A program made the translations under genes and the position numbers. Below are positions 1-64,000 of a stretch of DNA of 64,000 nt, in pieces. The notes beneath the pieces are model-generated. The model made no database searches. It had not been told where the DNA came from and worked only from the letters and a program-made list of their open reading frames with translations. Source of the DNA: Elusimicrobia bacterium HGW-Elusimicrobia-1. GTDB lineage: Bacteria; Elusimicrobiota; Endomicrobiia; PHAN01. The number at the start of each line of letters is the position of its first letter. Within the stretch, counting starts at the first letter, position 1. The stretch is taken from NCBI GenBank assembly GCA_002841695.1, contig PHAN01000007.1, positions 1 through 64,000 on the forward strand, read 5' to 3'.

Positions 1-78
1 GAACAGGGTTTAAGATTCGCTATCCGCGAAGGCGGCCGCACTGTCGGCGCCGGCGTGGTTACCGAAATACTGGAATAA
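1..78 (+). CDS. tuf: Elongation factor Tu, C-terminal end (partial)
   Basis: The window opens inside a gene in frame 1 that encodes 25 residues ending in AGVVTEILE before TAA. The [16 protein letters not shown] segment is the highly conserved end of domain 3 of EF-Tu, the GTPase that delivers aminoacyl-tRNA to the ribosome. Its position just before rpsJ is the usual str-S10 junction (rpsL-rpsG-fusA-tuf-rpsJ), so those genes probably lie to the left. Only the C-terminus is visible. Confidence 0.93.
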
Positions 79-94
79 CTTGACGGAGCGAAAA

Positions 95-430
95 ATGGCA
101 GATAAATCCTCGACACTAGTACAGAATCCGACAAAGATAAGGATAAAGCTGAAGTCGTTCGAGCAGAAATTGCTCGACGATTCATTGGCGCGCATCAAGA
201 AAACTGCCGAAAATACCGGCGCCAAAATCGTGGGCCCCATACTTCTGCCGACGAGGATCAAAAAGTTCACGGTTCAGCGCTCCGTGCACGCCGATAAAAA
301 AGCCAGAGAGCAGTTTGAAGAAAGAATCCACATGCGCCTTATGGACATCATAGAGCCGTCGGCCAAAACCATCGACGAGCTCATGAAACTGGACCTGCCG
401 GCGGGCGTGGATATCGAAATTAAATACTAA
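95..430 (+). CDS. rpsJ: 30S ribosomal protein S10
   Basis: S10 is a small-subunit head protein, known in other bacteria also to act with NusB in antitermination. The 111-residue product has [14 protein letters not shown] near the N-terminus, a [12 protein letters not shown] segment, and the C-terminal [15 protein letters not shown] typical of bacterial S10. The ATG at 95 is preferred over a TTG at 80 because GGAG lies about 6 nt upstream and family members begin near this point. It lies 16 nt after the tuf stop and heads the S10 gene string. Confidence 0.96.
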
Positions 431-442
431 AGACGGTCATAT

Positions 443-1144
443 ATGAAAATACTTATAGGTAAGAAATTATCGATGACACAAATCTTCGACGAATCCGGCA
501 CAGTAACGCCGGTTACGGTCGTTCAGGCCGGCCCGTGCTATATCACAGCGATAAAAACCGTCGAGAAAGACGGGTATTCCGCCGTGCAGCTGGGTTTCGA
601 GGAAATTACAAAAGCCGCCAACGCCGCCAAGTCGTACGCGGGCATATTCGGCAAGAAAAATATTCCGACTTTGCGCCACCTCAGGGAATTCCGCGCGGCA
701 AAGCCGGAGGACATCGCCGGCTTCGAGCAGGGCAAAGTTTTATCGGCGGATGTATTCGCGGCGGGAGATTTTGTCGATGTCACCGGTACCAGCAAGGGTC
801 ACGGGTTCTCCGGCGTAATGAAGCGTCACAACTTCAGCGGTCAGCCGGCCTCGCACGGCGCTTCCGACAGGGAGCGCGCGCCTGGTTCAAGCGGACGTCA
901 GCAGCCGCAGCGCGTTATTAAAGGAACAAAGAAGCCCGGACATTTCGGCGTGGACCGCGTGACGATTCAGCGTCTGGAAATAATGGGCGTGGACAAGGAA
1001 AACAACAAAATACTGGTTAAGGGAGCCATCGCCGGGCCGTCGCACGGCACGGTTTATCTTAAAAATACCGTAAAGAGAATAAAGAAAAAAGTCGCTCCTG
1101 TCGCCTCCAAAAAAAAGGTGACGGTCGAGAAAAAGAAAAAGTAA
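443..1144 (+). CDS. rplC: 50S ribosomal protein L3
   Basis: L3 binds the 3' end of 23S rRNA early in assembly and approaches the peptidyl transferase centre. The 233-residue product shows the N-terminal MKILIGKKLSMTQIFDESG, the central GTSKGHGFSGVMKRHNFSG loop and the MGVDKENNKILVKGAI block of the family. It is somewhat longer than the usual 205-215 residues because of a Lys/Val-rich tail ending in EKKKK. It follows rpsJ by 12 nt and precedes rplD by 6 nt. Confidence 0.96.
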   Translation: MKILIGKKLSMTQIFDESGTVTPVTVVQAGPCYITAIKTVEKDGYSAVQLGFEEITKAANAAKSYAGIFGKKNIPTLRHLREFRAAKPEDIAGFEQGKVLSADVFAAGDFVDVTGTSKGHGFSGVMKRHNFSGQPASHGASDRERAPGSSGRQQPQRVIKGTKKPGHFGVDRVTIQRLEIMGVDKENNKILVKGAIAGPSHGTVYLKNTVKRIKKKVAPVASKKKVTVEKKKK

Positions 1145-1150
1145 AAAATC

Positions 1151-1789
1151 ATGGAAATTAAAATTTACGACAAAGCCGGAAAAGTAACGGGAAATCTCGC
1201 CGCGCCGCAGGAATTGCTGGACAAAAAAGTGTCCAAGCACGTTCTCTATGAAGCGGCCAGAACGTATCTTGCCAATCAGAGAAGCGGAACGGCTTCCACA
1301 AAAACGCGCGCCGAAGTTTCGGGCGGAGGCAAGAAACCCTGGAAGCAAAAGCATACGGGCAATGCCCGCGCCGGCTCCACGCGCTCTCCCCTGTGGCGCA
1401 AGGGCGGAATAATATTCGGCCCGAAACCCAAAGAGTGGAGAATTGACGTCCCCCGCGCCAAAAAACGTTTGGCCGCGGGATTCGCGTTCGCCCTTAAAAT
1501 AAAGGCCGGCGAAGTTATTATCGTGGAAGATTTCGGTCTTTCGGATCCCAAGACACGGCTTGCCGCCGATATGCTTAAAAAACTCGGAGCAGGTTCTTCT
1601 AAATCCGTGCTTTTGGCCGATTCTAAAATCGAACCGAACATGAAAACGGCGTCGCGCAATATTCCCGGCGTGGAGTACAAGCTCGCCGCCGACGTAAATG
1701 CTTATGAATTAATGCGCTCCTCGCGTTTTATAATAACGAAATCGGGCTACGAGACGCTTCTTAAACGTCTCGGCTGCCTTGCCGGATAG
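1151..1789 (+). CDS. rplD: 50S ribosomal protein L4
   Basis: L4 lines the peptide exit tunnel; in gamma-proteobacteria it also represses the S10 operon. The 212-residue product has the tunnel-loop signature TRAEVSGGGKKPWKQKHTG around residues 52-72, followed by ARAGSTRSPLWRKGG. The C-terminal half has the expected alternating alpha/beta pattern ending in a conserved ITKSGYETLLKRL. It is placed between rplC and rplW as usual. Nothing in the leader suggests E. coli-type L4 autoregulation. Confidence 0.96.
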   Translation: MEIKIYDKAGKVTGNLAAPQELLDKKVSKHVLYEAARTYLANQRSGTASTKTRAEVSGGGKKPWKQKHTGNARAGSTRSPLWRKGGIIFGPKPKEWRIDVPRAKKRLAAGFAFALKIKAGEVIIVEDFGLSDPKTRLAADMLKKLGAGSSKSVLLADSKIEPNMKTASRNIPGVEYKLAADVNAYELMRSSRFIITKSGYETLLKRLGCLAG

Positions 1790-1795
1790 AAAACT

Positions 1796-2077
1796 ATGGA
1801 AATATATGAAATCATCAAAAGCCCTGTCGTTACTGAAAAAGCCGCTGCCGTAAAAGAGCGGGATAACTGCTACGTTTTCCGCGTAGCGCGAACTGCGACA
1901 AAAGGCCAGATTAAAGAAGCCGTAACGGAAATGTTCAAGGTAAAAGTCGCCAAGGTACGCACGGTAATTCTGCCGGGCAAATACCGCCGTATGGGGGCTT
2001 ATGGCGGATATAAGCCGGATTTCAAAAAAGCGTATGTAACCCTTAAAGAAGGGCAGACCATCAAAATCGGCGAGTAG
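1796..2077 (+). CDS. rplW: 50S ribosomal protein L23
   Basis: L23 sits at the tunnel exit and docks trigger factor and SRP. The product has 93 residues. It begins MEIYEIIKSPVVTEKAA and contains VFRVARTATKGQIKEAVTEMF and the extended-loop region TVILPGKYRRMG, all typical of bacterial L23. The gene follows rplD by 6 nt. Its TAG stop is embedded in the left flank of a perfect 20-bp palindrome (2078-2097), which suggests that a repeat inserted exactly at the gene end. Confidence 0.95.
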   Translation: MEIYEIIKSPVVTEKAAAVKERDNCYVFRVARTATKGQIKEAVTEMFKVKVAKVRTVILPGKYRRMGAYGGYKPDFKKAYVTLKEGQTIKIGE

Positions 2078-2097
2078 GGACAGGTCGCGACCTGTCC
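2078..2097. repeat. 20-bp perfect palindrome at the rplW stop
   Basis: The bases from 2078 to 2097 form a perfect palindrome (GGACAGGTCGCGACCTGTCC). With one mismatch the symmetry extends to 2074-2101 and then takes in the rplW stop codon. No T-run follows, so it is not a typical intrinsic terminator inside this essential operon. It is more likely a dispersed palindromic repeat, possibly also forming an RNA hairpin between L23 and L2. Confidence 0.75.
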
Positions 2098-2150
2098 GTA
2101 CATAAAATAATTCGCCCATTGCCCCGCAAAAAAAGCAATCGGAGAAATAT

Positions 2151-2981
2151 ATGGTTAAAGATTATAAACCTTACACACCGTCCCGTCGCTTCATAACCAC
2201 CGAAGATTTCAGCGATGTCACCCGCCATCGCCCCGAAAAATCTCTCGTTGAAGGCCTCAAGAAAAAAGGCGGCAGAAACAATACGGGCGAGATTATGGTG
2301 CGCCATCACGGCGGCGGACACAAGCGTCTTTACCGCATAATAGATTTTAAGCGCGACAAGTACGACGTTCCCGCCCGCGTCGCGTCCATAGAGTACGATC
2401 CCAACCGCTCCGCGCGCATAGCTCTTCTGCATTATGCCGACGGAGAAAAGAGATATATCGTTCAGCCGGTCGGACTCAAAGTCGGAGACACGGTTGTCTC
2501 GGGCGTTGAGGTCGAGGTGAAAGTCGGCAATTCCATGACTCTGGAAAAAATTCCTGTGGGTCAGATAATTCACAACGTGGAACTGGTTCCCGGCAACGGC
2601 GCGCAGCTTGCCAGATCTGCCGGCGCCATGGTTCAGTTGCTGGGCAAGGAAGGAAATCTTGCTCACTTGCGTCTGACTTCCGGCGAAATCAGAATGGTTC
2701 CCGTTAAGTGCCGCGCCACCATAGGGCAGGTAGGCAATCTTGATCACGAAAATGTGACGATAGGCAACGCCGGCCGTGCCAGACATATGGGTCGCCGTCC
2801 GACGGTAAGAGGCACGGCCATGAACGCGACGGACCATCCGCACGGAGGCGGCCGCGGACGTTCCAAGGGCAACAATCAGCCCAGAAGTCCGTGGAATCAG
2901 CCGGCCAAGGGCTACAAGACCCGCTCCGCCAAGACGCACGACTGGATGATAATCCGTCGCAGGACCGGACAGAAAGTATAA
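2151..2981 (+). CDS. rplB: 50S ribosomal protein L2
   Basis: L2 is a primary 23S rRNA-binding protein needed for subunit association and peptidyl transfer. The 276-residue product carries [19 protein letters not shown] near residues 42-60 and the C-terminal GVAMNPVDHPHGGGEG-like block, here [17 protein letters not shown], with the functionally important histidine. It ends in TGQKV, whereas many L2 proteins end with an IRRRK-like segment slightly later. The start is supported by GGAG about 9 nt upstream. Confidence 0.96.
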
Positions 2982-3045
2982 CGATACGCAGACGCCTTGC
3001 GCCTTCGACCTGACATATAACCTAAGCACTTATTGAGGTAAAGTT

Positions 3046-3333
3046 ATGAGCCGTTCAAGCTGGAAAGGGCCGTACGTAGACGAAAAACTCGCAAAAAAAG
3101 TTTCGATAATGAACCAGACGGGACAGAAACGTCCTATAAAGACATGGGCTCGCGCGTCCATGATTCCGCCCGAATTCGTAGGACATACCTTTGAAGTTCA
3201 TAACGGAAGAAAGTTTCTTAAAGTTTACGTTACGGAACAGATGGTCGGGCATCGCCTGGGAGAATTTTCACCCACCAGGTTCTTTAAGGGTCACGGTATG
3301 GCGCATACCAAGGAAGCCGCCGACCTTACGTAA
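3046..3333 (+). CDS. rpsS: 30S ribosomal protein S19
   Basis: S19 is a 30S head protein that pairs with S13 at the subunit interface. The 95-residue product begins [15 protein letters not shown] and contains [43 protein letters not shown] and [10 protein letters not shown], a close match to bacterial S19 throughout. A GAGG motif 9 nt before the ATG supports the start. It is in the standard position between L2 and L22. Confidence 0.96.
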
Positions 3334-3411
3334 GACGGCAATACGGATCGCCGCGCCGTTCGCGGGCAGTTGACGGATAAAAACAGGACTTAATAAAGAG
3401 AGTCGCAAACT

Positions 3412-3741
3412 ATGGAATCATCAGCCACCGCAAAATACGTAAGAGTAAGCGCTCGCAAAGTCGAGCAGCTGCTCGACATCGTAAGAAGAAAAACAGTCAA
3501 AGAAGCTCTCGACACTCTGGCTTTCACCGTGAAAGCGCCGTCGGAGCCGGTCTCCAAGGCCATCAAATCGGCTTTGGCCAATATGGGAAAAAACGCCGAC
3601 CCGTCGCGCGCTGTCATCAAAGAAGCCGTGGTCGGGAAGGGCGTTTATATGAAAAGATTTCGAGCGGGTCCTCAGGGAAGGGGCATGCCCTACACCAGAA
3701 AGACCTGCCACATAAAAATCGTGTTAAGCGACGCTAAATAA
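3412..3741 (+). CDS. rplV: 50S ribosomal protein L22
   Basis: L22 contacts all six 23S rRNA domains and lines the exit tunnel opposite L4. The product has 109 residues. It contains [23 protein letters not shown], the family's N-terminal fold, and the tunnel beta-hairpin region [22 protein letters not shown]. The 78-nt gap before it has no other recognisable feature. It precedes rpsC by 8 nt. Confidence 0.95.
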
Positions 3742-3749
3742 GAGGCGAC

Positions 3750-4505
3750 ATGGGACAGAAAGTTCATCCTAAATCCGTACGACTCGGCTACATCAAAGAC
3801 TGGGACTCCAGGTGGTTCGACTTAAAGAACGCGCCGCGCTGGATAGAAGAAGATTTCAAGATTCGTCAACTCATTAAGAACAAGCTCTATAGCGCGGGCA
3901 TTTCGCGCATCGTCATAGAGCGAATGGGATCCGGCAAGTATCTTAAAATCATCATCTACACTTCGCGCCCAGGCGTAATTATAGGCCGTCAGGGTCAGGA
4001 AATTGAGCGGCTCAAAATTGACCTTGAGGAACTCACGGGGCTCAGAGTCGATATTACCGTGCTTGAAATAAAAAGAGCCGAACTCGACGCGCAGCTCGTG
4101 GCGGAATCGGTGGCTTTTGCGATCGAACGGCAGATAGCGTACCGCCGCGCGATGAAAAAAGCCATTGAGAAAGCTATCGGCTCGGGAGCCGGCGGAATAA
4201 AAATAAAAGTTTCCGGCCGTCTGGCGGGAGCCGAAATAGCCCGCACCGAATGGCTGCTGGAAGGACGTCTGCCGCTGGCGACTTTCCGCGCTGACATAGA
4301 TTACGGTTTTGCCGAAGCCCGCACGAAACTGGGTATCATCGGCGTTAAAGCGTGGATATTCAAGAAAGAACTTTTCAGAAAATCCGACGCGGATCTTATG
4401 GCCGACGTAAAAGCTGTTGACAAGAACGAAATAGCGGCAGCCGTTTCCACTGAACCGGCCGTAACGCCCGCCGCGGGCAAAGATGAAGCCGGGAAGAAAG
4501 CTTAA
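3750..4505 (+). CDS. rpsC: 30S ribosomal protein S3
   Basis: S3 forms part of the mRNA entry channel of the 30S subunit. The 251-residue product begins [22 protein letters not shown]. It contains the KH domain with [17 protein letters not shown] and the C-terminal S3 domain with [13 protein letters not shown] and [13 protein letters not shown]. It is longer than the usual 210-230 residues because of a final segment of about 35 residues rich in Ala, Val and Lys, which looks unstructured. A GAGG motif stands directly upstream of the ATG. Confidence 0.96.
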
Positions 4506-4538
4506 AGAAATAATCTTTACCCGACGGAGAAACTTAAT

Positions 4539-4943
4539 ATGCTGATGCCCAAAAGAGTAAAATACCGCAAAGTCCAAAAAGGGCGAGTCAAAGGTGTGGC
4601 TAAACGCGGGACAACGATAGCTTTCGGCCATTACGGACTTATGGCCCTGGAAATCGGCCGCCTTTCGAGCAGACACATTGAATCCTGCCGTCTTACGCTC
4701 ACGCGTTTCATCAAAAAGGGCGGAAAGATATGGATAAGAATATTCCCCGACAGACCGGTCACCAAAAAACCGGCCGAGACAAGAATGGGAAAAGGAAAGG
4801 GCAATCCCGAATTTTGGGTTGCCATTGTCAAACCCGGCAGAGTGATGTTTGAGATGGAAGGCGTATCCGTTGCCGACGCGCGCGAAGCATTCAGGCAGGT
4901 CGCTCACAAACTGCCCATCGTCACGAAGTTTCTGGAACGTTAG
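4539..4943 (+). CDS. rplP: 50S ribosomal protein L16
   Basis: L16 organises the tRNA A-site region of the 50S subunit. The 134-residue product starts [19 protein letters not shown], which matches the family start MLxPKRxKxRKxxKG, so 4539 is chosen over the internal ATG two codons later. [20 protein letters not shown] contains the conserved GKG-P-WVA block, and the tail [12 protein letters not shown] is typical. It follows rpsC by 33 nt with GGAG in the gap. Confidence 0.96.
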
Positions 4944-4964
4944 AAACATTTTAAGGACAAAAAA

Positions 4965-5198
4965 ATGAAATCCAAAGATTGGGAACAACTTAAAAACTCG
5001 ACGGACGCGGAGCTGAACGCGAAACTCGACACACTTCGCCGCCGTCGTTCGGAACTGGAATTCCGCAACAAAACCGCCAAGGTGAAAAATCCTCTTGAAA
5101 TCCGCGCTGTTCGGCGCGTAATGGCGCGCATAAAAACGATTTTGCGCGCGCGCGAGCTGATTTCCGTCGCCGCGCCGGCTAAGGTGAGGTCATCGTAA
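4965..5198 (+). CDS. rpmC: 50S ribosomal protein L29
   Basis: L29 is a small two-helix protein near the tunnel exit. The 77-residue product is mostly helical, with ELNAKLDTLRRRRSELEFRN followed by the conserved pattern NPLEIRAVRRVMARIKTIL. The C-terminal ten or so residues (SVAAPAKVRSS) go beyond the usual 60-68-residue length. AAGGA lies just upstream of the ATG. The next gene begins 3 nt after the stop. Confidence 0.93.
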   Translation: MKSKDWEQLKNSTDAELNAKLDTLRRRRSELEFRNKTAKVKNPLEIRAVRRVMARIKTILRARELISVAAPAKVRSS

Positions 5199-5201
5199 AT
5201 T

Positions 5202-5474
5202 ATGGCAAGAAAAATTCTGCTGGGACAAGTTGTAAGCGATAAGATGGAAAAAACCCGCGTCGTCTCGATAAAGCGCGTTTTCTCTCATCCGAAATACGGA
5301 AAAGTGATGCGCCGCGCCACAAAGGTTCACGCGCACGACGAGAAAAACGCCAGTCGCACAGGCGATTACGTAACCATTTGTGAAACCAGGCCCGTCTCAA
5401 AATCAAAGAGATGGGAAGTTCTTTCGATAACAAAATCTGCCGGCGCCGCCGCACCCGCGCCGAAAGCAAAATAA
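5202..5474 (+). CDS. rpsQ: 30S ribosomal protein S17
   Basis: S17 is an OB-fold primary 16S rRNA-binding protein. The product has 90 residues. It has GQVVSDKMEKTRVVSIKRVFSH near the N-terminus, then HAHDEKNASRTGDYVTICETRPVSKSKRW, covering the conserved GD-V-I-E-RP-SK-K pattern. A short Ala/Pro tail extends the end. No clear ribosome binding site precedes the ATG, so translation is probably coupled to rpmC, which ends 3 nt before. Confidence 0.95.
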   Translation: MARKILLGQVVSDKMEKTRVVSIKRVFSHPKYGKVMRRATKVHAHDEKNASRTGDYVTICETRPVSKSKRWEVLSITKSAGAAAPAPKAK

Positions 5475-5489
5475 TAACGGGACAAACCC

Positions 5490-5858
5490 ATGATACAGGA
5501 ACGTTCGATTCTTAAAGTCGCAGACAACTCCGGAGCCCGCCTCATAAGATGCTTCAGGGTTTTGGGCGGCTCCGACAAGAGATGCGCCGCCATCGGCGAG
5601 TTGATAGTGGCCTCGGTACAGGTCGCCACTCCTTTTGCCGCGATTAAAAAGGGCGAGGTGGTAAAGGCCGTGATCGTAAGAACCAAAAAAGAAAAGCGCC
5701 GGCCCGACGGAACTTATATCAAGTTTGACGACAACGCCGCCGTTATCGTTGACGACAACGGCGAACCCCGAGGCACACGCATATTCGGACCCGTGGCCAG
5801 AGAACTCAGAGAAAAAAATTATCTTAAGATTATATCCCTGGCTCCCGAGGTGCTCTGA
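5490..5858 (+). CDS. rplN: 50S ribosomal protein L14
   Basis: L14 lies at the 50S interface and forms intersubunit bridges. The 122-residue product has exactly the family length. It begins [21 protein letters not shown] and contains [33 protein letters not shown] and the end motif [29 protein letters not shown]. It follows S17 by 15 nt with GGGA in the gap, in the standard L14-L24 order. Confidence 0.97.
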
Positions 5859-5884
5859 GGCGTACGGGAAAAAACGAGGAAAAG

Positions 5885-6196
5885 ATGCTTAACATAAAAA
5901 AGAAAGACAAAGTGATGGTCATAGCCGGCGACGATAAGGGTAAAACCGGCGAGGTGCTTGAGATTCTGTCCGGTCAGAAACGGGCGATAGTTTCAAAAAT
6001 CAACATAGCCATAAAGCATAAAAAGCCCACTCAGAGCGATCCCGGCGGCAGAATAGAGATGGAGCGCCCCGTGGCAATTTCAAAGCTCGCGGTGGTTTGT
6101 CAGAAATGTTCGCGTCCCACAAAAGTTAAGCGCGACCGTCTCGCCGACGGAAAGAAAATACGCGTTTGCAAAAATTGCGGCGAAGTTATTCTTTAA
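5885..6196 (+). CDS. rplX: 50S ribosomal protein L24 (zinc-ribbon form)
   Basis: L24 is an assembly initiator at the 5' end of 23S rRNA. The 103-residue product carries the KOW motif DKVMVIAGDDKGKTGEVLEI, then HKKPTQSDPGGRIEMERPVAISKLAVV. Its C-terminal part has two CxxC pairs (CQKC and CKNC), a zinc-ribbon variant seen in many bacteria. In most bacteria rplE follows directly. Here a repeat element and then rpsN follow, and rplE is found further downstream at 9020. Confidence 0.95.
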   Translation: MLNIKKKDKVMVIAGDDKGKTGEVLEILSGQKRAIVSKINIAIKHKKPTQSDPGGRIEMERPVAISKLAVVCQKCSRPTKVKRDRLADGKKIRVCKNCGEVIL

Positions 6197-6263
6197 GCGT
6201 ACGCCGCGAAGATGGCGCATAGAATAGAAAAAGAAATAGTTGGTGAATAGCGGCAGAAAAAGA

Positions 6264-6357
6264 AGTGGTTAGTGGATAGTGAATAGTGGATAGTAAAAGC
6301 GTATTTATGGTTATAAGCAGGCAGCAGAAACAGACTAACCACTATTCACTATCCACT
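6264..6357. repeat. Heptamer-armed hairpin repeat, copy A
   Basis: The left arm at 6264-6294 is a run of 7-nt units of the form GTGRWTA. The right arm at 6334-6357 is their reverse complement (ACTAACC, ACTATTC, ACTATCC and so on), so the element can fold into a long hairpin. Four further copies lie at 40031, 46891, 47303 and 51949. This copy sits exactly where rplE would normally be, between rplX and rpsN, and ends just before the AGGAG of rpsN. Confidence 0.8.
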
Positions 6358-6373
6358 GCCCTTAGGAGAAAAG

Positions 6374-6559
6374 ATGGCGACTATAGCATGGATGGCTAAA
6401 GCAAAAAAGCCGCCGAAGTTTTCGACTCGGAAACGCAATCGCTGCTCGCTTTGCGGCCGCGCCCGCGGGTTCATGAGTGATTTCGGCGTCTGCAGAATAT
6501 GTTTCAGAAAACTGGCCCATCGAGGTGAAATTCCCGGTGTGCGCAAATCAAGCTGGTAA
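6374..6559 (+). CDS. rpsN: 30S ribosomal protein S14, type Z (zinc-binding)
   Basis: S14 helps assemble the 30S head. At 61 residues it has the exact length of the zinc-containing type Z class. The zinc knuckle is visible as CSLC at residues 24-27 and CRIC at 39-42, followed by [18 protein letters not shown], the class-specific end. The AGGAG 7 nt before the ATG supports the start, although this region borders a repeat element. It precedes rpsH by 21 nt. Confidence 0.95.
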
Positions 6560-6580
6560 CGAACTTTTTAAGGTGGTAAT

Positions 6581-6979
6581 ATGTCGATAATCGACCCGAT
6601 AGCAGATTTTTTCACGGCGATCAGAAACGCTAATGCAAAAATCAAAGAAAAAGTGGACGTTCCGGCGTCCAAGACGAAGATCGCCGTGTCCAAAATATTA
6701 AAAGAAGAGGGCTTTATCTCCAACTATAAAGTCATCGACGATTACAAGCAGGGCATCCTCAGGGTTTATCTTAAATATACACCGCAGAAAGAGGCCGTAA
6801 TCAAGGAACTCAAGCGTATGTCCAAGTCGGGACGCAGGGTGTATAAGTCGTCGGCCGAACTGCCGCGTTTACGCAGAGGTATGGCGGTGGTAATAGTATC
6901 AACGTCGAAGGGCATAATGACCGCCGACAAGGCCGGCGAGGCCGGTCTGGGCGGGGAAGTAATGGGCTACATTTGGTAA
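6581..6979 (+). CDS. rpsH: 30S ribosomal protein S8
   Basis: S8 binds the central domain of 16S rRNA and in E. coli represses the spc operon. The 132-residue product begins [19 protein letters not shown] and has the two-domain pattern: [20 protein letters not shown], then [29 protein letters not shown] with the conserved STSxGxMT segment, and GGEVMGYIW at the end. AAGGTGG lies upstream of the ATG. Confidence 0.96.
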
Positions 6980-7000
6980 GGCAAGGCAAATAATTTTTTC

Positions 7001-7020
7001 CCTCTCCCACAATGGAGAGG
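7001..7020. repeat. Short hairpin before rplF
   Basis: CCTCTCC and GGAGAGG are 7-bp inverted repeats separated by 6 nt, directly upstream of the GAGGA that serves as the rplF ribosome binding site. It resembles the remains of a CCCTCTCCC-type dispersed repeat. It could form an RNA hairpin between rpsH and rplF but has no U-tract, so termination is unlikely. Confidence 0.5.
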
Positions 7021-7038
7021 AGAAATAGAGGACAGAAT

Positions 7039-7620
7039 ATGTCGAGATTAGCCAAAAAACCCGTAAAAATACCCGAAAAAGTAACCGCGACCCTCAAGGA
7101 TAATGTTTTGGAAGTCAAAGGGCCGCTGGGCACGATAAAACAACCTGTGCCCGAAGGCATCAAGTTAATTATAGGCGACGATAATACCGGCTCCAAGGGA
7201 ATTACTCTGGAGCGTGTCGGCTCGAACACTCCCAAGGTGCGCGCGTTGCACGGTCTTGCCGCGGCGCTGGTCAAAAACGCGGTAGCCGGCGTAACCGTGG
7301 GATTTTCCAAGGATCTCGAAATCCACGGAGTGGGTTTTAAGGCGTTGCTTGAGGGCGGCACACTGAATATGACTCTCGGTTTCACGCATCTCGTGAAAGT
7401 TGCGATACCCGAAGGCATCAAAGTAGTCGTCGACCCGAAACAGACGTCAGTCACCATTACAGGCATAGACAAATATCGCGTCGGACAATTCGCCGCGAAC
7501 ATAAGAAAAATCCGTCCGCCCGAGCCGTATAAGGCCACGGGGATAAGATACAAGGGCGAGCACATAATCAAAAAGGCCGGCAAAGCCGCCGGCGCGGCCG
7601 GAGCGACCGCGGGCAAATAG
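7039..7620 (+). CDS. rplF: 50S ribosomal protein L6
   Basis: L6 lies near the GTPase-associated centre. From the ATG at 7039 the product is 193 residues and begins MSRLAKKPVKIPEKVTATLK, the family start. The upstream in-frame ATG at 7012 would add nine residues derived from a repeat and is rejected. GAGGA lies 5 nt before the chosen start. The duplicated L6 fold is visible, with GFSKDLEIHGVGFKA in the middle and GIDKYRVGQFAANIRKIRPPEPYKATGIRY near the C-terminus. An Ala/Gly tail extends the end. Confidence 0.96.
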   Translation: MSRLAKKPVKIPEKVTATLKDNVLEVKGPLGTIKQPVPEGIKLIIGDDNTGSKGITLERVGSNTPKVRALHGLAAALVKNAVAGVTVGFSKDLEIHGVGFKALLEGGTLNMTLGFTHLVKVAIPEGIKVVVDPKQTSVTITGIDKYRVGQFAANIRKIRPPEPYKATGIRYKGEHIIKKAGKAAGAAGATAGK

Positions 7621-7652
7621 CAAAATAACCCGAAAGTTAACCGAGGTAAAGT

Positions 7653-8009
7653 ATGTCGATAGTGAAAACCCGAATGGAACGCAGGATTAAAAGGGCCAGA
7701 AAGAAAATATTCGGCACAGCCGAACGTCCCCGTATGGCTTTCAAAAAAAGTTTGAAGTATCTTTACGCGCAGGCCATCGACGACACCGCAGGCAAGTCGC
7801 TGGGAATTTTCACGACCGCGTCGTCGGATTTTAAGGATTTGAAGTCGCGCAAGAACGTGGCTGCCGCCGTTAGGTTGGGCGAATATGCGGGCAAAAAACT
7901 ATCCGACAAAAAAATAGCCCGGATAGTATTCGATCGCAGAGGCCGACGGTATCACGGCGTCGTTAAAAGTTTCGCCGAGGCATTAAGAAAAACAGGCCTG
8001 GCTTTTTGA
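7653..8009 (+). CDS. rplR: 50S ribosomal protein L18
   Basis: L18 binds 5S rRNA together with L5. The 118-residue product has the basic N-terminus RMERRIKRARKKIFGTAERPRMAFKKS, then YAQAIDDTAGKSLGIFTTAS and the C-terminal IARIVFDRRGRRYHGVVKSFAEALRKTGLAF, which matches the family end (VVFDRGGYxYHGRVKALAEAAREAGLxF). GAGG precedes the ATG by 7 nt. It precedes rpsE in the usual order. Confidence 0.96.
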   Translation: MSIVKTRMERRIKRARKKIFGTAERPRMAFKKSLKYLYAQAIDDTAGKSLGIFTTASSDFKDLKSRKNVAAAVRLGEYAGKKLSDKKIARIVFDRRGRRYHGVVKSFAEALRKTGLAF

Positions 8010-8042
8010 AATAGACAGAACTTATAGGGGATTCGGCAAACT

Positions 8043-8528
8043 ATGGAAAACCAGTCATCGAAAGTTGAACTTAAAGAGACCACGGTAGTCATTAATCGCG
8101 TGGCCAAAGTCGTAAAGGGCGGAAAAAGATTTTCTTTCAACGCTCTCGTAGTAGTGGGCGACGGCCGCGGCCGCGTAGGCGCGGCGTTGGGCAAAGCCAA
8201 AGAAGTTCCGTCGGCCATCGCAAAAGCCGGCACTCGCGCGAGAAAAACAATGATTCCCGTCCGGCTTAAGGGAAATACCATACCGCACGAAGTCACCGGC
8301 AAAAACGGAGCAGGTTCGGTTCTTCTGATGCCGGCCGCTCCCGGTACGGGCGTTATAGCCGGCGCGGCCGTCAGATCCGTGCTGGACGCCGTCGGCATAA
8401 AAGACATACTTACAAAGTCGCTGGGCTCGGCCAATGCGTTTAACGTTGTATACGCCACGCTCGACGCCCTTAAACATCTGCGCACCAGAGAAGACGTTGA
8501 AAAACTGCGTGCCACCAAGACGTCGTAA
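8043..8528 (+). CDS. rpsE: 30S ribosomal protein S5
   Basis: S5 contributes to decoding accuracy and the mRNA entry helicase. The product has 161 residues. It contains [16 protein letters not shown]-like sequence (here [20 protein letters not shown]), then [21 protein letters not shown], and the C-terminal domain with [43 protein letters not shown]. The next genes would usually be rpmD then rplO. Here rplO follows after 28 nt with no L30 gene. Confidence 0.97.
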
Positions 8529-8556
8529 TATTTTCAAACGACACGCGAGGATATAA

Positions 8557-9015
8557 ATGAACGACAATACTTTAAGCAATCTTAAGCCCGCGCACGGTTC
8601 CGTGCGTAAAACAAAGCTCATAGGACGCGGCGGATGCCACGGACGCTCCTCGACGCGCGGCGGCAAAGGGCAGACCGCCCGATCGGGCGACTCGTCGATG
8701 AATGGTTTCGAGGGCGGACAGACGCCGCTTCTGCGACTGATACCCAAAAGCGGATTCAAGAATATTTTCAGCGTTAAATATCAGACGGTTTCCGTAGGAG
8801 ATATAAACGCCAATTTCGAGTCCGGCGCCGCGGTTGATGTCGAGGCGCTCAGGAGCGCCGGTCTGATACAAGGAACCCTGCCGGTAAAGGTGCTCGGCGA
8901 CGGCGAAATCTCTAAAAAAATTGATATTACCGCGCATAAGTTCTCCAAGTCAGCGGAAGAAAAAATAAAATCTGCCGGCGGCTCGGCGGTAAAACCCACA
9001 ATAAAAAAGGCATAA
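8557..9015 (+). CDS. rplO: 50S ribosomal protein L15
   Basis: L15 is a late-assembly 50S protein with an extended Gly-rich N-terminus. The 152-residue product has [21 protein letters not shown], then [17 protein letters not shown] and [17 protein letters not shown], all family hallmarks, and ends in a short helical domain with [26 protein letters not shown] lies 6 nt before the ATG. rplE rather than secY follows, only 4 nt after the stop. Confidence 0.96.
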
Positions 9016-9019
9016 CCCC

Positions 9020-9577
9020 ATGAAAACCGACTATACCCCCAATCTCAAAAAAGATTACGTTGAAAGAATCTCTCCGGCGATGATGGAGAAATTCGGCTAC
9101 AAGAACTTTTTTGAAGTGCCGAAACTTTCCAAGGTAGTAATCAATATCGGCGTAGGAGAGGCAAGGGACAATATTAAAGCGTTCGATGTCGCCCTCGCCG
9201 AACTGACTCTGATAGCGGCTCAAAAGCCCCAGACCAGAAGAGCAAAAGAGGCGATTTCAAACTTTAAACTCAGAAAGGGTATGCCCATAGGACTTAAAGT
9301 GACTCTCCGCCGCGACAGAATGTATGAATTTCTTGAACGGCTTATAAAAATAGCCATGCCCCGCATAAGGGACTTTAAGGGCATCGAGCCGAAATCTTTC
9401 GACGGGCAGGGCAATTACAATCTGGGTCTCAACGAACAGTATCTCTTCCCCGAAATTAACGTTGAAAAATCCGATCATCCGCGCGGTATGAATATTACGA
9501 TATGCACCACCGCGTCGGGCGATGAAGAGGCCCTCGAACTTTTAAAACTTTTCGGGGTGCCGTTTAAGAAAAGATAA
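9020..9577 (+). CDS. rplE: 50S ribosomal protein L5 (relocated)
   Basis: L5 binds 5S rRNA and contacts the P-site tRNA. The 185-residue product is a full L5. It has [18 protein letters not shown] near residue 33, [42 protein letters not shown], and the C-terminal [27 protein letters not shown]. Nearly all bacteria carry it between rplX and rpsN. Here it lies between rplO and secY, with 4 nt and 2 nt on either side and no obvious ribosome binding site, so translation is probably coupled to rplO. Confidence 0.96.
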
Positions 9578-9579
9578 AA

Positions 9580-10908
9580 ATGCTTAAATCGTTCGGCGAC
9601 ATATTTAAGGTACCGGAGCTTAAAAAACGTATCCTCGTAACCATAGGGGTAATAGCGGCATACCGTGTGGGCGCCTTCATACCCCTGCCTGCCGTGAACT
9701 CCCAGGCGCTTAAAGCCCTTTTTGAGCAGCATTCCAGGTCGCTTCTGGGTTTTATGGATATGTTTTCCGGCGGGGCGCTCAGCCAGTTATCGATATTTTC
9801 TCTGGGCATAATGCCCTACATAAACGCTTCCATTATAATGTCGCTTGTGCAGGGAGCGCACATAATACCGGTACTGGATCGTCTTTCTAAAGAAGGCGAA
9901 AGCGGCCGAAAGAAGATGAACCAGATCACGCGGTATTTCACTCTTCTTCTGGCGCTGGTGCAGGCCGTGGGATTGAGTATCGCCGTCTCAAAAATGCCCG
10001 TGCCGGGCGGCGGAAGCATAGTATTGAATCCCACGCTCGGATGGTTCATGATGACGGTGGTTACGCTGATTGCCGGCACGGTTTTCGTAATGTGGCTGGG
10101 CGAGCAGATAACCGAGTTCGGCATAGGCAACGGGATTTCGCTGATAATTTTTGCGGGCATTATTGATCGCTTTCCTTCGGCAGTCAAAGGCGTGATAGAT
10201 TTATTGAGAAACGACGAGCGCTCCATACTCGCCGTTCTTTTGATGCTGGCCGTGGTAGTGGTCGTCATAGGGCTTGTCGTGTGGCTTGAAACCGCGCAAA
10301 GAAAAATTCCCGTGCAGTACGCCAAGCGGGTAGTCGGACGCAAAATGTACGGCGGCGCCAGCACGTTTCTGCCGCTTAAAGTCGAGCAGTCGGGCGTTAT
10401 AGCCGTAATATTCGCGGTTTCCCTGCTGTCTCTTCCAATGACTTTGACGCAGTTTTTTCCGGCGGCCGTTTGGGCACAGAGATTTTCCGATATATGGACA
10501 CGCGGCGGGCTGATATACGAAGCCATTTTTGCGGCGTTGATAATTTTCTTTTGTTATTTTTATAATTCCGTGGCTTTTAATCCGGTCGACCTGGCCGAAA
10601 ATATGAAAAAGTCCGGCGGTTTCATACCGGGGATACGTCCCGGCGACCACACGGCCGACTATATTCAGAAAATTGTGGAGCGCATAACGTTAGGCGGCGC
10701 GCTGGGTGTTGTGGCCATAGCGATATTGCCCGATTATATGAGAAAAATTTTCGACGCGCCGTTCTTTTTCGGCGGTACGTCTCTTCTGATAGTAGTGGGC
10801 GTGGCGCTTGACACTATAGGGCAGATAGAGTCGCATCTTATAATGCGCCACTACGAAGGTTTTATGAAGCAGGGCCGCATAAAAGGCCGCTGGTTCAACG
10901 CAAGGTAA
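9580..10908 (+). CDS. secY: Preprotein translocase subunit SecY
   Basis: SecY is the channel of the general secretion translocase in the inner membrane. The 442-residue product has about ten hydrophobic segments. It shows AYRVGAFIPLPAVN near TM1, the GALSQLSIFSLGIMPYINASIIM plug region, GIGNGISLIIFAGI, and the cytosolic loop RRIPVQYAKR-like motif, here QRKIPVQYAKRVVG. The last part has GFIPGIRPGDHTADYIQKIVERIT. Its stop codon shares one base with the adk start, which implies tight translational coupling. Confidence 0.97.
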   Translation: MLKSFGDIFKVPELKKRILVTIGVIAAYRVGAFIPLPAVNSQALKALFEQHSRSLLGFMDMFSGGALSQLSIFSLGIMPYINASIIMSLVQGAHIIPVLDRLSKEGESGRKKMNQITRYFTLLLALVQAVGLSIAVSKMPVPGGGSIVLNPTLGWFMMTVVTLIAGTVFVMWLGEQITEFGIGNGISLIIFAGIIDRFPSAVKGVIDLLRNDERSILAVLLMLAVVVVVIGLVVWLETAQRKIPVQYAKRVVGRKMYGGASTFLPLKVEQSGVIAVIFAVSLLSLPMTLTQFFPAAVWAQRFSDIWTRGGLIYEAIFAALIIFFCYFYNSVAFNPVDLAENMKKSGGFIPGIRPGDHTADYIQKIVERITLGGALGVVAIAILPDYMRKIFDAPFFFGGTSLLIVVGVALDTIGQIESHLIMRHYEGFMKQGRIKGRWFNAR

Positions 10909-11573
10909 TGGATATAATTCTTCTGGGGCCTCCCGGCGCGGGCAAAGGAACACAGGCCGAGTTGCTCGTCAAAGATTTTGACCTGAAACACCTCTCGACC
11001 GGAGAAATATTCCGTTCGGAGCTTAAGGATGAAACGCCCCTCGGCAAGAGAATAAAAGAATTTATGGGAACGGGCGGCCTCGTTCCCGACGACATCGTTC
11101 TTGAAGTGATAGATTCTTACGTTAAGAAAAACGCGAAGTTAAATTTTCTCTTCGACGGTTTTCCGCGCACCGTGCCGCAGGCCGAGGGACTATCAAAAAT
11201 ACTCGCCTCGTCGGGCCGCGACCTGGCGGCGATTGTATACGTGAATGTCCCCGACGAAGAAGTCGTGCGCAGATTGTCGAGCCGCCGCACATGCAAATCC
11301 TGCGGCGCGATACACAATCTTGCTACGGGACCGCTGCCTTCCGCCGACGGTAAATGCGCCAAATGCGGCGGGGAACTTCTGGCGCGGGCCGACGACAAAG
11401 AAGCCATAATCAAAGAGCGCCTGCTGGTATATCGCGCGCAGACCGCTCCGCTGATAGAATATTATTCGCGCAAGATGCCTCAAAAGTTCATTGAATCCGA
11501 CGGCTCGGCTCCGATAAACGAAGTTTACGGAGTCATAAAGGCCGCCGTCAGAGAACGTCTCGCGCGGAAGTAG
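10908..11573 (+). CDS. adk: Adenylate kinase (zinc-lid form)
   Basis: This enzyme interconverts ATP plus AMP with two ADP in the cytoplasm. The 221-residue product has the P-loop GPPGAGKGTQAELL at residues 7-20, the AMP-binding HLSTGEIFRSEL and FDGFPRTVPQAE motifs, and a long-type LID with four cysteines (CKSC and CAKC), indicating a zinc-bound lid. The start ATG overlaps the secY TAA by one base (TAATG). The secY-adk-map-infA order is the classical arrangement. Confidence 0.96.
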   Translation: MDIILLGPPGAGKGTQAELLVKDFDLKHLSTGEIFRSELKDETPLGKRIKEFMGTGGLVPDDIVLEVIDSYVKKNAKLNFLFDGFPRTVPQAEGLSKILASSGRDLAAIVYVNVPDEEVVRRLSSRRTCKSCGAIHNLATGPLPSADGKCAKCGGELLARADDKEAIIKERLLVYRAQTAPLIEYYSRKMPQKFIESDGSAPINEVYGVIKAAVRERLARK

Positions 11574-11580
11574 GCGCGAT

Positions 11581-12351
11581 ATGTCAAAGCTCATAGAGCT
11601 TAAAAACGCGGCCGAGCTCGACATCCTGAGAGAATGCGCCCGTCTCGTCTCCGGAGTTCTGGCCGAAGTATCGGCCTTGCTGGCCGACGGCCTCACGACG
11701 TACGATCTTGAAGCCGCCGCCGTAGGCGGGATATCTTCGGTCGGCGCGCAGCCCGCTTTTTTGGGCTATCGCGGCTATCCGGCGGCTCTTTGCGTATCCG
11801 TCAACGATGAACTCGTTCACGGCATACCGTCGAAGAAGCGCGTGATACGTTCCGGCGATATAGTTTCGCTGGATTTGGGCGTTATCCACAGAGGTTTTTA
11901 CGGAGATGTCGCGGCTACTTACGCGGTGGGTAAAATATCTCCGGCCGCCGCTCGCCTGATAGAAGCGGGTAAAAGCGCTTTCGCGCCCGAGATTGTAAAG
12001 AATTTAAAATCCGGCGCGCGCTTGGGCGATTACTCGAACGCCGTGGAGCGGCACATAAAAAGCCGCGGGTTTGCCGTAGTGAAAGATTACGTGGGCCACG
12101 GTATAGGACGAATGTTGCACGAAGATCCGCCGGTGCCGAATTTCGGCAGAGCCGGTTTGGGTCCGGAGTTGAAAGACGGAATGGTTCTTGCGGTGGAGCC
12201 GATGATGTGCGAGGGTTCGGCCGAACTTACTCTTGACGTCGACGGCTGGACGGCCGGAACACGGAATAAAAAACTGTCCTGTCACTTTGAACATATGATA
12301 ATAGTGGGAGCAGACCCCGAAATAATAACTTTCTGGGGAGACAAAGTATGA
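11581..12351 (+). CDS. map: Methionine aminopeptidase, type I
   Basis: The enzyme removes the initiator Met from nascent proteins. The 256-residue product shows the metal ligands in order: LDLG and GDVA for the two Asp residues, [17 protein letters not shown] with the His, AVEPM for one Glu and HFEHMIIV for the last Glu, which is mutated in no visible way. The substrate-pocket segment [10 protein letters not shown] is present. It overlaps infA by an ATGA junction at 12348-12351. Confidence 0.96.
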
Positions 12352-12635
12352 AAAAAGAAGAAAAGTTTATCGTCGAAGGAAAGGTTTTGGAGACATTGCC
12401 CAACGCTATGTTCCGCGTGGAAATAGATATGCCCGCCGGCCCGCCTCCCGTCGTGGACATCACGGCTCCGGCCGCGGCGTCCGCCGCCGTACCTACGAAA
12501 AAGCACATAATCCTGGCGCATATCTGCGGGAAAATGCGGATGCACTATATAAAAATTCTCCAAGGCGACAAAGTCAAAGTAGAGCTCTCGCCTTACGATA
12601 TGACTCGCGGCCGCATAATTTACAGAAGTAAATAA
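12348..12635 (+). CDS. infA: Translation initiation factor IF-1 with internal insertion
   Basis: IF-1 occupies the 30S A site during initiation. The product is 95 residues, against about 72 in the family. The two halves match normal IF-1: [14 protein letters not shown] near the N-terminus, then [17 protein letters not shown] and [22 protein letters not shown]. Between them, roughly residues 28-53, a Pro/Ala-rich stretch replaces the short loop between two strands of the OB fold. The frame is intact on both sides, so this is a genuine insertion and not a frameshift. It is coupled to map by a 4-nt overlap. Confidence 0.94.
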
Positions 12636-12653
12636 AACCATAAGGAATCCTCG

Positions 12654-12767
12654 ATGAAAGTTCACGCTTCGGTAAAAAAAATTTGCAAGAAATGCAAGAT
12701 TGTAAAACGTCGCGGAGTGGTTCGCGTGATTTGCACCGATCCGCGCCACAAACAGAGACAGGGGTAG
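12654..12767 (+). CDS. rpmJ: 50S ribosomal protein L36
   Basis: L36 is the smallest 50S protein, with a single zinc ribbon. This short ORF encodes 37 residues: [20 protein letters not shown], then [17 protein letters not shown]. The zinc ligands are the CKKC pair plus the later Cys and His ([13 protein letters not shown]), the C+ type. AAGGA precedes the ATG by about 6 nt. It lies 18 nt after infA and 38 nt before rpsM, the usual infA-rpmJ-rpsM order. Confidence 0.95.
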
Positions 12768-12805
12768 AATGAGAGGGCAGGAGTTTTACAATAAGGAGAG
12801 GCCAT

Positions 12806-13204
12806 ATGGCACGTATAGCAGGTATTGATCTTCCTAAAAATAAACGAATCGACATAGCGCTTACCTATATTTACGGTATCGGTCCGAAAACGGCGCGCCA
12901 GATAGTTGCAAAGTCAGGCGTAGACGCATCCAAAAGAATCAAGGATTTGAGCGAGGACGACGCAGGCAAACTTAACACCGTCATTGCGCAGGAGAATTAT
13001 GACGTCGAAGGCGACCTCAGAAGGGAAATACAGCAGAACATTAAGCGCCTTATAGACATAGGGTCGTACAGAGGGCTTCGCCATCGCAGAAATCTTCCGT
13101 CGCGGGGACAGCGTACGCGCACAAATGCCAGATCAAGACGCGGCAGAAGAAAGACCGTCGGCGCAGCGCGCGCTCAGGCCGCTTCCTCAGCCAAAAAAGA
13201 GTAA
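12806..13204 (+). CDS. rpsM: 30S ribosomal protein S13
   Basis: S13 lies in the 30S head and bridges to the 50S subunit. The product has 132 residues. It begins [26 protein letters not shown] and contains [37 protein letters not shown] followed by [13 protein letters not shown], the typical basic end. About 15 extra Ala/Ser/Lys residues follow. AAGGAG lies 8 nt upstream of the ATG. Confidence 0.97.
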
Positions 13205-13222
13205 TAAAACAGGATTAAGTTT

Positions 13223-13276
13223 GTAGCGGGCGAATTGCTATTCGCCGAATTTGTGGGATAGCAATCCCACCGCTAC
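13223..13276. repeat. Three-way-junction palindromic element between rpsM and rpsK
   Basis: Outer 7-bp arms GTAGCGG and CCGCTAC enclose two separate perfect hairpins. One is GCGAAT/ATTCGC with loop TGCT, and the other is GTGGGAT/ATCCCAC with loop AGCA. Drawn as RNA or single-stranded DNA this is a three-way junction of 54 nt. The symmetry and the intergenic position suggest a small mobile palindromic repeat rather than a gene-specific signal. No U-tract follows. Confidence 0.75.
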
Positions 13277-13305
13277 CAGCGAGCGACTCAACAACAGGAG
13301 ACAAT

Positions 13306-13695
13306 ATGTCGGAGCAAAAGCTTCCCAAAACAAAGAAAAGAACGGTGGTATCCGGTCTCGGACTGGCTTACATAAAAGCGTCGTTCAACAACACGCTCGT
13401 AAGTATCACCGACGAAAAAGGCAATGTCGTCTCATGGAGTTCCGCCGGAGCCAACGGATTTAAGGGCACAAAAAAAGGCACGCCGTTCGCCGCTCAGATG
13501 ACGGCCACGACCGCCGCGCGCAAAGCCAAGGATAGAGGCGTAAGGCAGGTTAACGTGCTGGTTAGGGGCCCCGGACCCGGCAGAGAGACGGCAATAAGAG
13601 CGCTTCAGGCGTCCGGTATAATGATTTCGTCCATAAAGGACACTACACCCATACCGCATAACGGCTGTCGCAGTCCCAAGCCCAGAAGAGTATAA
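13306..13695 (+). CDS. rpsK: 30S ribosomal protein S11
   Basis: S11 forms the 30S platform with S7. The 129-residue product contains [36 protein letters not shown], then [44 protein letters not shown], and ends [18 protein letters not shown], an almost canonical S11 end. AGGAG lies 6 nt before the ATG. It is separated from rpsM by a palindromic repeat. Confidence 0.97.
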
Positions 13696-13752
13696 ATACG
13701 GGAATAATTTTCCGACGATAAAAGGCAAAAAAACCGGAGGTTTAAAGAATAA

Positions 13753-14373
13753 ATGGGAAGATATTTAGGATCAGTATGCAAACTCTGCCGCAGAGAAGGC
13801 GCCAAGCTGGTGCTCAAAGGCCGCCGGTGCACCACTAAGTGCCCTATAGACAAAAAATCAAAAAAACCCGGGCAGCACGGCGCAAATATGCGCATAAAGC
13901 TCTCGGAATACGCCGTGCGGCTTCGCGAGAAACAGAAGGCCAAACGCATAGCGTATCTCAACGAAAATCAGTTTTACCACTATTTCCTCAAAGCCACCGC
14001 AATGAAAGGCCTTGCGGGACTAAACCTCATTAAGTTGCTTTCGATGCGGTTGGATAACGTCGTCTATCTTATGGGGTTGGCGCCGTCGAGAATGGCCGCC
14101 AGACAGCTCATTACCCACGGACATTTTCAGGTAAATGACAAGCGCTCGACGCTTCCCGGGCGCATCGTTGCGGTAGGAGATAAAATAAAAATCGCCGCCG
14201 GAATGGCTGACAACCAGCATATACCGGCGATTCAGGGCGAAGTGTCGTCTCCGGGATGGCTTTCCTACGACAAAAATTCCAAAACGGGCAGCGTTGTCGC
14301 CGAGCCGTCCAAAGAACAAACGCCCTACGCCGGAGTAAACGAGCAATTCATAGTAGAACTTTATTCAAAATAA
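13753..14373 (+). CDS. rpsD: 30S ribosomal protein S4 (zinc-binding form)
   Basis: S4 is a primary 16S binder and part of the mRNA entry helicase. The 206-residue product begins MGRYLGSVCKLCRREG and carries a zinc knuckle of four cysteines within residues 9-36 (CKLC, then GRRCTTKC). GQHGANMRIKLSEYAVRLREKQK and the S4 RNA-binding domain (RLDNVVYLMGLAPSRMAARQLITHGHFQVND) follow. GGAGGT lies 12 nt upstream of the start. It is in the usual position before rpoA. Confidence 0.96.
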   Translation: MGRYLGSVCKLCRREGAKLVLKGRRCTTKCPIDKKSKKPGQHGANMRIKLSEYAVRLREKQKAKRIAYLNENQFYHYFLKATAMKGLAGLNLIKLLSMRLDNVVYLMGLAPSRMAARQLITHGHFQVNDKRSTLPGRIVAVGDKIKIAAGMADNQHIPAIQGEVSSPGWLSYDKNSKTGSVVAEPSKEQTPYAGVNEQFIVELYSK

Positions 14374-14444
14374 CCGAGCCGGCCGTTTGTAAGATTTACG
14401 CCGCCGCTCTTAAAAGTTTTACCAATAATGGAGGATGGTTCCCG

Positions 14445-15419
14445 ATGAAGAAGATAGATCTTGCGCCTCTCAGAAAACTCAGCATAGATGAAAAAACACG
14501 CACGCCTTCGTACGCCAAGTTCACCATAGAGCCGTTTGAAAAAGGATACGGACACACGGTGGGCAACGCCATCAGAAGAGTGCTTCTGTCGTCCATAGAA
14601 GGAGCGGCGATAACGAACGTTCGTATAAAGGGCGTTCAGCATGAGTACTCGAGCGTCCCCGGAGTAAAGGAAGACGTTATCGGCATAATCCTCAACCTTA
14701 AAAAAATCAGGGTCAAGATATTTTCCGACGGGCCGGAGATACTCAGAATAGACGCTAAATCGAAGGGGCAGGTTACCGCCGGCGACATAGCCGGCAACCC
14801 GAACGTGGAAATAGTCAATCCCAAACAGGTAATTGCCACGCTTAACCCCGGAGCGTCGCTGTCGATGGAAATTGAAGCGGCCAAAGGATTCGGATATTCC
14901 ATAAGCGATGAAAATAAAAGACCCGGCAAACCCGCCGGAACTATCTTCATAGATTCGCTTTTTTCACCCATCGTAAAAGTAAACTATGAAATTGAAAATA
15001 CCCGCGTCGAACAGTTTACGGATTACGAAAAAATACTTCTGGATGTCTGGACGGATGGAACCATCGAGCCGGCCGATGCCGTAGCTTATTCCTCCAAGCT
15101 TTTAAGGGAAGTGTTGAGCGTTTTTATAGGAGAATCTCAGGAAGAGAATCCGGCCGCCGAGGCCGTATCCGCGGTTTCCGACGAGGTTGAAGAAATCGTC
15201 GATGAAAAAAGAAAAGAGTTGGTCGAGCAATCCATAGACATACTTGTGCTGAGCAAGCGCCCCGCGAATTGTCTTGAGAAAAACGGAATTAAAAAAATAA
15301 AGTCGCTCATAGCCCTGAACGCGGCGGAGCTTTTGAACCTGGAAAATATGGGCAAGGGCTCGCTGGAAGAGATAAAGAAAAAGCTCGCCGAGCTTGATTT
15401 GACGCTCGCGGAAAAATAA
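14445..15419 (+). CDS. rpoA: DNA-directed RNA polymerase subunit alpha
   Basis: The alpha subunit dimerises to nucleate RNA polymerase assembly. From the ATG at 14445, with GGAGGA about 10 nt upstream, the product is 324 residues. An upstream in-frame extension back to 14256 overlaps rpsD and is rejected. The alpha-NTD is visible with FTIEPFEKGYGHTVGNAIRRVLLSS and NYEIENTRVEQFTDYEKILLDVWTDGTI. An acidic linker leads to the alpha-CTD, with KRPANCLEKNGIKKIKSLIAL and ENMGKGSLEEIKKKL. Confidence 0.96.
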   Translation: MKKIDLAPLRKLSIDEKTRTPSYAKFTIEPFEKGYGHTVGNAIRRVLLSSIEGAAITNVRIKGVQHEYSSVPGVKEDVIGIILNLKKIRVKIFSDGPEILRIDAKSKGQVTAGDIAGNPNVEIVNPKQVIATLNPGASLSMEIEAAKGFGYSISDENKRPGKPAGTIFIDSLFSPIVKVNYEIENTRVEQFTDYEKILLDVWTDGTIEPADAVAYSSKLLREVLSVFIGESQEENPAAEAVSAVSDEVEEIVDEKRKELVEQSIDILVLSKRPANCLEKNGIKKIKSLIALNAAELLNLENMGKGSLEEIKKKLAELDLTLAEK

Positions 15420-15472
15420 TATCGCCGCAACAAAGGCGCAGAGCCAGCCGGCAAACCGGACGGAGAAATTAA

Positions 15473-15823
15473 ATGATAAAAAATCTGAATAAGAGAAAAT
15501 TGTCGCGGACGTCTTCCCACCGCCGCGCTCTTTTAAGAAATATGGCGACATCGCTTTTTCTGCACGAAAAAATTACCACTACCTATGCCAAGGCGCGCGA
15601 AGTGTCGTCTTTTGCCGAGAAACTCTTAACCGCCGCCCGGCCGCTCGACGTGAACGCCCGTCGCAGAGTGTTTGCGGACATTAAGGACGTTACGGTAGGC
15701 AAAAAGATATTCGACGTGCTGATTCCAAGGTACGAAAAAAGAACTTCCGGCCGCGTGGCCGTTTATAAGGCCGGCCACAGAAAATCCGATAACGCTAAAA
15801 TGGCGATAGTGGCGCTCGTCTGA
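15473..15823 (+). CDS. rplQ: 50S ribosomal protein L17
   Basis: L17 is located at the back of the 50S near the tunnel exit. The 116-residue product begins with the basic segment [39 protein letters not shown], the L17 signature, and ends with the [27 protein letters not shown] region, which matches the common GGYTRILKLGxRxGDxAxMxIxEL pattern in position. GGAG precedes the ATG. It closes the ribosomal gene string. Confidence 0.95.
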
Positions 15824-15829
15824 GGCGAT

Positions 15830-16858
15830 ATGTTTAATTTTCTATTCTCTCTTTTTTCCAACGATATGGGCATAGACCTGGGCACGTCGTCGGTGCTGGT
15901 TTATGTGGAGGGGCAGGGCATAGTCCTCAGAGAGCCATCGGTGGTGGCTATAGAGAGCGAGACAAAACGCGTCGTGGCCATAGGGACCGAGGCCAAGCGG
16001 ATGATAGGCAAAACGCCGGCCAATATAGTTGCCGTGCGTCCGTTGAGAAACGGCGTTATCGCCGACTTTGAAATCACCGAGCAGATGATAAGATACTTTA
16101 TCAAAAAGGTGCACAACCGCCGCTCGCTGCTTCATCCCCGTATAGTAATAGGAATCCCCTCGGGTATTACCGAAGTCGAACGCAGAGCCGTAAGAGAGTC
16201 CGCCGAGCAGGCCGGCGCCAGGGAAGTTTACCTGATAGAGGAGCCGATGGCCGCCGCGATAGGCGCCGGGCTTCCTATAAACGATTCGGTCGGCAGTATG
16301 ATAGTGGACATCGGCGGCGGCACGACCGAGGTGGCCGTTATATCTTTGGGCGGTATGGTCGTTTCAAAGTCGCTTGAAATTGCCGGCGACGAGATGGACG
16401 AATCCATAGTGCAGTATTTCAGAAAAAAATACAACCTTCTCATCGGCGATAACAGCGCCGAAGACGTCAAGATTAAAATAGGTTCGGTTTTTCCTCTTCC
16501 GGAAGAGACCAGAATGGAAGTCAGGGGCCGCGACCAGGTTTCGGGACTGCCCAAGACGGTCGTAGTGAGCTCCGAGGAAATAAGGCAGGCAATGCTTGAA
16601 CCGACCAAATCCATTATTGAAGTTATAAAGGACACCCTCGAGGAAACGCCCGCCGAACTTTCGGCCGACCTCGTCGAGCGAGGCATTTGGCTTGCCGGCG
16701 GCGGATCGCAGATAAGGGGATTCGCGGATTTGCTTTCTCAGGAGACGGAATTGCCCGTTCATATAGCCGAGGAAGCTATGACGTGTGTGGTGCGCGGCAC
16801 GGGGCGATATCTCGAGGAATTGGAAAAATTTATCGGGTCTAAAAGGTCTCTTATCTGA
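15830..16858 (+). CDS. mreB: Rod shape-determining protein MreB
   Basis: MreB is the bacterial actin that guides lateral cell-wall synthesis at the inner membrane. The 342-residue product shows the phosphate-1 motif [14 protein letters not shown], the [18 protein letters not shown] segment, the phosphate-2 motif [17 protein letters not shown], and the adenosine motif [15 protein letters not shown]. The N-terminal [10 protein letters not shown] is an amphipathic membrane-binding helix. GAGG precedes the start, and only 6 nt separate it from rplQ, so the shape genes appear to be transcribed with the ribosomal operon. Confidence 0.96.
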
Positions 16859-16952
16859 CATACGGATAGAGACGGGGGGCGCGATTTTTCCCGCTTTGCG
16901 CGGGGCTTCGTTCCGGATTATCGGAGCGCGGCACGATTTAACTCATAATTTT

Positions 16953-16968
16953 CCTCGTCCAAACGAGG
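16953..16968 (+). promoter_or_regulatory. Hairpin overlapping the mreC ribosome binding site
   Basis: CCTCGT and ACGAGG form a 6-bp stem with a 4-nt loop. The 3' arm contains the GAGG that would be the Shine-Dalgarno sequence of mreC, whose ATG is at 16975. Folding would sequester the ribosome binding site. The stem is short, so a regulatory role is only a suggestion. The rest of the 116-nt mreB-mreC gap shows nothing clear. Confidence 0.35.
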
Positions 16969-16974
16969 TTTCAG

Positions 16975-17769
16975 ATGCGCTTACCGCGCGCTTTTTTGGT
17001 TTATCTTTTTTTTACCTCCCTGAGCTTTCTTATACTCCTTACCAATATCAAAGTTCCCTCGTCGCGTTATCTGGCGTGGCGAAACCTCATTTTGCATCTC
17101 TACGCTCCGGCTTTATGGAGCGCGGAAGATTTTGCGCTTGATAATTTGAATCTGCCGCGCGAAGTGCTCGACTTGTTAACCGCCCGCCGTCAAAACGAAG
17201 AATTAAAAAGAACTATTCTGGAATATGAAAACAAGGTGTCCGCCTACGATGCGCTTGCCGCGGAAAACGATTTTCTCAGGCGCGCCGCTTCGCTGTCGCC
17301 CCGTCCCGGATATATGTTTGTAACGGCCGAAGTCGTGGCGCGCGACGCCGCCGGCTGGTCGCTTTCCTGTATTATAAACAAGGGATTGTCTTCCGGAATA
17401 AAGAAAAACTCCGCGGCTACCCTGCTGAAAAACGGGAGATTCGTGCTGGCCGGGAAGGTCGTCGAAGTGTCCGACGGCTCCGCCCAGGTTATGCTTCTTA
17501 CAAATCCGGCTTTTGCGGTTCCGGCGGCGGTCGTTGATTCCGGCTCCGAAGGCCTCATAGAGCACGTCGATTCCCGCACGCTTGCGCTCAATTACCCCTC
17601 TCCCCTGAGCGCTCCCGTGGGAAGCGAAGTTGTCGTCGGAAGTATGAGCAGAATTTTCCCGCCAGGACTTCTCATCGGGCGGGTTCTGGACAATCGCGGC
17701 AGGATAACCGTATATCCGGAGTTTGCCCGTCTTCCGTCGTCAAAAATGGTGTTGATAGTAAGGAAATGA
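16975..17769 (+). CDS. mreC: Rod shape-determining protein MreC
   Basis: MreC is a bitopic inner-membrane scaffold linking MreB to the wall synthases. The 264-residue product has an N-terminal membrane segment (residues about 5-25, FLVYLFFTSLSFLILLTNI), then a coiled coil around residues 62-100 (RRQNEELKRTILEYENKVSAYDALAAENDFLRR, with LRRAASL after it). A beta-rich periplasmic domain follows, with VVARDAAGWSLSCIINKG and GSEGLIEHVDSRTLALNY. It is in the standard mreB-C-D order. Confidence 0.93.
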   Translation: MRLPRAFLVYLFFTSLSFLILLTNIKVPSSRYLAWRNLILHLYAPALWSAEDFALDNLNLPREVLDLLTARRQNEELKRTILEYENKVSAYDALAAENDFLRRAASLSPRPGYMFVTAEVVARDAAGWSLSCIINKGLSSGIKKNSAATLLKNGRFVLAGKVVEVSDGSAQVMLLTNPAFAVPAAVVDSGSEGLIEHVDSRTLALNYPSPLSAPVGSEVVVGSMSRIFPPGLLIGRVLDNRGRITVYPEFARLPSSKMVLIVRK

Positions 17770-17792
17770 AAATTGGTTATTAAGAGGAATAT

Positions 17793-18302
17793 ATGAAGGG
17801 AAGATTTATCGCCTATGCGGCGTCCTACGTTGTTATCGTGGTTCTCGTCGGCGTATTCTCACGATATTTGAAGTTTCTTGGCGCCGCGCCGGAAATCTTT
17901 TTGGTATTTCTTGCGGCCGCATCGCTCAGGGAGGGCCCGTACTTCGGAGTGATTTTCGGATTTTTGACGGGGATTTTCGCGGATTTTATTTCCGTATATC
18001 TGCCCGGCGCGCATTGTCTGTTGTATACCGCCGTCGGCTATATATGCGGATCTTTGAGCGGCAAATTTTACACCGACTCGGCGCAAAACAGAATTTTTAT
18101 AACTTTATCCGCGACGGTTTTCGTGCGCGCCGGGCTGTGGCTGGCCGGAGAAACCTTTGGCGTGCGTTATAATCCGTCGTCGCAATGGGTTATGCTTACT
18201 ATTTTATATAACATTTTGGCTTCCTGGCCGATTTTTCCCGCCGCGGCCTCCGTCGGAAGTTTTATCGACAAGCGTAATTCCTCCCGCGAGAGGCACGGAT
18301 AA
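17793..18302 (+). CDS. mreD: Rod shape-determining protein MreD
   Basis: MreD is a small polytopic membrane protein of the elongasome. The 169-residue product consists mainly of about five hydrophobic helices (for example FIAYAASYVVIVVLVGVF near the N-terminus), with the FGVIFGFLTGIFADFISV segment that matches the family's G-x-x-G-x-x-x-D pattern. AGAGGA precedes the ATG. It is assigned from topology, this motif and its position between mreC and mrdA. Confidence 0.88.
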   Translation: MKGRFIAYAASYVVIVVLVGVFSRYLKFLGAAPEIFLVFLAAASLREGPYFGVIFGFLTGIFADFISVYLPGAHCLLYTAVGYICGSLSGKFYTDSAQNRIFITLSATVFVRAGLWLAGETFGVRYNPSSQWVMLTILYNILASWPIFPAAASVGSFIDKRNSSRERHG

Positions 18303-18309
18303 ACTCTAT

Positions 18310-20112
18310 ATGTGGCAGAAGGATCCCAATATTTATTATCAGGATTTTATAGAAAGGATAGAAGCGGCGTCTTACTTGTTTTTTGTCGCCTCCGCGTTTA
18401 TTTTTGCGAGTATTTTTTTCTTTCAGGTTCTACGGGGCGCTCATTACTACGAGCGATCCGAGCGCAACCGGCTTTATCTATTGACGGCCCGCGCCGCCCG
18501 CGGCGACATACTGGACGCTTACGGCAAAAGAATGGCCGGAACTATGAGCGAGTACGGAGTGGTTTTCTATCCGTTTGAGCAGACAAAAAGCGACCTGGAT
18601 GAAACCATCGCCAAAATTTCTTCGATACTCCGTTCTCCGCAATCAAAAATAGCCGCGGCCGTTCTGGGTTCGATTCGCAGCGGACGTCTGGCCGAACTCG
18701 CGCCTTCATTAAGCAGGGAACAGCTCTTTGCCATCAAAGAGGATCAGGATTCTTTGCCGGGAATATCCGTTACCGGCATATCCGACCGGGTGTATTCCGA
18801 CGAGCAGATTAATTCCCATCTCATAGGTTACATAGGCGAGGCCGATACGGCGTTTCTTGAAAAAACGTCGCATCTGGGTTATCGCCGCGGAGATATAATC
18901 GGACGCGCGGGGCTGGAATCTCTTTACGACGGCTACCTGCGCGGCGACGACGGCGGCTGGCAGATAGAGGTCGACGTGCTCGGAAAGCAGCGCCGCTTCT
19001 TAAACTACATATCTCCGCGCAAAGGTTATAACATAAAACTTTTTATCGACGGAGAACTTCAGCGGACGGCCTACGAAGCCATCGCGCAGACCGGACGCAC
19101 GGGCGCGGCTGTGGCGATTGAGCCGTCAACCGGCAAAGTGCGGCTTTTTGTTTCCGTGCCGGGATACAGGTCGTCGGCGGCATTCTCGCCTTTCGAGAGC
19201 ACCGGAAAATTTTGGAAGGACGTGCTTAACGACCCCGCCAAACCGCTTCTAAACCGCGCGGCGTCCGGGCTCTATCCTCCGGGTTCGGTTTTTAAGATAG
19301 CGACTTTCGTAACCGCGCTGCAGAAAAAAGTGCCGCCGGAGACAACCTATTTTTGCGGCGGCAAATTCGACTACGGTTCGAGAACCTTCCGCTGCTGGAA
19401 AAAAGAAGGCCACGGCCGGCTGGATCTGGCCGGCGCGCTGACCAACTCCTGTAACGTATATTTTTACAATCTGGGGCTGCGTCTCGGCGGAGAAGAAATT
19501 CTGAAGACCGCAAGAGCCATGCAGTTCGGCAGGGCCACACAGGTCGATTTTCCTCACGAACGCTCCGGTTCGATTCCGGCGAAGCTTCCTTCTCACGGCG
19601 GAGGCGAGAGCATAAACGTGGCCATAGGACAGGGCGCGATACTGGTTACACCCATGCAGATGGCCCAAATCGCGGCGGCTGTGGCGGTTCGCGGACGTGT
19701 AATGAAACCGATAATAGCGGAGACGGCGTCCACCCGCGCCGGCGAGTCCATTTTACTTAACGCACCGTCGAAAATTTCCGAAATCAGCCTGCCCGACGAA
19801 GTTTGGGACCGGCTCGATTCGGCGCTGGCCTCAGCCGTCTCCGACGGAACCGGCCGCGCCTGCCGCATAGACGGCGTCCGCGTGGCGGGTAAAACCGGCA
19901 CGGCGCAAAATCCGCACGGCAACGATCACGCGTGGTTCGTTTGTTACGCGTCGAGAGCGGGTACGCCCGCCTCGCCCGAAATAGCGCTGGCCGTTCTGGT
20001 CGACACCGGCGGCTCCGGCGGAGCCGTCGCGGCGCCCATAGCCCGCAGGATTCTTGAGAAATATTTCGATTTGAGACCGAGACCTGTCGCTGCCGTCGAC
20101 TACGGCGACTGA
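18310..20112 (+). CDS. mrdA: Penicillin-binding protein 2 (MrdA), elongasome transpeptidase
   Basis: PBP2 crosslinks peptidoglycan during elongation as RodA's partner. From the ATG at 18310, 7 nt after mreD, the product has 600 residues. A single membrane anchor lies near residues 15-40, followed by the dimerisation/pedestal domain with ARGDILDAYGKRMAG and RAGLESLYDGYLRG. The transpeptidase motifs are SVFK (the SxxK nucleophile), SCN (SxN) and KTGTAQ, followed by HAWFVCYA. An in-frame extension upstream to 18157 overlaps mreD and is rejected. Confidence 0.95.
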   Translation: MWQKDPNIYYQDFIERIEAASYLFFVASAFIFASIFFFQVLRGAHYYERSERNRLYLLTARAARGDILDAYGKRMAGTMSEYGVVFYPFEQTKSDLDETIAKISSILRSPQSKIAAAVLGSIRSGRLAELAPSLSREQLFAIKEDQDSLPGISVTGISDRVYSDEQINSHLIGYIGEADTAFLEKTSHLGYRRGDIIGRAGLESLYDGYLRGDDGGWQIEVDVLGKQRRFLNYISPRKGYNIKLFIDGELQRTAYEAIAQTGRTGAAVAIEPSTGKVRLFVSVPGYRSSAAFSPFESTGKFWKDVLNDPAKPLLNRAASGLYPPGSVFKIATFVTALQKKVPPETTYFCGGKFDYGSRTFRCWKKEGHGRLDLAGALTNSCNVYFYNLGLRLGGEEILKTARAMQFGRATQVDFPHERSGSIPAKLPSHGGGESINVAIGQGAILVTPMQMAQIAAAVAVRGRVMKPIIAETASTRAGESILLNAPSKISEISLPDEVWDRLDSALASAVSDGTGRACRIDGVRVAGKTGTAQNPHGNDHAWFVCYASRAGTPASPEIALAVLVDTGGSGGAVAAPIARRILEKYFDLRPRPVAAVDYGD

Positions 20113-20120
20113 TAGACACT

Positions 20121-21464
20121 ATGAAATCAGCAGAAAGAAGATTCGATTCCGTGCTGGCAAATATTGACTGGACGCTTATTGTCTGCGCGGCGGTCTTAAG
20201 CGTTGCGGGCATCGTAATGATATATTCCGCGACTATGCGCACCGGCTCGCCCGTGACTTTCGTGGGGCGGCAGTTTTTTGCGATGCTCATAGGCATGTTG
20301 TTATGCGCTTTGATGATATGGATGAATTATAAAATGCTTGCCGACTTCGCGCCGCATTTTTACGTTTTAGGCACACTGATGCTGGTTGCCGTGCTTCTCT
20401 TCGGAACTCAGATAAGAGGGACAAGGGGATGGTTCAATCTGGGATTTTTCAATTTTCAGCCGGTCGAAGTGACCAAACTGTTTTTTATTACCATACTTGC
20501 GGCATACCTTTCGGCCAACTGGAAAAATATTTTCCGGCTCGGAAGCTTAGTTGTTCCGGCGGCCGCCCTGGCGGTTCAAGTGGTGCTGATACTCGCTCAG
20601 CCGGATTTTTCCTCGGCCATAGTTTACTTCCCGATATTTATTTTTATGATTTACTTCGCGGGCGCCGGCGTCATTCACATTGCCCACATAGTTTTATTCG
20701 GCGCTATTTCCGTCGGGATTCCATTGGCGGCCACTTATATCAAGATAAAGCATCCGGATGTCATAAAATCTCTCGTCGGCGGATTCCTCTACAGGGCGAG
20801 TTATGATATAAACACGGCGCTGGCGGCTTTGCTGGCGGCGGCCTCGGCGATATTCTTTATGTGGTGGATAATTCACAAACTTCGCTTCCGTGTGCCTTTA
20901 ATTTTTGCGATTTCTCTTGTGACGGTATTGGCGGCCGGAACATTTTCATCCTTCGTTGTTTCCAGGTCGCTGAAAGAATATCAGCGACGCCGTCTGATAG
21001 TTTTTGTCGATCCAAAGATAGACCCGCTCGGATCGGGCTATAATATAATACAGTCGCAGATAGCCGTGGGCTCCGGACGGATTTTCGGAAAAGGCGTGTT
21101 CGCCGGTTCGCAATCCGGTCTGGGATTTTTGCCGGAGCAGCACACCGACTTTGTTTTTTCCGTTATAGGAGAAGAGACGGGTTTTCTCGGGAGCGCGGCT
21201 TTCCTTGGCGTATATTTTCTTTTTATGTGGAGAGTGCTGGCGGTGATAAGGGACGCCAGAGATCGAACCGGCTCGCTGATGGCCGCGGGTATCGGCGTAA
21301 TGTTTATTTTTTATTTTGTCACCAATATCGCCATGACGCTGGGGCTTGCGCCCGTTACGGGGCTTCCGCTGCCTTTCGTCAGTTACGGCGGATCTTCTAT
21401 GGCATCCGCGTGGATGGCCGTAGGTATTCTTGAAAGCATTCACGCGCGAAGGTTCACATATTGA
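20121..21464 (+). CDS. rodA: Peptidoglycan polymerase RodA, enlarged
   Basis: RodA is the SEDS-family glycosyltransferase that polymerises glycan strands with PBP2. The 447-residue product has the SEDS hallmarks GTRGWFNLGFFNFQPVEVTK, LAQPDFSSA, and DPLGSGYNIIQSQIAVGSG, then FLPEQHTDFVFSVIGEE with the catalytic-region Asp, and LPFVSYGGSSM. It is about 70-80 residues longer than typical RodA. The extra part, after about residue 195, holds two predicted membrane segments. The gene ends 1 nt before the next start codon. Confidence 0.93.
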   Translation: MKSAERRFDSVLANIDWTLIVCAAVLSVAGIVMIYSATMRTGSPVTFVGRQFFAMLIGMLLCALMIWMNYKMLADFAPHFYVLGTLMLVAVLLFGTQIRGTRGWFNLGFFNFQPVEVTKLFFITILAAYLSANWKNIFRLGSLVVPAAALAVQVVLILAQPDFSSAIVYFPIFIFMIYFAGAGVIHIAHIVLFGAISVGIPLAATYIKIKHPDVIKSLVGGFLYRASYDINTALAALLAAASAIFFMWWIIHKLRFRVPLIFAISLVTVLAAGTFSSFVVSRSLKEYQRRRLIVFVDPKIDPLGSGYNIIQSQIAVGSGRIFGKGVFAGSQSGLGFLPEQHTDFVFSVIGEETGFLGSAAFLGVYFLFMWRVLAVIRDARDRTGSLMAAGIGVMFIFYFVTNIAMTLGLAPVTGLPLPFVSYGGSSMASAWMAVGILESIHARRFTY

Positions 21465-21465
21465 C

Positions 21466-23901
21466 ATGAATGATTTGGATAAAATAATCAATTCCGTGCG
21501 ACGTCCTTCGCGCTACACAGGCGGCGAGTGGAATTCTTATTCGACTCCGGCCACGTCGCGGCTCCGGCCAAAGGCCGCCGGCGAGCCGTCGGCGAGTATC
21601 TGTCTGTGCTATCCCGATCTCTACGAAATAGGAACGTCGTCGATGGGGCTTGAAATTCTTTATGCCGTCGTCAATGGCGATACGCGTTTTTCCGCCGACA
21701 GGTGTTTCGCCCCGGCCGACGATTTGGCCGCCGCGCTGCGCTCCCGCGGCGAAACTCTTTTTTCGCTGGAGACAAAAAAACCGCTGAAAGATTTCGACGC
21801 GATAGGTTTTACGCTTCAGCACGAACTTTGCGCCTCCAATATTTTATATATGCTCGATGCCGCGGGTGTGAGCGCGTTTTCAAAAGACCGCGCGGAGACC
21901 TTTCCCTTAATTCTGGGAGGCGGGCCGCTCACTATGAATCCCGAGCCGCTGGCGGATTTTTTCGACGCGTTCGTCATCGGCGACGGCGAAGACGCCGTGG
22001 TGGAAATTATGGAGCGTCTGGCCGCGGCCAAGACGTCGGGGGCGGGCAAAAGAGAGCTTCTGGAGTCGCTGGCCGGAGTGCCCGGCGTTTACGTGCCGTC
22101 CTTATACGAGCCGGTTTACGACGAGCGCAAGGTATATTCCGGCCTTCGCAAACTCTCGCATGCCGCGCCCGATAAAGTGGCCAAAAGAGTTTTCGATATC
22201 GCGTCCCGCCCGCCGGTTGCGGCGCCCGTGGTGCCGTCGGCCGCAAGCGTTCATTCCAGATTATCGGTTGAAATCGCGCGCGGTTGTCCGCATAGTTGTT
22301 CTTTTTGTCAGGCGTCGGGGTACTACAAGCCGCTCAGAGTGCGCCGTCCCGATGTTATTTTGGAAGCGGTGCGCGTGGGATTAAAAAACACCGGATACGA
22401 CGAGGTTTCCTTCGCCTCGCTCTCAAGCGGAGATTATCCGGGTATTGCCCGGCTTATAGAGGGCGCGCTGTCCGCCAATACTCTTTATCCGGTGTCGGTG
22501 GCGCTTCCTTCGCTTCACTGCGACAACTTCGGCGCCGATGTGGCCGGAGCGCTGGCTAAATCCGCGTCGCGGCCTTCCGTGACTCTGGCTCCCGAAGCGG
22601 GCACCGAAGGATTGCGGGAGCGTATCGGCAAACGTTTGAGCGACGATGCGGTCGTGGCCGCCGTATCCGCCGCGCATACCGCCGGCTGGAAACAGGTCAA
22701 GCTTTATTTTATGTACGGCTTGCCCACGGAGACGGACGCCGACATAGAGGGTATTGCCGCGCTCGTCAAACGCATAAGGTCGGAGTGCCGCGGCATAGGC
22801 ATCAAAGTTTCCATGTCGCCGTTCGTGCCTAAACCGGGGACAAAGTTCGAGCGGGAGCCGTTCGCCGGAACGGAAGAGCTCTCCCGCAAGAAAACAATAT
22901 TGCGCAAACTCCTGGGCGGCGCCGTCAAGAGCCACGACGGCGCGGCGAGCTTTACAGAGGCGCTTTTGTCTCGGGGCGACAGGCGTTTGTCCGGCGTGAT
23001 CGCCGCGGCTTATGCCATGGGAGCCAGATTCGACCAGTGGTCGGAGTTTTTCAGATTCGACATCTGGATGAAGGCCTTTGAAGACGCGGGTATCGACGTC
23101 CGCGATTATGTCAACAGGTTCGGGACCGATTTCGCGCTGCCGTGGTCGCATATTTCCATCTCGGTTGCCGCGCCCTCGGCAAGGGGCGAAGCGGGCTCCG
23201 AAGTTCCCGTCGAGCCGTCGCCGGCGGTTTTGGCGGCCGCTGCGCCGCAACGGGAAATAAAGTCCGTGCGATTCAGAATACGTTTGGCGCGGAAGTCGTC
23301 GGCCAGATTTATTTCGCATAACGATCAGGTGGAAGTTTTCCGTCGGGCCGTGCGGATAGCCCGCCTGCCCGTTAAGTATTCGGCGGGGTTTCACCCGCAG
23401 CCCAAAATCGCTTTCGGCCCGGCCATAGCCGTGGGCTACGAGAGCGAAGCGGAGTATATGGAAGTCGAATTTTTAAGATACGTGCCGCCGCAGGAGACAT
23501 CCGACCGTCTCAATGAATGTCTGCCCGAGGGCTACGCGGTCTTGTCCGTCCGCCAGATACCCACGGCCTTCGCCTCCCTTGAGTCGCTTTGCGGTGTCGA
23601 AGATTATTCCGTGTTTTTCGACGTCCCTCCCGTCGATGCGCCGGGTGCGCTGCAAAAATTTCTGGCGCTCGAATCGTCCGTGGTCGAAGTGGATTCTAAA
23701 CCGCGCGATCTTAAAAAAATCATCAGATCCGCTTCGTTTGAAAACGGCGTACTGTCTCTCGCCGTGAATCTTTTACCGTCGGGGAATCTTAAGCCGGACA
23801 AAATAACGGCCCATATTTTCGGGGTCGCTCCGGAATCGCTTCTGGTCAGGCGTCTCAGATTTTACGCGGTTAAAAGGGACGGCGCAATAATCGAGATATG
23901 A
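21466..23901 (+). CDS. Radical SAM protein fused to DUF2344 domain (TIGR03960/TIGR03936 type)
   Basis: The substrate of this family is unknown. The 811-residue product starts with a B12-binding-like region (CLCYPDLYEIGTSSMGLEILY, then GGGPLTMNPEPLADFFDAFVIGDGEDA). The radical SAM core follows with the cluster motif CPHSCSFC at about residue 276, and TLAPEAGTEGLRERIGK. From about residue 600 a DUF2344 (radical-SAM-linked) domain begins with RFRIRLARKSSARFISHND and contains SAGFHPQPKIAFGPAIAVG. In many genomes both parts are adjacent genes just before RNase G; here they are fused and rng follows. The ATG at 21466 avoids overlap with rodA. Confidence 0.88.
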   Translation: MNDLDKIINSVRRPSRYTGGEWNSYSTPATSRLRPKAAGEPSASICLCYPDLYEIGTSSMGLEILYAVVNGDTRFSADRCFAPADDLAAALRSRGETLFSLETKKPLKDFDAIGFTLQHELCASNILYMLDAAGVSAFSKDRAETFPLILGGGPLTMNPEPLADFFDAFVIGDGEDAVVEIMERLAAAKTSGAGKRELLESLAGVPGVYVPSLYEPVYDERKVYSGLRKLSHAAPDKVAKRVFDIASRPPVAAPVVPSAASVHSRLSVEIARGCPHSCSFCQASGYYKPLRVRRPDVILEAVRVGLKNTGYDEVSFASLSSGDYPGIARLIEGALSANTLYPVSVALPSLHCDNFGADVAGALAKSASRPSVTLAPEAGTEGLRERIGKRLSDDAVVAAVSAAHTAGWKQVKLYFMYGLPTETDADIEGIAALVKRIRSECRGIGIKVSMSPFVPKPGTKFEREPFAGTEELSRKKTILRKLLGGAVKSHDGAASFTEALLSRGDRRLSGVIAAAYAMGARFDQWSEFFRFDIWMKAFEDAGIDVRDYVNRFGTDFALPWSHISISVAAPSARGEAGSEVPVEPSPAVLAAAAPQREIKSVRFRIRLARKSSARFISHNDQVEVFRRAVRIARLPVKYSAGFHPQPKIAFGPAIAVGYESEAEYMEVEFLRYVPPQETSDRLNECLPEGYAVLSVRQIPTAFASLESLCGVEDYSVFFDVPPVDAPGALQKFLALESSVVEVDSKPRDLKKIIRSASFENGVLSLAVNLLPSGNLKPDKITAHIFGVAPESLLVRRLRFYAVKRDGAIIEI

Positions 23902-23985
23902 GCGTGCGGGCAATAATGAGAGGCGGGCGGCGGCAAGTCGGCAGCGGGGAAGTGAAATAATAATATATGGCGGACAGGAGACGGT

Positions 23986-24015
23986 TTGACAGCCGCTTTT
24001 TCCGTCGATACTAAT
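23986..24015 (+). promoter_or_regulatory. Candidate sigma-70-type promoter for rng
   Basis: A perfect -35 TTGACA is at 23986-23991. The best -10 candidates are ACTAAT at 24010-24015 (18-nt spacer) or GATACT at 24007-24012 (15-nt spacer), each 4 of 6 to consensus. It lies in the 153-nt gap before rng, so transcription may restart here after the radical SAM gene. Confidence 0.45.
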
Positions 24016-24024
24016 AAAAGGAAA

Positions 24025-24042
24025 GCCCGCCTCGGCGCGGGC
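24025..24042 (+). promoter_or_regulatory. Leader hairpin before rng
   Basis: GCCCGC and GCGGGC form a 6-bp GC-only stem with a 6-nt loop, 12 nt before the rng start codon. RNase E of E. coli is known to control its own mRNA through 5'-UTR hairpins; a similar role here is only an analogy. No U-tract follows, so it is not an intrinsic terminator. Confidence 0.35.
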
Positions 24043-24054
24043 GGAATAACCAAT

Positions 24055-25494
24055 ATGAAAAAAGAAATACTTATCTCATCAACATCGCTTGAAACAAGAG
24101 CGGCCATCATAGAATGTGTCGAGGGCTCGAAATTCCGCCTCGCGGATTATTTTGTCGACAGACCCAACCGGCAAAAGATCGTAGGAAATATCTACAAGGG
24201 CCGCGTAGCCAACGTGCTTCCGGGATTAAACAGCGCGTTCATAAATATCGGCATCGGCCGCAACGCGTATCTTCAAGTCGACGACGTTGTCCCTCAGACC
24301 AAAAAAATTCAAAGCGTTCTTAAATCCGGCGCCGACGTGATGGTGCAGGTAACGAAAGACGCCATAGGCACAAAAGGCCCGAAGATAACGATGGATATAT
24401 CCCTGACGGGGCGCCTTTGCGTGCTTATGCCCTTTTCGGACAAAATAGGCGTGTCCAAAAACATAGAAGACAGGCCCATCCGCTCAAAACTTAAAGACGC
24501 CATATCGAAAGCTCTCTCGTCGCAAAAACTCGAATACGGAGTGATAGCCCGCACGGAATCGGAGGACGCCGCCGCCGACGAGATAGCCGCCGAAATCAAA
24601 TATCTCGACAAGCTTTGGAAAGTAATCAAAAACAAATATGAGCAAAGCAAACCGCCCAAACTCGTATACGGCGACCTTGACGCCGTCGAGCAGGTTATAA
24701 GGGACTATTTTACCGACGAGGTCGAATCGCTGCTTACGGATTCCGACGAAGTCCACAAACAGGCGCTGGAATATGTCGAGGATATCGCGCCGGAGCTGGC
24801 TTCAAGGATAAAGGTCTATAAAAACCGCACACCCATTTTTACGGCCTTCGACGTGGAAAAAGAGCTCGACGGTCTTCTTTGCGCCAGGGTAAAGCTGCCT
24901 TCGGGCGGATATATAATAATCCAGGAAGCCGAATCGCTGTGCGCCATCGACGTAAACTCGGGCAAGTTCCTGGGTTCGTCCCTGGAGGATACCGTAACCC
25001 GCACCAACATAGAGGCCGCGCAGGAAATCGCGCGCCAGCTTCGCCTCAGAAACATCGGCGGAATAATCGTCATTGATTTCATCGATATGAAAAACCGCCA
25101 GAATCAGCGCAAGGTTGTCGACGCGCTCAGGGAAGCCATGAAAAGCGACAAGGCGAAAATAAAAATATTTCCCGTGACTAATCTCGGGCTTATAGAGTTG
25201 AGCCGCTCGCGTAAATCCTCGTCGTTAAGATCATTTATGGGCGAGGCCTGCGCGGTATGCGGCGGCAGCGGAATGGTGCCGTCGCGCCAGACGGTTTTCA
25301 TAAAAGTCGCGGCCGAAATCGACGAGTTGCTCAGCCGCCGCCGCCTTCCGGCGGAAGACGTAAAAGTAAAAATACGGCTTCATCCCGATGTGGCGGCTTA
25401 CTTTTTGGAAAACAAAGACAAACTGCCGGTGGCGGCGTCCATTCAAAAAGATGCGGCGATTCCGCCCGGAGAGTACAATATAATACTCGAATGA
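24055..25494 (+). CDS. rng: Ribonuclease G/E family endoribonuclease
   Basis: The enzyme makes single-strand cuts during rRNA maturation and mRNA decay. From the ATG at 24055 the product is 479 residues, so it is RNase G-like without the long scaffold of RNase E. The S1 domain is at residues about 38-120 (GNIYKGRVANVLPGLNSAFI), followed by RTESEDAAADEIAAEI. The catalytic aspartates lie in CAIDVNSGKF and IIVIDFIDM, and the zinc-link cysteines in CAVCGGSGMV. Its neighbour to the left is the partner family TIGR03960/03936, but rplU-rpmA do not follow. Confidence 0.93.
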   Translation: MKKEILISSTSLETRAAIIECVEGSKFRLADYFVDRPNRQKIVGNIYKGRVANVLPGLNSAFINIGIGRNAYLQVDDVVPQTKKIQSVLKSGADVMVQVTKDAIGTKGPKITMDISLTGRLCVLMPFSDKIGVSKNIEDRPIRSKLKDAISKALSSQKLEYGVIARTESEDAAADEIAAEIKYLDKLWKVIKNKYEQSKPPKLVYGDLDAVEQVIRDYFTDEVESLLTDSDEVHKQALEYVEDIAPELASRIKVYKNRTPIFTAFDVEKELDGLLCARVKLPSGGYIIIQEAESLCAIDVNSGKFLGSSLEDTVTRTNIEAAQEIARQLRLRNIGGIIVIDFIDMKNRQNQRKVVDALREAMKSDKAKIKIFPVTNLGLIELSRSRKSSSLRSFMGEACAVCGGSGMVPSRQTVFIKVAAEIDELLSRRRLPAEDVKVKIRLHPDVAAYFLENKDKLPVAASIQKDAAIPPGEYNIILE

Positions 25495-26255
25495 CCCGCA
25501 TATTCGACACTCACGCCCATCTTCTCGACCCCGTTTACGACGGCGACCGGATTGAAATAATAAAAGCCGCCGCCGCGGAACTTTTTATTGTCGAGTCCGC
25601 GCTCAATCCGGCCGAATGGCTTGCCGCGGCGGATTTGTCCGTCGGATTCGACAATCTTTGGTATACCGCCGGCATTCATCCCCACGACGCCGGCCGTAGT
25701 CACGATTTTGAGATATTGAGACGCGCGCTGTCGGGCTCCAAATGCCTGGCTGTCGGCGAGGCCGGTCTTGATTATCACTATAAACATTCGGAGCCGTCCG
25801 CGCAAAAAAAAGTTTTTGAGGCGCAAATGAAAATCGCGCTGGATACGGGACGGCCTCTGGTGGTGCATTGCCGCGAGGCCTGCGAGGACTGTCTGAGTAT
25901 GCTGGCTTCCGCTTCGCAAAAATGGCGCGGGGTCGTTCATTGTTTTTCCGGCGCGTGGCCGGAAGCCGAAAGATTTATGGATTTGGGATTTTACCTGGGC
26001 ATCGACGGACCGGTTACTTATCCCAAGTCAAATATTTTAAAAGATGTCGTCGCGCGCGCGCCTCTCGACAGATTGCTCGCCGAGACGGATTCGCCGTACC
26101 TGACGCCCGTGCCTTTGAGGGGAAAAAGAAACGAACCCGCGAATGTCCGCTACGTCGTGGAGGCCGTCGCCGGCTTAAAAAATATCGCCTTCGAGGCCGC
26201 CGCCGAGGCGACATTTTTAAACGCTTTAAAATTATTCGGTATTCCGAACCAATAA
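25491..26255 (+). CDS. tatD: TatD-family metal-dependent nuclease
   Basis: TatD proteins are TIM-barrel hydrolases with DNase activity in studied members. The 254-residue product has the metal-site motifs in order: FDTHAHL near the N-terminus, GEAGLDYHY, VVHCREA, VVHCFSG and ETDSPYLTP, then the conserved NEPANVRYVVEAVA. The ATG overlaps the rng TGA by ATGA (25491-25494), so translation is coupled. The gene downstream is the radical SAM protein typically linked to TatD. Confidence 0.93.
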   Translation: MTRIFDTHAHLLDPVYDGDRIEIIKAAAAELFIVESALNPAEWLAAADLSVGFDNLWYTAGIHPHDAGRSHDFEILRRALSGSKCLAVGEAGLDYHYKHSEPSAQKKVFEAQMKIALDTGRPLVVHCREACEDCLSMLASASQKWRGVVHCFSGAWPEAERFMDLGFYLGIDGPVTYPKSNILKDVVARAPLDRLLAETDSPYLTPVPLRGKRNEPANVRYVVEAVAGLKNIAFEAAAEATFLNALKLFGIPNQ

Positions 26256-26287
26256 TATAAAAAGGAATAGTCGGTCACAAAACTTAC

Positions 26288-26344
26288 CCCCTCACCTCAA
26301 TCCTCTCCCTCGATGGGCGAGGAAGCCCGAAGGGCAGGTGAGGG
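26288..26344. repeat. Inverted repeat between tatD and the radical SAM gene
   Basis: CCCTCACCT and AGGTGAGGG arms at the ends (9 bp) enclose about 38 nt with further short complementary stretches. The arrangement resembles widespread CCCTCACC-type dispersed repeats in bacterial genomes. It fills a large part of the 182-nt gap. No promoter could be identified with confidence in the rest. Confidence 0.6.
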
Positions 26345-26437
26345 TGAAGTAAAAGTATCGTCGGAGACGGCAGGAGAGCAAAAATATTTCAGACCCTGAA
26401 TTCTCCGACGGGAAAAGGGCTGTAAAAAGGAAAGTGT

Positions 26438-27055
26438 ATGACCGCCGTTTACCCCTATAAGGGCGCGCTTTACGTTAATCTTACCAATCGCTGTCCCTGC
26501 TCCTGCGTTTACTGCATAAAAAATAAATGGGGTTGGCAATTCCGAGGGCAAGATCTTAAATTGGAGAGAGAACCGTCGGCTTCGGAAGTCGTGGATGCGG
26601 TTAAGAAAGCGGATGCCGAAGCCGGAACCCCGTACACAGAAATAGTTTTCTGCGGATACGGCGAGCCGTTTATGAGATTCGATATTATGAAAGTTGTGGC
26701 GGAAGAACTCAAAAAATCCGGCCGGCGAATTCGCGTTAATACCACCGGTCTCATAAATACCGACGGAGCACGCGAGTTGCTGCCGGATATCGCCGGTATC
26801 GTCGACGGCCTTTCGGTAAGTTTAAATGCCGCCACGCCGGAAGATTATGTCCGCGTAAACCGGCCTGCGGCCGGAATTTCCGCGTATGCTTCCGTGCTTG
26901 ATTTTATCCGCCGCGCCGTAGCTCTGGGCTTCGACGTGACTGTAACGGCCGTAGAATTTCCGGGCGCCGATATCGACGGCGTCAAAAAAACTGCCGAAGG
27001 CCTCGGCGCGAAGTTCCGCCCGCGGCCGTATCTTGAGGAATATGAGGATAGGTAA
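26438..27055 (+). CDS. TatD-linked radical SAM protein (TIGR04038-like)
   Basis: This is a short radical SAM protein of unknown substrate. The 205-residue product has the iron-sulphur motif CPCSCVYC at residues about 19-26, then EIVFCGYGEPFMRFD, which matches the family's GxGEP motif, and VNTTGLIN. It is known as a family encoded next to tatD, as here. The length is normal for the family, with a partial TIM barrel and no auxiliary cluster domain. It overlaps the following gene by 14 nt. Confidence 0.85.
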   Translation: MTAVYPYKGALYVNLTNRCPCSCVYCIKNKWGWQFRGQDLKLEREPSASEVVDAVKKADAEAGTPYTEIVFCGYGEPFMRFDIMKVVAEELKKSGRRIRVNTTGLINTDGARELLPDIAGIVDGLSVSLNAATPEDYVRVNRPAAGISAYASVLDFIRRAVALGFDVTVTAVEFPGADIDGVKKTAEGLGAKFRPRPYLEEYEDR

Positions 27056-27860
27056 GAAGACCGCGGCCGCTTTCGTGGCGGCGTTCGCGCTTTTTGCGGC
27101 CGCCGAGGTCTACTATTTCGTATCCAGAAAAACGGTTATCATCGCCGATGGCGCCCGACGCACCGTGGTTGTTTCCGCGGCCACCGTGGGCGAGGCGCTG
27201 GCTAAAAAAGGTTTTGCCGCCGGGTCTAAGGACATCGTCGAGCCGCCGGGCGATTCTCCCCTGGAATATCCCCGCATAATAAGAATAATCCGCGTTACCG
27301 AAGAGATAGAAATCAGTTCTTCGCCGCCGGTCACGAAGCTCCTTGCCCGCGTGAAATCACTCGACAATCTGCGTCCGGCGCTTTATAAAAAGTTCAGGGT
27401 TGGCACGGTCGTCACAAAAACAAAAGTTACCCGCAGGGACGGCGCCGAGTCGTCGCGCGAGGTTATATCGCGTAAACAAGTCGAGCGTATCGAGGAATAT
27501 CTTCATCTGCTCGACAAGAAGGGGCGTTACGCCGTCGAGACCTACAATCTTACCGTCGCTCCCAAGAAAAAAATGATCGCCACGGCGTATTACCCGGGAG
27601 ATCCTCTGGCCTGGCGCGACGGAACGATAACTTATCTGGGAATGAAGATGCAAAGAGGCATTGTGGCCGTCGATCCCCGCGTTATACCTCTGAGGACGCG
27701 CCTGTGGATACCCGGTTACGGCTACGGTTACGCCGCCGACACCGGCAATGCCATCAAGGGAAACAGAGTGGATTTGGGAGTAAGAAATCCGGAAGAAGAG
27801 AAACCCTGGATGCACCGCCCCGTCACCGTCTACATCCTGGGGAAATTCAAAAGTTTTTAA
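27042..27860 (+). CDS. Secreted or anchored 3D-domain cell-wall protein (YabE/YuiC-like)
   Basis: The 272-residue product probably acts on peptidoglycan outside the cytoplasm. An N-terminal membrane segment (AAAFVAAFALFAAAEVYYFV) is followed by one DUF348-like unit with VIIADGARRTVVVSAATVGEALAKKGF. The C-terminal 3D domain, from about residue 180, contains TAYYPGD, VAVDPRVIPLRTRLWIPGYG, and ADTGNAIKGNRVDLGV, with the conserved aspartates. 3D domains resemble the MltA lytic transglycosylase fold. The ATG at 27042 is preferred over a TTG at 27033. The gene overlaps the radical SAM gene end. Confidence 0.85.
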   Translation: MRIGKKTAAAFVAAFALFAAAEVYYFVSRKTVIIADGARRTVVVSAATVGEALAKKGFAAGSKDIVEPPGDSPLEYPRIIRIIRVTEEIEISSSPPVTKLLARVKSLDNLRPALYKKFRVGTVVTKTKVTRRDGAESSREVISRKQVERIEEYLHLLDKKGRYAVETYNLTVAPKKKMIATAYYPGDPLAWRDGTITYLGMKMQRGIVAVDPRVIPLRTRLWIPGYGYGYAADTGNAIKGNRVDLGVRNPEEEKPWMHRPVTVYILGKFKSF

Positions 27861-27868
27861 GTTTATTC

Positions 27869-27897
27869 TTGACATCGTAGACTTATTTTTGTAACAT
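27869..27897 (+). promoter_or_regulatory. Promoter for the small membrane-protein pair
   Basis: A perfect -35 TTGACA (27869-27874), a 17-nt spacer that ends in TTTTTG, and -10 TAACAT (27892-27897) form a good vegetative promoter. It starts only 9 nt after the previous stop codon, so the mRNA leader before the ATG at 27912 or 27915 would be about 8-12 nt. The TTTTTG against the -10 is shared with three other promoters in this window. Confidence 0.7.
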
Positions 27898-27911
27898 CAA
27901 ACAAAAGGGGG

Positions 27912-28109
27912 ATGATGCTGTCATCGCGTCAGCGTGGAAATTTGGCAAAGTTTTTCTTCGATTCGGCAAAACTTGTGTTGGCTATTAACGTTTTGGGCCC
28001 GGTAGTTGTGCCGGATAAATCTCATTTATCGGTGGTTGTGGCCGGATTTTTTGCGGTTATAGGTTTTGTTGGTATCGGCGTTCTTTTGGACAGGGAGGTA
28101 GAATTATGA
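27912..28109 (+). CDS. Small two-helix membrane protein of unknown function
   Basis: The product is 64-65 residues, starting at either of two adjacent ATGs; a GGGGG run stands directly before them. After a basic start (SSRQRGNLAKFFFDSAK) it has two hydrophobic segments, LVLAINVLGPVVV and LSVVVAGFFAVIGFVGIGVLL, with a short acidic end. The pattern resembles small DUF6722-like proteins, but I cannot confirm this. It has its own promoter and overlaps the next small gene by ATGA, so the two are probably made together. Confidence 0.7.
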   Translation: MMLSSRQRGNLAKFFFDSAKLVLAINVLGPVVVPDKSHLSVVVAGFFAVIGFVGIGVLLDREVEL

Positions 28110-28216
28110 CCGGATCTAACTTAGCTTTAATACCGCTGGTAGGTATGATCATTGTTGCGCTGGTTTTGGCGGTGGTAATTATTCGCGACAATCATAAGAA
28201 GAAACAACACAGGTAG
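28106..28216 (+). CDS. 36-residue single-pass membrane peptide
   Basis: The gene encodes MTGSNLALIPLVGMIIVALV followed by LAVVIIRDNHKKKQHR, one hydrophobic helix with a strongly basic cytoplasmic tail. The start codon lies in the ATGA overlap with the preceding gene (28106-28109), and GGGAGG lies 6-7 nt upstream, inside that gene. Tight overlap, a strong ribosome binding site and a clear topology support it as a real gene. Function is unknown; toxin-like, regulatory or complex-subunit roles are all possible. Confidence 0.65.
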   Translation: MTGSNLALIPLVGMIIVALVLAVVIIRDNHKKKQHR

Positions 28217-28277
28217 ATTATATAAACATTTAAAGACCGGAAAGAAAAGGGATTGGTAATGAATAAGTAAAATCGTT

Positions 28278-29438
28278 TTAACGCTTTCCGCGTTTTTTTT
28301 CGTCGATCAATTCTTTGTAAAGCTCAATGTGACGGCGGGTCGATACTTCCGACGTCATTTCAAGCGCGTCACGATGGCCGGCCTCGGCCAGTCGGCCGCG
28401 CAAGCCGTCGTCCCGCAGAAGTTTCAGAGTCCATCCCGCGAATTCTTCCACGGTGTTACCCGACAAAATTCCGTTTTTATCGTGTCGTATTATGCTCAAG
28501 ACCCCGCCCTGATTCATCGTCACGACCGCGGTCTTGTTCATCATCACTTCTATCAAAACCAGCCCCTGCGTTTCGGTTATCGACGGAAAAACGAACAAAT
28601 CCGCGTCCTTGTAATACTGCGCGAGGGTCTGGCGGTCGAGAAAATTCAGAAATGTTATTTTGCCGGTTATATTAAGCGACCGCGCGAGCGTCTTGAGTTC
28701 ATCTTTTAAAATTCCGTCTCCGGCCATAAACAGATGCGCGTCGGAATATTCGTCGAGCGTTTTTCTGAAAGACCTTAACAGCAGCGACAGATTTTTTTCT
28801 TTCCCGAGCCGTCCGGCGTAAAGAAGTATTTTGGTCTCCTCTCCGAGGCCGTGTTTTTTTCTTACGTCGAATAATCCCTTGGCTTCAAAGTCGGCTTTGT
28901 TTACGCCCGTGGGCAGCACTACTATGCGGGACTTTACGCCGTAGGAAACAAGTTCGTCTTTCATCTGAGGGGAAGGCGCAACCACACAATCGCATTTATC
29001 AGAGTAACGTCTTACAATACCTTCCGCCATTTTAGGCGACAAAACCTTTCCCTTGAAGAAATAGTGAACGTATTTCGGATAAAGCGTATGATAAGTGTAG
29101 AGAAGAGGCAGCCCCCACTTACGCGCCAAATGGACTCCGTAGAGGCCAACGCTGAACGGCGAGTGAGTGTGTATGACATTAAGGTCCAGAGCTTTTATGG
29201 TGTCGTAGGTTTTTTTGCTTAACCCCGGCAAACCTATTCGATACGGCGGATAGAAGAGAAACGGCACCGACGGAACGCGGATAATATTCGATTGCGTGTC
29301 TTTATACGCCGGATAGCGGGGAGTGACTATGTAAGTCGGATGCGACATTTTCGCGGCTTCTATAAGAAACATGTCCAGAGCCGTTACGATACCGTCGATT
29401 CCGGGACGATATACGTCAGAAAAAAACCCGATATTCAT
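28278..29438 (-). CDS. GT4-family glycosyltransferase
   Basis: A GT-B fold enzyme that probably transfers a sugar to a lipid or cell-surface acceptor. The 386-residue product begins MNIGFFSDVYRPGIDGIVTAL, the N-terminal domain of the glycosyl-diglyceride synthase/PimB-like group, with HTHSPFSVGLYGVHLARK. The C-terminal domain has KILLYAGRLGKEKNLSLLLRSF and the donor-binding FVFPSITETQGLVLIEVM (the E-x7-E motif). It overlaps the ribF stop by ATGA and is the last gene of the cofactor operon. Confidence 0.88.
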   Translation of the reverse strand: MNIGFFSDVYRPGIDGIVTALDMFLIEAAKMSHPTYIVTPRYPAYKDTQSNIIRVPSVPFLFYPPYRIGLPGLSKKTYDTIKALDLNVIHTHSPFSVGLYGVHLARKWGLPLLYTYHTLYPKYVHYFFKGKVLSPKMAEGIVRRYSDKCDCVVAPSPQMKDELVSYGVKSRIVVLPTGVNKADFEAKGLFDVRKKHGLGEETKILLYAGRLGKEKNLSLLLRSFRKTLDEYSDAHLFMAGDGILKDELKTLARSLNITGKITFLNFLDRQTLAQYYKDADLFVFPSITETQGLVLIEVMMNKTAVVTMNQGGVLSIIRHDKNGILSGNTVEEFAGWTLKLLRDDGLRGRLAEAGHRDALEMTSEVSTRRHIELYKELIDEKKRGKR

Positions 29439-30433
29439 ACAGTTGCCATCCCCGGGTCGCCGCGCTTAACTTTTGCCTTTGATGACGGTTTATTCAGCAG
29501 GCCACCCGCCAGAATAATATCTTTTTTTATTTGTTTTTTCAACACTCGCGTGCTCGCAAATTTTTTGTCGTCGCGGATTTTATCGATAAAAAAAACTTTC
29601 CATTTCCGCGCGTCTTTCACTGCGTTCAGAAAACCTTCGGGGGATATAACGTGGAATTCAAGGCGATTTTTTTTGAGGCGCAGCAAAGTCGGCGATTTTC
29701 CCGCGTAGGCGGCCGCTTTAAGCATTATCGGCCGGCGATTGTCCGTTGCCGGCGACGCGAAACACGCGAAAATTCCGGCGGGCAGCATTTTTTCGCGCGG
29801 GACATTTATGTTGACGGTCGGAAAACCGAGTTTGGCGCCCAGCCCCGCGCCCGATGTCTTGGCGCCCGATACGGAGTACGGTCTGCCCAGCATACGTGAT
29901 GCGGTCTTAACGTCGCCCCGCGCGACGGCCCTGCGCGCGGCGCTCGACGATATTATGCTTCCGCGATGTTTCAACGGCTTCTCGACGATAAGTTTTATTT
30001 TGCGGCCGGCTTCGCGCAGTATGGCCGGAAGGTCCTGCGCCTTTCCGGCGGCGTTTCTGCCGAATCTGAAATCATATCCGGCGACTATCGCGGCGGGATT
30101 TAACCTCAAGAGTATTTTCCGCGCGAAATCCTCCGGCGAAAGCCGCCAGAGTTTATTCCCGCCGTCGAGCGCGATGACTTCGTCGGCGCCGGCTTCTATA
30201 AGCAAGGCGGCTTTTTCTTCGGCCGATGTCAGCGCGCTTCCCGTCCTCACGCCGAACGGTTTCTTGAAAGTCACAGCCACGCACTTTGCGCCGATTTTGC
30301 GGGCCGCGCGCGCGGCCCGTCCGATAAGCCGCGCGTGTCCGCGGTGCACACCGTCGAAGTTGCCCACACTCAGCACCGCAAGCGGCGGATTATCAGTTCC
30401 GGGAGTAACGTATCCCGCCTGTCTCGACGTCAT
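29435..30433 (-). CDS. ribF: Bifunctional riboflavin kinase / FAD synthetase
   Basis: RibF converts riboflavin to FMN and then FAD. The 332-residue product shows the adenylyltransferase motif SVGNFDGVHRGH near the N-terminus, IVAGYDFRFGRNAAG, and ISSSAARRAVARGD (a variant of the ISSTxIR motif). The kinase domain begins GAGLGAKLGFPTVNINVP and ends KIRDDKKFASTRVLKKQIKKDI. The start codon follows the moaC stop directly. It ends with about 15 residues not usual for the family. Confidence 0.92.
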   Translation of the reverse strand: MTSRQAGYVTPGTDNPPLAVLSVGNFDGVHRGHARLIGRAARAARKIGAKCVAVTFKKPFGVRTGSALTSAEEKAALLIEAGADEVIALDGGNKLWRLSPEDFARKILLRLNPAAIVAGYDFRFGRNAAGKAQDLPAILREAGRKIKLIVEKPLKHRGSIISSSAARRAVARGDVKTASRMLGRPYSVSGAKTSGAGLGAKLGFPTVNINVPREKMLPAGIFACFASPATDNRRPIMLKAAAYAGKSPTLLRLKKNRLEFHVISPEGFLNAVKDARKWKVFFIDKIRDDKKFASTRVLKKQIKKDIILAGGLLNKPSSKAKVKRGDPGMATV

Positions 30434-30931
30434 TTATCTTTTGTCTCTCCGTGAGATTTTACCCGTCGATTTTTTTAGCCAATCGGATTTGCCGCCAGTT
30501 TTTTGAATCAGTTTAAGACCGCTTATTTCAATTCCGCGCTCGACCGCTTTGAGCATATCGTAAAGCGTAAGCGCCGCTACGGCCGCCGCCGTAAGCGTCT
30601 CCATTTCCACGCCTGTGGCGTATTGTGTCGCCGCCGACGCCGTAATACGCACTTCTCCCTCGGCGAATGTGAATTGTACATCCGCGTGCGAGAGATTTAT
30701 CTGGTGTGTCAGCGGAATCAGTTCCGATGTCTTTTTTGCCGCCGCGATCGCGGCTATTTTTGCGCAGGCGAAGGCGTCGCCCTTTGAAAGAACGTTTTTC
30801 TTAAGCAGCGAAAGCGTGGCCGGAGACATTTTCAGGCAACATTCCGCCACTGCCGCGCGGCGGGTGTGTCTTTTGCCGCCGATGTCGACCATTTGTATTT
30901 TTCCGTCGGTATCAAGATGAGTAAACCGCAT
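30434..30931 (-). CDS. moaC: Cyclic pyranopterin monophosphate synthase MoaC
   Basis: With MoaA it converts GTP to cPMP, the first step of molybdopterin synthesis. The 165-residue product contains MVDIGGKRHTRRAAVA, then GDAFACAKIAAIAAAKKTSELIPLTH, GVEMETLTAAAVAALTLYDMLKAV and the terminal KLIQKTGGKSDW, all MoaC signatures including the Lys of KTGGKS. It follows moaA by 24 nt and abuts ribF. Confidence 0.96.
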   Translation of the reverse strand: MRFTHLDTDGKIQMVDIGGKRHTRRAAVAECCLKMSPATLSLLKKNVLSKGDAFACAKIAAIAAAKKTSELIPLTHQINLSHADVQFTFAEGEVRITASAATQYATGVEMETLTAAAVAALTLYDMLKAVERGIEISGLKLIQKTGGKSDWLKKSTGKISRRDKR

Positions 30932-30955
30932 ATTTTCGGGTCTCCTTAGTTTTTC

Positions 30956-32002
30956 TCAGCCGCCTATCGAATCCATTTTCACCGCGCCCGCCATCGCGAA
31001 GTCGTCGTGGTTGCGGGGTTTAATATCCGCCACATAAATGAAGCTTTCGGCTACGGCCGTGCGTTTCTCGTCCGTCGATTTTTTGCTTCTGAGCAATTGC
31101 CGCAAGTCCGCAAATTCGGGGTGGCCCAGACACGGCAGCAGTTTGCCGTCGGACGTCAGGCGGAGACGGTCGCATTTTTCGCAAAACGGTTTTGAAAGCG
31201 CCGCGACGAAACCGATTTTATGTCCGCCTTGCTTTTTGCGGTAGTATCTGCCGGGGCCGAACCCCTCGCTGTGAGTTTCACTCAGGCCCATACCGCTTAC
31301 AATTTTTCGTTCAAACGCCGCAAAATCGAAAGTGTCCACGGGCCGCGCGCTGTCGGCTGCGGTCGTTAAAATCTCGGTGCCGCAGGCGCTTTTTGCCATC
31401 CCTTTTTTTACGGGCGCGTGTTTGCCCAGCGGCATTTCCTCTATGAACTTGACGTCTAAATTCCGCGCCGCCGCCCACGACAGAAAATTTTCGGCTCCGC
31501 TCTCGCCGCCCGGCCGCGCGACGGCGTTTACCGTTATCTCGTCGAACCCGGCTGCTATTGCCGCTTCAATTCCGGACATGACCGGCGATATGTCGCCGCC
31601 GGTTATTGCGCGGTAAACTTCCGCGGAAAGGGTGTCCAAGCTTATATTGAGCCGTTTGAGCCCGGCGGATTTCAGTTCCGGCGCCGCTTGTTCCAGCAGG
31701 GTGCCGTTGGTGGTCATTCCCGTCGCAAAGCCGCCGGCGACAAGCCGTCTTACAAGATCCGCTATTCCGCGCCTTACCAGCGGTTCTCCTCCGGTAAGAC
31801 GTATATTTTTTATCCCGAATTTGTCCCGCGCCGTTTCAAGGATGAAAATGATTTCCTCAAAAGTAAGAATCTCCCCTCGCGGCGCAAAACCGTCCGCTCC
31901 GCTGCCTGTGCGGCAGTAACGGCAGTGCAGATTGCAGCGGTCGGTTACGGACACGCGGATGTAGTTGATTACGCGTCCGAACCTGTCGGAAAGTACGGGC
32001 AT
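30956..32002 (-). CDS. moaA: GTP 3',8-cyclase MoaA
   Basis: This radical SAM enzyme opens molybdenum cofactor synthesis. The 348-residue product has RVSVTDRCNLHCRYC with the SAM-binding cluster CxxxCxxC, then IRLTGGEPLVRRG and the C-terminal cluster region CEKCDRLRLTSDGKLLPCLG. The essential C-terminal Gly-Gly is present (SIGG at the end). Lengths and motifs are normal. It follows the Mog gene by 8 nt. Confidence 0.96.
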   Translation of the reverse strand: MPVLSDRFGRVINYIRVSVTDRCNLHCRYCRTGSGADGFAPRGEILTFEEIIFILETARDKFGIKNIRLTGGEPLVRRGIADLVRRLVAGGFATGMTTNGTLLEQAAPELKSAGLKRLNISLDTLSAEVYRAITGGDISPVMSGIEAAIAAGFDEITVNAVARPGGESGAENFLSWAAARNLDVKFIEEMPLGKHAPVKKGMAKSACGTEILTTAADSARPVDTFDFAAFERKIVSGMGLSETHSEGFGPGRYYRKKQGGHKIGFVAALSKPFCEKCDRLRLTSDGKLLPCLGHPEFADLRQLLRSKKSTDEKRTAVAESFIYVADIKPRNHDDFAMAGAVKMDSIGG

Positions 32003-32010
32003 AATATTAT

Positions 32011-32532
32011 TTAATGTTCAGTGTGACCGCGCAGCAATTCCACTGCATGCGGAAGGATGGCCAGCAGCGCGGCAGATGTCTGGCGGGCGGCTTTTTGAGA
32101 GCCGGGCAGATTTATAATAAGCGTTTTCTTGCGAATGCCGGCAGTCGCCCTTGAAAGCGCGGCGTGTTTTGTTATTTTGAAAGATTCCCAGCGTATAAGT
32201 TCGGGTATTCCCGGACACAATTTGTCCATAACATCGCGTGTGGCTTCGGGCGCGCAGTCGCGGGGACCCATACCGGTTCCCCCGACGGTAAATATAACGT
32301 CGGCAATCCCCGTGTCGCACCATTTTTTCAGCATTGCGCCGATTTGTTTGCGTTCGTCGGGAAGTATCAGCCGCGCGGTTATTTTTACGTCAAGCCCCGA
32401 AGATTGGAGACGCGAAAGTGTTTTTTCCACCGCCGGACCAGCGGTGTCGCGCCGGAGTCCGCGGCTGCCTTTGTCGGAGCACGTCAGAACGGCCGCCTTT
32501 ACGTCGTTGATTTTCAAAATATGTTTTTTCAT
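32011..32532 (-). CDS. mog: Molybdopterin adenylyltransferase-like protein (MoaB/Mog)
   Basis: Family members adenylate molybdopterin before metal insertion. The 173-residue product has AAVLTCSDKGSRGLRRDTAGP, VIFTVGGTGMGPRDCAPEATRDVM and TLIINLPGSQKAARQ, the conserved MoaB/Mog motifs (GGTG, PE-T and LPGS-K). MogA and MoaB subgroups cannot be separated safely by eye; the symbol is provisional. It lies between the MOSC and moaA genes. Confidence 0.88.
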   Translation of the reverse strand: MKKHILKINDVKAAVLTCSDKGSRGLRRDTAGPAVEKTLSRLQSSGLDVKITARLILPDERKQIGAMLKKWCDTGIADVIFTVGGTGMGPRDCAPEATRDVMDKLCPGIPELIRWESFKITKHAALSRATAGIRKKTLIINLPGSQKAARQTSAALLAILPHAVELLRGHTEH

Positions 32533-32570
32533 AAAATTATGATTATTTTCAACCGTCGCCGCGCTGCTCC

Positions 32571-33035
32571 TTATACTTTAAGCTCCACCGTGTCTCCGGG
32601 CTTGATTGATCCGCCGCGCACAACTTTTGCGAATACACCCTCGCGGGGCATAACGCAGTCGCCCAGAGTTTGTTTTATTCTGCATCCGTCGTGACAGGTT
32701 TTGCCGATGGATGTCACTTCAAATAAAACCGTTTCAGCGGCTCCTCCCCGGATTTCTATGCGCGCCCCTATCCGCGCCATTCTGAGATCCAGGCCTTTGG
32801 TCGTAATATTCTCGGCAAAATCGCCCGGAGAGATGATTATGCGCGCCGCCCCGGTGCCGCCGGCCGCCAGTTTCTCGGCCGCCCCCCAGTCCAAAAAACT
32901 GACCTCTTTAACCGACGAAAAATGTGCGTCGCCTTCAATGCCGCCGTGTTTCAGCAAAGCCGAAGAGACGGGCGCTTTCTTTTCGCCCTTTTTTTGAGCC
33001 ACATTTACGCTTAACACAGTTCCCGTAAAAACCAT
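32571..33035 (-). CDS. MOSC-domain protein
   Basis: MOSC domains handle the sulphurated molybdenum cofactor. The 154-residue product starts MVFTGTVLSVNVAQKKGEKK, then KHGGIEGDAH, EVSFLD, and PGDFAENITTKGLDL, the small MOSC family core, with the key Cys in SIGKTCHDGCRIKQTLGDCVMPREGVFA. An ORF extension to 33260 would read through the divergent promoter and is rejected. GGAG lies just upstream of the start. It is the first gene of the operon. Confidence 0.9.
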   Translation of the reverse strand: MVFTGTVLSVNVAQKKGEKKAPVSSALLKHGGIEGDAHFSSVKEVSFLDWGAAEKLAAGGTGAARIIISPGDFAENITTKGLDLRMARIGARIEIRGGAAETVLFEVTSIGKTCHDGCRIKQTLGDCVMPREGVFAKVVRGGSIKPGDTVELKV

Positions 33036-33063
33036 TGCCGCTCCATGCTGCCGTCGATACTCA

Positions 33064-33092
33064 ATTCTACAAAAATTGCCGTCGGCGGGCAA
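33064..33092 (-). promoter_or_regulatory. Promoter of the MOSC-moco-ribF-GT operon
   Basis: On the minus strand a -35 TTGCCC (33087-33092), a 17-nt spacer ending in TTTTTG, and -10 TAGAAT (33064-33069, 5 of 6 to consensus) predict a start near 33057, about 22 nt before the MOSC ATG. It overlaps the divergent degP promoter: each -35 lies inside the other's spacer, so the two cannot be occupied by polymerase at once. Confidence 0.7.
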
Positions 33093-33105
33093 AATTTTGT
33101 ATAAT
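33076..33105 (+). promoter_or_regulatory. Promoter of the degP-like gene
   Basis: A -35 TTGCCG (33076-33081), an 18-nt spacer ending in TTTTG, and a perfect -10 TATAAT (33100-33105) predict transcription from about 33112, giving a leader of about 110 nt before the ATG at 33221. It shares DNA with the oppositely directed MOSC promoter. Confidence 0.72.
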
Positions 33106-33220
33106 CCATTTCCGCCCACATTTTCGACAGTCGGACATAACTGCGGCACAACTGCCGGCTCGTCCGCAGTCCGGCGGGGCCGCAAAAGGGATATATTTTT
33201 CTGTGACAGGTTAACGTGCA

Positions 33221-34744
33221 ATGAGCGCAAAAAAAGCGTACTTATTTTCTTTGCTGGCATTGTTGCTTGCGCTGGTTTTTTCTTTCACTTCCGGACGCAG
33301 ACGTTTCGACTGCGGCGCCCCTGCCTATCAAACATCCGGAGTGGTTGCGTCGTCGGAAGCGGTAAATCTCGAAGACGCTTTCATTCGCGTAGCCGCGGAC
33401 GTTAAGCCCGCCGTCGTCAATATTTCCACTGTGCACATAGAAAAAATTCAGTCGCCACGGTATGAGTTTTTCTTCGGTTCCCCGTTCGACGGTTTTTTTG
33501 AGGAGTTCTTCGGCGCCCCCCGACGGTCTCAGTCGCCGCCGCCCCGAGGGCGTCCTCAAACCAGGCGGCAGGAAGGCACCGGCTCCGGAGTTATTATCAG
33601 TCCCGACGGATATATCCTCACCAACGAGCACGTTGTGCGCGAGGCCGACGAGATTAACGTGGCTATGGCGCACGCCGACGGTTCCGAGAAAAAATACAAA
33701 GGTAAAGTTGTCGGAAAAGATACCAGAACGGACTTGGCCGTCATAAAAATATCGGGTTCCCGCCTGCCATACGCCCGTCTGGGAGATTCCGATAAAATCA
33801 GGGTCGGACAGTGGGTTGTGGCAATCGGTTCGCCGTTCGGACTGGAACAGACGGTTACGACCGGCATAGTTTCCGCGAAGCGCCAGGCGCTGTCCATAGA
33901 GGGCAGAACATACAGGGATTTAATACAGACGGACGCCGCCATAAACCGGGGCAACTCCGGCGGCCCGCTGTGCGATATTTACGGCGAAGTCATAGGTGTC
34001 AATACCGCCATATACGCGCCCACGGGAGTTTTTTCCGGCATAGGTTTTGCCGTGCCGATAAACAGGGCGAAAGCCATTCTTGATGAACTCATAAAAACCG
34101 GCAAGGTCACCCGCGGATGGCTCGGCGTTGAAATCCGTGCCGTCGACGCGGCCATAGAAAAAAACTTCAAGTTATCGTCGCGCGACGGAGCGTTTGTGGC
34201 CAACGTGCTCGACGGTTCTCCCGCCGCCGCGTCGGGTCTCAAGCGCGGCGACGTCATAGTGGACTTCGACGGCAAAAAAGTCAAAATTCCCATGGATTTG
34301 CAGGATGCCGTTTCGGCGTCGGCGCCGTCCAAAAAAGTTGCGGTTGCCGTAGTGCGCGACGGCAAACGGCTCAATCTTAATGTCGTTCTTGCCGCCATGC
34401 CCGACGAACCTTCGGCGGCGGTGTCTTCCCCGTCCGACGCTCCCGCCGCATCGTCCTACAAGTGGGAGGGGATGTCCGTGTCCGACATTACCGACGCCCT
34501 GCGGGCGGAGTTCGCCGTCGCCTCCGACGTCAAAGGCGTGATAGTCGTGGACGTCGAGGACTATTCCGCCGCCGATCGCGTAGGTATAGCGGCCGGCGAC
34601 GTCGTTAAATCGCTTAACAATACCGGCATATCTTCCGTGGCTGATTTCAAAAAGGTCTCGGCGCGGGCCGATATTGCCAAGGGCGTGGTCTTCGATGTTT
34701 CCAGAGCCGGAAGATCCATTTATCTTACTTACTCCGAGGAATAG
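33221..34744 (+). CDS. degP: Periplasmic DegP/HtrA-family serine protease
   Basis: DegP-type proteases handle misfolded envelope proteins. The 507-residue product has an N-terminal signal or anchor (YLFSLLALLLALVFSF), then the trypsin-like domain with the triad His in TNEHVV, Asp in RTDLAVIKI and Ser in RGNSGGPL. An FFxxFFGxP-type loop (FFEEFFGAPRR) precedes it, as in DegP/DegQ. Two PDZ domains follow, GWLGVEIRAV to about residue 390 and a degenerate one to the end. The linker is rich in Ser, Ala and Pro. The symbol could also be degQ or mucD. Confidence 0.9.
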   Translation: MSAKKAYLFSLLALLLALVFSFTSGRRRFDCGAPAYQTSGVVASSEAVNLEDAFIRVAADVKPAVVNISTVHIEKIQSPRYEFFFGSPFDGFFEEFFGAPRRSQSPPPRGRPQTRRQEGTGSGVIISPDGYILTNEHVVREADEINVAMAHADGSEKKYKGKVVGKDTRTDLAVIKISGSRLPYARLGDSDKIRVGQWVVAIGSPFGLEQTVTTGIVSAKRQALSIEGRTYRDLIQTDAAINRGNSGGPLCDIYGEVIGVNTAIYAPTGVFSGIGFAVPINRAKAILDELIKTGKVTRGWLGVEIRAVDAAIEKNFKLSSRDGAFVANVLDGSPAAASGLKRGDVIVDFDGKKVKIPMDLQDAVSASAPSKKVAVAVVRDGKRLNLNVVLAAMPDEPSAAVSSPSDAPAASSYKWEGMSVSDITDALRAEFAVASDVKGVIVVDVEDYSAADRVGIAAGDVVKSLNNTGISSVADFKKVSARADIAKGVVFDVSRAGRSIYLTYSEE

Positions 34745-34767
34745 TCAATTTTGCTTTCGCGATTTTT

Positions 34768-35175
34768 ATGAATCTGAAAAAAACGCATAACGGCGACAGG
34801 CCGACTGTCTTAATCGTCGACGACGACCGCGATTTCGCCGAAGCCGCCGCCGCTCTGATAGAAGACCTTGCCGACGTCGCCGTGGCCAACGACGGCACCG
34901 GCGCTTTGAGAATGGCCAAAACTCTGCGGCCCGCGGTGGTTGTCCTCGACGTCAATTTGCCCGACATAAACGGGTTCAGAATTTGCCGCGGGTTGAGGGA
35001 TTCGTCGGACTTTTCCGGCAAGATAATAATGCTTACGGTGCGCTCGGCCTCGGGCGACCTTAAATTGGGAGTCGGAGCCGGGGCCGACGAATACGTGCAG
35101 AAACCGATTTCCAACGAGGAGTTTGTGGTTAAAGTCAGCAATATGCTTGAACGGTACCGAACGGAGACAAAATGA
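34768..35175 (+). CDS. Single-domain response regulator
   Basis: The 135-residue product is a lone receiver domain: acidic pocket VLIVDDDRD, phospho-acceptor Asp in VVLDVNLPDING, the Thr in MLTVRS and the Lys in VQKPIS. There is no output domain, so it presumably acts through protein contact. It overlaps the next response regulator gene by ATGA, suggesting a joint phosphorelay. The nearest histidine kinase is on the other strand at 37782-40019. Confidence 0.9.
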   Translation: MNLKKTHNGDRPTVLIVDDDRDFAEAAAALIEDLADVAVANDGTGALRMAKTLRPAVVVLDVNLPDINGFRICRGLRDSSDFSGKIIMLTVRSASGDLKLGVGAGADEYVQKPISNEEFVVKVSNMLERYRTETK

Positions 35176-36092
35176 CAAACGCCAAAATATTTATAGCCGA
35201 CGACGACGCCGAAATACTTGATTTACTGATTTATACGCTTGAGTCCGAACATTACACGGTGGTAACCGCCTCCGACGGAGACACCGCCCTGCGAAAGATT
35301 GTTGAAGAAAAGCCGGACCTTATAATCCTGGATGTCAACATGCCCGGAATGTCGGGCTTTGAGGTTTGCCAGAAGGTCCGCGAAAACTCCGACATCTGTC
35401 TTACTCCGGTAATAATATTGAGTTCTCTGGCCAAAACCAAGGATAGAATCACCGGAATTAAACTCGGCGCCGACGAGTATCTCACCAAGCCGTTCGAGCC
35501 GTTTGAGCTTGCCGCCCGCGTCGAAGGTCTGCTCAAAAGAGCCCGGGAATCCCTGGCGGCAAGTCCTCTGACCGGCCTGCCCGGCAATGTGTCCATTGAG
35601 ACGGAAATAAAAAACCGTCTCGCCGGCGCGGAGGAGTTTTGCGTGATATATTCCGACCTCGACCACTTCAAATCGTACAACGACCGCTACGGATTCGACA
35701 GGGGCGACGCCGTAATCAAACTTGTTTCCACGATATTTCGCACCGCCGTGGCGGAAGAGGGAAACTCCAAGGATTTCATAGGACACATAGGCGGAGATGA
35801 TTTTGTCGTCGTAACCACTCCCGACAAGTGCCGGGGTATCGCCCAGAAAATCGCGGCCGTTTTCGGCGCTTTAATCATCAACCAATACGATACGGATGCC
35901 AGAAAAAACGGTTTTGTGTCGGGCAAAGACCGAGCCGGCGCGCCGGCTCAATTTCCTATTATGACTATTTCCACCGGATGCGCCAAAGTTGTTCCCGGAA
36001 AATTTCCGCATTATTCGCTGGTCGTGGAAAAAGCGCGCGAACTTCTTAAAACGGCCAAGACGCAAACGGGGAATTCGTTGGTCTGCGAGTAA
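35172..36092 (+). CDS. Response regulator with GGDEF-like output domain
   Basis: Phosphorylation would control c-di-GMP synthesis, if active. The 306-residue product has a receiver (FIADDDAEILD, LIILDVNMPGMSG, KPFEP) at residues 1-125 and a GGDEF-like domain from about 135, with SDLDHFKSYNDRYGFDRGD and the active-site loop GHIGGDDFVVV. Asp replaces the usual Glu of GGDEF; this can still bind metal, so activity is uncertain but possible. No RxxD inhibitory site is obvious near it. It pairs with the single receiver gene upstream. Confidence 0.86.
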   Translation: MTNAKIFIADDDAEILDLLIYTLESEHYTVVTASDGDTALRKIVEEKPDLIILDVNMPGMSGFEVCQKVRENSDICLTPVIILSSLAKTKDRITGIKLGADEYLTKPFEPFELAARVEGLLKRARESLAASPLTGLPGNVSIETEIKNRLAGAEEFCVIYSDLDHFKSYNDRYGFDRGDAVIKLVSTIFRTAVAEEGNSKDFIGHIGGDDFVVVTTPDKCRGIAQKIAAVFGALIINQYDTDARKNGFVSGKDRAGAPAQFPIMTISTGCAKVVPGKFPHYSLVVEKARELLKTAKTQTGNSLVCE

Positions 36093-36114
36093 GAAAGGCG
36101 CGGGTGTGCGCTAA

Positions 36115-36162
36115 AAATCCCCCTCTTTCCCCCTTTTACAAAGGGGGATGAAAGGGGGATTT
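36115..36162. repeat. Palindromic CCCCC/GGGGG element between converging genes
   Basis: AAATCCCCC and GGGGGATTT ends enclose inner CCCCCTTT/AAAGGGGG arms with a 3-nt loop, giving a nested 48-bp inverted repeat. A second copy in the opposite orientation is at 37797-37843. It lies between the GGDEF gene and the converging LysM gene and has T or A runs on its flanks (GATTTTTAG on the minus strand), so it may serve as a bidirectional terminator as well as a dispersed repeat. Confidence 0.75.
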
Positions 36163-36226
36163 CTACATTCGGGAAGAACGGGGGATTGTTTCTATTTGCG
36201 GATGGATACTGATATATACTGCGATG

Positions 36227-37789
36227 CTACGGCCTCACTATAATAAGTATAACTCCGACAATAACCGAAATCGTCAATATTGCTATCGGGAGCGTCACCG
36301 TAGAAGCGGCCTTCTGTCCCACGGCGGTAAGCGGTTTGAATACACGTTTGGCGGCCGTTCCTTTTTTTACCTTCATTACGGTTCTTTCCGCGGAAGTTGC
36401 GTTGCCAGTCGCGTCGGCTACGGATATTTTGATTTTTACCACGCCTTCTTTGGCGAGAATGGCGTAGAGAAATTTGCCGTCGGCCTCCACGTTTGTGGGA
36501 ACATCGTTTACCGTAAGAGCGACCCCCGCCTCGGTTTTTCCTTCCACGTATACAAACTCGGTATCGTATTCCGCCCCGTCCTCGGGCGAATATACTTCCA
36601 GCGGCGGCGGTGTGACGTCGACCGTAAACGCGCGCGGTTCCGAATATCTGCCCTCAAATCCCAGTTGATCTATATACGACACGCGCCAGTAGTACAGCCC
36701 GTCGGGAAGACCCAGACGGGTAAAGTCCAGCGAAATTTTAGACGTTAAATCTTTTGTTTCTTCGTGGGATATACTTACAAATGCCTGTGACGTGGATACC
36801 TGCAGACGGTATTTTTTTACGGCGCTGCCGAGAATCCTTCCCGCGCTTTTTTGTTCTTCGCCCTCGCCGGATGTTTTTTCCATGCGTGCGCCCGATTGAT
36901 GTTGCCTGCCCCCGGGAGATGGCATATATCCCGCATCCGGCACGGCTATCGATATTTCGAGTTTGCCGTCCCGTGACGCCTGCGCCTTGGCGTCGCGGGC
37001 GTCAATTTTTAAATCCGGCATATCGGGAAGACGCAGCGGCGCCGACGGGCTGTCGCGAAATTTCACTTCGGTCCCGAAACCTTCGCTTACCGTAACTGTT
37101 TTGCCCTGTGCGGTAACGTCAATGACACCCTTGTAAACTTCCACCAGCGTGGTTTTGTCGGCCTTGATTTTAGTTTTAAAGTCGGGCGCTTCGCTTTTTG
37201 CGGTTATCTGCGGTTTCACCACGGTTTCCGCGGTTATTATCTTGGTTTTTGAAGACCGCACCTCGCCGGCCAGGAGTTCGGCCTGATCTTCCATCTTTTC
37301 CGGCTTTACGATAAGCAGCGAATTTTCAAAAAGCCGCAGTACTTCGCCCGACGGCAATTTTACCTGCGCCTGGGATTTTTCCAGTGTGCGCACGCCGTCG
37401 TCTTCATAAAGTTCCATGTTGGTCCACGCGCGTTTCCACTCGGCTTCCTGCCTTCTTCTGAAACGGACGTCTTGCAGAATATACACCAGATGGGCCGCCC
37501 TTAAATGTTCTTTGATCAGATAAATGGGCACCTGTATCCGCATTCCGGGCAGGACTATGTTGGGGTCGTTGGACAATCTGGGATTATGTTTCAGAATATC
37601 GGGCCAGCGGCGGGGGTCTTTAAGATAAAAATTGGAGATGCTCCAGAGGGTGTCGCCCTCTTTTACGGTTATTTCCTGCAAAACTTCCGCGGAATGAGAG
37701 GGCGGCGCGCATAGCGCAAAGTAAAAAACAGCCAGAAAAACGGATAATCTGCGGGCGGTAGTCAAGTTTAGTTTTTTCGCGTCAGGCAT
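36227..37789 (-). CDS. LysM and FecR-like envelope protein with C-terminal membrane anchor
   Basis: A 520-residue exported protein. After a signal peptide ([22 protein letters not shown]) comes a LysM-type domain, [18 protein letters not shown] and [10 protein letters not shown], that may bind peptidoglycan. A FecR-like region follows ([31 protein letters not shown]). The second half has Ig/fibronectin-like units with [18 protein letters not shown], and the end is a membrane helix ([19 protein letters not shown]). The start overlaps the kinase gene's end, so the two are coupled. A further start at 37810 lies inside a repeat and is rejected. Confidence 0.82.
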
Positions 37790-40019
37790 AATTATTAAAT
37801 CCCCCTTCATCCCCCTTTGAAAAAGGGGGAAAGAGGGGGATTTTTCCGTTTGAGTTTTTCACGATAGGGAGTGTAAATATGAATTTGGAGCCCTCGCCCA
37901 GCTTTGATTCCGCCCATATCTTGCCGCCGTGCGCTTCTACTATGTGCTTGCATATCGTAAGTCCCAGACCCGTTCCGCCCCTTTTCTGGCCGGCCACCTG
38001 TTGAAACTTATCGAATATTTTTTCCACGTAATCCGGAGGTATGCCTTCGCCGGTATCGATAATGGATACGCGGGCAAGTTGGACTTCGCCGTTTTCCGTT
38101 TGCGCGGCCGTTTGTTCCAGTTTAATCGTAATGCCGCCGCCGTCGGGAGTGAATTTTACCGCATTGGATATCAGATTGATGAAAACCCGCTCCAGCATGG
38201 CTGAGTCCATCTTGAATCTCAGTTCTTCCATACCCGCCGACGGCGCGATGGCGAAATTGATATTCTTTTTGATCAATATGGCTTCAAGCGCATTTGCCGC
38301 GTTTCTTGCCACCTGCGCAAGATTCGCGTAATCCGTATTGAGGCGCATTTTGCCGCTTTCGAGTTTGGCTATATCAAGAATATCGTTGATCATGGAAAGC
38401 AGTTTCTGACTCGACCGATCCATGGTGTCAAGCATTTTTTTCTGCTGGGCGGTGACCGGTCCGCCGACGCCGTCCTGCAAAAATTTCAGAAACCCGCGGA
38501 TGGACGTCATGGGATTCCTTAAATCATGGGTGATAGAGTGAAGGAATATATCCTTCATGTTGTCTATCTCTTTTTCAAGCGTTATGTCTCTTAGTATCGC
38601 CACGACGCCTATGCTGGTTTTTTTCTGCGGGTGAAGAACCATATTGGACGAAGCCGTGTAGTAACTGATGGCGTTGGGGGCCGCTATCGACACTTCGCGG
38701 GGCACCGATGCCGGATTGCTGACGGCGTTTTCAAATGCCGCGCGCATACTCGCGTCGGACAGGAAATTCCACACGGGCTCTCCGAGAGCTCTGTCGCCGA
38801 GGCCCAGAAGTTTTTTGGCCGCGGAGTTGTAGAGTTCTATTCTTCCCTCGGTGTCGGTCATAATAAGGGCGTCGGTCATGGCCAGTATGACGGCCTCCGT
38901 TTTTGTTTTTTCGGAGATAAGTTTGTCCACTTGCATTTCGTCGTAACGCATAATTTCCACGGCCATCTCGCCGAACGAACTCGACAGTTCCTCTATCTCG
39001 TCTCCCGTTTTTATTTTGGCCAGCGCGGGAGCGACCTCAAAATCCCGCTTCGATATTTTCCGCGCGGCCTCACTGAGGCGCAGTATGGGCAGGGTTAATC
39101 CTCTGGCTATGAAAAATGCCAGTATCGCCGCGGCTAAAACGCTGATAAGCGTAAGATACAGCGTATCCTTCTTCATTCTCTCGACGGATATGTACGCCTC
39201 GTCCTTGTCCTGCTGCACCACCACGCCCCATCCGGTTTCTTTCACCGAGGTGAAAGCGCCCACCGCCGACTTGCCTCCGGGCAGCACGTATTCCGACGAG
39301 CCGACGGAATCCGATGTCAGAGAATTTTTTACGATATCGAGTTTGGCTATATCTTCGAGCCGCGCGCCGGATTTTCCGGGGATTATTTTTTGGGCGGCGT
39401 CATCGTATGCCGGAAGAAAAATTCTTCCGGCGGAGTTGACCACAAACACTACGCCGGATTTGGCGAAACCCGCGCGCGACACATAGTCGTTGAGTTGTTG
39501 AAGAGAAATTTTTACGTATAGCGAATGAGTATCGGTGAGAGGATAAAATTTGCCGACTATGTGCGGGCGGTCGGTTATTTCTGTCGACATCTCGGGGACG
39601 CGGCTTGCGATGAATCTTTTGAAAAGATCTTCGCCGGAATGGTCTACCAGCGACGGATTGGCGTCTCTGTCCGGATTGTATGCTTTCAGCAGTTCCCTGC
39701 CCTTATTGTCCACTACGGCAATCGAGACGAAACTCGGGTTGGTGTCCAGAAGCACTTGCAGTATGCTGTGTTTTTCCCGCCAGTCGATATTCGCCCGCAA
39801 ACTTCGCGCGGCTATCTTTATTTCCCTGTTGATTTCTTCCCAGTAATCCGATATTTTTTGCGCCGCGGATTCGGCCAGCGTGGTGTGGATTTCAAGAATC
39901 GCGTCCTGCATTCCCACGCGGTTTATGTTGATAGTGCGCATGCCGATAATGGCCGCCGGCATTGTTGCGATGGCGACCATTATGAGGGCAAGTTTCGGGA
40001 ATAATTTCAGTTTGAACAT
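37782..40019 (-). CDS. Membrane sensor histidine kinase (dCache-like, HAMP, PAS)
   Basis: A 745-residue two-pass kinase. The N-terminal membrane segment ([18 protein letters not shown]) and a second one around residue 290 ([19 protein letters not shown]) frame a large periplasmic PDC/dCache-like sensor. HAMP, PAS ([21 protein letters not shown]) and HisKA ([19 protein letters not shown], phospho-His in THDLRNP) follow, then HATPase with [22 protein letters not shown] and [12 protein letters not shown]. The last 20 or so residues ([16 protein letters not shown] and so on) are encoded by a dispersed repeat. It probably pairs with a response regulator elsewhere or at 34768-36092. Confidence 0.93.
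37797..37843. repeat. CCCCC/GGGGG palindromic element, copy inside a coding end
   Basis: This copy matches the element at 36115-36162 in reverse orientation, with AAATCCCCC at one end and GGGGGATTT at the other. It is read as the C-terminal tail of the histidine kinase and lies just upstream of the LysM gene start. Its presence in the reading frame suggests that insertion of the repeat replaced the original stop codon of the kinase. Confidence 0.8.
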
Positions 40020-40030
40020 ATAATAAAGAA

Positions 40031-40110
40031 GTGAATAGTGATTAGTGAATAGTGGCGAGTAGAAGCGAAAAAGAGTTTTTACTATCCACTAAACACTATT
40101 CACCAACCAC
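40031..40110. repeat. Heptamer-armed hairpin repeat, copy B
   Basis: Arms of GTGRWTA-type 7-nt units lie on both sides of a core that reads GTGGCGAGTAGAAGCG and continues into an A-rich, then T-rich, stretch. The same core occurs in copy C at 46891 in the opposite orientation and, with changes, in copy E at 51949. It fills the gap between the M23 peptidase and histidine kinase genes. Confidence 0.82.
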
Positions 40111-40114
40111 TTTT

Positions 40115-41281
40115 TTATCGTATCTCGTCGAGACGTTTTAGGGCGATTTCAACCGTGAGTCCGAAATCGGCCTTATACGCTACGGGAACTTGTTTGTTCG
40201 ACGGCAGTCGCAGCGCAAGGAAATTCATCGCCGCGCCTCCGCGTCTTATCTCAAAGTGCAGGTGCGGGCCCGTTGCGACGCCCGTCGAGCCGACGTAGCC
40301 GATGATCTGACTCTGCCGGACTCTCGATCCACGGGCTATTTTAGCAAATCTCGACAGGTGACCGTAGTATGTTTCGTAACCGTTCGGATGGCGCACGCGC
40401 ACGAGATTTCCGTATCCGCCGGAATAGCCCTTGAAGGATAACGTTCCGTCCCCTATGGAAGAGACGGGCGTGCCCGCCGGCGCCACATAATCGACGCCGT
40501 GATGCGGGCGGTATATCCTTAAAACCGGATGGTAGCGATTTCTGGAAAAATAAGACGATATCCGTCTGTAACTCAGCGGAGCCCTCAAAAAAGCCAGCCG
40601 CAGCGATTTGCCGTCGGGGGAATAGTAATCGTAGTCGAGGTCTCCGTTTCCGAAACCCACGGCGACGAATTTTTCCGAGCGGTTGATGTATTCCGCCGCG
40701 ACGATTTTCTCTATTATCCGGCGTTTCTGCCGCTCCCCGCTCCCCGCGACTTTTTCCGACCAGATTATCTTAAACTCGTCGCCTTCGCGCGTGTCGGTCA
40801 GAAAGTCCACCTGCCAGGAGAACAGTTCCGCGAACCTTATTATGAGTTCGCCGTCGATACCGCGCGAGGCCATCGCTTCCCAAAGCGACGATTTAACCTC
40901 GCCGCGGGCGGTCATAGTAGTGGTTTTTACGTCCATTGCGAGGCCCTCGGCGGCGAATTTGCCGTCGTCGCCCGCGGCAATTTCGTAATACTCGAAACCA
41001 CGCTGGGGATAATACGAAAAGGATATCAGCATTCCGTCGGTGGAAGTTACGACCTTGTAGTAGTCGCCTTCGCGCGAGCGCCTCAGGTTGAAGACCTTTT
41101 GCAGGTTATAGGAAATTTCCGCGATCGTCGCGGGAGTTATTGCGTTGTCGCTTAACGATGCCGACAGGGTTTCGCCCGACGACACCGTATGCTCCACGGT
41201 GATGGTTTCGGGAGCGCGGGAGCATCCGGCGGATATAATGGCGGCGCAGAATATGCCGACGGCGAGGAAGTTTTTCATCAT
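40115..41281 (-). CDS. M23-family peptidoglycan endopeptidase, probable lipoprotein
   Basis: The product cleaves peptide crosslinks in the cell wall if active. From the ATG at 41281 it has about 388 residues. An export signal (FLAVGIFCAAIISAGCS) with Cys suggests a lipoprotein, though the lipobox is not perfect. A regulatory beta-rich region similar to OapA/Csd3 precedes the LytM domain, where HHGVDYVAPAGTPV gives the first metal His and Asp, YYGHLS the middle motif and GPHLHFEI the catalytic HxH. The longer ORF to 41521 would overlap the PilX-like gene and is rejected. Confidence 0.88.
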   Translation of the reverse strand: MMKNFLAVGIFCAAIISAGCSRAPETITVEHTVSSGETLSASLSDNAITPATIAEISYNLQKVFNLRRSREGDYYKVVTSTDGMLISFSYYPQRGFEYYEIAAGDDGKFAAEGLAMDVKTTTMTARGEVKSSLWEAMASRGIDGELIIRFAELFSWQVDFLTDTREGDEFKIIWSEKVAGSGERQKRRIIEKIVAAEYINRSEKFVAVGFGNGDLDYDYYSPDGKSLRLAFLRAPLSYRRISSYFSRNRYHPVLRIYRPHHGVDYVAPAGTPVSSIGDGTLSFKGYSGGYGNLVRVRHPNGYETYYGHLSRFAKIARGSRVRQSQIIGYVGSTGVATGPHLHFEIRRGGAAMNFLALRLPSNKQVPVAYKADFGLTVEIALKRLDEIR

Positions 41282-41316
41282 CGTAAAAAATAATTTTTCA
41301 GGGTTTTTCGGGCGGG

Positions 41317-42609
41317 TTACCAGGTGGTCTTTACCTCTTGCCAGGACTTTATTTCCATCGGGGTTTCGGAAAGCTGCACGCCGTAGGCCACGCCGGTATC
41401 GTAGAACACCGTGAAATTGTTCATTGTTATATCGTCCTTTACGTAGACCGAACCCAGGATGGACGAGTTGCCGGCGTTGCCCAGTTGTCCTCCGCAGTAG
41501 AGAAATCCGCGCATTCCGCACGGTCGGATTGACGGACTTTGGCTGCCTATTACATAAGAACCCGTTGCTTCGCCCGGATAAACGTAGGCGGGGGTCACTT
41601 GTTTTTTCTTTACATACTCCAGCTCCGCGCCCGGCGGAACGTACGCCGTAAAATTAACGCCTTGCGCGTCGAAATTTACATTTCCCATTCCCACGAGCGC
41701 AAGTAGTTGAAGAAACACGTCGCTGTCTACGGATAACGTGCCGTCCGTGTATATTACCGACGTGGAACTTCTGAAGTCATATTTGTTGCCCACGCCGCCC
41801 TGTCTTTTTATTCTTATGCCGCCGCTGTTGGCCGCCGCGAGAAATATTCCGCTTCCGGGCGGATTGGCCACGGCTTTGGCGGCCCCGACTTTCTTTAAAA
41901 TCTCTCCGGTTCCCGTGTCGACGGATATCCGCGAAAAAGACGCAACATTTATATAGTAATCGACGTCAATCACCGGTGGCGACCCCAAGTCCTCGTACGC
42001 CCAGTACTCCACATTGTCGGAATTAAGAGGATCAGGGTTGGTGTCGCGTCCGACTATTCTGCCTTTGGAAACCTTGCGGGGATACCAGTCGGCCGGCGCC
42101 TGGGTGATGGCGCTGTAACTTACGACCGGCCCCCAGTGAACTATCAAACCCGGCTTCCACTGCATCGCTCCGTCGACGGATATGGCATTGTCGAACGCCT
42201 TGCGGGCGTATATGGCTTTAAGCGCGCGATTTTCCGGCGGTTGTATGGTGCGTCCTTCCGACACTATGGTTATTTCGTTTTCCAATGGTCCGGACGTTAT
42301 GCGTATTCTGTACTGCCCGCCGATTATGTCGTCGTAAACGGAGTCAAAGTGATAGCCGTCAAGCGGCGTTCCGTTTTTTATCTGAGTCCAGTTGGATGTG
42401 GAGATTTTTATCGTCCAGAGTCCGCGTTCAAGACCCGCCTCGGCCAGATTGAAAGCCGTCACGCTTTTTTGCTCTTTCACCGTCCAGACGGCCTCGCGCT
42501 CCACCCAAATTACGAAAAGCGGCAGCATTATGCCGAGTATCACGAGTATCGCCAGAATCGGAACCAGCATCTGGCCTTTTTCGCCGGAGATAAAATTTGT
42601 TTTCGTCAT
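41317..42609 (-). CDS. PilX-like pilus assembly/minor pilin protein
   Basis: The 430-residue product has a single N-terminal hydrophobic helix (GQMLVPILAILVILGIMLPLFVIW) followed by FNLAEAGLERGLWTI, the pattern of PilX N-terminal-domain proteins, which occur with minor pilins. It lacks the typical G/FTLxE cleavage site, so it may be anchored rather than processed. The large remainder has no recognisable domain. It overlaps the preceding prepilin gene by ATGA, so the pilin genes form one unit. Confidence 0.78.
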   Translation of the reverse strand: MTKTNFISGEKGQMLVPILAILVILGIMLPLFVIWVEREAVWTVKEQKSVTAFNLAEAGLERGLWTIKISTSNWTQIKNGTPLDGYHFDSVYDDIIGGQYRIRITSGPLENEITIVSEGRTIQPPENRALKAIYARKAFDNAISVDGAMQWKPGLIVHWGPVVSYSAITQAPADWYPRKVSKGRIVGRDTNPDPLNSDNVEYWAYEDLGSPPVIDVDYYINVASFSRISVDTGTGEILKKVGAAKAVANPPGSGIFLAAANSGGIRIKRQGGVGNKYDFRSSTSVIYTDGTLSVDSDVFLQLLALVGMGNVNFDAQGVNFTAYVPPGAELEYVKKKQVTPAYVYPGEATGSYVIGSQSPSIRPCGMRGFLYCGGQLGNAGNSSILGSVYVKDDITMNNFTVFYDTGVAYGVQLSETPMEIKSWQEVKTTW

Positions 42610-43115
42610 TTGTTCATCACCATAACTTTTTCAGAGGCCATATGAAGGGCCTTTGTCCGCAATTCAAATATTTCCTGTTCCAGCGTCAACGATACCGATA
42701 TGATTGACAAATCCTCGGACTTCGGAGGCGTAAACGCAAGGTATCTTATGTCCTCGGTCAGCGTTCTTGAATTGGTATTTCCGCCGGTGGTCACATCCAT
42801 CATGAGACGCCTGCCGTTCTGATAAAACGACCAGACCTGCCCGTCGATTCTGGTAAAGGTTATGCGCGAATAGGGCGGCTGGCCGTTGACGCGGTCCAGC
42901 GTTACCGTGCTGACTTTGGCCTGTCTGAGATTGCGGTTTATAATAGAGAATATCACGCGGGCGTCTCTTTGAAGATTGATACGCACTTTGCTTAAACCCA
43001 TATATCTGTTGAACTGGATCATAATCTGGGCGCCCAATGAAAATATCACGCCCATCATGGCTATAACCACCATCATTTCCGTCAGAGACATACCCCGCTT
43101 ATTTTTTTTAATCAT
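42606..43115 (-). CDS. Minor prepilin (PilW/GspJ-like)
   Basis: The 169-residue product has a class III signal: basic leader MIKKNKRG, cleavage before MSLTEMMVVIAMMGVIFSLG with Glu at position +5, and a hydrophobic helix. The remainder resembles the PilW/GspJ-type minor pilins (RINLQRDARVIFSIINRNLRQA). It presumably joins the tip of a type IV pilus or a type II secretion pseudopilus. It begins 5 nt after the giant prepilin stop and overlaps the PilX-like gene. Confidence 0.86.
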   Translation of the reverse strand: MIKKNKRGMSLTEMMVVIAMMGVIFSLGAQIMIQFNRYMGLSKVRINLQRDARVIFSIINRNLRQAKVSTVTLDRVNGQPPYSRITFTRIDGQVWSFYQNGRRLMMDVTTGGNTNSRTLTEDIRYLAFTPPKSEDLSIISVSLTLEQEIFELRTKALHMASEKVMVMNK

Positions 43116-43120
43116 GGGAG

Positions 43121-45706
43121 TTACCAGTCAAAATTTACGTCGGACAGAGTTACGCCGGGCGTTACCGCGATGTTTGACGCCGTGCGAGTGCTTACAAAAA
43201 CGGTGAGTCCGGAAACAGTCGGATAGAACGCCGCCATGTTGTAGAGCGTAGAGCCGCCGCGGACTTCCAGGGCGTAAGTGCCGTTTTCATAACTATTGGT
43301 CATATAATAAATCTGCGGCATATTCGGAACTATGACCGGCGGAGCGCTTGCGGATATTGACGATGTCGACGCGAATATCATTACGCCCGTCGAAATCGGA
43401 TGTCCGTCGGAGCGCACATTGCCGGCAATCCTGCCGAATGCGTCGGTCACGGTGAAAGTTCCCACGAATAAGCTCTCGCCCAGCGATATATTTGCGGTTA
43501 TCTCGTCGGGATCCGATGTTTCCTTGGCGTCAAGCTCCGGTTTTATCGTGCGCGTTCCCGTCGAAATATTCAATATGCTGAACCTTCCGTTCTGCGCCGA
43601 CATCCCCACGCCCAGCACCGCGCCGCTCTCGTTGGCTGCCGTTACGGATATGCCGGGAAGCGGATTTATGCCGTCTCTGGTAATCCATCCGTCGACGCTT
43701 CCTCCCTGTGAAAGAACAAAATCAACTCCCGAAGTGACTGCTCCCAGCGTAACCGCGACGTTGTCCCTGGTCTGGCTCACGTAGTAGGAATTGTCCATAT
43801 TGGGATTTGCTTCGACCGTATACGTTTCCGGCGTCACCGCCGCGATGTATCTTCCGGTAGTCGGATTGGCGGTGACTTCCGTCGACCCGATTCTTATTTT
43901 AATGGGCGACGGCGCGGATATCGGCGCGTTCAGCGCGTTGGTCACCTTGCCCGATACGTAGCCGGCAAGGAGTTCCTGATTTATAAAAGCCGAATGGAAG
44001 TCGGCCGACGGCCATGACGGCACGGTATCGGCCGACGGAACATTGACTACCTGTCCGTCGGACGTTATGGTTACGGAAGATAACGAACACGACAGTGTGC
44101 CCGAAGTAATCAAAATTATGTGTTGCCCCGTAGCGACCGAAGTGAGCGTGAACTCGGCCGCCGGCGGCGAACCGGTTTGCGAGGCCGTCACAGAGTACGA
44201 CAATCCGTCGTTGGCGCTGACGGCGGCGCCTATGGCGGGCTTTCCCGCTACGACTGTCGCGGAATCGGATGAGTTTTTCGGCGGATACGACAAGGGCTTA
44301 TATCCGATGAAGTCGTCGGAGTTATTGTGGGAGTCGTAGCATCGCGCGAACGTTCCGACGATGCCGCCCGTCGATGTTTTTCTGACGAACTGCTCGCCGC
44401 GCTCAAGTCCCAGTGATGGTTGTGGTATGCCGTTGCCTTCGCGGATGGGAGCGACTTTATTCCCGCCAGCGTCCACCCCGCGGTTCCAGCCGGCGCGGTC
44501 TATCCACTCGCCGTCGGAAATGCGGTATATCCCGACACCGCCGCCTGCGTAGGTCGGGCCGCTGTCTTCTTTGCATTTTATCACGTTCGGGTAGTCGTCC
44601 GTGGCCGTGTTCCAGACGGCGTCGGCGTTGCGAGCGATGCCGCCGATGATTATCGTGGTCGTGTTGGCGGCCAGATAATAACTTTGAGGCGGTATCGCAA
44701 GGGTGACATAATCCAGATTGATTGTCGTCGGCGGGTCGCTGTCGTCGTCTCCCGTGGATTTGTATTTGAGGCCGAAGACGCCCGAGTTTGCGCCGGTAGC
44801 CATTACCCACGCCGATGTCGTGGGATTGAATAATTCGACATACTCCTGGTCGAATACTGTGCTTGCGTTGAGAGTGCTTCCGACCACCTGCGATATTACC
44901 GGCCCGTTGTTGAGCCAGGCGTAACCGCGCGCCGTTCCCGACGCCATAGCCACCAATGCGAAGTTCTCCTCGGCTATTTCATTTTCTCCCAGGGTAATCT
45001 TGCGGCTTTGCGGAAAATATCCTCTGGCTTCGGCGTACAAAGTGTGCGTGCCATCGAAGCATTTTATCAGATAACTGCCGTCGGACGCGCTTGCCGAGCG
45101 CCATGCAATGTTCTCGGCGATAAAAATGTTGGCGCCCTCAATGGGCTGAGCCGACGAATATTTTTTCACCGTTCCGGCCACGCCTGCGCTCAGTTTGATT
45201 GTGTCGGGATTTGCTATCACACTTTTTATCTGCAACAGTTTCTTTTCGTTGCGTTGCGTCCAAACCACGCTTACCGTCACGGCTTTCATTCCCGTGTCCG
45301 GAGTGGAGCCGAAATATTTCAGTACGTTCCCGACTTCGGCGGCCATTTGAACATACGTGAGACGTTCGTACATCACTCCGCCTTCAAGAATCGCTTCCGG
45401 CGGATAGTACGCGGTGTCGTAGGCAACTGTGGTGGACAGGTCTGTCCTGTAGCTGGGCGACGGCGTCACCATAAGGCGGTTGTAAGAAATTTGACGGAGT
45501 ATCTGGATTTTTTCCTGGGCGAGATTGGTGGCAAGGGTGCGGTTTTTAGTCGATTGTATGGCGTTTGTGATGGTATTAAAGGTGGACACGGCGGCAAGGA
45601 AAGCTATGGAAATGATTGAAACGGCCACCATAACTTCCACAAGGGTGAAACCCGCGCGGCTTTTTAGCCGCGTCGACACCATATATCCGCGATTTTGTGT
45701 TTTCAT
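43121..45706 (-). CDS. Giant prepilin with adhesin-like passenger region
   Basis: The 861-residue protein has a classical class III prepilin start: basic leader, cleavage after RAG and then FTLVEVMVAVSIISIAFL with Glu at +5. Most prepilins have 130-200 residues, so the C-terminal 700 are extra. They hold carboxypeptidase-regulatory-like/CNA-B-like beta units (VAGTVKKYSSAQPIEGANIFI, GYVSGKVTNALNAPI, GSVDGWITRDGINPLPGISV) and a region around residues 280-420 like a lamin-tail domain (QEYVELFNPTTSAWVM). A tip adhesin is a reasonable inference. It leads the pilin gene group. Confidence 0.82.
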   Translation of the reverse strand: MKTQNRGYMVSTRLKSRAGFTLVEVMVAVSIISIAFLAAVSTFNTITNAIQSTKNRTLATNLAQEKIQILRQISYNRLMVTPSPSYRTDLSTTVAYDTAYYPPEAILEGGVMYERLTYVQMAAEVGNVLKYFGSTPDTGMKAVTVSVVWTQRNEKKLLQIKSVIANPDTIKLSAGVAGTVKKYSSAQPIEGANIFIAENIAWRSASASDGSYLIKCFDGTHTLYAEARGYFPQSRKITLGENEIAEENFALVAMASGTARGYAWLNNGPVISQVVGSTLNASTVFDQEYVELFNPTTSAWVMATGANSGVFGLKYKSTGDDDSDPPTTINLDYVTLAIPPQSYYLAANTTTIIIGGIARNADAVWNTATDDYPNVIKCKEDSGPTYAGGGVGIYRISDGEWIDRAGWNRGVDAGGNKVAPIREGNGIPQPSLGLERGEQFVRKTSTGGIVGTFARCYDSHNNSDDFIGYKPLSYPPKNSSDSATVVAGKPAIGAAVSANDGLSYSVTASQTGSPPAAEFTLTSVATGQHIILITSGTLSCSLSSVTITSDGQVVNVPSADTVPSWPSADFHSAFINQELLAGYVSGKVTNALNAPISAPSPIKIRIGSTEVTANPTTGRYIAAVTPETYTVEANPNMDNSYYVSQTRDNVAVTLGAVTSGVDFVLSQGGSVDGWITRDGINPLPGISVTAANESGAVLGVGMSAQNGRFSILNISTGTRTIKPELDAKETSDPDEITANISLGESLFVGTFTVTDAFGRIAGNVRSDGHPISTGVMIFASTSSISASAPPVIVPNMPQIYYMTNSYENGTYALEVRGGSTLYNMAAFYPTVSGLTVFVSTRTASNIAVTPGVTLSDVNFDW

Positions 45707-45734
45707 GTTAATCGGTACGCGATGCCGTTTTAAT

Positions 45735-45787
45735 GAAAAACGAGATTGGGATATGATAGTATCCTAATCCCGGCCTCTAATAATCTC
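45735..45787 (-). terminator. Composite intrinsic terminator between nrnA and the prepilin operon
   Basis: On the minus strand CGAGATT pairs with AATCTCG over 7 bp, with an inner GGGAT/ATCCC stem, followed by five T residues. The loop is large, so stability is uncertain. It would end the rimP-nusA-infB-rbfA-nrnA transcript. A promoter candidate upstream of it (45798-45826) could instead make it part of the prepilin leader. Confidence 0.45.
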
Positions 45788-45797
45788 GACCTCTCTA

Positions 45798-45826
45798 CTG
45801 ATAGCACAAAACTCCGCCGGTTTCAA
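45798..45826 (-). promoter_or_regulatory. Candidate promoter for the prepilin gene cluster
   Basis: On the minus strand a -35 TTGAAA (45821-45826), a 17-nt spacer, and -10 TATCAG (45798-45803, 4 of 6) predict a start near 45791, giving a leader of about 85 nt before the giant prepilin ATG. The match is moderate. The leader would include the composite hairpin at 45735-45787. Confidence 0.4.
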
Positions 45827-45851
45827 GTTATTTTTGTCGATGAGCCCAAAA

Positions 45852-46883
45852 TCACTTTTTAATAAGCGGAGCCGTCGCCCTTGCGACGATAGCGGTCGCT
45901 TCGGCTATTGATATGGATCTTTTCCCGCCGCTTGCGCAGGATGTCGAGTTGAAAGAGAATCCGGCGGCGTGCTTATGTCCGCCTCCGCCATAACCGGTGA
46001 CTATCGGCGTGAGGTCGATTTTTTTTGAGCGCATACTCACTTTAATGACGCCTTTGGCGGCGGGTTTTGCCTTAGCCGCGCCGACATCGGGGACTTCACG
46101 GATAAACGCCGCAACCTCGGAATCCCTGAGCATAATCGGAAAATTGACGAATCCTTCGGTGTCGCGCCACGTCGCGCCCGTCTCACGGAAGTCGCGGGCG
46201 TTTATGGTTATGACGGCCAGGCGGCCGTCCAAATAAGTTTTTGTCGACGAAAGCGCACGGCTCAGAAGTTTGATTTCGGCCATGGACTTATTGGCAAAAA
46301 CTTCGGAACTCACTTTTGCGGGGTCGGCCCCGTTTCGCATTAACTCCGCCGCGGCTTCCAAGGTCTCCGGAGTGGTATTTTGCTGCACGAATCTGCCTGT
46401 ATCCGTCAACATTCCGGTATAGAGACATTCGGCTATTTTTTTTGTGATGGGAGCGCCCATTTTTTTAAGAAGACGCAATATCATAAGGCACGTAGCGCTG
46501 GAATCGGGCTCTATCCAGTTGATGTCGCCGAACGACGCGCTCACCAAATGATGGTCGATATTTATTATCGTTCGTGCCTGGCGTGGCGATATGAGATTAC
46601 CCATTCTGGCCAGATCCGAACATTCAAGAATCACGGCGGCGTCGTACTTTGTCGACGGCGGCACGGCTCCGCGTTTTATCAGAGAACTACCCGGAAGGAA
46701 TTTGAGATATTCGGGCAGCGGTTCCTTGGTGAATACGGACACTTTTTTTTTCATCGCGCCGAGAGCGTGGGCAAGAGCCAGCGCCGATCCCGCCGTGTCG
46801 CCGTCGGGACGCTCGTGGCCCGCTATAAAAATCGAGCGGGAACGTTTGAGGACATCGGCAATTTGTGCGATTGTGCGTTTCAT
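45852..46883 (-). CDS. nrnA: DHH-family nanoRNase / pAp phosphatase
   Basis: NrnA proteins degrade 2-5-nt RNAs, including pGpG made from c-di-GMP, and convert pAp to AMP. The 343-residue product has IAGHERPDGDTAGSALAL, the NIDHH motif (INIDHHLVSASFG), TDTGRF and the C-terminal DHHA1 GGGGHKHAAGFS, all metal or substrate motifs. In many bacteria it follows rbfA in the nusA-infB operon, as here. A repeat element separates it from rbfA. Confidence 0.93.
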   Translation of the reverse strand: MKRTIAQIADVLKRSRSIFIAGHERPDGDTAGSALALAHALGAMKKKVSVFTKEPLPEYLKFLPGSSLIKRGAVPPSTKYDAAVILECSDLARMGNLISPRQARTIINIDHHLVSASFGDINWIEPDSSATCLMILRLLKKMGAPITKKIAECLYTGMLTDTGRFVQQNTTPETLEAAAELMRNGADPAKVSSEVFANKSMAEIKLLSRALSSTKTYLDGRLAVITINARDFRETGATWRDTEGFVNFPIMLRDSEVAAFIREVPDVGAAKAKPAAKGVIKVSMRSKKIDLTPIVTGYGGGGHKHAAGFSFNSTSCASGGKRSISIAEATAIVARATAPLIKK

Positions 46884-46890
46884 AACGGGA

Positions 46891-46957
46891 GTGGTTAGTG
46901 GATAGTGGTTAGAAAAAACTCTTTTTCGCTTCTACTCGCCACTAACCACTACTCACT
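46891..46957. repeat. Heptamer-armed hairpin repeat, copy C
   Basis: This copy lies between rbfA and nrnA. Its core is the reverse complement of the core in copy B at 40031-40110, so the two are the same element in opposite orientations. The stop codon of rbfA (TAG) is read from inside the element. Confidence 0.8.
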
Positions 46958-47296
46958 GCTTTTCTCGCGTTCAATTTTATCGAAAATTTCAAAAACCTTC
47001 GCCGCCCTCTCGGGCGTGGCGTCGTACTCGAAAGATAATCTGGGAAAATTCCGCGTGTGCAGAACTTTGGAAATATGTTTTGAAAAGAAACCCACCGACT
47101 GACCCAGAACGGACAACGCGGCCGCGGCGTCTTTTTCGTTGAGAACCGAGAAATAAACTTTGGCGTTTTTTATGTCGGGGCTTACAGTTACGTCGGTTAT
47201 GGTTATAATGGCCTTTGATGTCTTTTTAAGTTTGAATACCAGGGAAGATATCTGTTGTTGCAAGAGTTTTGCCACTCTGTCGGTTCTGCGGGACAT
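46949..47296 (-). CDS. rbfA: Ribosome-binding factor A
   Basis: RbfA is a 30S maturation factor needed for 16S 5'-end processing. The 115-residue product has the KH-like fold pattern: RTDRVAKLLQQQISSLVFKL near the start, ITDVTVSPDIKNAKVYFSVL in the middle and RNFPRLSFEYDATPERAAKVFEIFDKI, the typical LxFxxD segment. The last residues and the stop lie in a repeat element. The gene lies between infB and nrnA as in many bacteria. Confidence 0.93.
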   Translation of the reverse strand: MSRRTDRVAKLLQQQISSLVFKLKKTSKAIITITDVTVSPDIKNAKVYFSVLNEKDAAAALSVLGQSVGFFSKHISKVLHTRNFPRLSFEYDATPERAAKVFEIFDKIEREKSSE

Positions 47297-47302
47297 AGTT
47301 AA

Positions 47303-47396
47303 GTGAATAGTGAATAGTGGTTAGTGATTAGTGATTAGTGCAGGCGGCAGGTGTTTTTGTTTTTTACTATCCACTATCCACTCGCCACTAACCACT
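47303..47396. repeat. Heptamer-armed hairpin repeat, copy D
   Basis: Both arms consist of 7-nt GTGRWTA-type units, with the right arm in reverse complement, and the central part is unlike that of copies B and C. It lies between infB and rbfA, so the operon contains at least three repeats of this family within or beside it (C, D and E). Confidence 0.78.
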
Positions 47397-47397
47397 T

Positions 47398-49686
47398 TTA
47401 TAAAAGCCGTTTTACTTTCTCGACCGTATACACTTCTATAATATCGTTTTCTTTGATGTCTTTGAAGTTCTCAAGCGTTATGCCGCACTCAAATCCCTTT
47501 TCCACCGACGACACATCGTCTTTTACGCGCCGAAGGGACGATATTTTTCCGTCGTAAACTATGGCGCCGTCACGCAGTATGCGGGCTTTGGCGCCGCGCA
47601 GCGCCTTGCCTTCGGAAACGTAACATCCGGCTACCGCGCCGACCTTGGTAATTTCGAATTTTTTTCTGACCTGAGCGCGTCCTGCCACCGTTTCCTGAAG
47701 TTTGGGATCCAGCAGGCCCTCGAGGGCTTTTTTAATATCGTCAAAAAGTTCGTAGACGATTCTGTAAGTTCTTATTTCCACTCCGAACATGTCGGCCATC
47801 GCCTGATTGGCGGCGTCCGCTTTCACGTTGAAGCATATTATGGCCGCGCCCGTGGTTTTGGCAAGGTTTACGTCGGACTCGCTGACGGGGCCTACGCCGG
47901 CGTGGACTATTACTATGGTGAATTCCGGATGTTCTATGCGCTCGATGTGGTCTCTGACCGCCTCAAGCGATCCGGCCACGTCGGCTTTTAATATCAGCCG
48001 AAGAATTTTATCGTCTTTTTTGTCGAGGTCGCTTAAACCCCACATCGCGCGGGCGGAAGATTTGCGAGCCGCTTCCTTCATCGAAAGCTTTATGCGCTCG
48101 ACCGTCTCCCTGGCTTCTCTTTCGTTTTTTATCGCGTAAAATCTGTCGCCCGGCGACGGCAATTCCGAGGCGCCCAGCACCAGCACGGGCGTAGACGGCC
48201 CCGCGGCGTCCACCTTCGCGCCTGACTCGTCGAACATTGCCCGCACTTTGCCGACCACACTGCCGGCTACGAAGACGTCTCCGGCTCTAAGCGTGCCGTT
48301 TCTTACCATAAGCGTTACGCTGAGTCCCTTGCGCGGGTCGAGACGGGACTCTATGACCGCTCCCGACGCGGGCGCATTGGGGTCGCTCTTTAGTTCCATC
48401 ATCTCCGACTGAAGGTGTATTGCGTCTAAGAGTTTGTCTATGTTTATCTTGTTCCTGGCCGATATCTCGACCATAAGGATATCGCCGCCCCAGTCCTCGG
48501 GGGCGAGATTATGCTGATTTAATTCCGATTTGATTTTATCGGGGTTGGCTCCCGCCACGTCGATCTTATTTATGGCTACGATGATAGGCACTCCGGCCGC
48601 TCGAGCGTGGTTAATGGCTTCTACGGTCTGCGGCATAACACCGTCGGCCGCCGATACAACCAGCACCACGATGTCCGTAACTTTTGAACCGCGCGCCCTC
48701 AGAGAAGTAAACGCTTCGTGACCCGGTGTGTCCAAAAAGGCCACATCGCCTTTGGGCGTCTTCACGCGGTAGGCGCCTATGTGCTGCGTTATGCCGCCGT
48801 GTTCGCCTCCGGCCACATCTTCGTGCCTTATGGCGTCAAGCAATGTCGTCTTTCCGTGGTCGACGTGACCCATTACCGTGACTATCGGAGCCCTTGGAGT
48901 GTCGCCGGTAATTTTTTCTTCGACATCCGGCATTTCGCCGACGGCCTTGAACTTTATTTCGCAATTATAATCCCCGGCGACTAACTCTGAAAGTGTTTTA
49001 TCTATGCGCTGGTTGATGGTGACAATTTGGCCCAACGTGAAGGCCTTCTTTATTATGTCAAGGGGGCTCACGCCTATCTTCTGCGCTATACCCTTTACGG
49101 TCTCAAATTCGTTGATGGCAATCGCGCGCTTAGGCGCGGGCGGAGCGGCCGGCGTCGCCGGCACAACTTGCGGAGCGGGGATTGACGGAATTTCGGCGGA
49201 TTTTTCTTTTTCCGGCTCGACGGCTTTTGCGGCGGGCGTTTTTTCCGGCGCGATAATTTCCGGCGCGGCTTTGGCGGGATGCTCTGCGGCTTTGGCGACG
49301 GCTGCGTCCCGGGGTTTTACTGCCGCGGGTTTAGCGGCTGCTGCCGGTTGAACGCTTGTCGGCTTTGCGTCCGCGGGAATCTTTGCGGTTTCCGCCTTGT
49401 GAACTTCCTTGACGGCCGAGGTCTTTCTTGATTTTTTGACGACGGGCGTGGCGGCTGCGACCGCCGGCTGCTCTTGGGCTGCCGGCTTGAAAGCGCTCGC
49501 CGCCGCCGCTTTTGCGCGCGATGGCTTTTTCGCCGCGGGCGCCTTGTCTGTTGTTTTGGCCGCGCGGACGGTCTTGGTCTTGGGAGCGCTCTTGGGCGCG
49601 ACCAATGGTTTTGCCCCCGCCGTTTTCTTGACGGCTTTACTCTTGGAATCTTCTTCGCCCGCAGTTTTTGTTTTTTTTGTCGTCAT
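47398..49686 (-). CDS. infB: Translation initiation factor IF-2
   Basis: IF-2 is the GTPase that places initiator tRNA on the ribosome. The product is 762 residues. The N-terminal 180 or so residues are low-complexity Lys/Ala/Pro, typical for the family. A IF2-N domain ([26 protein letters not shown]) follows, then the G domain with [27 protein letters not shown] and NKID. Later domains are intact, ending [22 protein letters not shown]. The gene is in the usual nusA-infB-rbfA order. Confidence 0.96.
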
Positions 49687-49703
49687 AATTGTGCGCCTCG
49701 TGC

Positions 49704-49742
49704 GGTCGTTCCACGCGCTTGTGCGCTTTTTGCGGAACGACC
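49704..49742. other. 9-bp inverted repeat between nusA and infB
   Basis: GGTCGTTCC and GGAACGACC form a perfect 9-bp stem around a 21-nt loop with an additional GCGC/GCGC pairing. It lies in the 88-nt gap between nusA and infB. With only a short T-run inside the loop it is not a terminator; an RNA-processing site or a repeat remnant are the options. Confidence 0.45.
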
Positions 49743-49774
49743 TGAGTTATTTTGTACGATTTAGTACCCGCCGA

Positions 49775-51208
49775 TTATTCTTCCGCGTCGGTTTTCTTTT
49801 CTCCGGCCGGTTCGGTTATTGCTTCTTCGGCTGCGGAACCTTTGCCGAGGTTGTCGCCGGATACTTCGGTTTTAGATTGAGCCGGTTCGGCTTTCACCTT
49901 GGTTTTTGATACTTTTTTGGATGCCGGTATATCTGTCGTCGCGTCTTCGGGCGATTGTATGGACAATTTGGCCGCGGCTATTATTTTCTCCGCGGTTTTA
50001 GGGCCGATACCCTGCAATGTGGTCAAATCGTCCACGCTCGCATCGGCTATTTTTTGAATACTGGCGAAGCCCGCTTTGGCAAGAACCTCCGAGGTTTTTT
50101 CGCCTATACCTTTTATTTGAGAGACGACGGCTACTTTATCGTGCGCTTTTTCCTCGTCACGCAGTTTTTTTGTGGCTTCCGACGTGACAACGAGGTTCCA
50201 TCCGCTTATTTTCGAGGCCAAACGCACGTTATGTCCCGTGCGGCCTATCGCCAAAGACAGCACAGCGTCGGGGACTATGACTTCCACGGTCTTGTCCTCG
50301 ACGGACCTGACCGAAAGCTGAATGTTTTTCGCGGGGCTCATCGCCTCTTCTATAAGTTTGAAAGCGTCCCTGCTGTTGTGTATCAGATCGATTTTTTCGC
50401 CGTTGAGTTCCTCTATTATCGGGCGGATTCTGGCTCCGCGCACGCCTATGCAGGCGCCTACGGCGTCCACCCTGGGATTTTTGGAATCGACTATCATTTT
50501 TGTGCGCATTCCGGGCTCGCGCTCTATGCGGACGATTTCGACTATCTTCTCGTAAATTTCCGGTATTTCAAGTTCAAATAATTTCTGAACAAACAGCGGG
50601 TCGCGGCGGGAAAGTACTATCTGCGCCCCCTTGGGCGTTTCCTCAATTCTGACCAGCACCGCGCGTATGTGTTTTCCGACGGAAAAACGCTCGCCGGGTA
50701 TTTGCTCTTCCGGCGGTAGCACGGCCTCCGTCTTGCCTATGTCGAGTATTATGGAGCGATTGGAGAACTTAAATACGTTCCCGCTTAAAATCTCGCCTAT
50801 ACGCTTGGAATAATCGCTTATTATGGCCTCTTTTTCTTTTTCTTTTATCTTCTGAACTATAACCTGTCTGGCCGTCTGGGCCGCAATGCGCGAGAACTCG
50901 TTTACGTCAAGAGGAATACGTATTTCCGTGCCCGCGGCCGCCTTCGGGTCGATGGCTTGTGCGTCGTTGACGCTCATTTCCAGCAGCGGTTTCTCGACGG
51001 CATCGGCGACCATTTTCACCACACAAGCCGTCATTGCTCCGGTTTCGGGGTCTATGTGCGCTTCGGCGTTAATATCTTTGCCGTGCTGTTTTCTGTAGGC
51101 CGAGACGATGGCCGTCTCGATGAGGTTGAGTATCTCCTCTTTCTTTATGCCCTTCTCGCGCTCCATCTGTTCCATTATCGCTATCAGTTCGCTTTTTTGG
51201 GTTGACAT
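49775..51208 (-). CDS. nusA: Transcription termination/antitermination factor NusA
   Basis: NusA binds RNA polymerase and regulates pausing and termination. The 477-residue product has an N-terminal domain (ELIAIMEQMEREKGIKKEEIL), an S1 domain with EEQIPGERFSVGKHIRAVLVRIE, two KH domains (GACIGVRGARIRPIIEELNGEKIDLI and VPDAVLSLAIGRTGHNVRLA) and a C-terminal helix-hairpin-helix region (GIGEKTSEVLAKAGFASIQKIADASVDDLTTLQGIGPKTAEKI). A Lys/Glu/Ala tail follows. It stands between rimP and infB. Confidence 0.95.
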   Translation of the reverse strand: MSTQKSELIAIMEQMEREKGIKKEEILNLIETAIVSAYRKQHGKDINAEAHIDPETGAMTACVVKMVADAVEKPLLEMSVNDAQAIDPKAAAGTEIRIPLDVNEFSRIAAQTARQVIVQKIKEKEKEAIISDYSKRIGEILSGNVFKFSNRSIILDIGKTEAVLPPEEQIPGERFSVGKHIRAVLVRIEETPKGAQIVLSRRDPLFVQKLFELEIPEIYEKIVEIVRIEREPGMRTKMIVDSKNPRVDAVGACIGVRGARIRPIIEELNGEKIDLIHNSRDAFKLIEEAMSPAKNIQLSVRSVEDKTVEVIVPDAVLSLAIGRTGHNVRLASKISGWNLVVTSEATKKLRDEEKAHDKVAVVSQIKGIGEKTSEVLAKAGFASIQKIADASVDDLTTLQGIGPKTAEKIIAAAKLSIQSPEDATTDIPASKKVSKTKVKAEPAQSKTEVSGDNLGKGSAAEEAITEPAGEKKTDAEE

Positions 51209-51251
51209 AATTTCTCCGATATTTTAAGTAAGGCGAAAAGCGCCGAAAAAC

Positions 51252-51348
51252 CGTGAATGGCCGAATTGTGAAGAGTGAAGCGTGAATGGTTAAGAGTAAT
51301 TCACCCTTTACGATTTACACTTCAAGATTTGCACTTCACGTCCTTTAC
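51252..51348. repeat. GTGAA-rich degenerate inverted repeat between rimP and nusA
   Basis: The sequence is composed of GTGAAnn-type units on the left and of TTCAC or CTTCA units on the right, so it can fold back on itself with mismatches. It resembles the heptamer-armed family in design but differs in unit sequence. It fills most of the 145-nt gap between nusA and rimP. Confidence 0.6.
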
Positions 51349-51353
51349 TATTT

Positions 51354-51824
51354 TTACATCTCCGGTTCCAATCTGGCTCTGGCTATCGACTTTAAGGGGA
51401 AAACGGCCGTTGCGCCGTCCTCGAATTTAAGTTTGACGGAACCGTTTTCAAATCCCGCTATTTCTCCGACGAAGCGCCTTTGCGAATCAACGGGAGCGTA
51501 AAGAGTAATCTCGGCCCGCTTGCCCGTAAAACGCTTAAAATCTTTCTCTTTTTTCAGCGCGCGTTGAATGCCCGGCGAAGAAATTTCCAGGCAATAGGCG
51601 CCCGTCAGTTCGCCGGCAAAATCTTTCTCCATCGCGTCCGAAACCGCCCCGCTCACCCTCTGGCAATCGTCGAGAGTAACGCCCGGACATCCTTCGGCGG
51701 CGTCGATAAAAATTCTTAATACCCATCTGCCGCCTTCCGAAAGATACTGAAGGTCGACAATCTCAAATCCCGCCTTATCCACAACGGGCGACAGCAGCGT
51801 TTCCAGACGTTCGGCTTTTGACAT
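51354..51824 (-). CDS. rimP: Ribosome maturation factor RimP
   Basis: RimP assists 30S assembly and is the usual first gene of the nusA operon. The 156-residue product has the family pattern: AGFEIVDLQYLSEGGRWVLRIFID, then GVTLDDCQRVSGAVSDAM, YCLEISSPGIQRALKKEKDFKRF with the conserved SPGxxRPL-like motif, and a C-terminal SH3-like part. The ATG at 51824 is chosen; longer in-frame starts (GTG at 51896) would read through a terminator hairpin. No strong ribosome binding site is seen. Confidence 0.9.
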   Translation of the reverse strand: MSKAERLETLLSPVVDKAGFEIVDLQYLSEGGRWVLRIFIDAAEGCPGVTLDDCQRVSGAVSDAMEKDFAGELTGAYCLEISSPGIQRALKKEKDFKRFTGKRAEITLYAPVDSQRRFVGEIAGFENGSVKLKFEDGATAVFPLKSIARARLEPEM

Positions 51825-51844
51825 GATTTTAAGATGTGGGTTGC

Positions 51845-51887
51845 AAAAAAAAAGCGGTGAGCGGCTCGTAAACAAGCGGCTCATCGC
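51845..51887 (-). terminator. Intrinsic terminator in the leader of the rimP-nusA operon
   Basis: On the minus strand a 13-bp stem with two mismatches (arms 51875-51887 and 51854-51866, loop 8 nt) is followed by nine T residues. It lies between the predicted start of transcription (about 51901) and the rimP ATG at 51824. A terminator at this place suggests attenuation of the operon that encodes NusA, as known from the nusA operon of E. coli. No alternative antiterminator fold was identified by eye. Confidence 0.75.
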
Positions 51888-51907
51888 CACTATCACTTCA
51901 CGCCGGT

Positions 51908-51936
51908 ATTGTACAAAAAATGCCGACGGAAGTCAA
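51908..51936 (-). promoter_or_regulatory. Promoter of the rimP-nusA-infB-rbfA-nrnA operon
   Basis: On the minus strand a -35 TTGACT (51931-51936, 5 of 6), a 17-nt spacer ending in TTTTTTG, and -10 TACAAT (51908-51913, 5 of 6) predict a start near 51901. The spacer shares CGGCA followed by a T-tract with the MOSC promoter at 33064-33092. The leader contains the terminator described at 51845-51887. Confidence 0.75.
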
Positions 51937-51948
51937 ATGAATAAAACA

Positions 51949-52017
51949 GTGGCCAGTGGCGAGTGGTTAGTGGCGAGCAAAATCAAAAAGTTTTTCTAAC
52001 CACTAACCACTCGCCAC
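51949..52017. repeat. Heptamer-armed hairpin repeat, copy E
   Basis: This copy has GTGGCGAGTGGTTAGTGGCG-type units on the left, a core resembling copies B and C (GCGAGCAAAATCAAAAAGTT), and ACTAACC-type units on the right. It lies between the divergent rimP promoter and the Nudix gene. Confidence 0.78.
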
Positions 52018-52053
52018 CCGCGTCCGCCATTTGCCGGTCGGGGGAATTAAATA

Positions 52054-52062
52054 TGGTATAAT
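52054..52062 (+). promoter_or_regulatory. Extended -10 promoter giving a leaderless Nudix mRNA
   Basis: TGGTATAAT contains a perfect -10 hexamer (52057-52062) with the TGn extension; only 6 nt separate it from the ATG at 52069. Transcription would therefore begin at or next to the start codon. A -35 candidate TTGCCG is at 52031-52036 but its 20-nt spacing is too long. Confidence 0.55.
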
Positions 52063-52068
52063 CTCCCG

Positions 52069-52785
52069 ATGAAATACACTGAAAAACTTCACCGTCGCCG
52101 TCGCATATACACAGGCAAAAGCGTAAACTTTTCCGCCGATGTCGCCCGCCTTCCCGACGGCAAAACTTCCGTCCGCGAATATCTGGAACATCCCGGAGCC
52201 GTGGCCGTCCTGCCTCTTATGCCCGGCGGGCGACAGGCAGTTTTCGTAAGGCAGTACCGCTATCCTGTCGGCAAAGAAACCCTCGAGATTCCCGCCGGTA
52301 AACTGTCCGCCAAAGAAAATCCGCTCGCTTGCGCGAAAAGGGAACTTGAGGAAGAGACCGGCATGCGGGCCGGATCGATAAAAAAACTTTTTTCGTACTG
52401 GCCTTCGGCGGCTTTCAGCACGGAGGTCATACACGTTTACGTCGCCACGCGCCTTGCGCGGGGCAGTTTTAATCCGGATTCGGACGAATTTATCGAGCCG
52501 GTTATCGTCGATATAGACGAAGCGATCTGTATGGTGCGCAGGGGGCTCATCAGAGATTCCAAAACGGCCCTCGCGCTGTTGTATTACGAAACTTTTATCC
52601 GAACGCGCGCGAATCGCGGGCAAATCGTTAAGCCGGGCAAGCTCGGCAATTATATGGAGCACCGGAAGATTCTTGTAGTCGCCGACCTTGGTCGGCTCAC
52701 AGCAAAAAAAGCCGAGCAAGCTCGGCAACTACAGTGCTTATGCGCGCGAGTGAGACAAAAGTCACAAAAAAAACTCTTGACTTAA
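52069..52785 (+). CDS. Nudix hydrolase, ADP-ribose pyrophosphatase-like
   Basis: The enzyme probably cleaves ADP-ribose or related nucleotide sugars. In the 238-residue product the Nudix box is GKLSAKENPLACAKRELEEE followed by TGM, with EIPAGKL before it, as in the ADP-ribose pyrophosphatases. Family members usually end after about 180 residues. Here the last 50 or so (from PGKLGNY on) are basic, lack domain similarity and are encoded by GCCGAGC repeats, so the natural end was probably lost. Transcription is probably leaderless. Confidence 0.85.
   Translation: MKYTEKLHRRRRIYTGKSVNFSADVARLPDGKTSVREYLEHPGAVAVLPLMPGGRQAVFVRQYRYPVGKETLEIPAGKLSAKENPLACAKRELEEETGMRAGSIKKLFSYWPSAAFSTEVIHVYVATRLARGSFNPDSDEFIEPVIVDIDEAICMVRRGLIRDSKTALALLYYETFIRTRANRGQIVKPGKLGNYMEHRKILVVADLGRLTAKKAEQARQLQCLCARVRQKSQKKLLT
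52676..52733. repeat. Inverted GTAGTnGCCGA element in the Nudix 3' end
   Basis: Arms of 23 bp with three mismatches (GTAGTCGCCGACC... and its inverted partner ending in CTCGGCAACTAC) flank a 12-nt A-rich loop. A partial copy of one arm lies just upstream at 52628-52652. It overlaps the coding 3' part of the Nudix gene and encodes its unusual tail. Confidence 0.7.
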
Positions 52786-52805
52786 AAACAATAATTTGCT
52801 ATATA
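52777..52805 (+). promoter_or_regulatory. Promoter of the riboswitch-controlled gene
   Basis: A -35 TTGACT (52777-52782, 5 of 6), a 17-nt spacer, and an extended -10 TGCTATATA (hexamer 52800-52805) predict a start near 52812. It overlaps the end of the Nudix gene. The transcript would start just before the c-di-GMP-I aptamer. Confidence 0.72.
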
Positions 52806-52821
52806 GTGACTGCGATATAAG

Positions 52822-52981
52822 TACCCGAAACGGCAAACCCCGGGAAACCGGGGGACGCAAAGCCGTCAGGCGGCATAAGCAATTTATAAATTGTCGCCGC
52901 TTGGCGTCCCGATTTTACGTCGGGACACGGGCCTAAATTCCGCCGTTGTTTGGCGGGACACGGCGGCCGGGTTGCCGAAGG
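52822..52981 (+). ncRNA. c-di-GMP-I (GEMM-I) riboswitch with 65-nt inserted module
   Basis: The aptamer core is recognisable on both sides. 5' part: CGGCAAACC, a GAAA-capped GC stem, then GGGACGCAAAGCC (52831-52864). 3' part: GGGCCTAAA, a hairpin TCCGCC/GGCGGG, then the GGCGGCCGGGTTGCCGAAGG end (52929-52980), which corresponds to the tetraloop-receptor and GNRA-docking regions known from Vc2. The base at the position known as G20 is G, which favours c-di-GMP over cGAMP. In Vc2 only 3 nt separate the two parts. Here 65 nt hold two more hairpins (52870-52897 and 52905-52927). The ribosome binding site GAAGG lies in the last aptamer bases, before the ATG at 52991, consistent with translational control. 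Confidence 0.82.
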
Positions 52982-52990
52982 TATAAAACG

Positions 52991-53473
52991 ATGACATTGC
53001 GTTTAGCGCTGGCACTTTTATTGTTTACCGGATCGTATATGGCCGCAACACCGGCCGATGCGCGTCCGGTTTATTTATTTTCGGGGGTTACGGATTCCTC
53101 GTTTTACGAGGATTTGGACGTACGCGACTCCCGCAACAGAGTTTTGAGCGACGCGAAGTCGGTGTTGATGCTGCGCGAGACCTTCGCGGTTTCGCTTTAC
53201 CAGATTCTTATGGTCAGGGGCGCTCCGCTTGCCGCTATGGTTAAGGGCGTTGTGGGACGCAATTTCCCGGACTGTTCGTCGATCGGCGTTCCTGCGCGGA
53301 AGTTTATAACCGGCGCCAAGTCGCCGGCAGCCATCATCGCCGAGCGGCTTGAAAAAATCGCGATACAATCCTCCGCCGCATTTCTTTCGGTCGTAATGGC
53401 CGGCGGCGTTTTCATTTTTGCGGCTAAACGGCCCCCCGTTTCGGTCCGCTCCTTTGAAGTCCTGCGTTGTTGA
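52991..53473 (+). CDS. Small exported protein of unknown family, riboswitch target
   Basis: The 160-residue product has a signal peptide (LRLALALLLFTGSYMAATPADA) and a hydrophobic segment close to the C-terminus (FLSVVMAGGVFIFAA), followed by a basic tail. The middle is not recognised: VYLFSGVTDSSFYEDLDVRD, FAVSLYQILMVRGAPLAAMV, and two Cys. The ATG at 52991 is chosen because it follows the aptamer's GAAGG by about 10 nt; a longer start at 52946 would lie within the aptamer. Direct control by c-di-GMP points to a role in surface attachment, motility or pilus control. Confidence 0.75.
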   Translation: MTLRLALALLLFTGSYMAATPADARPVYLFSGVTDSSFYEDLDVRDSRNRVLSDAKSVLMLRETFAVSLYQILMVRGAPLAAMVKGVVGRNFPDCSSIGVPARKFITGAKSPAAIIAERLEKIAIQSSAAFLSVVMAGGVFIFAAKRPPVSVRSFEVLRC

Positions 53474-53832
53474 TTTATCCCTCCATCCGCAAATGTGCGG
53501 ACGGGTTCAGACCTGTTCGTACGCAATCGAATTAAAATCGCTTTTTATTAACTGATGTAGTTGCCGGTCGCCACGCTTGTCATTGCGAATCAAGTGCTTG
53601 CACTTGATGAAGCAATCTCTGCCGAACGTGAGATTGCTTCCCCGCCAGGGCGGGGCAGGCAGTCAGTCGCTGCGATCTTTCCTCGCAATGACAACACGAA
53701 GTTTGATTGTGACCCGTGTTATCCATGCGCGCGCGTGCGCGTATATACAACGCGGGAACTTACAAGCCGCGGTTGCACTGAACGCAGAGCGACAGGCCGA
53801 GACCTGAACCTGCTTCGACCCGGAGAGCGAAT
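53474..53832. other. 359-nt intergenic region, no gene
   Basis: The gap holds a 118-bp multi-hairpin repeat (53577-53694), then a 26-bp alternating pyrimidine-purine tract (53724-53749). I see no coding region with support. A short ORF across it (53561-53836) is made of repeat sequence. No convincing promoter for the next gene was found. Confidence 0.7.
53577..53694. repeat. 118-bp MITE-like repeat with TTGTCATTGCGA ends
   Basis: Perfect 12-bp terminal inverted repeats (TTGTCATTGCGA and TCGCAATGACAA) enclose a 20-bp near-palindrome (ATCAAGTGC/GCACTTGAT), a GCAATCT/AGATTGC hairpin and a CCCCGCC/GGCGGGG-like stem. Such ends are common in dispersed bacterial repeats. Nothing suggests a transposase gene nearby. 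A similar but shorter element lies at 58021-58086. Confidence 0.78.
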
Positions 53833-54069
53833 ATGATATACCCGGTCGTCGTAAAAAAAATAGCGGACCAAAAATACGTGGCTTACTGCCTCATAACGGA
53901 TTCCATCTTCGCTTCGGCTCCGACTATGCGTTTGGCGCTGGAGGACGTAAGCGGCCAGTTCGCCTCGCGCGTGCACGACAAGGAAGCGCTCATAGACGTA
54001 ATAGTTATGGCCGATAACACCGCTGATCGCGCCGAGGCGGCGGGGTTTGATACGGGAAAATGGGCATGA
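53833..54069 (+). CDS. HicB-like small protein
   Basis: The 78-residue product begins MIYPVVVKKIADQKYVAYCL, similar to the beta-strand start of HicB antitoxins and UPF0150 proteins (xYPVVxxxxDxxYxAYxPD). The helix (TMRLALEDVSGQFASRV) fits the same fold. No HicA partner or DNA-binding domain is seen, so an orphan HicB-fold protein is the better description. GGAG lies 7-8 nt before the ATG, and the gene overlaps the next by ATGA. Confidence 0.6.
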   Translation: MIYPVVVKKIADQKYVAYCLITDSIFASAPTMRLALEDVSGQFASRVHDKEALIDVIVMADNTADRAEAAGFDTGKWA

Positions 54070-54722
54070 AAATTAACAGCCGGAGTTTGATTATCGCGCT
54101 ATTGGCTTCGGTGACGCCGCTTTTCGGGATGTCGGCCGCCGTGGTAAATGTGGGCGCCGAAATATCGGCGTTAAAAGGCGGCAAGACCGACAGAAAGATA
54201 GAGGCCGCCCGCCGTCTGGGAAAATCCGGCGATGCTTCCGCCGCGGCGGCTTTGACGGGCGAATTGTCGTCCCAAAAAGATATGCGCGTTCGCGCCGGGA
54301 TCGTCGAGGCGTTGGGGAATCTCAGGCACAAAGGCGCCTTGGACGAATTAAAAAATGTTTTGAGGTCGAACGACCATATCGTCGTCAAGTCGGCCGCCGT
54401 AATAGCCATGGGATCGGTGGGGACGAAAGATGCGGTGGCGGAATTGAGGTCGGTGTCCTCATCGGGTCAATTTGATATTGCGCTGCGGCTCGACGCTATG
54501 GAGGCGCTGTCGCGCATTCCCGGCGATGATTCTTTCGCCGCGCTTGAGGCGGCCGCGGGAGACAAACATCCGGCGGTGCGTCGGGCGGCGGCGAGTTTTT
54601 TGTGGCAGAGTTTTTATTCCGGGCAAAAGGAGCGCGTGACGGGAGTTCTCATGGCGTTGTCATCCGACAAGGATGCGCAAGTCGCCGCGGCCGCGCGGAA
54701 AATGCTGGAACTCGGACAATAG
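54066..54722 (+). CDS. Exported HEAT-repeat protein
   Basis: The 218-residue product starts with a signal peptide (SLIIALLASVTPLFGMSAA) and then shows four or more HEAT-like helical units, for example KIEAARRLGKSGDASAAAAL, VRAGIVEALGNLRHKGALDEL, VKSAAVIAMGSVGTKDAVAEL and RLDAMEALSRIPGDDSFAAL. Such proteins act as binding scaffolds. The start at 54066 lies in the ATGA overlap with the HicB-like gene. The next gene follows after 7 nt. Confidence 0.8.
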   Translation: MKINSRSLIIALLASVTPLFGMSAAVVNVGAEISALKGGKTDRKIEAARRLGKSGDASAAAALTGELSSQKDMRVRAGIVEALGNLRHKGALDELKNVLRSNDHIVVKSAAVIAMGSVGTKDAVAELRSVSSSGQFDIALRLDAMEALSRIPGDDSFAALEAAAGDKHPAVRRAAASFLWQSFYSGQKERVTGVLMALSSDKDAQVAAAARKMLELGQ

Positions 54723-54729
54723 GGCAACG

Positions 54730-57700
54730 ATGAAAAACACAGGCGCAGGCAAAACTATCCCGATTTTATTCTTTATGAGCGGCGCCGCCGGCCTCGTTTA
54801 TGAGATACTCTGCGTTCGCGCGCTGTCTCTGGTTTTCGGCTCGACACATATGGCGGTTTCTACGGTGCTGGCCGCGTTTATGTTCGGGTTGGCTCTGGGC
54901 AGCCGGTACTTCGGATGGCTGGTCGGCAGGCACGAAAAATCTCCGGATTCCGGATACCCTGTCAAACTGTACGGATACCTGGCGCTCGGCTGCGGAATTT
55001 ATTTTCTGGTTACTCCTGAGATTTTCCGCTTGATAGAGACGGTGGCAGTGTCGGTTTCATCCGGTTATATGAAAGACGGGATATTGGGCGCGAATGTGTA
55101 CCGTGTTCCGTCGTGGTCGTTCGCGACTGTTTTTGCGGCCGCGTTCTTGGCAATGGCGATTCCGACTTTTCTTATAGGGGGAATGCTTCCGATACTGGCG
55201 TCCGGGTTGAACAGGGGCATTGCCAATGGCGGCGGCGTTGCGCGGGATAATGTCGGAATGACAGGTTTCCTTTATAGTATAAATACGTGGGGCGCCGTTT
55301 TCGGTACGGCTATGGCGGGGTATTTTCTTATAAATCTTGCGGGCGTAAGAGGAACGTTTTACGTGGCCGCCGTCATCAATTTTGTCGTGGCCGCCGCGGC
55401 GCTGCTTGTGGCCGGAAAGCGACCCGCCTTGCCGGCCTTGCGGGTTTCATCGGTTGGCGAAGGCGTTGAAGCCGACGATGCTTCGTGGCTGATTTTGCCG
55501 GCAATAGCCCTATCCGGCGCGACGGCCCTGGCCTACGAAGTTTTGTGGACACGCGCGCTATCGATGATTCTGGGTTCGTCCACATACGCTTTCACGACTA
55601 TGCTTTGCGCTTTTCTGAGCGGGATTGCGCTGGGCAGTTGGATATACGGCAGGGTGTCCGGGATTTCCAAATGGCCTTTCGGAGTATCCACGGCTTCATT
55701 CGGATTGATTCAGGGCGCGATAGGCGTTTTTGTTTTGGCGCTGGTTCCGGTGTTCGGAATTCTTCCGCTCATATTCGTCACGATGTTCCGCATCGTGGGC
55801 GGCAGTTTCGCCGGAACGCAATTGATACAGTTTGCGGTGGCATTTATCGCCATGCTGGCGCCCACAACGCTTTTCGGCGCGACTTTGCCGCTGGCCGCGG
55901 ATATATATCGCCGCGCCCGTCCGCGCCCGGCCGTCGCCGGAGTTATTCGCGGGGTCGGCGCCACCGTGGGCGGGGTTTACGCGGCAAATACCGTCGGAGC
56001 CATCGCGGGGGCTTTGGCCGCCGGATTTGCCTTGATTCCGTGGCTGGGCATCGAGCGGGCCATCATTTCCGTTGCCGTCGTCAATGTGGCTCTGGCGATA
56101 TTTCTGATATCGGTTTCCGCCAAAGAAAAGAAATTTTTTCGGTATGCTTCGGTCGTGTTTCTTGTATTTTTCACGGTGTCCTACGTTTCGGCCGTTCCGC
56201 AATGGAACCGCAACGTGATAGGTTCCGGCGTATATTCATACGCCCCTATGCTTGAGAAGATAATGGATTTATCGCCGGGTAAAAAAATAAGGTCTCTGGT
56301 CGATTATCTCAACGAAAGAGAAATTCTTTTTTACAAAGACGGCAGTCATTTCGCGTTAAGCGTATTTAGGACGATAAACGGCGAACTTGCGCTTGCCATC
56401 GACGGGAAAATCGACGCTTCGGACTCGTATTTGGATATGCCGTCGCAGTTATTGGCGGCGCACCTGCCGATGATACTTCACAAAAAGCCGTCGCGTTCTC
56501 TTGTTATAGGGCTGGCCAGCGGAATTACGCTGGGCGCGGTTCTCAAATATCCTGTCGCGGAGGTCGATTGCGTTGAAATAGAGCCGCAAATGATAAAGGC
56601 GAGCGGTTGTTTCGACGGTATCAACGGCAAGCCGCTGGAAGATTCCCGGGTAAAGGTCATTATAGACGACGCCAGAAGATATTTGTCTGCAAACAGAAAA
56701 ACGCCCGGAAAGTACGATGTTATAATCTCGCAGCCATCCAACCCATGGATGACAGGCGTGGCGCCTCTCTTTACCAAAGAGTTTATGGAGATAGGAAAAG
56801 ACAATCTGGCCGACGATGGAATTATGTGTATGTGGTTTCATTCTTACGGCGTGGACAGGGATATACTTTTAAGTATTTTCAGGACTTTCAGTTCGGTTTT
56901 TCCGGGCGCGTCCTGCTGGCGCGCCGGCGGCAATAACATACTTTTGATAGGGTCATTGCGCCGGACACCCATAGATTTTGCCGGAATAGAAAGAGCGTTC
57001 GCGCTTTTTGCGGATGATATGAGGACTTCGGGCATCGACAGTCCCGCGGGTTTTCTGGGCAAGTTCGGATTTTATCTTTCCGATATAGAATATAATACGG
57101 CCGGAGTAAAACCGAATACCGATAATACGCCGCTCGTTGAGTTCAGGTCGCCTAAGTTCGTGCATAGGTATGATATCGCCGCCCAAAACGAAAAATTTGT
57201 GTCCGGGAACGGAGTTTCGGCGCTGCCGTATTTGTCGTCGAAACCTTCGCGGCGACTCTCAGAGCAACTCTTTGAGGCGTACAAGGCGTCGGGAATGTTC
57301 AGACAGGCCAAGGAGACGCTCGCTATTATTTTAAGAGAGAATCCTGACGATAAAAAACTTTTAAATCAACTCGCTTACATTTATTTGTCGGAGGGCGATT
57401 CCACAAACGCCGAGGATTTGCTTTTGCGGCTTTACGCCAAAGATCCGAATTATTTGCCTGTTCTGGGGAATCTCAGCCAACTCTATCTTAATAAGGGTAT
57501 GTTTGAAAAATCGCTCAAATACGCCGAAGCCGCCGTGGCTGTAAATCCGTCGTCTTATGAGGCGCAGAATAATCTGGGGATGGTTTACCTCGGGATGAAA
57601 TTATTCGGCAAAGCCGAGGGGCATTTGAAAAAAGCGGTTAAATTGAAGGCCGATTTCGTTCCGGCTTTATACAACCTTTCCTTGTATTATCTTTACGTGG

Positions 57701-57873
57701 AAAAAGATGTGACACGAACACGCGGCATCCTGGAGCGGATAATAAAATTGGAGCCGACTTTCGCCGAGCCGTATAGGTTGCTCAGCGATATTTACATAAC
57801 ATCCGGAAAGACGCAGGAAGCCATAAAGATGAGTTATCTGAATCGCAGATATACCGACAGACATAATTGGTAA
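54730..57873 (+). CDS. Fused multi-pass membrane / spermidine-synthase-like / TPR protein
   Basis: The 1047-residue product has three parts. Residues 1-490 hold about 12-14 hydrophobic helices in two related halves (FFMSGAAGLVYEILCVRALSLVFG and LPAIALSGATALAYEVLWTRAL), as in the MFS-like part of fused spermidine synthases. The middle has a SAM-binding Rossmann fold (VIGLASGITLGAVLKYPVAEVDCVEIEPQMI, with IISQPSNPWMTGVAPLFTKEF), typical of the polyamine aminopropyltransferase-like family. The last 250 residues form TPR repeats (LLNQLAYIYLSEGDSTNAED, AQNNLGMVYLGMKLFGKAEG). The substrate is unknown. Confidence 0.85.
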   Translation: MKNTGAGKTIPILFFMSGAAGLVYEILCVRALSLVFGSTHMAVSTVLAAFMFGLALGSRYFGWLVGRHEKSPDSGYPVKLYGYLALGCGIYFLVTPEIFRLIETVAVSVSSGYMKDGILGANVYRVPSWSFATVFAAAFLAMAIPTFLIGGMLPILASGLNRGIANGGGVARDNVGMTGFLYSINTWGAVFGTAMAGYFLINLAGVRGTFYVAAVINFVVAAAALLVAGKRPALPALRVSSVGEGVEADDASWLILPAIALSGATALAYEVLWTRALSMILGSSTYAFTTMLCAFLSGIALGSWIYGRVSGISKWPFGVSTASFGLIQGAIGVFVLALVPVFGILPLIFVTMFRIVGGSFAGTQLIQFAVAFIAMLAPTTLFGATLPLAADIYRRARPRPAVAGVIRGVGATVGGVYAANTVGAIAGALAAGFALIPWLGIERAIISVAVVNVALAIFLISVSAKEKKFFRYASVVFLVFFTVSYVSAVPQWNRNVIGSGVYSYAPMLEKIMDLSPGKKIRSLVDYLNEREILFYKDGSHFALSVFRTINGELALAIDGKIDASDSYLDMPSQLLAAHLPMILHKKPSRSLVIGLASGITLGAVLKYPVAEVDCVEIEPQMIKASGCFDGINGKPLEDSRVKVIIDDARRYLSANRKTPGKYDVIISQPSNPWMTGVAPLFTKEFMEIGKDNLADDGIMCMWFHSYGVDRDILLSIFRTFSSVFPGASCWRAGGNNILLIGSLRRTPIDFAGIERAFALFADDMRTSGIDSPAGFLGKFGFYLSDIEYNTAGVKPNTDNTPLVEFRSPKFVHRYDIAAQNEKFVSGNGVSALPYLSSKPSRRLSEQLFEAYKASGMFRQAKETLAIILRENPDDKKLLNQLAYIYLSEGDSTNAEDLLLRLYAKDPNYLPVLGNLSQLYLNKGMFEKSLKYAEAAVAVNPSSYEAQNNLGMVYLGMKLFGKAEGHLKKAVKLKADFVPALYNLSLYYLYVEKDVTRTRGILERIIKLEPTFAEPYRLLSDIYITSGKTQEAIKMSYLNRRYTDRHNW

Positions 57874-58020
57874 AAATAATGGCGCGACTCGATAGAAAAA
57901 TACTATCGGCGGAACAAAAGGCAGTGGCTCGTGGCTCGTGGCCCGAGGTCAGTGGCTCGCTTTCATCCGGTCGCCTGTCCGCTCTATTCTCTAAATTGAG
58001 AACCTTGCCCCGATTTTTAG

Positions 58021-58086
58021 GTGTCATGCTGAGTGAAACGAAGCATCTCGCTTTTGAGATTCTTCGCCTTCGGCTCAGAATGACAC
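58021..58086. repeat. TGTCATnCTGAG palindromic element at the start of the giant gene
   Basis: Terminal arms TGTCATGCTGAG and CTCAGAATGACA match in reverse complement with one mismatch in twelve. Between them GCATCTC and GAGAT can pair. The element is read in frame by the giant surface-protein ORF and supplies two of its possible start codons (58026 and 58080). Confidence 0.78.
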
Positions 58087-61000
58087 ATTTTGCGACCGCA
58101 ATTATATTTTTAATTACCTCTGCCCCCATTATTTTGCACGCCGACGACTGGTGGCACAATAAATTCCGCGCCGAGCAACTGGGAGGACTGGGCACCGGGG
58201 ATTCATTTACCGTAGCCGGCGGCGGATTGTTGTCCGCTTCGCGCTCCGCATTATCGTTTACGGCACAGCAGAACGGAACAATCGTCGCCGTATTTTTCGG
58301 GTTCGTGACGGACAACGTATTGGCTACATGGCAGGTCGGATTATCGTCGGATAACGCGGGTGTCCCCTATGACGCTCTGGCCAGAACGCAGATAGACATG
58401 GCCAAGGCCGCGACCGTCCGCTGGTCGGGCAGGGTGGCGTTGCCCTCGGCTTTTCCCGTTCAGCAGAATGAAAAATATTACATAGATGTTCTGGCCACCG
58501 TCACGGGCGCCGACGGCGACAATAAAATTCTTGTGCTCGGCCCTCAAACCAATACGATACCAAAAGAAAACGCCGCCGACACGGGAGCCGGCGGATTGCA
58601 CAAAGCGTCGGCCGGCGCCTGGGAAGCCAGAACCGTTGAGCCAATATACGTGGCGGAATATGGTGACGGCTCTTATCAGGGCAACCCTTATTTAAGGCCG
58701 TCCGCTAAAGGGGCTGCCTTAAAATATACGGATGCCACTATGCCTTTTCCTTTAACCGAACTAAGAGGAACCAACGCGCTCGGCCAGATTTTCAGAATAA
58801 CCGGGGGCGACAAAGGTTTTGTAAAGATAAAAGCGTATGTTAAAAATCCGGGCGCCGGAACTCCCAACGGGCCGCTTATGGCCAGGATAACCAGGGTCTC
58901 CGGCGGCGCGGACGTGGCCGTGGTAGTGGATTCGTTTACATTTGTGGCCGCCGCCGCTTTGGCGAATGCGTGGACGGAAAAAGAGGTGGCCGCTCCGTTC
59001 GACACCAATGAAAAATTCCTGAACGCCTACGACTATCGCATAAAATTCTTTACTTCGGGCGTGGGGGCCGCTGACGCCAACTATTACCAGATAGCCGCGG
59101 CCGATACCAAAGACGCCGGCGCCGGCGACGAGTATAAGACGAACACGTGGGGCTCGGTTGACACTTATTACCAGACCTCGACCGACGGCGGCGCCACGTG
59201 GACGACTCCGTCCATTCACGGGGATATTTGCGGACTTCAATTTTATTATGACGACACCCCGCCGGTGGGTTTTGCGGTGTTGCAGCCGAATCCGGCTGAG
59301 ACGACTTGGCGTAAATCGCTTACGGCGATCAGCGGCACGGCCAACGACGGCAACAGAATGCACGGCGCCGAAGGCATCAAACTTTTTATAAAAGACGAGA
59401 CGCTGACGGCGGACGTCAAAAGATGGACTCCGGCGGGCAGTTGGACGTCATATTCCTCGGGCGATGAAAATATTCTGAGTAACTGGGTCTCTACCGGCGT
59501 GGCCGGTAACAATTGGCAATATCTGACGGTGGAAGCCCAAAATCCCGACGGCACAGGGCGTCTGAATATATGGCATAACAGAAAATATATCGTTTCGGTA
59601 ATAGCTATGGACTCGGCCAGAAATTACGCCGTGAGTCCTTCCACACGCACGTTTACCTTCTATTACGATAAGTACCAGACCGGCCCGCCGGAGAATCCCG
59701 ATTCGTACACAACCACTCCGCCCGGCGCTCTTGTCGCATCCCCTCCTTATCCTTACTATGGCGCAATATCGAATATAAGCGGCACGGCGGTAGATAACCC
59801 CAAAGGAACAGTGCAGTTTGTAAGGTGGATATTGTGGCGCGTCGGCGCGTCGGGAAATATCTGGTGGGACCCCGGCGCCGGATCGTGGAAGAACCCGCCC
59901 GCAGACCCTATGCCGACAGACCCCGCCAGTTGGTTCGGCGCTTCACGCACGGGGAAGGGCAGCGGAATTTATAATCTAAACGCGGACGTTGATTGGTATT
60001 CGGGCGATACGCCGCCGAAAGGTTCGATGATCGACGGCACTACTTATTATGTCGCGTCGCGCGCGGAAGACGCGGTTAAAAATGCGGCGGGAGTATGGGA
60101 TTCCAACCTGGAAATAAACTTATCGACCGTGGCGTTTCGCTGGGACTCGGCCACGCCCAGTTCGACTTTTACGTATCCTACCGACGGCGTTCCCGCGGCG
60201 CCCGGTATGATTTCCAAGGATCCGCCGCTGTTTACGGGTATTATGAGCGACACTCTTTCCGGAATAGACATTTACGACCCGCTTTACGGCGCCGCCGTGC
60301 AGGTGGCGATGCAGAAACTCGACACCGGCAAGTGGTTGCAGGGCAATACGCGCGACGACTTCGGCGCCGACAATATAACCTGGCGCGACGCCAGTGTTTA
60401 TACATCGAGTTGGTCGTGGCAGCCGCCGAGCGACCTTTTGACGGGAAAGTACCTTATTGTTTGCCGCGCCCGCGACAAAGCCAAGAACGAGCAGTCCGTA
60501 TTTAGCATTTGGGGGTCGTCTCAAACAATAGAGGTCGACGCTCAGACACCGTCATCGTATCTTACCAAGCCCTATGCCGACGGCACCGACGTTTTCTACG
60601 CCAATCTGGGCACCATTTCGGGCACGGCTTACGACAATAAGGCGACCGGGGCCAATAACAGGATAATTGTACAAATCAGAGATTTAACACGAGGCGCTAC
60701 TTACTGGTCGAGTTCTCTTTCCGGGTGGGTCGAGGGCTCTACCTGGTGCGTGGCCGCCGGATGGAGTCCGTGGTATCTTTCCGTGGGCGCCGCCAATTTC
60801 ACCGACGGAAATCTGTATCTGGTTAAATCCCGCGCCCGCGACGACGCTCTTAACGAGGAGGCGGTTCCCGCCGATCCGCCGCCCGGCGAATATAACGCCA
60901 GACGGTTTTACGTGGATAAATCCGTGCCGGTTTCAAGCGTGACAGTTCCTTCGCAGAACTCTTACCTGAATGTCGATAATCTCGGCAATATCGGAGGCAC

Positions 61001-64000
61001 GTCCATAGATTATCCGCCCATACCCGGCGGTTGGAGCGCTCCTGCGGCGCGCGGCGCCGGCATAGAAAATATAGAAGTGATGATCAGAAGATTCGATCCC
61101 ACGCCGGCGCGTTACTGGACAGGCACATCCTGGCAGGATGTGGAACCTTCCACTTGGTCGGTGGCTTCCAAATCCGGCAACGATACCGGCGGCTGGACAT
61201 TCAGCATCAATATGCCCCCGTCCGGCGATTTGGAAGACGGCGCCAGGTATGAAATATTTTCGCGGGCCGAGGATAACTCGAAAAACGTAAACAATGAAAC
61301 TCTTCCGGGCAGCCGCGAATTCAATAGCGGAATTTCCGGCGAATCGCTCGGAAGCGGCCGCGTATTTACGTTCGATATAACCCGCCCGCTTTCGAGGATA
61401 AACCTTCCGGGCGCCGCGCAAACAAGAATCAACGCCCTTGATATGATATCCGGCACGGCGCAGGATCCCGGATTTACCGGAAGTATCGGCGCTGTGGAAC
61501 TCAATATAGTAAATCTCGACGACGTTACGAACTGGAAATCATGGACCGGTTCGGCGTGGCAGTCGAATGCCAATCAGAATGAAAGAGACACGCATTGGGT
61601 TGCGGTGAATGCGTCGAACTGGGGCGGCAATTATTATTTATCGCCGAACGCCACTTTTTGGTCTGTGATCGTGCCGGAGGTTAATTGGGACGACGGCGTG
61701 CAGTACAGGATACGTTCGCGGGCAGTTGACCGCGCGGCAAACTACGACATAGTTTTATCGACCAGACAGTTCCGTTGGGATAAAACGCGTCCGACTTCGG
61801 CTATGAGCGCGCCCGCCCCCGGCGCATATATGAACTCTCTGTCTCTGGTAGAAGGCAATACTTCCGGCGACACGCAGTCGATGACTTATCAGTTGTATTA
61901 CTCCACGGCTTCCGGTGTATGGCGTTACTGGAGCGACGGCGGCGAGGACTGGGCTACCGTTTATAATATTAACGACATACCGTGGCAGAATGTGACGCAG
62001 TGTATCGCGCCGTCGTGGAACAAAGATGTATCGTTCATTCAGAGCAATAACAAATGGGCCAGCGATTATGTCTATACGTTCAAGACCAAGGCGCTTGATT
62101 TAGCCCAGAACTCCGAGGACCCTCCGGCGAGCTCCAACTTCTATTACGATACGACTAAGCCCACTACGACGATAACTATGCCTAATCAGTCGGTGCACAC
62201 CGGTCTGGCCACCATATCCGGCTATGCCGGCGACAGGACGTCCGGATTTACGGCGATAGACGCAGACCCGTCGGTTCAGGTAAGAGTAGCGTCGTCTCCG
62301 GCCACCGGCTACGACAGATATTACACCGGAGCCGGGTGGACTTCCGACCCCGACACTTGGCTCAACGCCGGCGCCTACACCCTTTCGCCCGACAATAAAA
62401 CGATACTGTGGGAAAAAGTAATAGCGGATATCTGGGCACGCGATGTCGACTATCGTATCAACGCCCGCGCAAAAGACGCATCCGCGCCGGGCAATAATTA
62501 CTCCTCCGTTTATTCCACAAGGACATTCAGAATAGACGATGTGGGTCCCGCGGCGGCCATAGTGCGTCCCGGCGCTAACGACCGTCTGCTTAATTTTGAC
62601 AAGAACGCCGCCGTGCCGGCTACGCTTGCGACTATATCGGGCACGGCGTCGGATACTTCCAGCAACGTAACTCAGATAGAGTTAACCATCCGCGACGTCA
62701 CTCGCGGCTCGACTTACTGGTCGCACGTCGCCGGCGACTGGGTGGTCGGTTTCACGTCGACGGTAATAAACATCGCCGCGCCCGCCAAGGATGTCGGTTG
62801 GAAATACGAACTCGACATAGACAAATTTATCAGCGGCAACAAATATGACTTTTCAGCCGTGGCTCTCGACGCGCCCGGCAACAGATCGTCGGCCAATACG
62901 AAGACGAACATACTCGTCGACTATACCAAGCCGCAGGCGGTGACAAACGATCCGTCCGAAAACCAGATATGCAAATCGGGATTTGCGACCATAACCGGCA
63001 CCGCCGCCGACCCCAACGATCCGTCGGGCAATAACAGCGGCGTGGTTTCGACATTCAAAATTCGCATCAGAGATATCACGGGAACTCCCCAGTATTGGTG
63101 GGATAGCGGAGGCGGTTTGGCGTGGCAGGCGGATCCGCCCGGCTCCGAGGATAGTTATCCGTCCGTAAGTTGGGCCGGCGATTATCTGTCCACGGTAACG
63201 TGGTCATACGCATTTAGCGGTTCGTGGGTCGATAACGGAAGGTATTCCGTCGAGGTTCTGGCCAAAGACAACACCCGCGACCCCACCGATGCCGCCGGAA
63301 CCGGCAATAAACAGTGGAGTTCATTGAGGACTTTTTATTACGACGCGTCGCCGCCGTCGTCGAAATTTACCACGTTTGCCGTCGACGAAGAGCATAAGGC
63401 ATCGCTTACTTCTATATCGGGAACCGCCGCCGAGCCGAATTGGGCGACCGATGCCGCGCGACGGATAGACAAGGTAAAAGTTCACATTTACGACACCACG
63501 AATGGTGGAGAGCAAACGTTCAACGGCGGGGCATCGTGGGTGGCGGGCGAGCAGCTCGGCGATAGTTATTGGAAAGACGCCGTTTTCGTCGGAGCGAGTT
63601 CCGGCGCGTGGACTTACGCCGCGCCGTCGTGGACGCACAATACCAGATACCGCGTCGTGGCCAAGGCGTTGGATAAGGCCGGAAACTACGAAGTGGCGGT
63701 AACTACCCGTTACTTTACTTACGATGAGTACAGGTCGGATCCCGAAGTTCCGAACTCTCTTATAATATTGATGTCGGACGACTCCCACTATAACTACAAG
63801 TTCCTGTCTTCATCCGGCACGGCCGAGGACAACACCCGCGGCATTCTTACCGCGGCCCAGTTGCGGATACGGCTTCTGCCGCCTTCTCCCTTGCACGCCA
63901 GCGTAACTTATTACTGGAACATAAACGATGTAAACTGGAACTCCGGCGACCCTGATGCGAGCATAAACTTCTGGCCGTCGGCCACGGCTTCGGGCGGCGT
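58026..64000 (+). CDS. Giant secreted Ig-repeat surface protein (3' end outside window)
   Basis: An uninterrupted frame of at least 1,991 residues runs off the window, so the total length is unknown. A signal peptide (THFATAIIFLITSAPIILHA) is followed by about 300 residues without repeats and then at least eleven repeats of 120-153 residues. Each has a FYYDxxxP-like start, an ISGTAxD motif (near 59331, 59778, 60618, 61449, 62637, 63417 and 63813) and a YW-x-G-x-x-W and RAxDxxxN element, resembling bacterial Ig-like or fibronectin-type units. An adhesin or surface-layer role is likely. The start is uncertain: ATGs at 57879, 58026 and 58080 are all in frame, and the last two lie in a repeat element. 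Confidence 0.8.
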   Translation, partial: MLSETKHLAFEILRLRLRMTHFATAIIFLITSAPIILHADDWWHNKFRAEQLGGLGTGDSFTVAGGGLLSASRSALSFTAQQNGTIVAVFFGFVTDNVLATWQVGLSSDNAGVPYDALARTQIDMAKAATVRWSGRVALPSAFPVQQNEKYYIDVLATVTGADGDNKILVLGPQTNTIPKENAADTGAGGLHKASAGAWEARTVEPIYVAEYGDGSYQGNPYLRPSAKGAALKYTDATMPFPLTELRGTNALGQIFRITGGDKGFVKIKAYVKNPGAGTPNGPLMARITRVSGGADVAVVVDSFTFVAAAALANAWTEKEVAAPFDTNEKFLNAYDYRIKFFTSGVGAADANYYQIAAADTKDAGAGDEYKTNTWGSVDTYYQTSTDGGATWTTPSIHGDICGLQFYYDDTPPVGFAVLQPNPAETTWRKSLTAISGTANDGNRMHGAEGIKLFIKDETLTADVKRWTPAGSWTSYSSGDENILSNWVSTGVAGNNWQYLTVEAQNPDGTGRLNIWHNRKYIVSVIAMDSARNYAVSPSTRTFTFYYDKYQTGPPENPDSYTTTPPGALVASPPYPYYGAISNISGTAVDNPKGTVQFVRWILWRVGASGNIWWDPGAGSWKNPPADPMPTDPASWFGASRTGKGSGIYNLNADVDWYSGDTPPKGSMIDGTTYYVASRAEDAVKNAAGVWDSNLEINLSTVAFRWDSATPSSTFTYPTDGVPAAPGMISKDPPLFTGIMSDTLSGIDIYDPLYGAAVQVAMQKLDTGKWLQGNTRDDFGADNITWRDASVYTSSWSWQPPSDLLTGKYLIVCRARDKAKNEQSVFSIWGSSQTIEVDAQTPSSYLTKPYADGTDVFYANLGTISGTAYDNKATGANNRIIVQIRDLTRGATYWSSSLSGWVEGSTWCVAAGWSPWYLSVGAANFTDGNLYLVKSRARDDALNEEAVPADPPPGEYNARRFYVDKSVPVSSVTVPSQNSYLNVDNLGNIGGTSIDYPPIPGGWSAPAARGAGIENIEVMIRRFDPTPARYWTGTSWQDVEPSTWSVASKSGNDTGGWTFSINMPPSGDLEDGARYEIFSRAEDNSKNVNNETLPGSREFNSGISGESLGSGRVFTFDITRPLSRINLPGAAQTRINALDMISGTAQDPGFTGSIGAVELNIVNLDDVTNWKSWTGSAWQSNANQNERDTHWVAVNASNWGGNYYLSPNATFWSVIVPEVNWDDGVQYRIRSRAVDRAANYDIVLSTRQFRWDKTRPTSAMSAPAPGAYMNSLSLVEGNTSGDTQSMTYQLYYSTASGVWRYWSDGGEDWATVYNINDIPWQNVTQCIAPSWNKDVSFIQSNNKWASDYVYTFKTKALDLAQNSEDPPASSNFYYDTTKPTTTITMPNQSVHTGLATISGYAGDRTSGFTAIDADPSVQVRVASSPATGYDRYYTGAGWTSDPDTWLNAGAYTLSPDNKTILWEKVIADIWARDVDYRINARAKDASAPGNNYSSVYSTRTFRIDDVGPAAAIVRPGANDRLLNFDKNAAVPATLATISGTASDTSSNVTQIELTIRDVTRGSTYWSHVAGDWVVGFTSTVINIAAPAKDVGWKYELDIDKFISGNKYDFSAVALDAPGNRSSANTKTNILVDYTKPQAVTNDPSENQICKSGFATITGTAADPNDPSGNNSGVVSTFKIRIRDITGTPQYWWDSGGGLAWQADPPGSEDSYPSVSWAGDYLSTVTWSYAFSGSWVDNGRYSVEVLAKDNTRDPTDAAGTGNKQWSSLRTFYYDASPPSSKFTTFAVDEEHKASLTSISGTAAEPNWATDAARRIDKVKVHIYDTTNGGEQTFNGGASWVAGEQLGDSYWKDAVFVGASSGAWTYAAPSWTHNTRYRVVAKALDKAGNYEVAVTTRYFTYDEYRSDPEVPNSLIILMSDDSHYNYKFLSSSGTAEDNTRGILTAAQLRIRLLPPSPLHASVTYYWNINDVNWNSGDPDASINFWPSATASGG

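Follow-up and report, generated by a model that had tools for sequence, protein, structure and literature searches.

A probable c-di-GMP-I riboswitch with a two-hairpin extension at its P3 bulge in Elusimicrobiota

Results

A c-di-GMP-I aptamer lies upstream of a gene for a small secreted protein

The window, by which we mean the whole 64-kb stretch of DNA under analysis, contains a single RNA family above threshold in an Rfam cmscan of its full length. This is a c-di-GMP-I aptamer (RF01051) at 52822-52979 on the + strand, the strand of every feature of the riboswitch and its gene given below, and it scores 45.1 bits (E 1.3e-5) against a gathering score of 35. The first-pass annotation had recognized the aptamer from its conserved 5′ and 3′ GEMM-I parts; all of the motifs that it named are found where it had placed them, and the score exceeds the threshold with the insertion described below left in place. 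Downstream lies a gene (52991-53473) for a 160-aa protein that matches nothing in Pfam or NCBIfam and whose N terminus is signal-like. In G024, G042, G049 and G058 (genomes and loci carry our own handles), too, orthologs of this protein are encoded behind c-di-GMP-I aptamers. The protein and its orthologs (L071, L069, L074, L075) share a conserved DLD.RD motif, and a C-terminal LRC occurs in at least three members.

A promoter-like element, TTGACT - 17 nt - TATATA, was read from the sequence at 52777-52805 and was not called by a strict sigma-70 scan; it would place the transcript start near 52813, immediately upstream of the aptamer. TTGACT-N17-TATATG precedes the tandem aptamers of G001 and of G000, the window's own genome. 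G000 has five RF01051 places, and the six GGDEF matches among its encoded proteins make it probable that this organism produces c-di-GMP. A partial GGDEF match is also found in the window at 35565-35825 (57.5 bits, profile positions 5-91), inside a 313-aa open frame.

In the minimum-free-energy fold, the closing helix P1 is formed by GUACC (52821-52825) and GGUAU (52980-52984). The ribosome binding site had been assigned to the end of the aptamer, and this holds: the Shine-Dalgarno sequence GAAGG (52977-52981) lies 9 nt upstream of the ATG at 52991 and partly inside P1, with a pairing probability of at least 0.95 at 52980-52982. Because the Shine-Dalgarno sequence sits in the closing helix, the riboswitch probably controls translation of the small secreted protein, which belongs to no known family. 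The ligand-free minimum-energy fold has P1 formed and GGCAAAC paired with GUUGCC, and is 4.9 kcal/mol better than the native aptamer fold in a comparison that omits ligand and tertiary contacts. Both modelled states pair the P1 part of the Shine-Dalgarno sequence, so that the direction of control is a guess; it is plausible that c-di-GMP turns the gene OFF.

The binding core is intact

The ligand-binding core and GNRA hairpin occupy 52832-52859 in the RF01051 alignment. The core includes GGC at 52832-52834, in which G52832 is equivalent to G20 of the Vc2 aptamer; GACGCAAAG, containing A52859, the equivalent of A47; and a C within 52975-52976, the equivalent of C92, with all equivalences counted by hand on the alignment. 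Thus, the equivalents of all three Vc2 ligand contacts (roles in PMC11218506) are present. The C92 equivalent belongs to the GCC of the aptamer's 3′ end, read from the sequence at 52974-52984. The tetraloop hairpin, CCCCGG-GAAA-CCGGGG, lies at 52838-52853, and a candidate for its receptor in the 3′ helix (P3) has CCUAAA on the 5′ side (52932-52937) and, on the 3′ side, a GACAC that deviates from the consensus.

The register of P3 was set by hand-reading its pairs against the RF01051 consensus. In the lower helix, AGCC (52861-52864) pairs with GGTT (52970-52973) in the RF01051 alignment, as it does in all seven sequences of R1, the covariance model introduced below. The upper helix and tip (52928-52973, R1 alignment) consist of CGG 52928-52930 paired with CCG 52967-52969 and GCC 52931-52933 paired with GGC 52962-52964, followed by UAAA, a variable tip hairpin, a two-nucleotide bulge GG (52965-66) and the returning GGTT (52970-73). 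The whole aptamer region folds with z = -3.4.

Two abutting hairpins replace the P3 bulge

The c-di-GMP-I fold is among the best studied of riboswitches. A single nucleotide, a U in Vc2, normally forms its P3 bulge. In the RF01051 consensus, the bulged nucleotide of ordinary aptamers, between AGCC and CGG, is an A. The window aptamer has no such one-nucleotide bulge: between AGCC/GGTT and CGG/CCG it carries a 62-nt insert (52865-52926) followed by a retained A (A52927). The insertion noticed at first pass is therefore real, though it had been taken for a 65-nt linker joining the two conserved helices and instead lies within P3, as 62 nt plus the A. The missing single-nucleotide bulge is a departure from the peripheral consensus and not from the binding core, and hence we class the aptamer as a variant.

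The first inserted hairpin (52865-52905) has a 10-bp stem and an inner hairpin formed on the 14-nt palindrome CAATTTATAAATTG (52880-52893). The second (52906-52926), whose GTCCCGA/TCGGGAC pairing had been noted beforehand, has an 8-bp stem, GUCCCGAU/GUCGGGAC, and a UUUAC loop. Folded alone, the insert forms two helices that span it end to end with no linker (-32.7 kcal/mol, z = -6.7), and none of 500 shuffles folds as well; in a separate fold, a slightly trimmed insert gives z = -5.2. The two abutting hairpins thus replace the bulge, the bulge A is kept, and the opposite strand of P3 runs unbroken, leaving A52927 as the sole unpaired nucleotide of the predicted four-way junction. Terminator hairpins were considered and rejected, and with them the suggestion of an extra termination module: neither hairpin has a U tract after it, and no + strand terminator is called at 52600-53100.

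A rival reading is a degenerate riboswitch that no longer binds c-di-GMP, and the window aptamer does score below the ordinary aptamers of its own genome with RF01051 (45 vs 68 bits). However, its core residues are intact, and the drop in score is explained by the insert, since scores of 76.6 and 64.4 bits are reached by orthologs that lack it. With R1, which includes the arms and was trained on the window sequence too, the aptamer reaches 91.6 bits. Degeneration appears very improbable.

It had also been suggested that a repeat has inserted into the riboswitch. In a wider form of this reading, the newcomer would be a palindromic repeat of the dispersed kind, or a small mobile element, and would be tolerated or disruptive. 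The stem of the second hairpin, TCCCGA...TCGGGA, does occur 39 times in the genome against once for a reversed-pattern control. Most of these places are one 21-nt repeat with flanks GTCAT...AATC, but the riboswitch hairpin lacks these flanks and differs in its loop. There is no second copy of the insert in its own genome, where only the locus itself matches in full, and the other aptamers described below have unrelated stems at the same nucleotide. A repeat insertion is, on this evidence, scarcely credible. The dispersed palindrome is an observation in its own right: it reads about TCCCGAATGTTTTTATCGGGA with its GTCAT...AATC flanks, and its stem pattern is found at 39 places in G000 (e.g. L195-L209).

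The same extension recurs across the phylum

The two-hairpin insert is not unique to the window aptamer. On contig 11 of its own genome, the second aptamer of a tandem pair carries a two-hairpin insert at the same nucleotide, and a search of 60 relatives, with the matches read, gave seven insert-bearing aptamers in three families. At minimum free energy, each of these seven first-found inserts folds into a pair of abutting hairpins that fill its whole length, apart from a lone extra nucleotide in one insert, and z ranges from -3.4 to -6.7. An A and then CGG come next in all seven. The two-hairpin architecture arises in only 3-12% of shuffles of each insert. From these seven aptamers we built the covariance model R1 on a loop-trimmed, ungapped alignment, MAFFT on full sequences having misaligned the hairpins. 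Covariation counts on this alignment are biased towards structure and are not independent proof, as its stems were registered by each sequence's own fold.

R1 searches of the phylum (199, then 341 genomes) returned the seven source aptamers at 74-100 bits and added members in G062, G116, G201, G202, G203, G204 (two loci) and G206. With each insert read, the total across the 341 genomes comes to 15 loci, spread over 12 genomes and five families of Elusimicrobiota; the model that brought in the later members is one biased towards the structure. A further locus, G201:C104, was left out because of an assembly gap. The records for four members describe MAGs of Elusimicrobia, Endomicrobiia and Endomicrobiales. 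The R1 scores of G116 (55 bits) and of the longer G204 insert (63.5) fall within the range of ordinary aptamers, whose scores reach 61 in the phylum and 68.5 beyond it, and because of this overlap at the lower end membership was decided by reading each insert.

The search for homologous aptamers with insertions, proposed with the original observation, has thus shown that 15 aptamers carry the extension, always at the same nucleotide. Their inserts range from 29 (G201) to 80 nt and are mostly unrelated in sequence, yet all 15 fold as two top-level hairpins followed by the A; in G204, the first arm of one of the two inserts is branched, and in G202 one spare nucleotide separates the arms. The members have no conserved sequence in common, either in the loops or in the stems. 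That mostly unrelated sequences occupy the same site in 15 aptamers indicates that the shape is what is conserved, and recurrence at 15 switches looks like a real structural variant and not an accident. On the opposite strand, the bulge is GG, not AG, in 15/15 insert-bearing aptamers versus 22/41 ordinary ones of the phylum (Fisher p about 0.001), an association that we do not claim, as the sequences are related and R1 itself favours GG.

Beyond the phylum, R1 was run on 690 genomes of two other phyla, comprising 399 of the Desulfosporosinus phylum (131 places) and 291 of the phylum to which a Bdellovibrionales genome belongs (6 places). None of the 137 matches listed, all with E below 1e-9, a limit at which weak relatives may be missed, has an insert at the P3 bulge. 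Nearly all are 79-99 nt, too short to hold the insert, and the seven longer ones, when their sequences were read, had an ordinary bulge and long P3 tips. A strict DNA pattern run over 84,980 genomes and viral contigs gave four true matches, all in Elusimicrobia, but fits only about one third of known members, so its silence outside the phylum weighs little; two further matches, L062 and L063, were false.

The extension comes and goes between orthologous operons

Three orthologous operon groups include members with and without the insert. Group A is defined by the small secreted protein (160-180 aa); the insert is present in the window, in G024 and in G042, where a NUDIX gene precedes the protein's gene, and absent in G049 and G058. 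Group B encodes a YPNPF-motif protein, a PorV-like protein and a FliF/FliG-like fusion, and has the insert in G000, G001, G058 and the G201-G206 group but not in G024, G038 or G049. Group C encodes a long FN3-like protein and a PorV-like protein, with the insert in G042 and none in G038; the PorV-like and FN3-like labels are a motif reading made with no profile search. When the insert label is mapped on trees for two group B proteins, trees that have several open forks, 2-3 gains or losses are needed. Together with the distribution among operons, this means that the insert has been gained or lost independently of the operon, and that it is dispensable in some lineages.

The third gene of the tandem-aptamer operon of G000 (L068, G000:C11) encodes a 618-aa protein with a FliF C-terminal-like domain (E 5.7e-5), FliG domains (1.8e-25) and TPRs, and adjoins genes for PorV-like and YPNPF proteins. 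This operon, which sits behind two c-di-GMP-I aptamers, possibly encodes a non-flagellar rotor or surface machine.

The two hairpins might alternatively be a second sensing or regulatory module, responding to another ligand, a protein or a loop-loop contact and making the RNA a two-input switch. An element that keeps one position across families and is lost or gained among orthologs could fit an added input. Against such a module, the loops and internal positions are not conserved, lengths vary from 29 to 80 nt, and several of the hairpins are plain stems with four-base loops. We consider a second module unlikely, and we are equally doubtful of a two-input c-di-GMP switch particular to Elusimicrobiota in which the arms are the second input.

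Other arrangements of c-di-GMP-I aptamers in the phylum

G201-G203 and relatives differ from the window in having a terminator downstream of the aptamer. Downstream of the aptamer at L150-L153, a GGCAACYTAACCGAC-like sequence complementary to GTCGGCCGGGTTGCC, the 3′ strand of the aptamer, runs into a terminator; we take this to mean that the four-way-junction aptamers of that family have an expression platform of the transcription type. At L003:1501-1900, L014, L016, L020, L027, L029, L030 and L039, the P3 strand of the first or single aptamer resembles GGAGCTAAAGATAGGGGGC, and downstream its complement of roughly 20 nt (CCCCCTATCTTTAGCTACCG) runs into a terminator hairpin; this complement is probably a long-range anti-terminator common to distant families. 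Several c-di-GMP-I aptamers of the phylum, read by eye only, have one 5′ half followed by two 3′ halves (GGGTTGCCGAA), as if these competed for the one 5′ half (L112, L113, L116, L123, L126, L129, L044/L096, L125, L035, L097).

Discussion

We propose that the window element is most probably a working c-di-GMP-I riboswitch with an ordinary core and a P3 that bears a peripheral four-way-junction extension, a proposal that supports the earlier reading of a modified aptamer: the two-hairpin extension stands at the same nucleotide in 15 aptamers with the core kept.

Judging from the topology of the junction, the lower and upper parts of P3 would still stack on one another, since the 3′ strand is continuous, and the two arms would stack on each other and point away. 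Stacking of P3 in this manner would preserve the ligand site and the docking geometry of the tetraloop. The arms may then serve as a scaffold that stabilizes or pre-organizes P3, or that prevents strand mispairing during transcription, and would not be a sensor of their own; the lack of any conserved loop or stem sequence speaks for a structural role. Binding of c-di-GMP would be expected to stabilize P1, hiding part of the Shine-Dalgarno sequence, and the stabilized P1 would lower translation of the small secreted protein.

Importantly, a P3-bulge four-way junction that is gained or lost between orthologous operons provides natural pairs with and without it in the same regulatory setting. Such pairs allow one to ask how peripheral RNA tunes the ligand affinity and folding speed of a riboswitch. 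The data also indicate that Rfam under-scores arm-bearing aptamers, the window aptamer receiving 45 bits versus 92 with the arm-including model.

The literature on c-di-GMP-I describes tandem and triple-tandem arrays and long expression platforms (PMC4759541, PMC11218506, PMC9262584, PMC12452182), and variants distinguished by ligand are at least named there. We found no four-way-junction form of c-di-GMP-I in the literature searched, which covered few subscription papers, and an earlier description is possible.

Compared with RF01051 and Vc2, the window aptamer shares the core residues, the GNRA hairpin, GACGCAAAGCC, the lower and upper P3, and a P1 with an expression signal at its 3′ end; it differs in having two hairpins and an A, forming a predicted four-way junction, where Vc2 has one bulged P3 nucleotide. 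Aptamers with a long P3 tip (e.g. L184, L186, L189) likewise have extra RNA in the 3′ helix, but there the added length is in the variable P3 terminal loop, whereas the window aptamer has it at the bulge, which lies four pairs above the ligand site. The family also overlaps with tandem c-di-GMP-I riboswitches, as the G000, G001 and G058 members are each the second aptamer of a tandem pair. Whereas the triple tandem Bc3-5 (PMC4759541) consists of full aptamers in a row, the window aptamer is single and its arms lie inside one aptamer.
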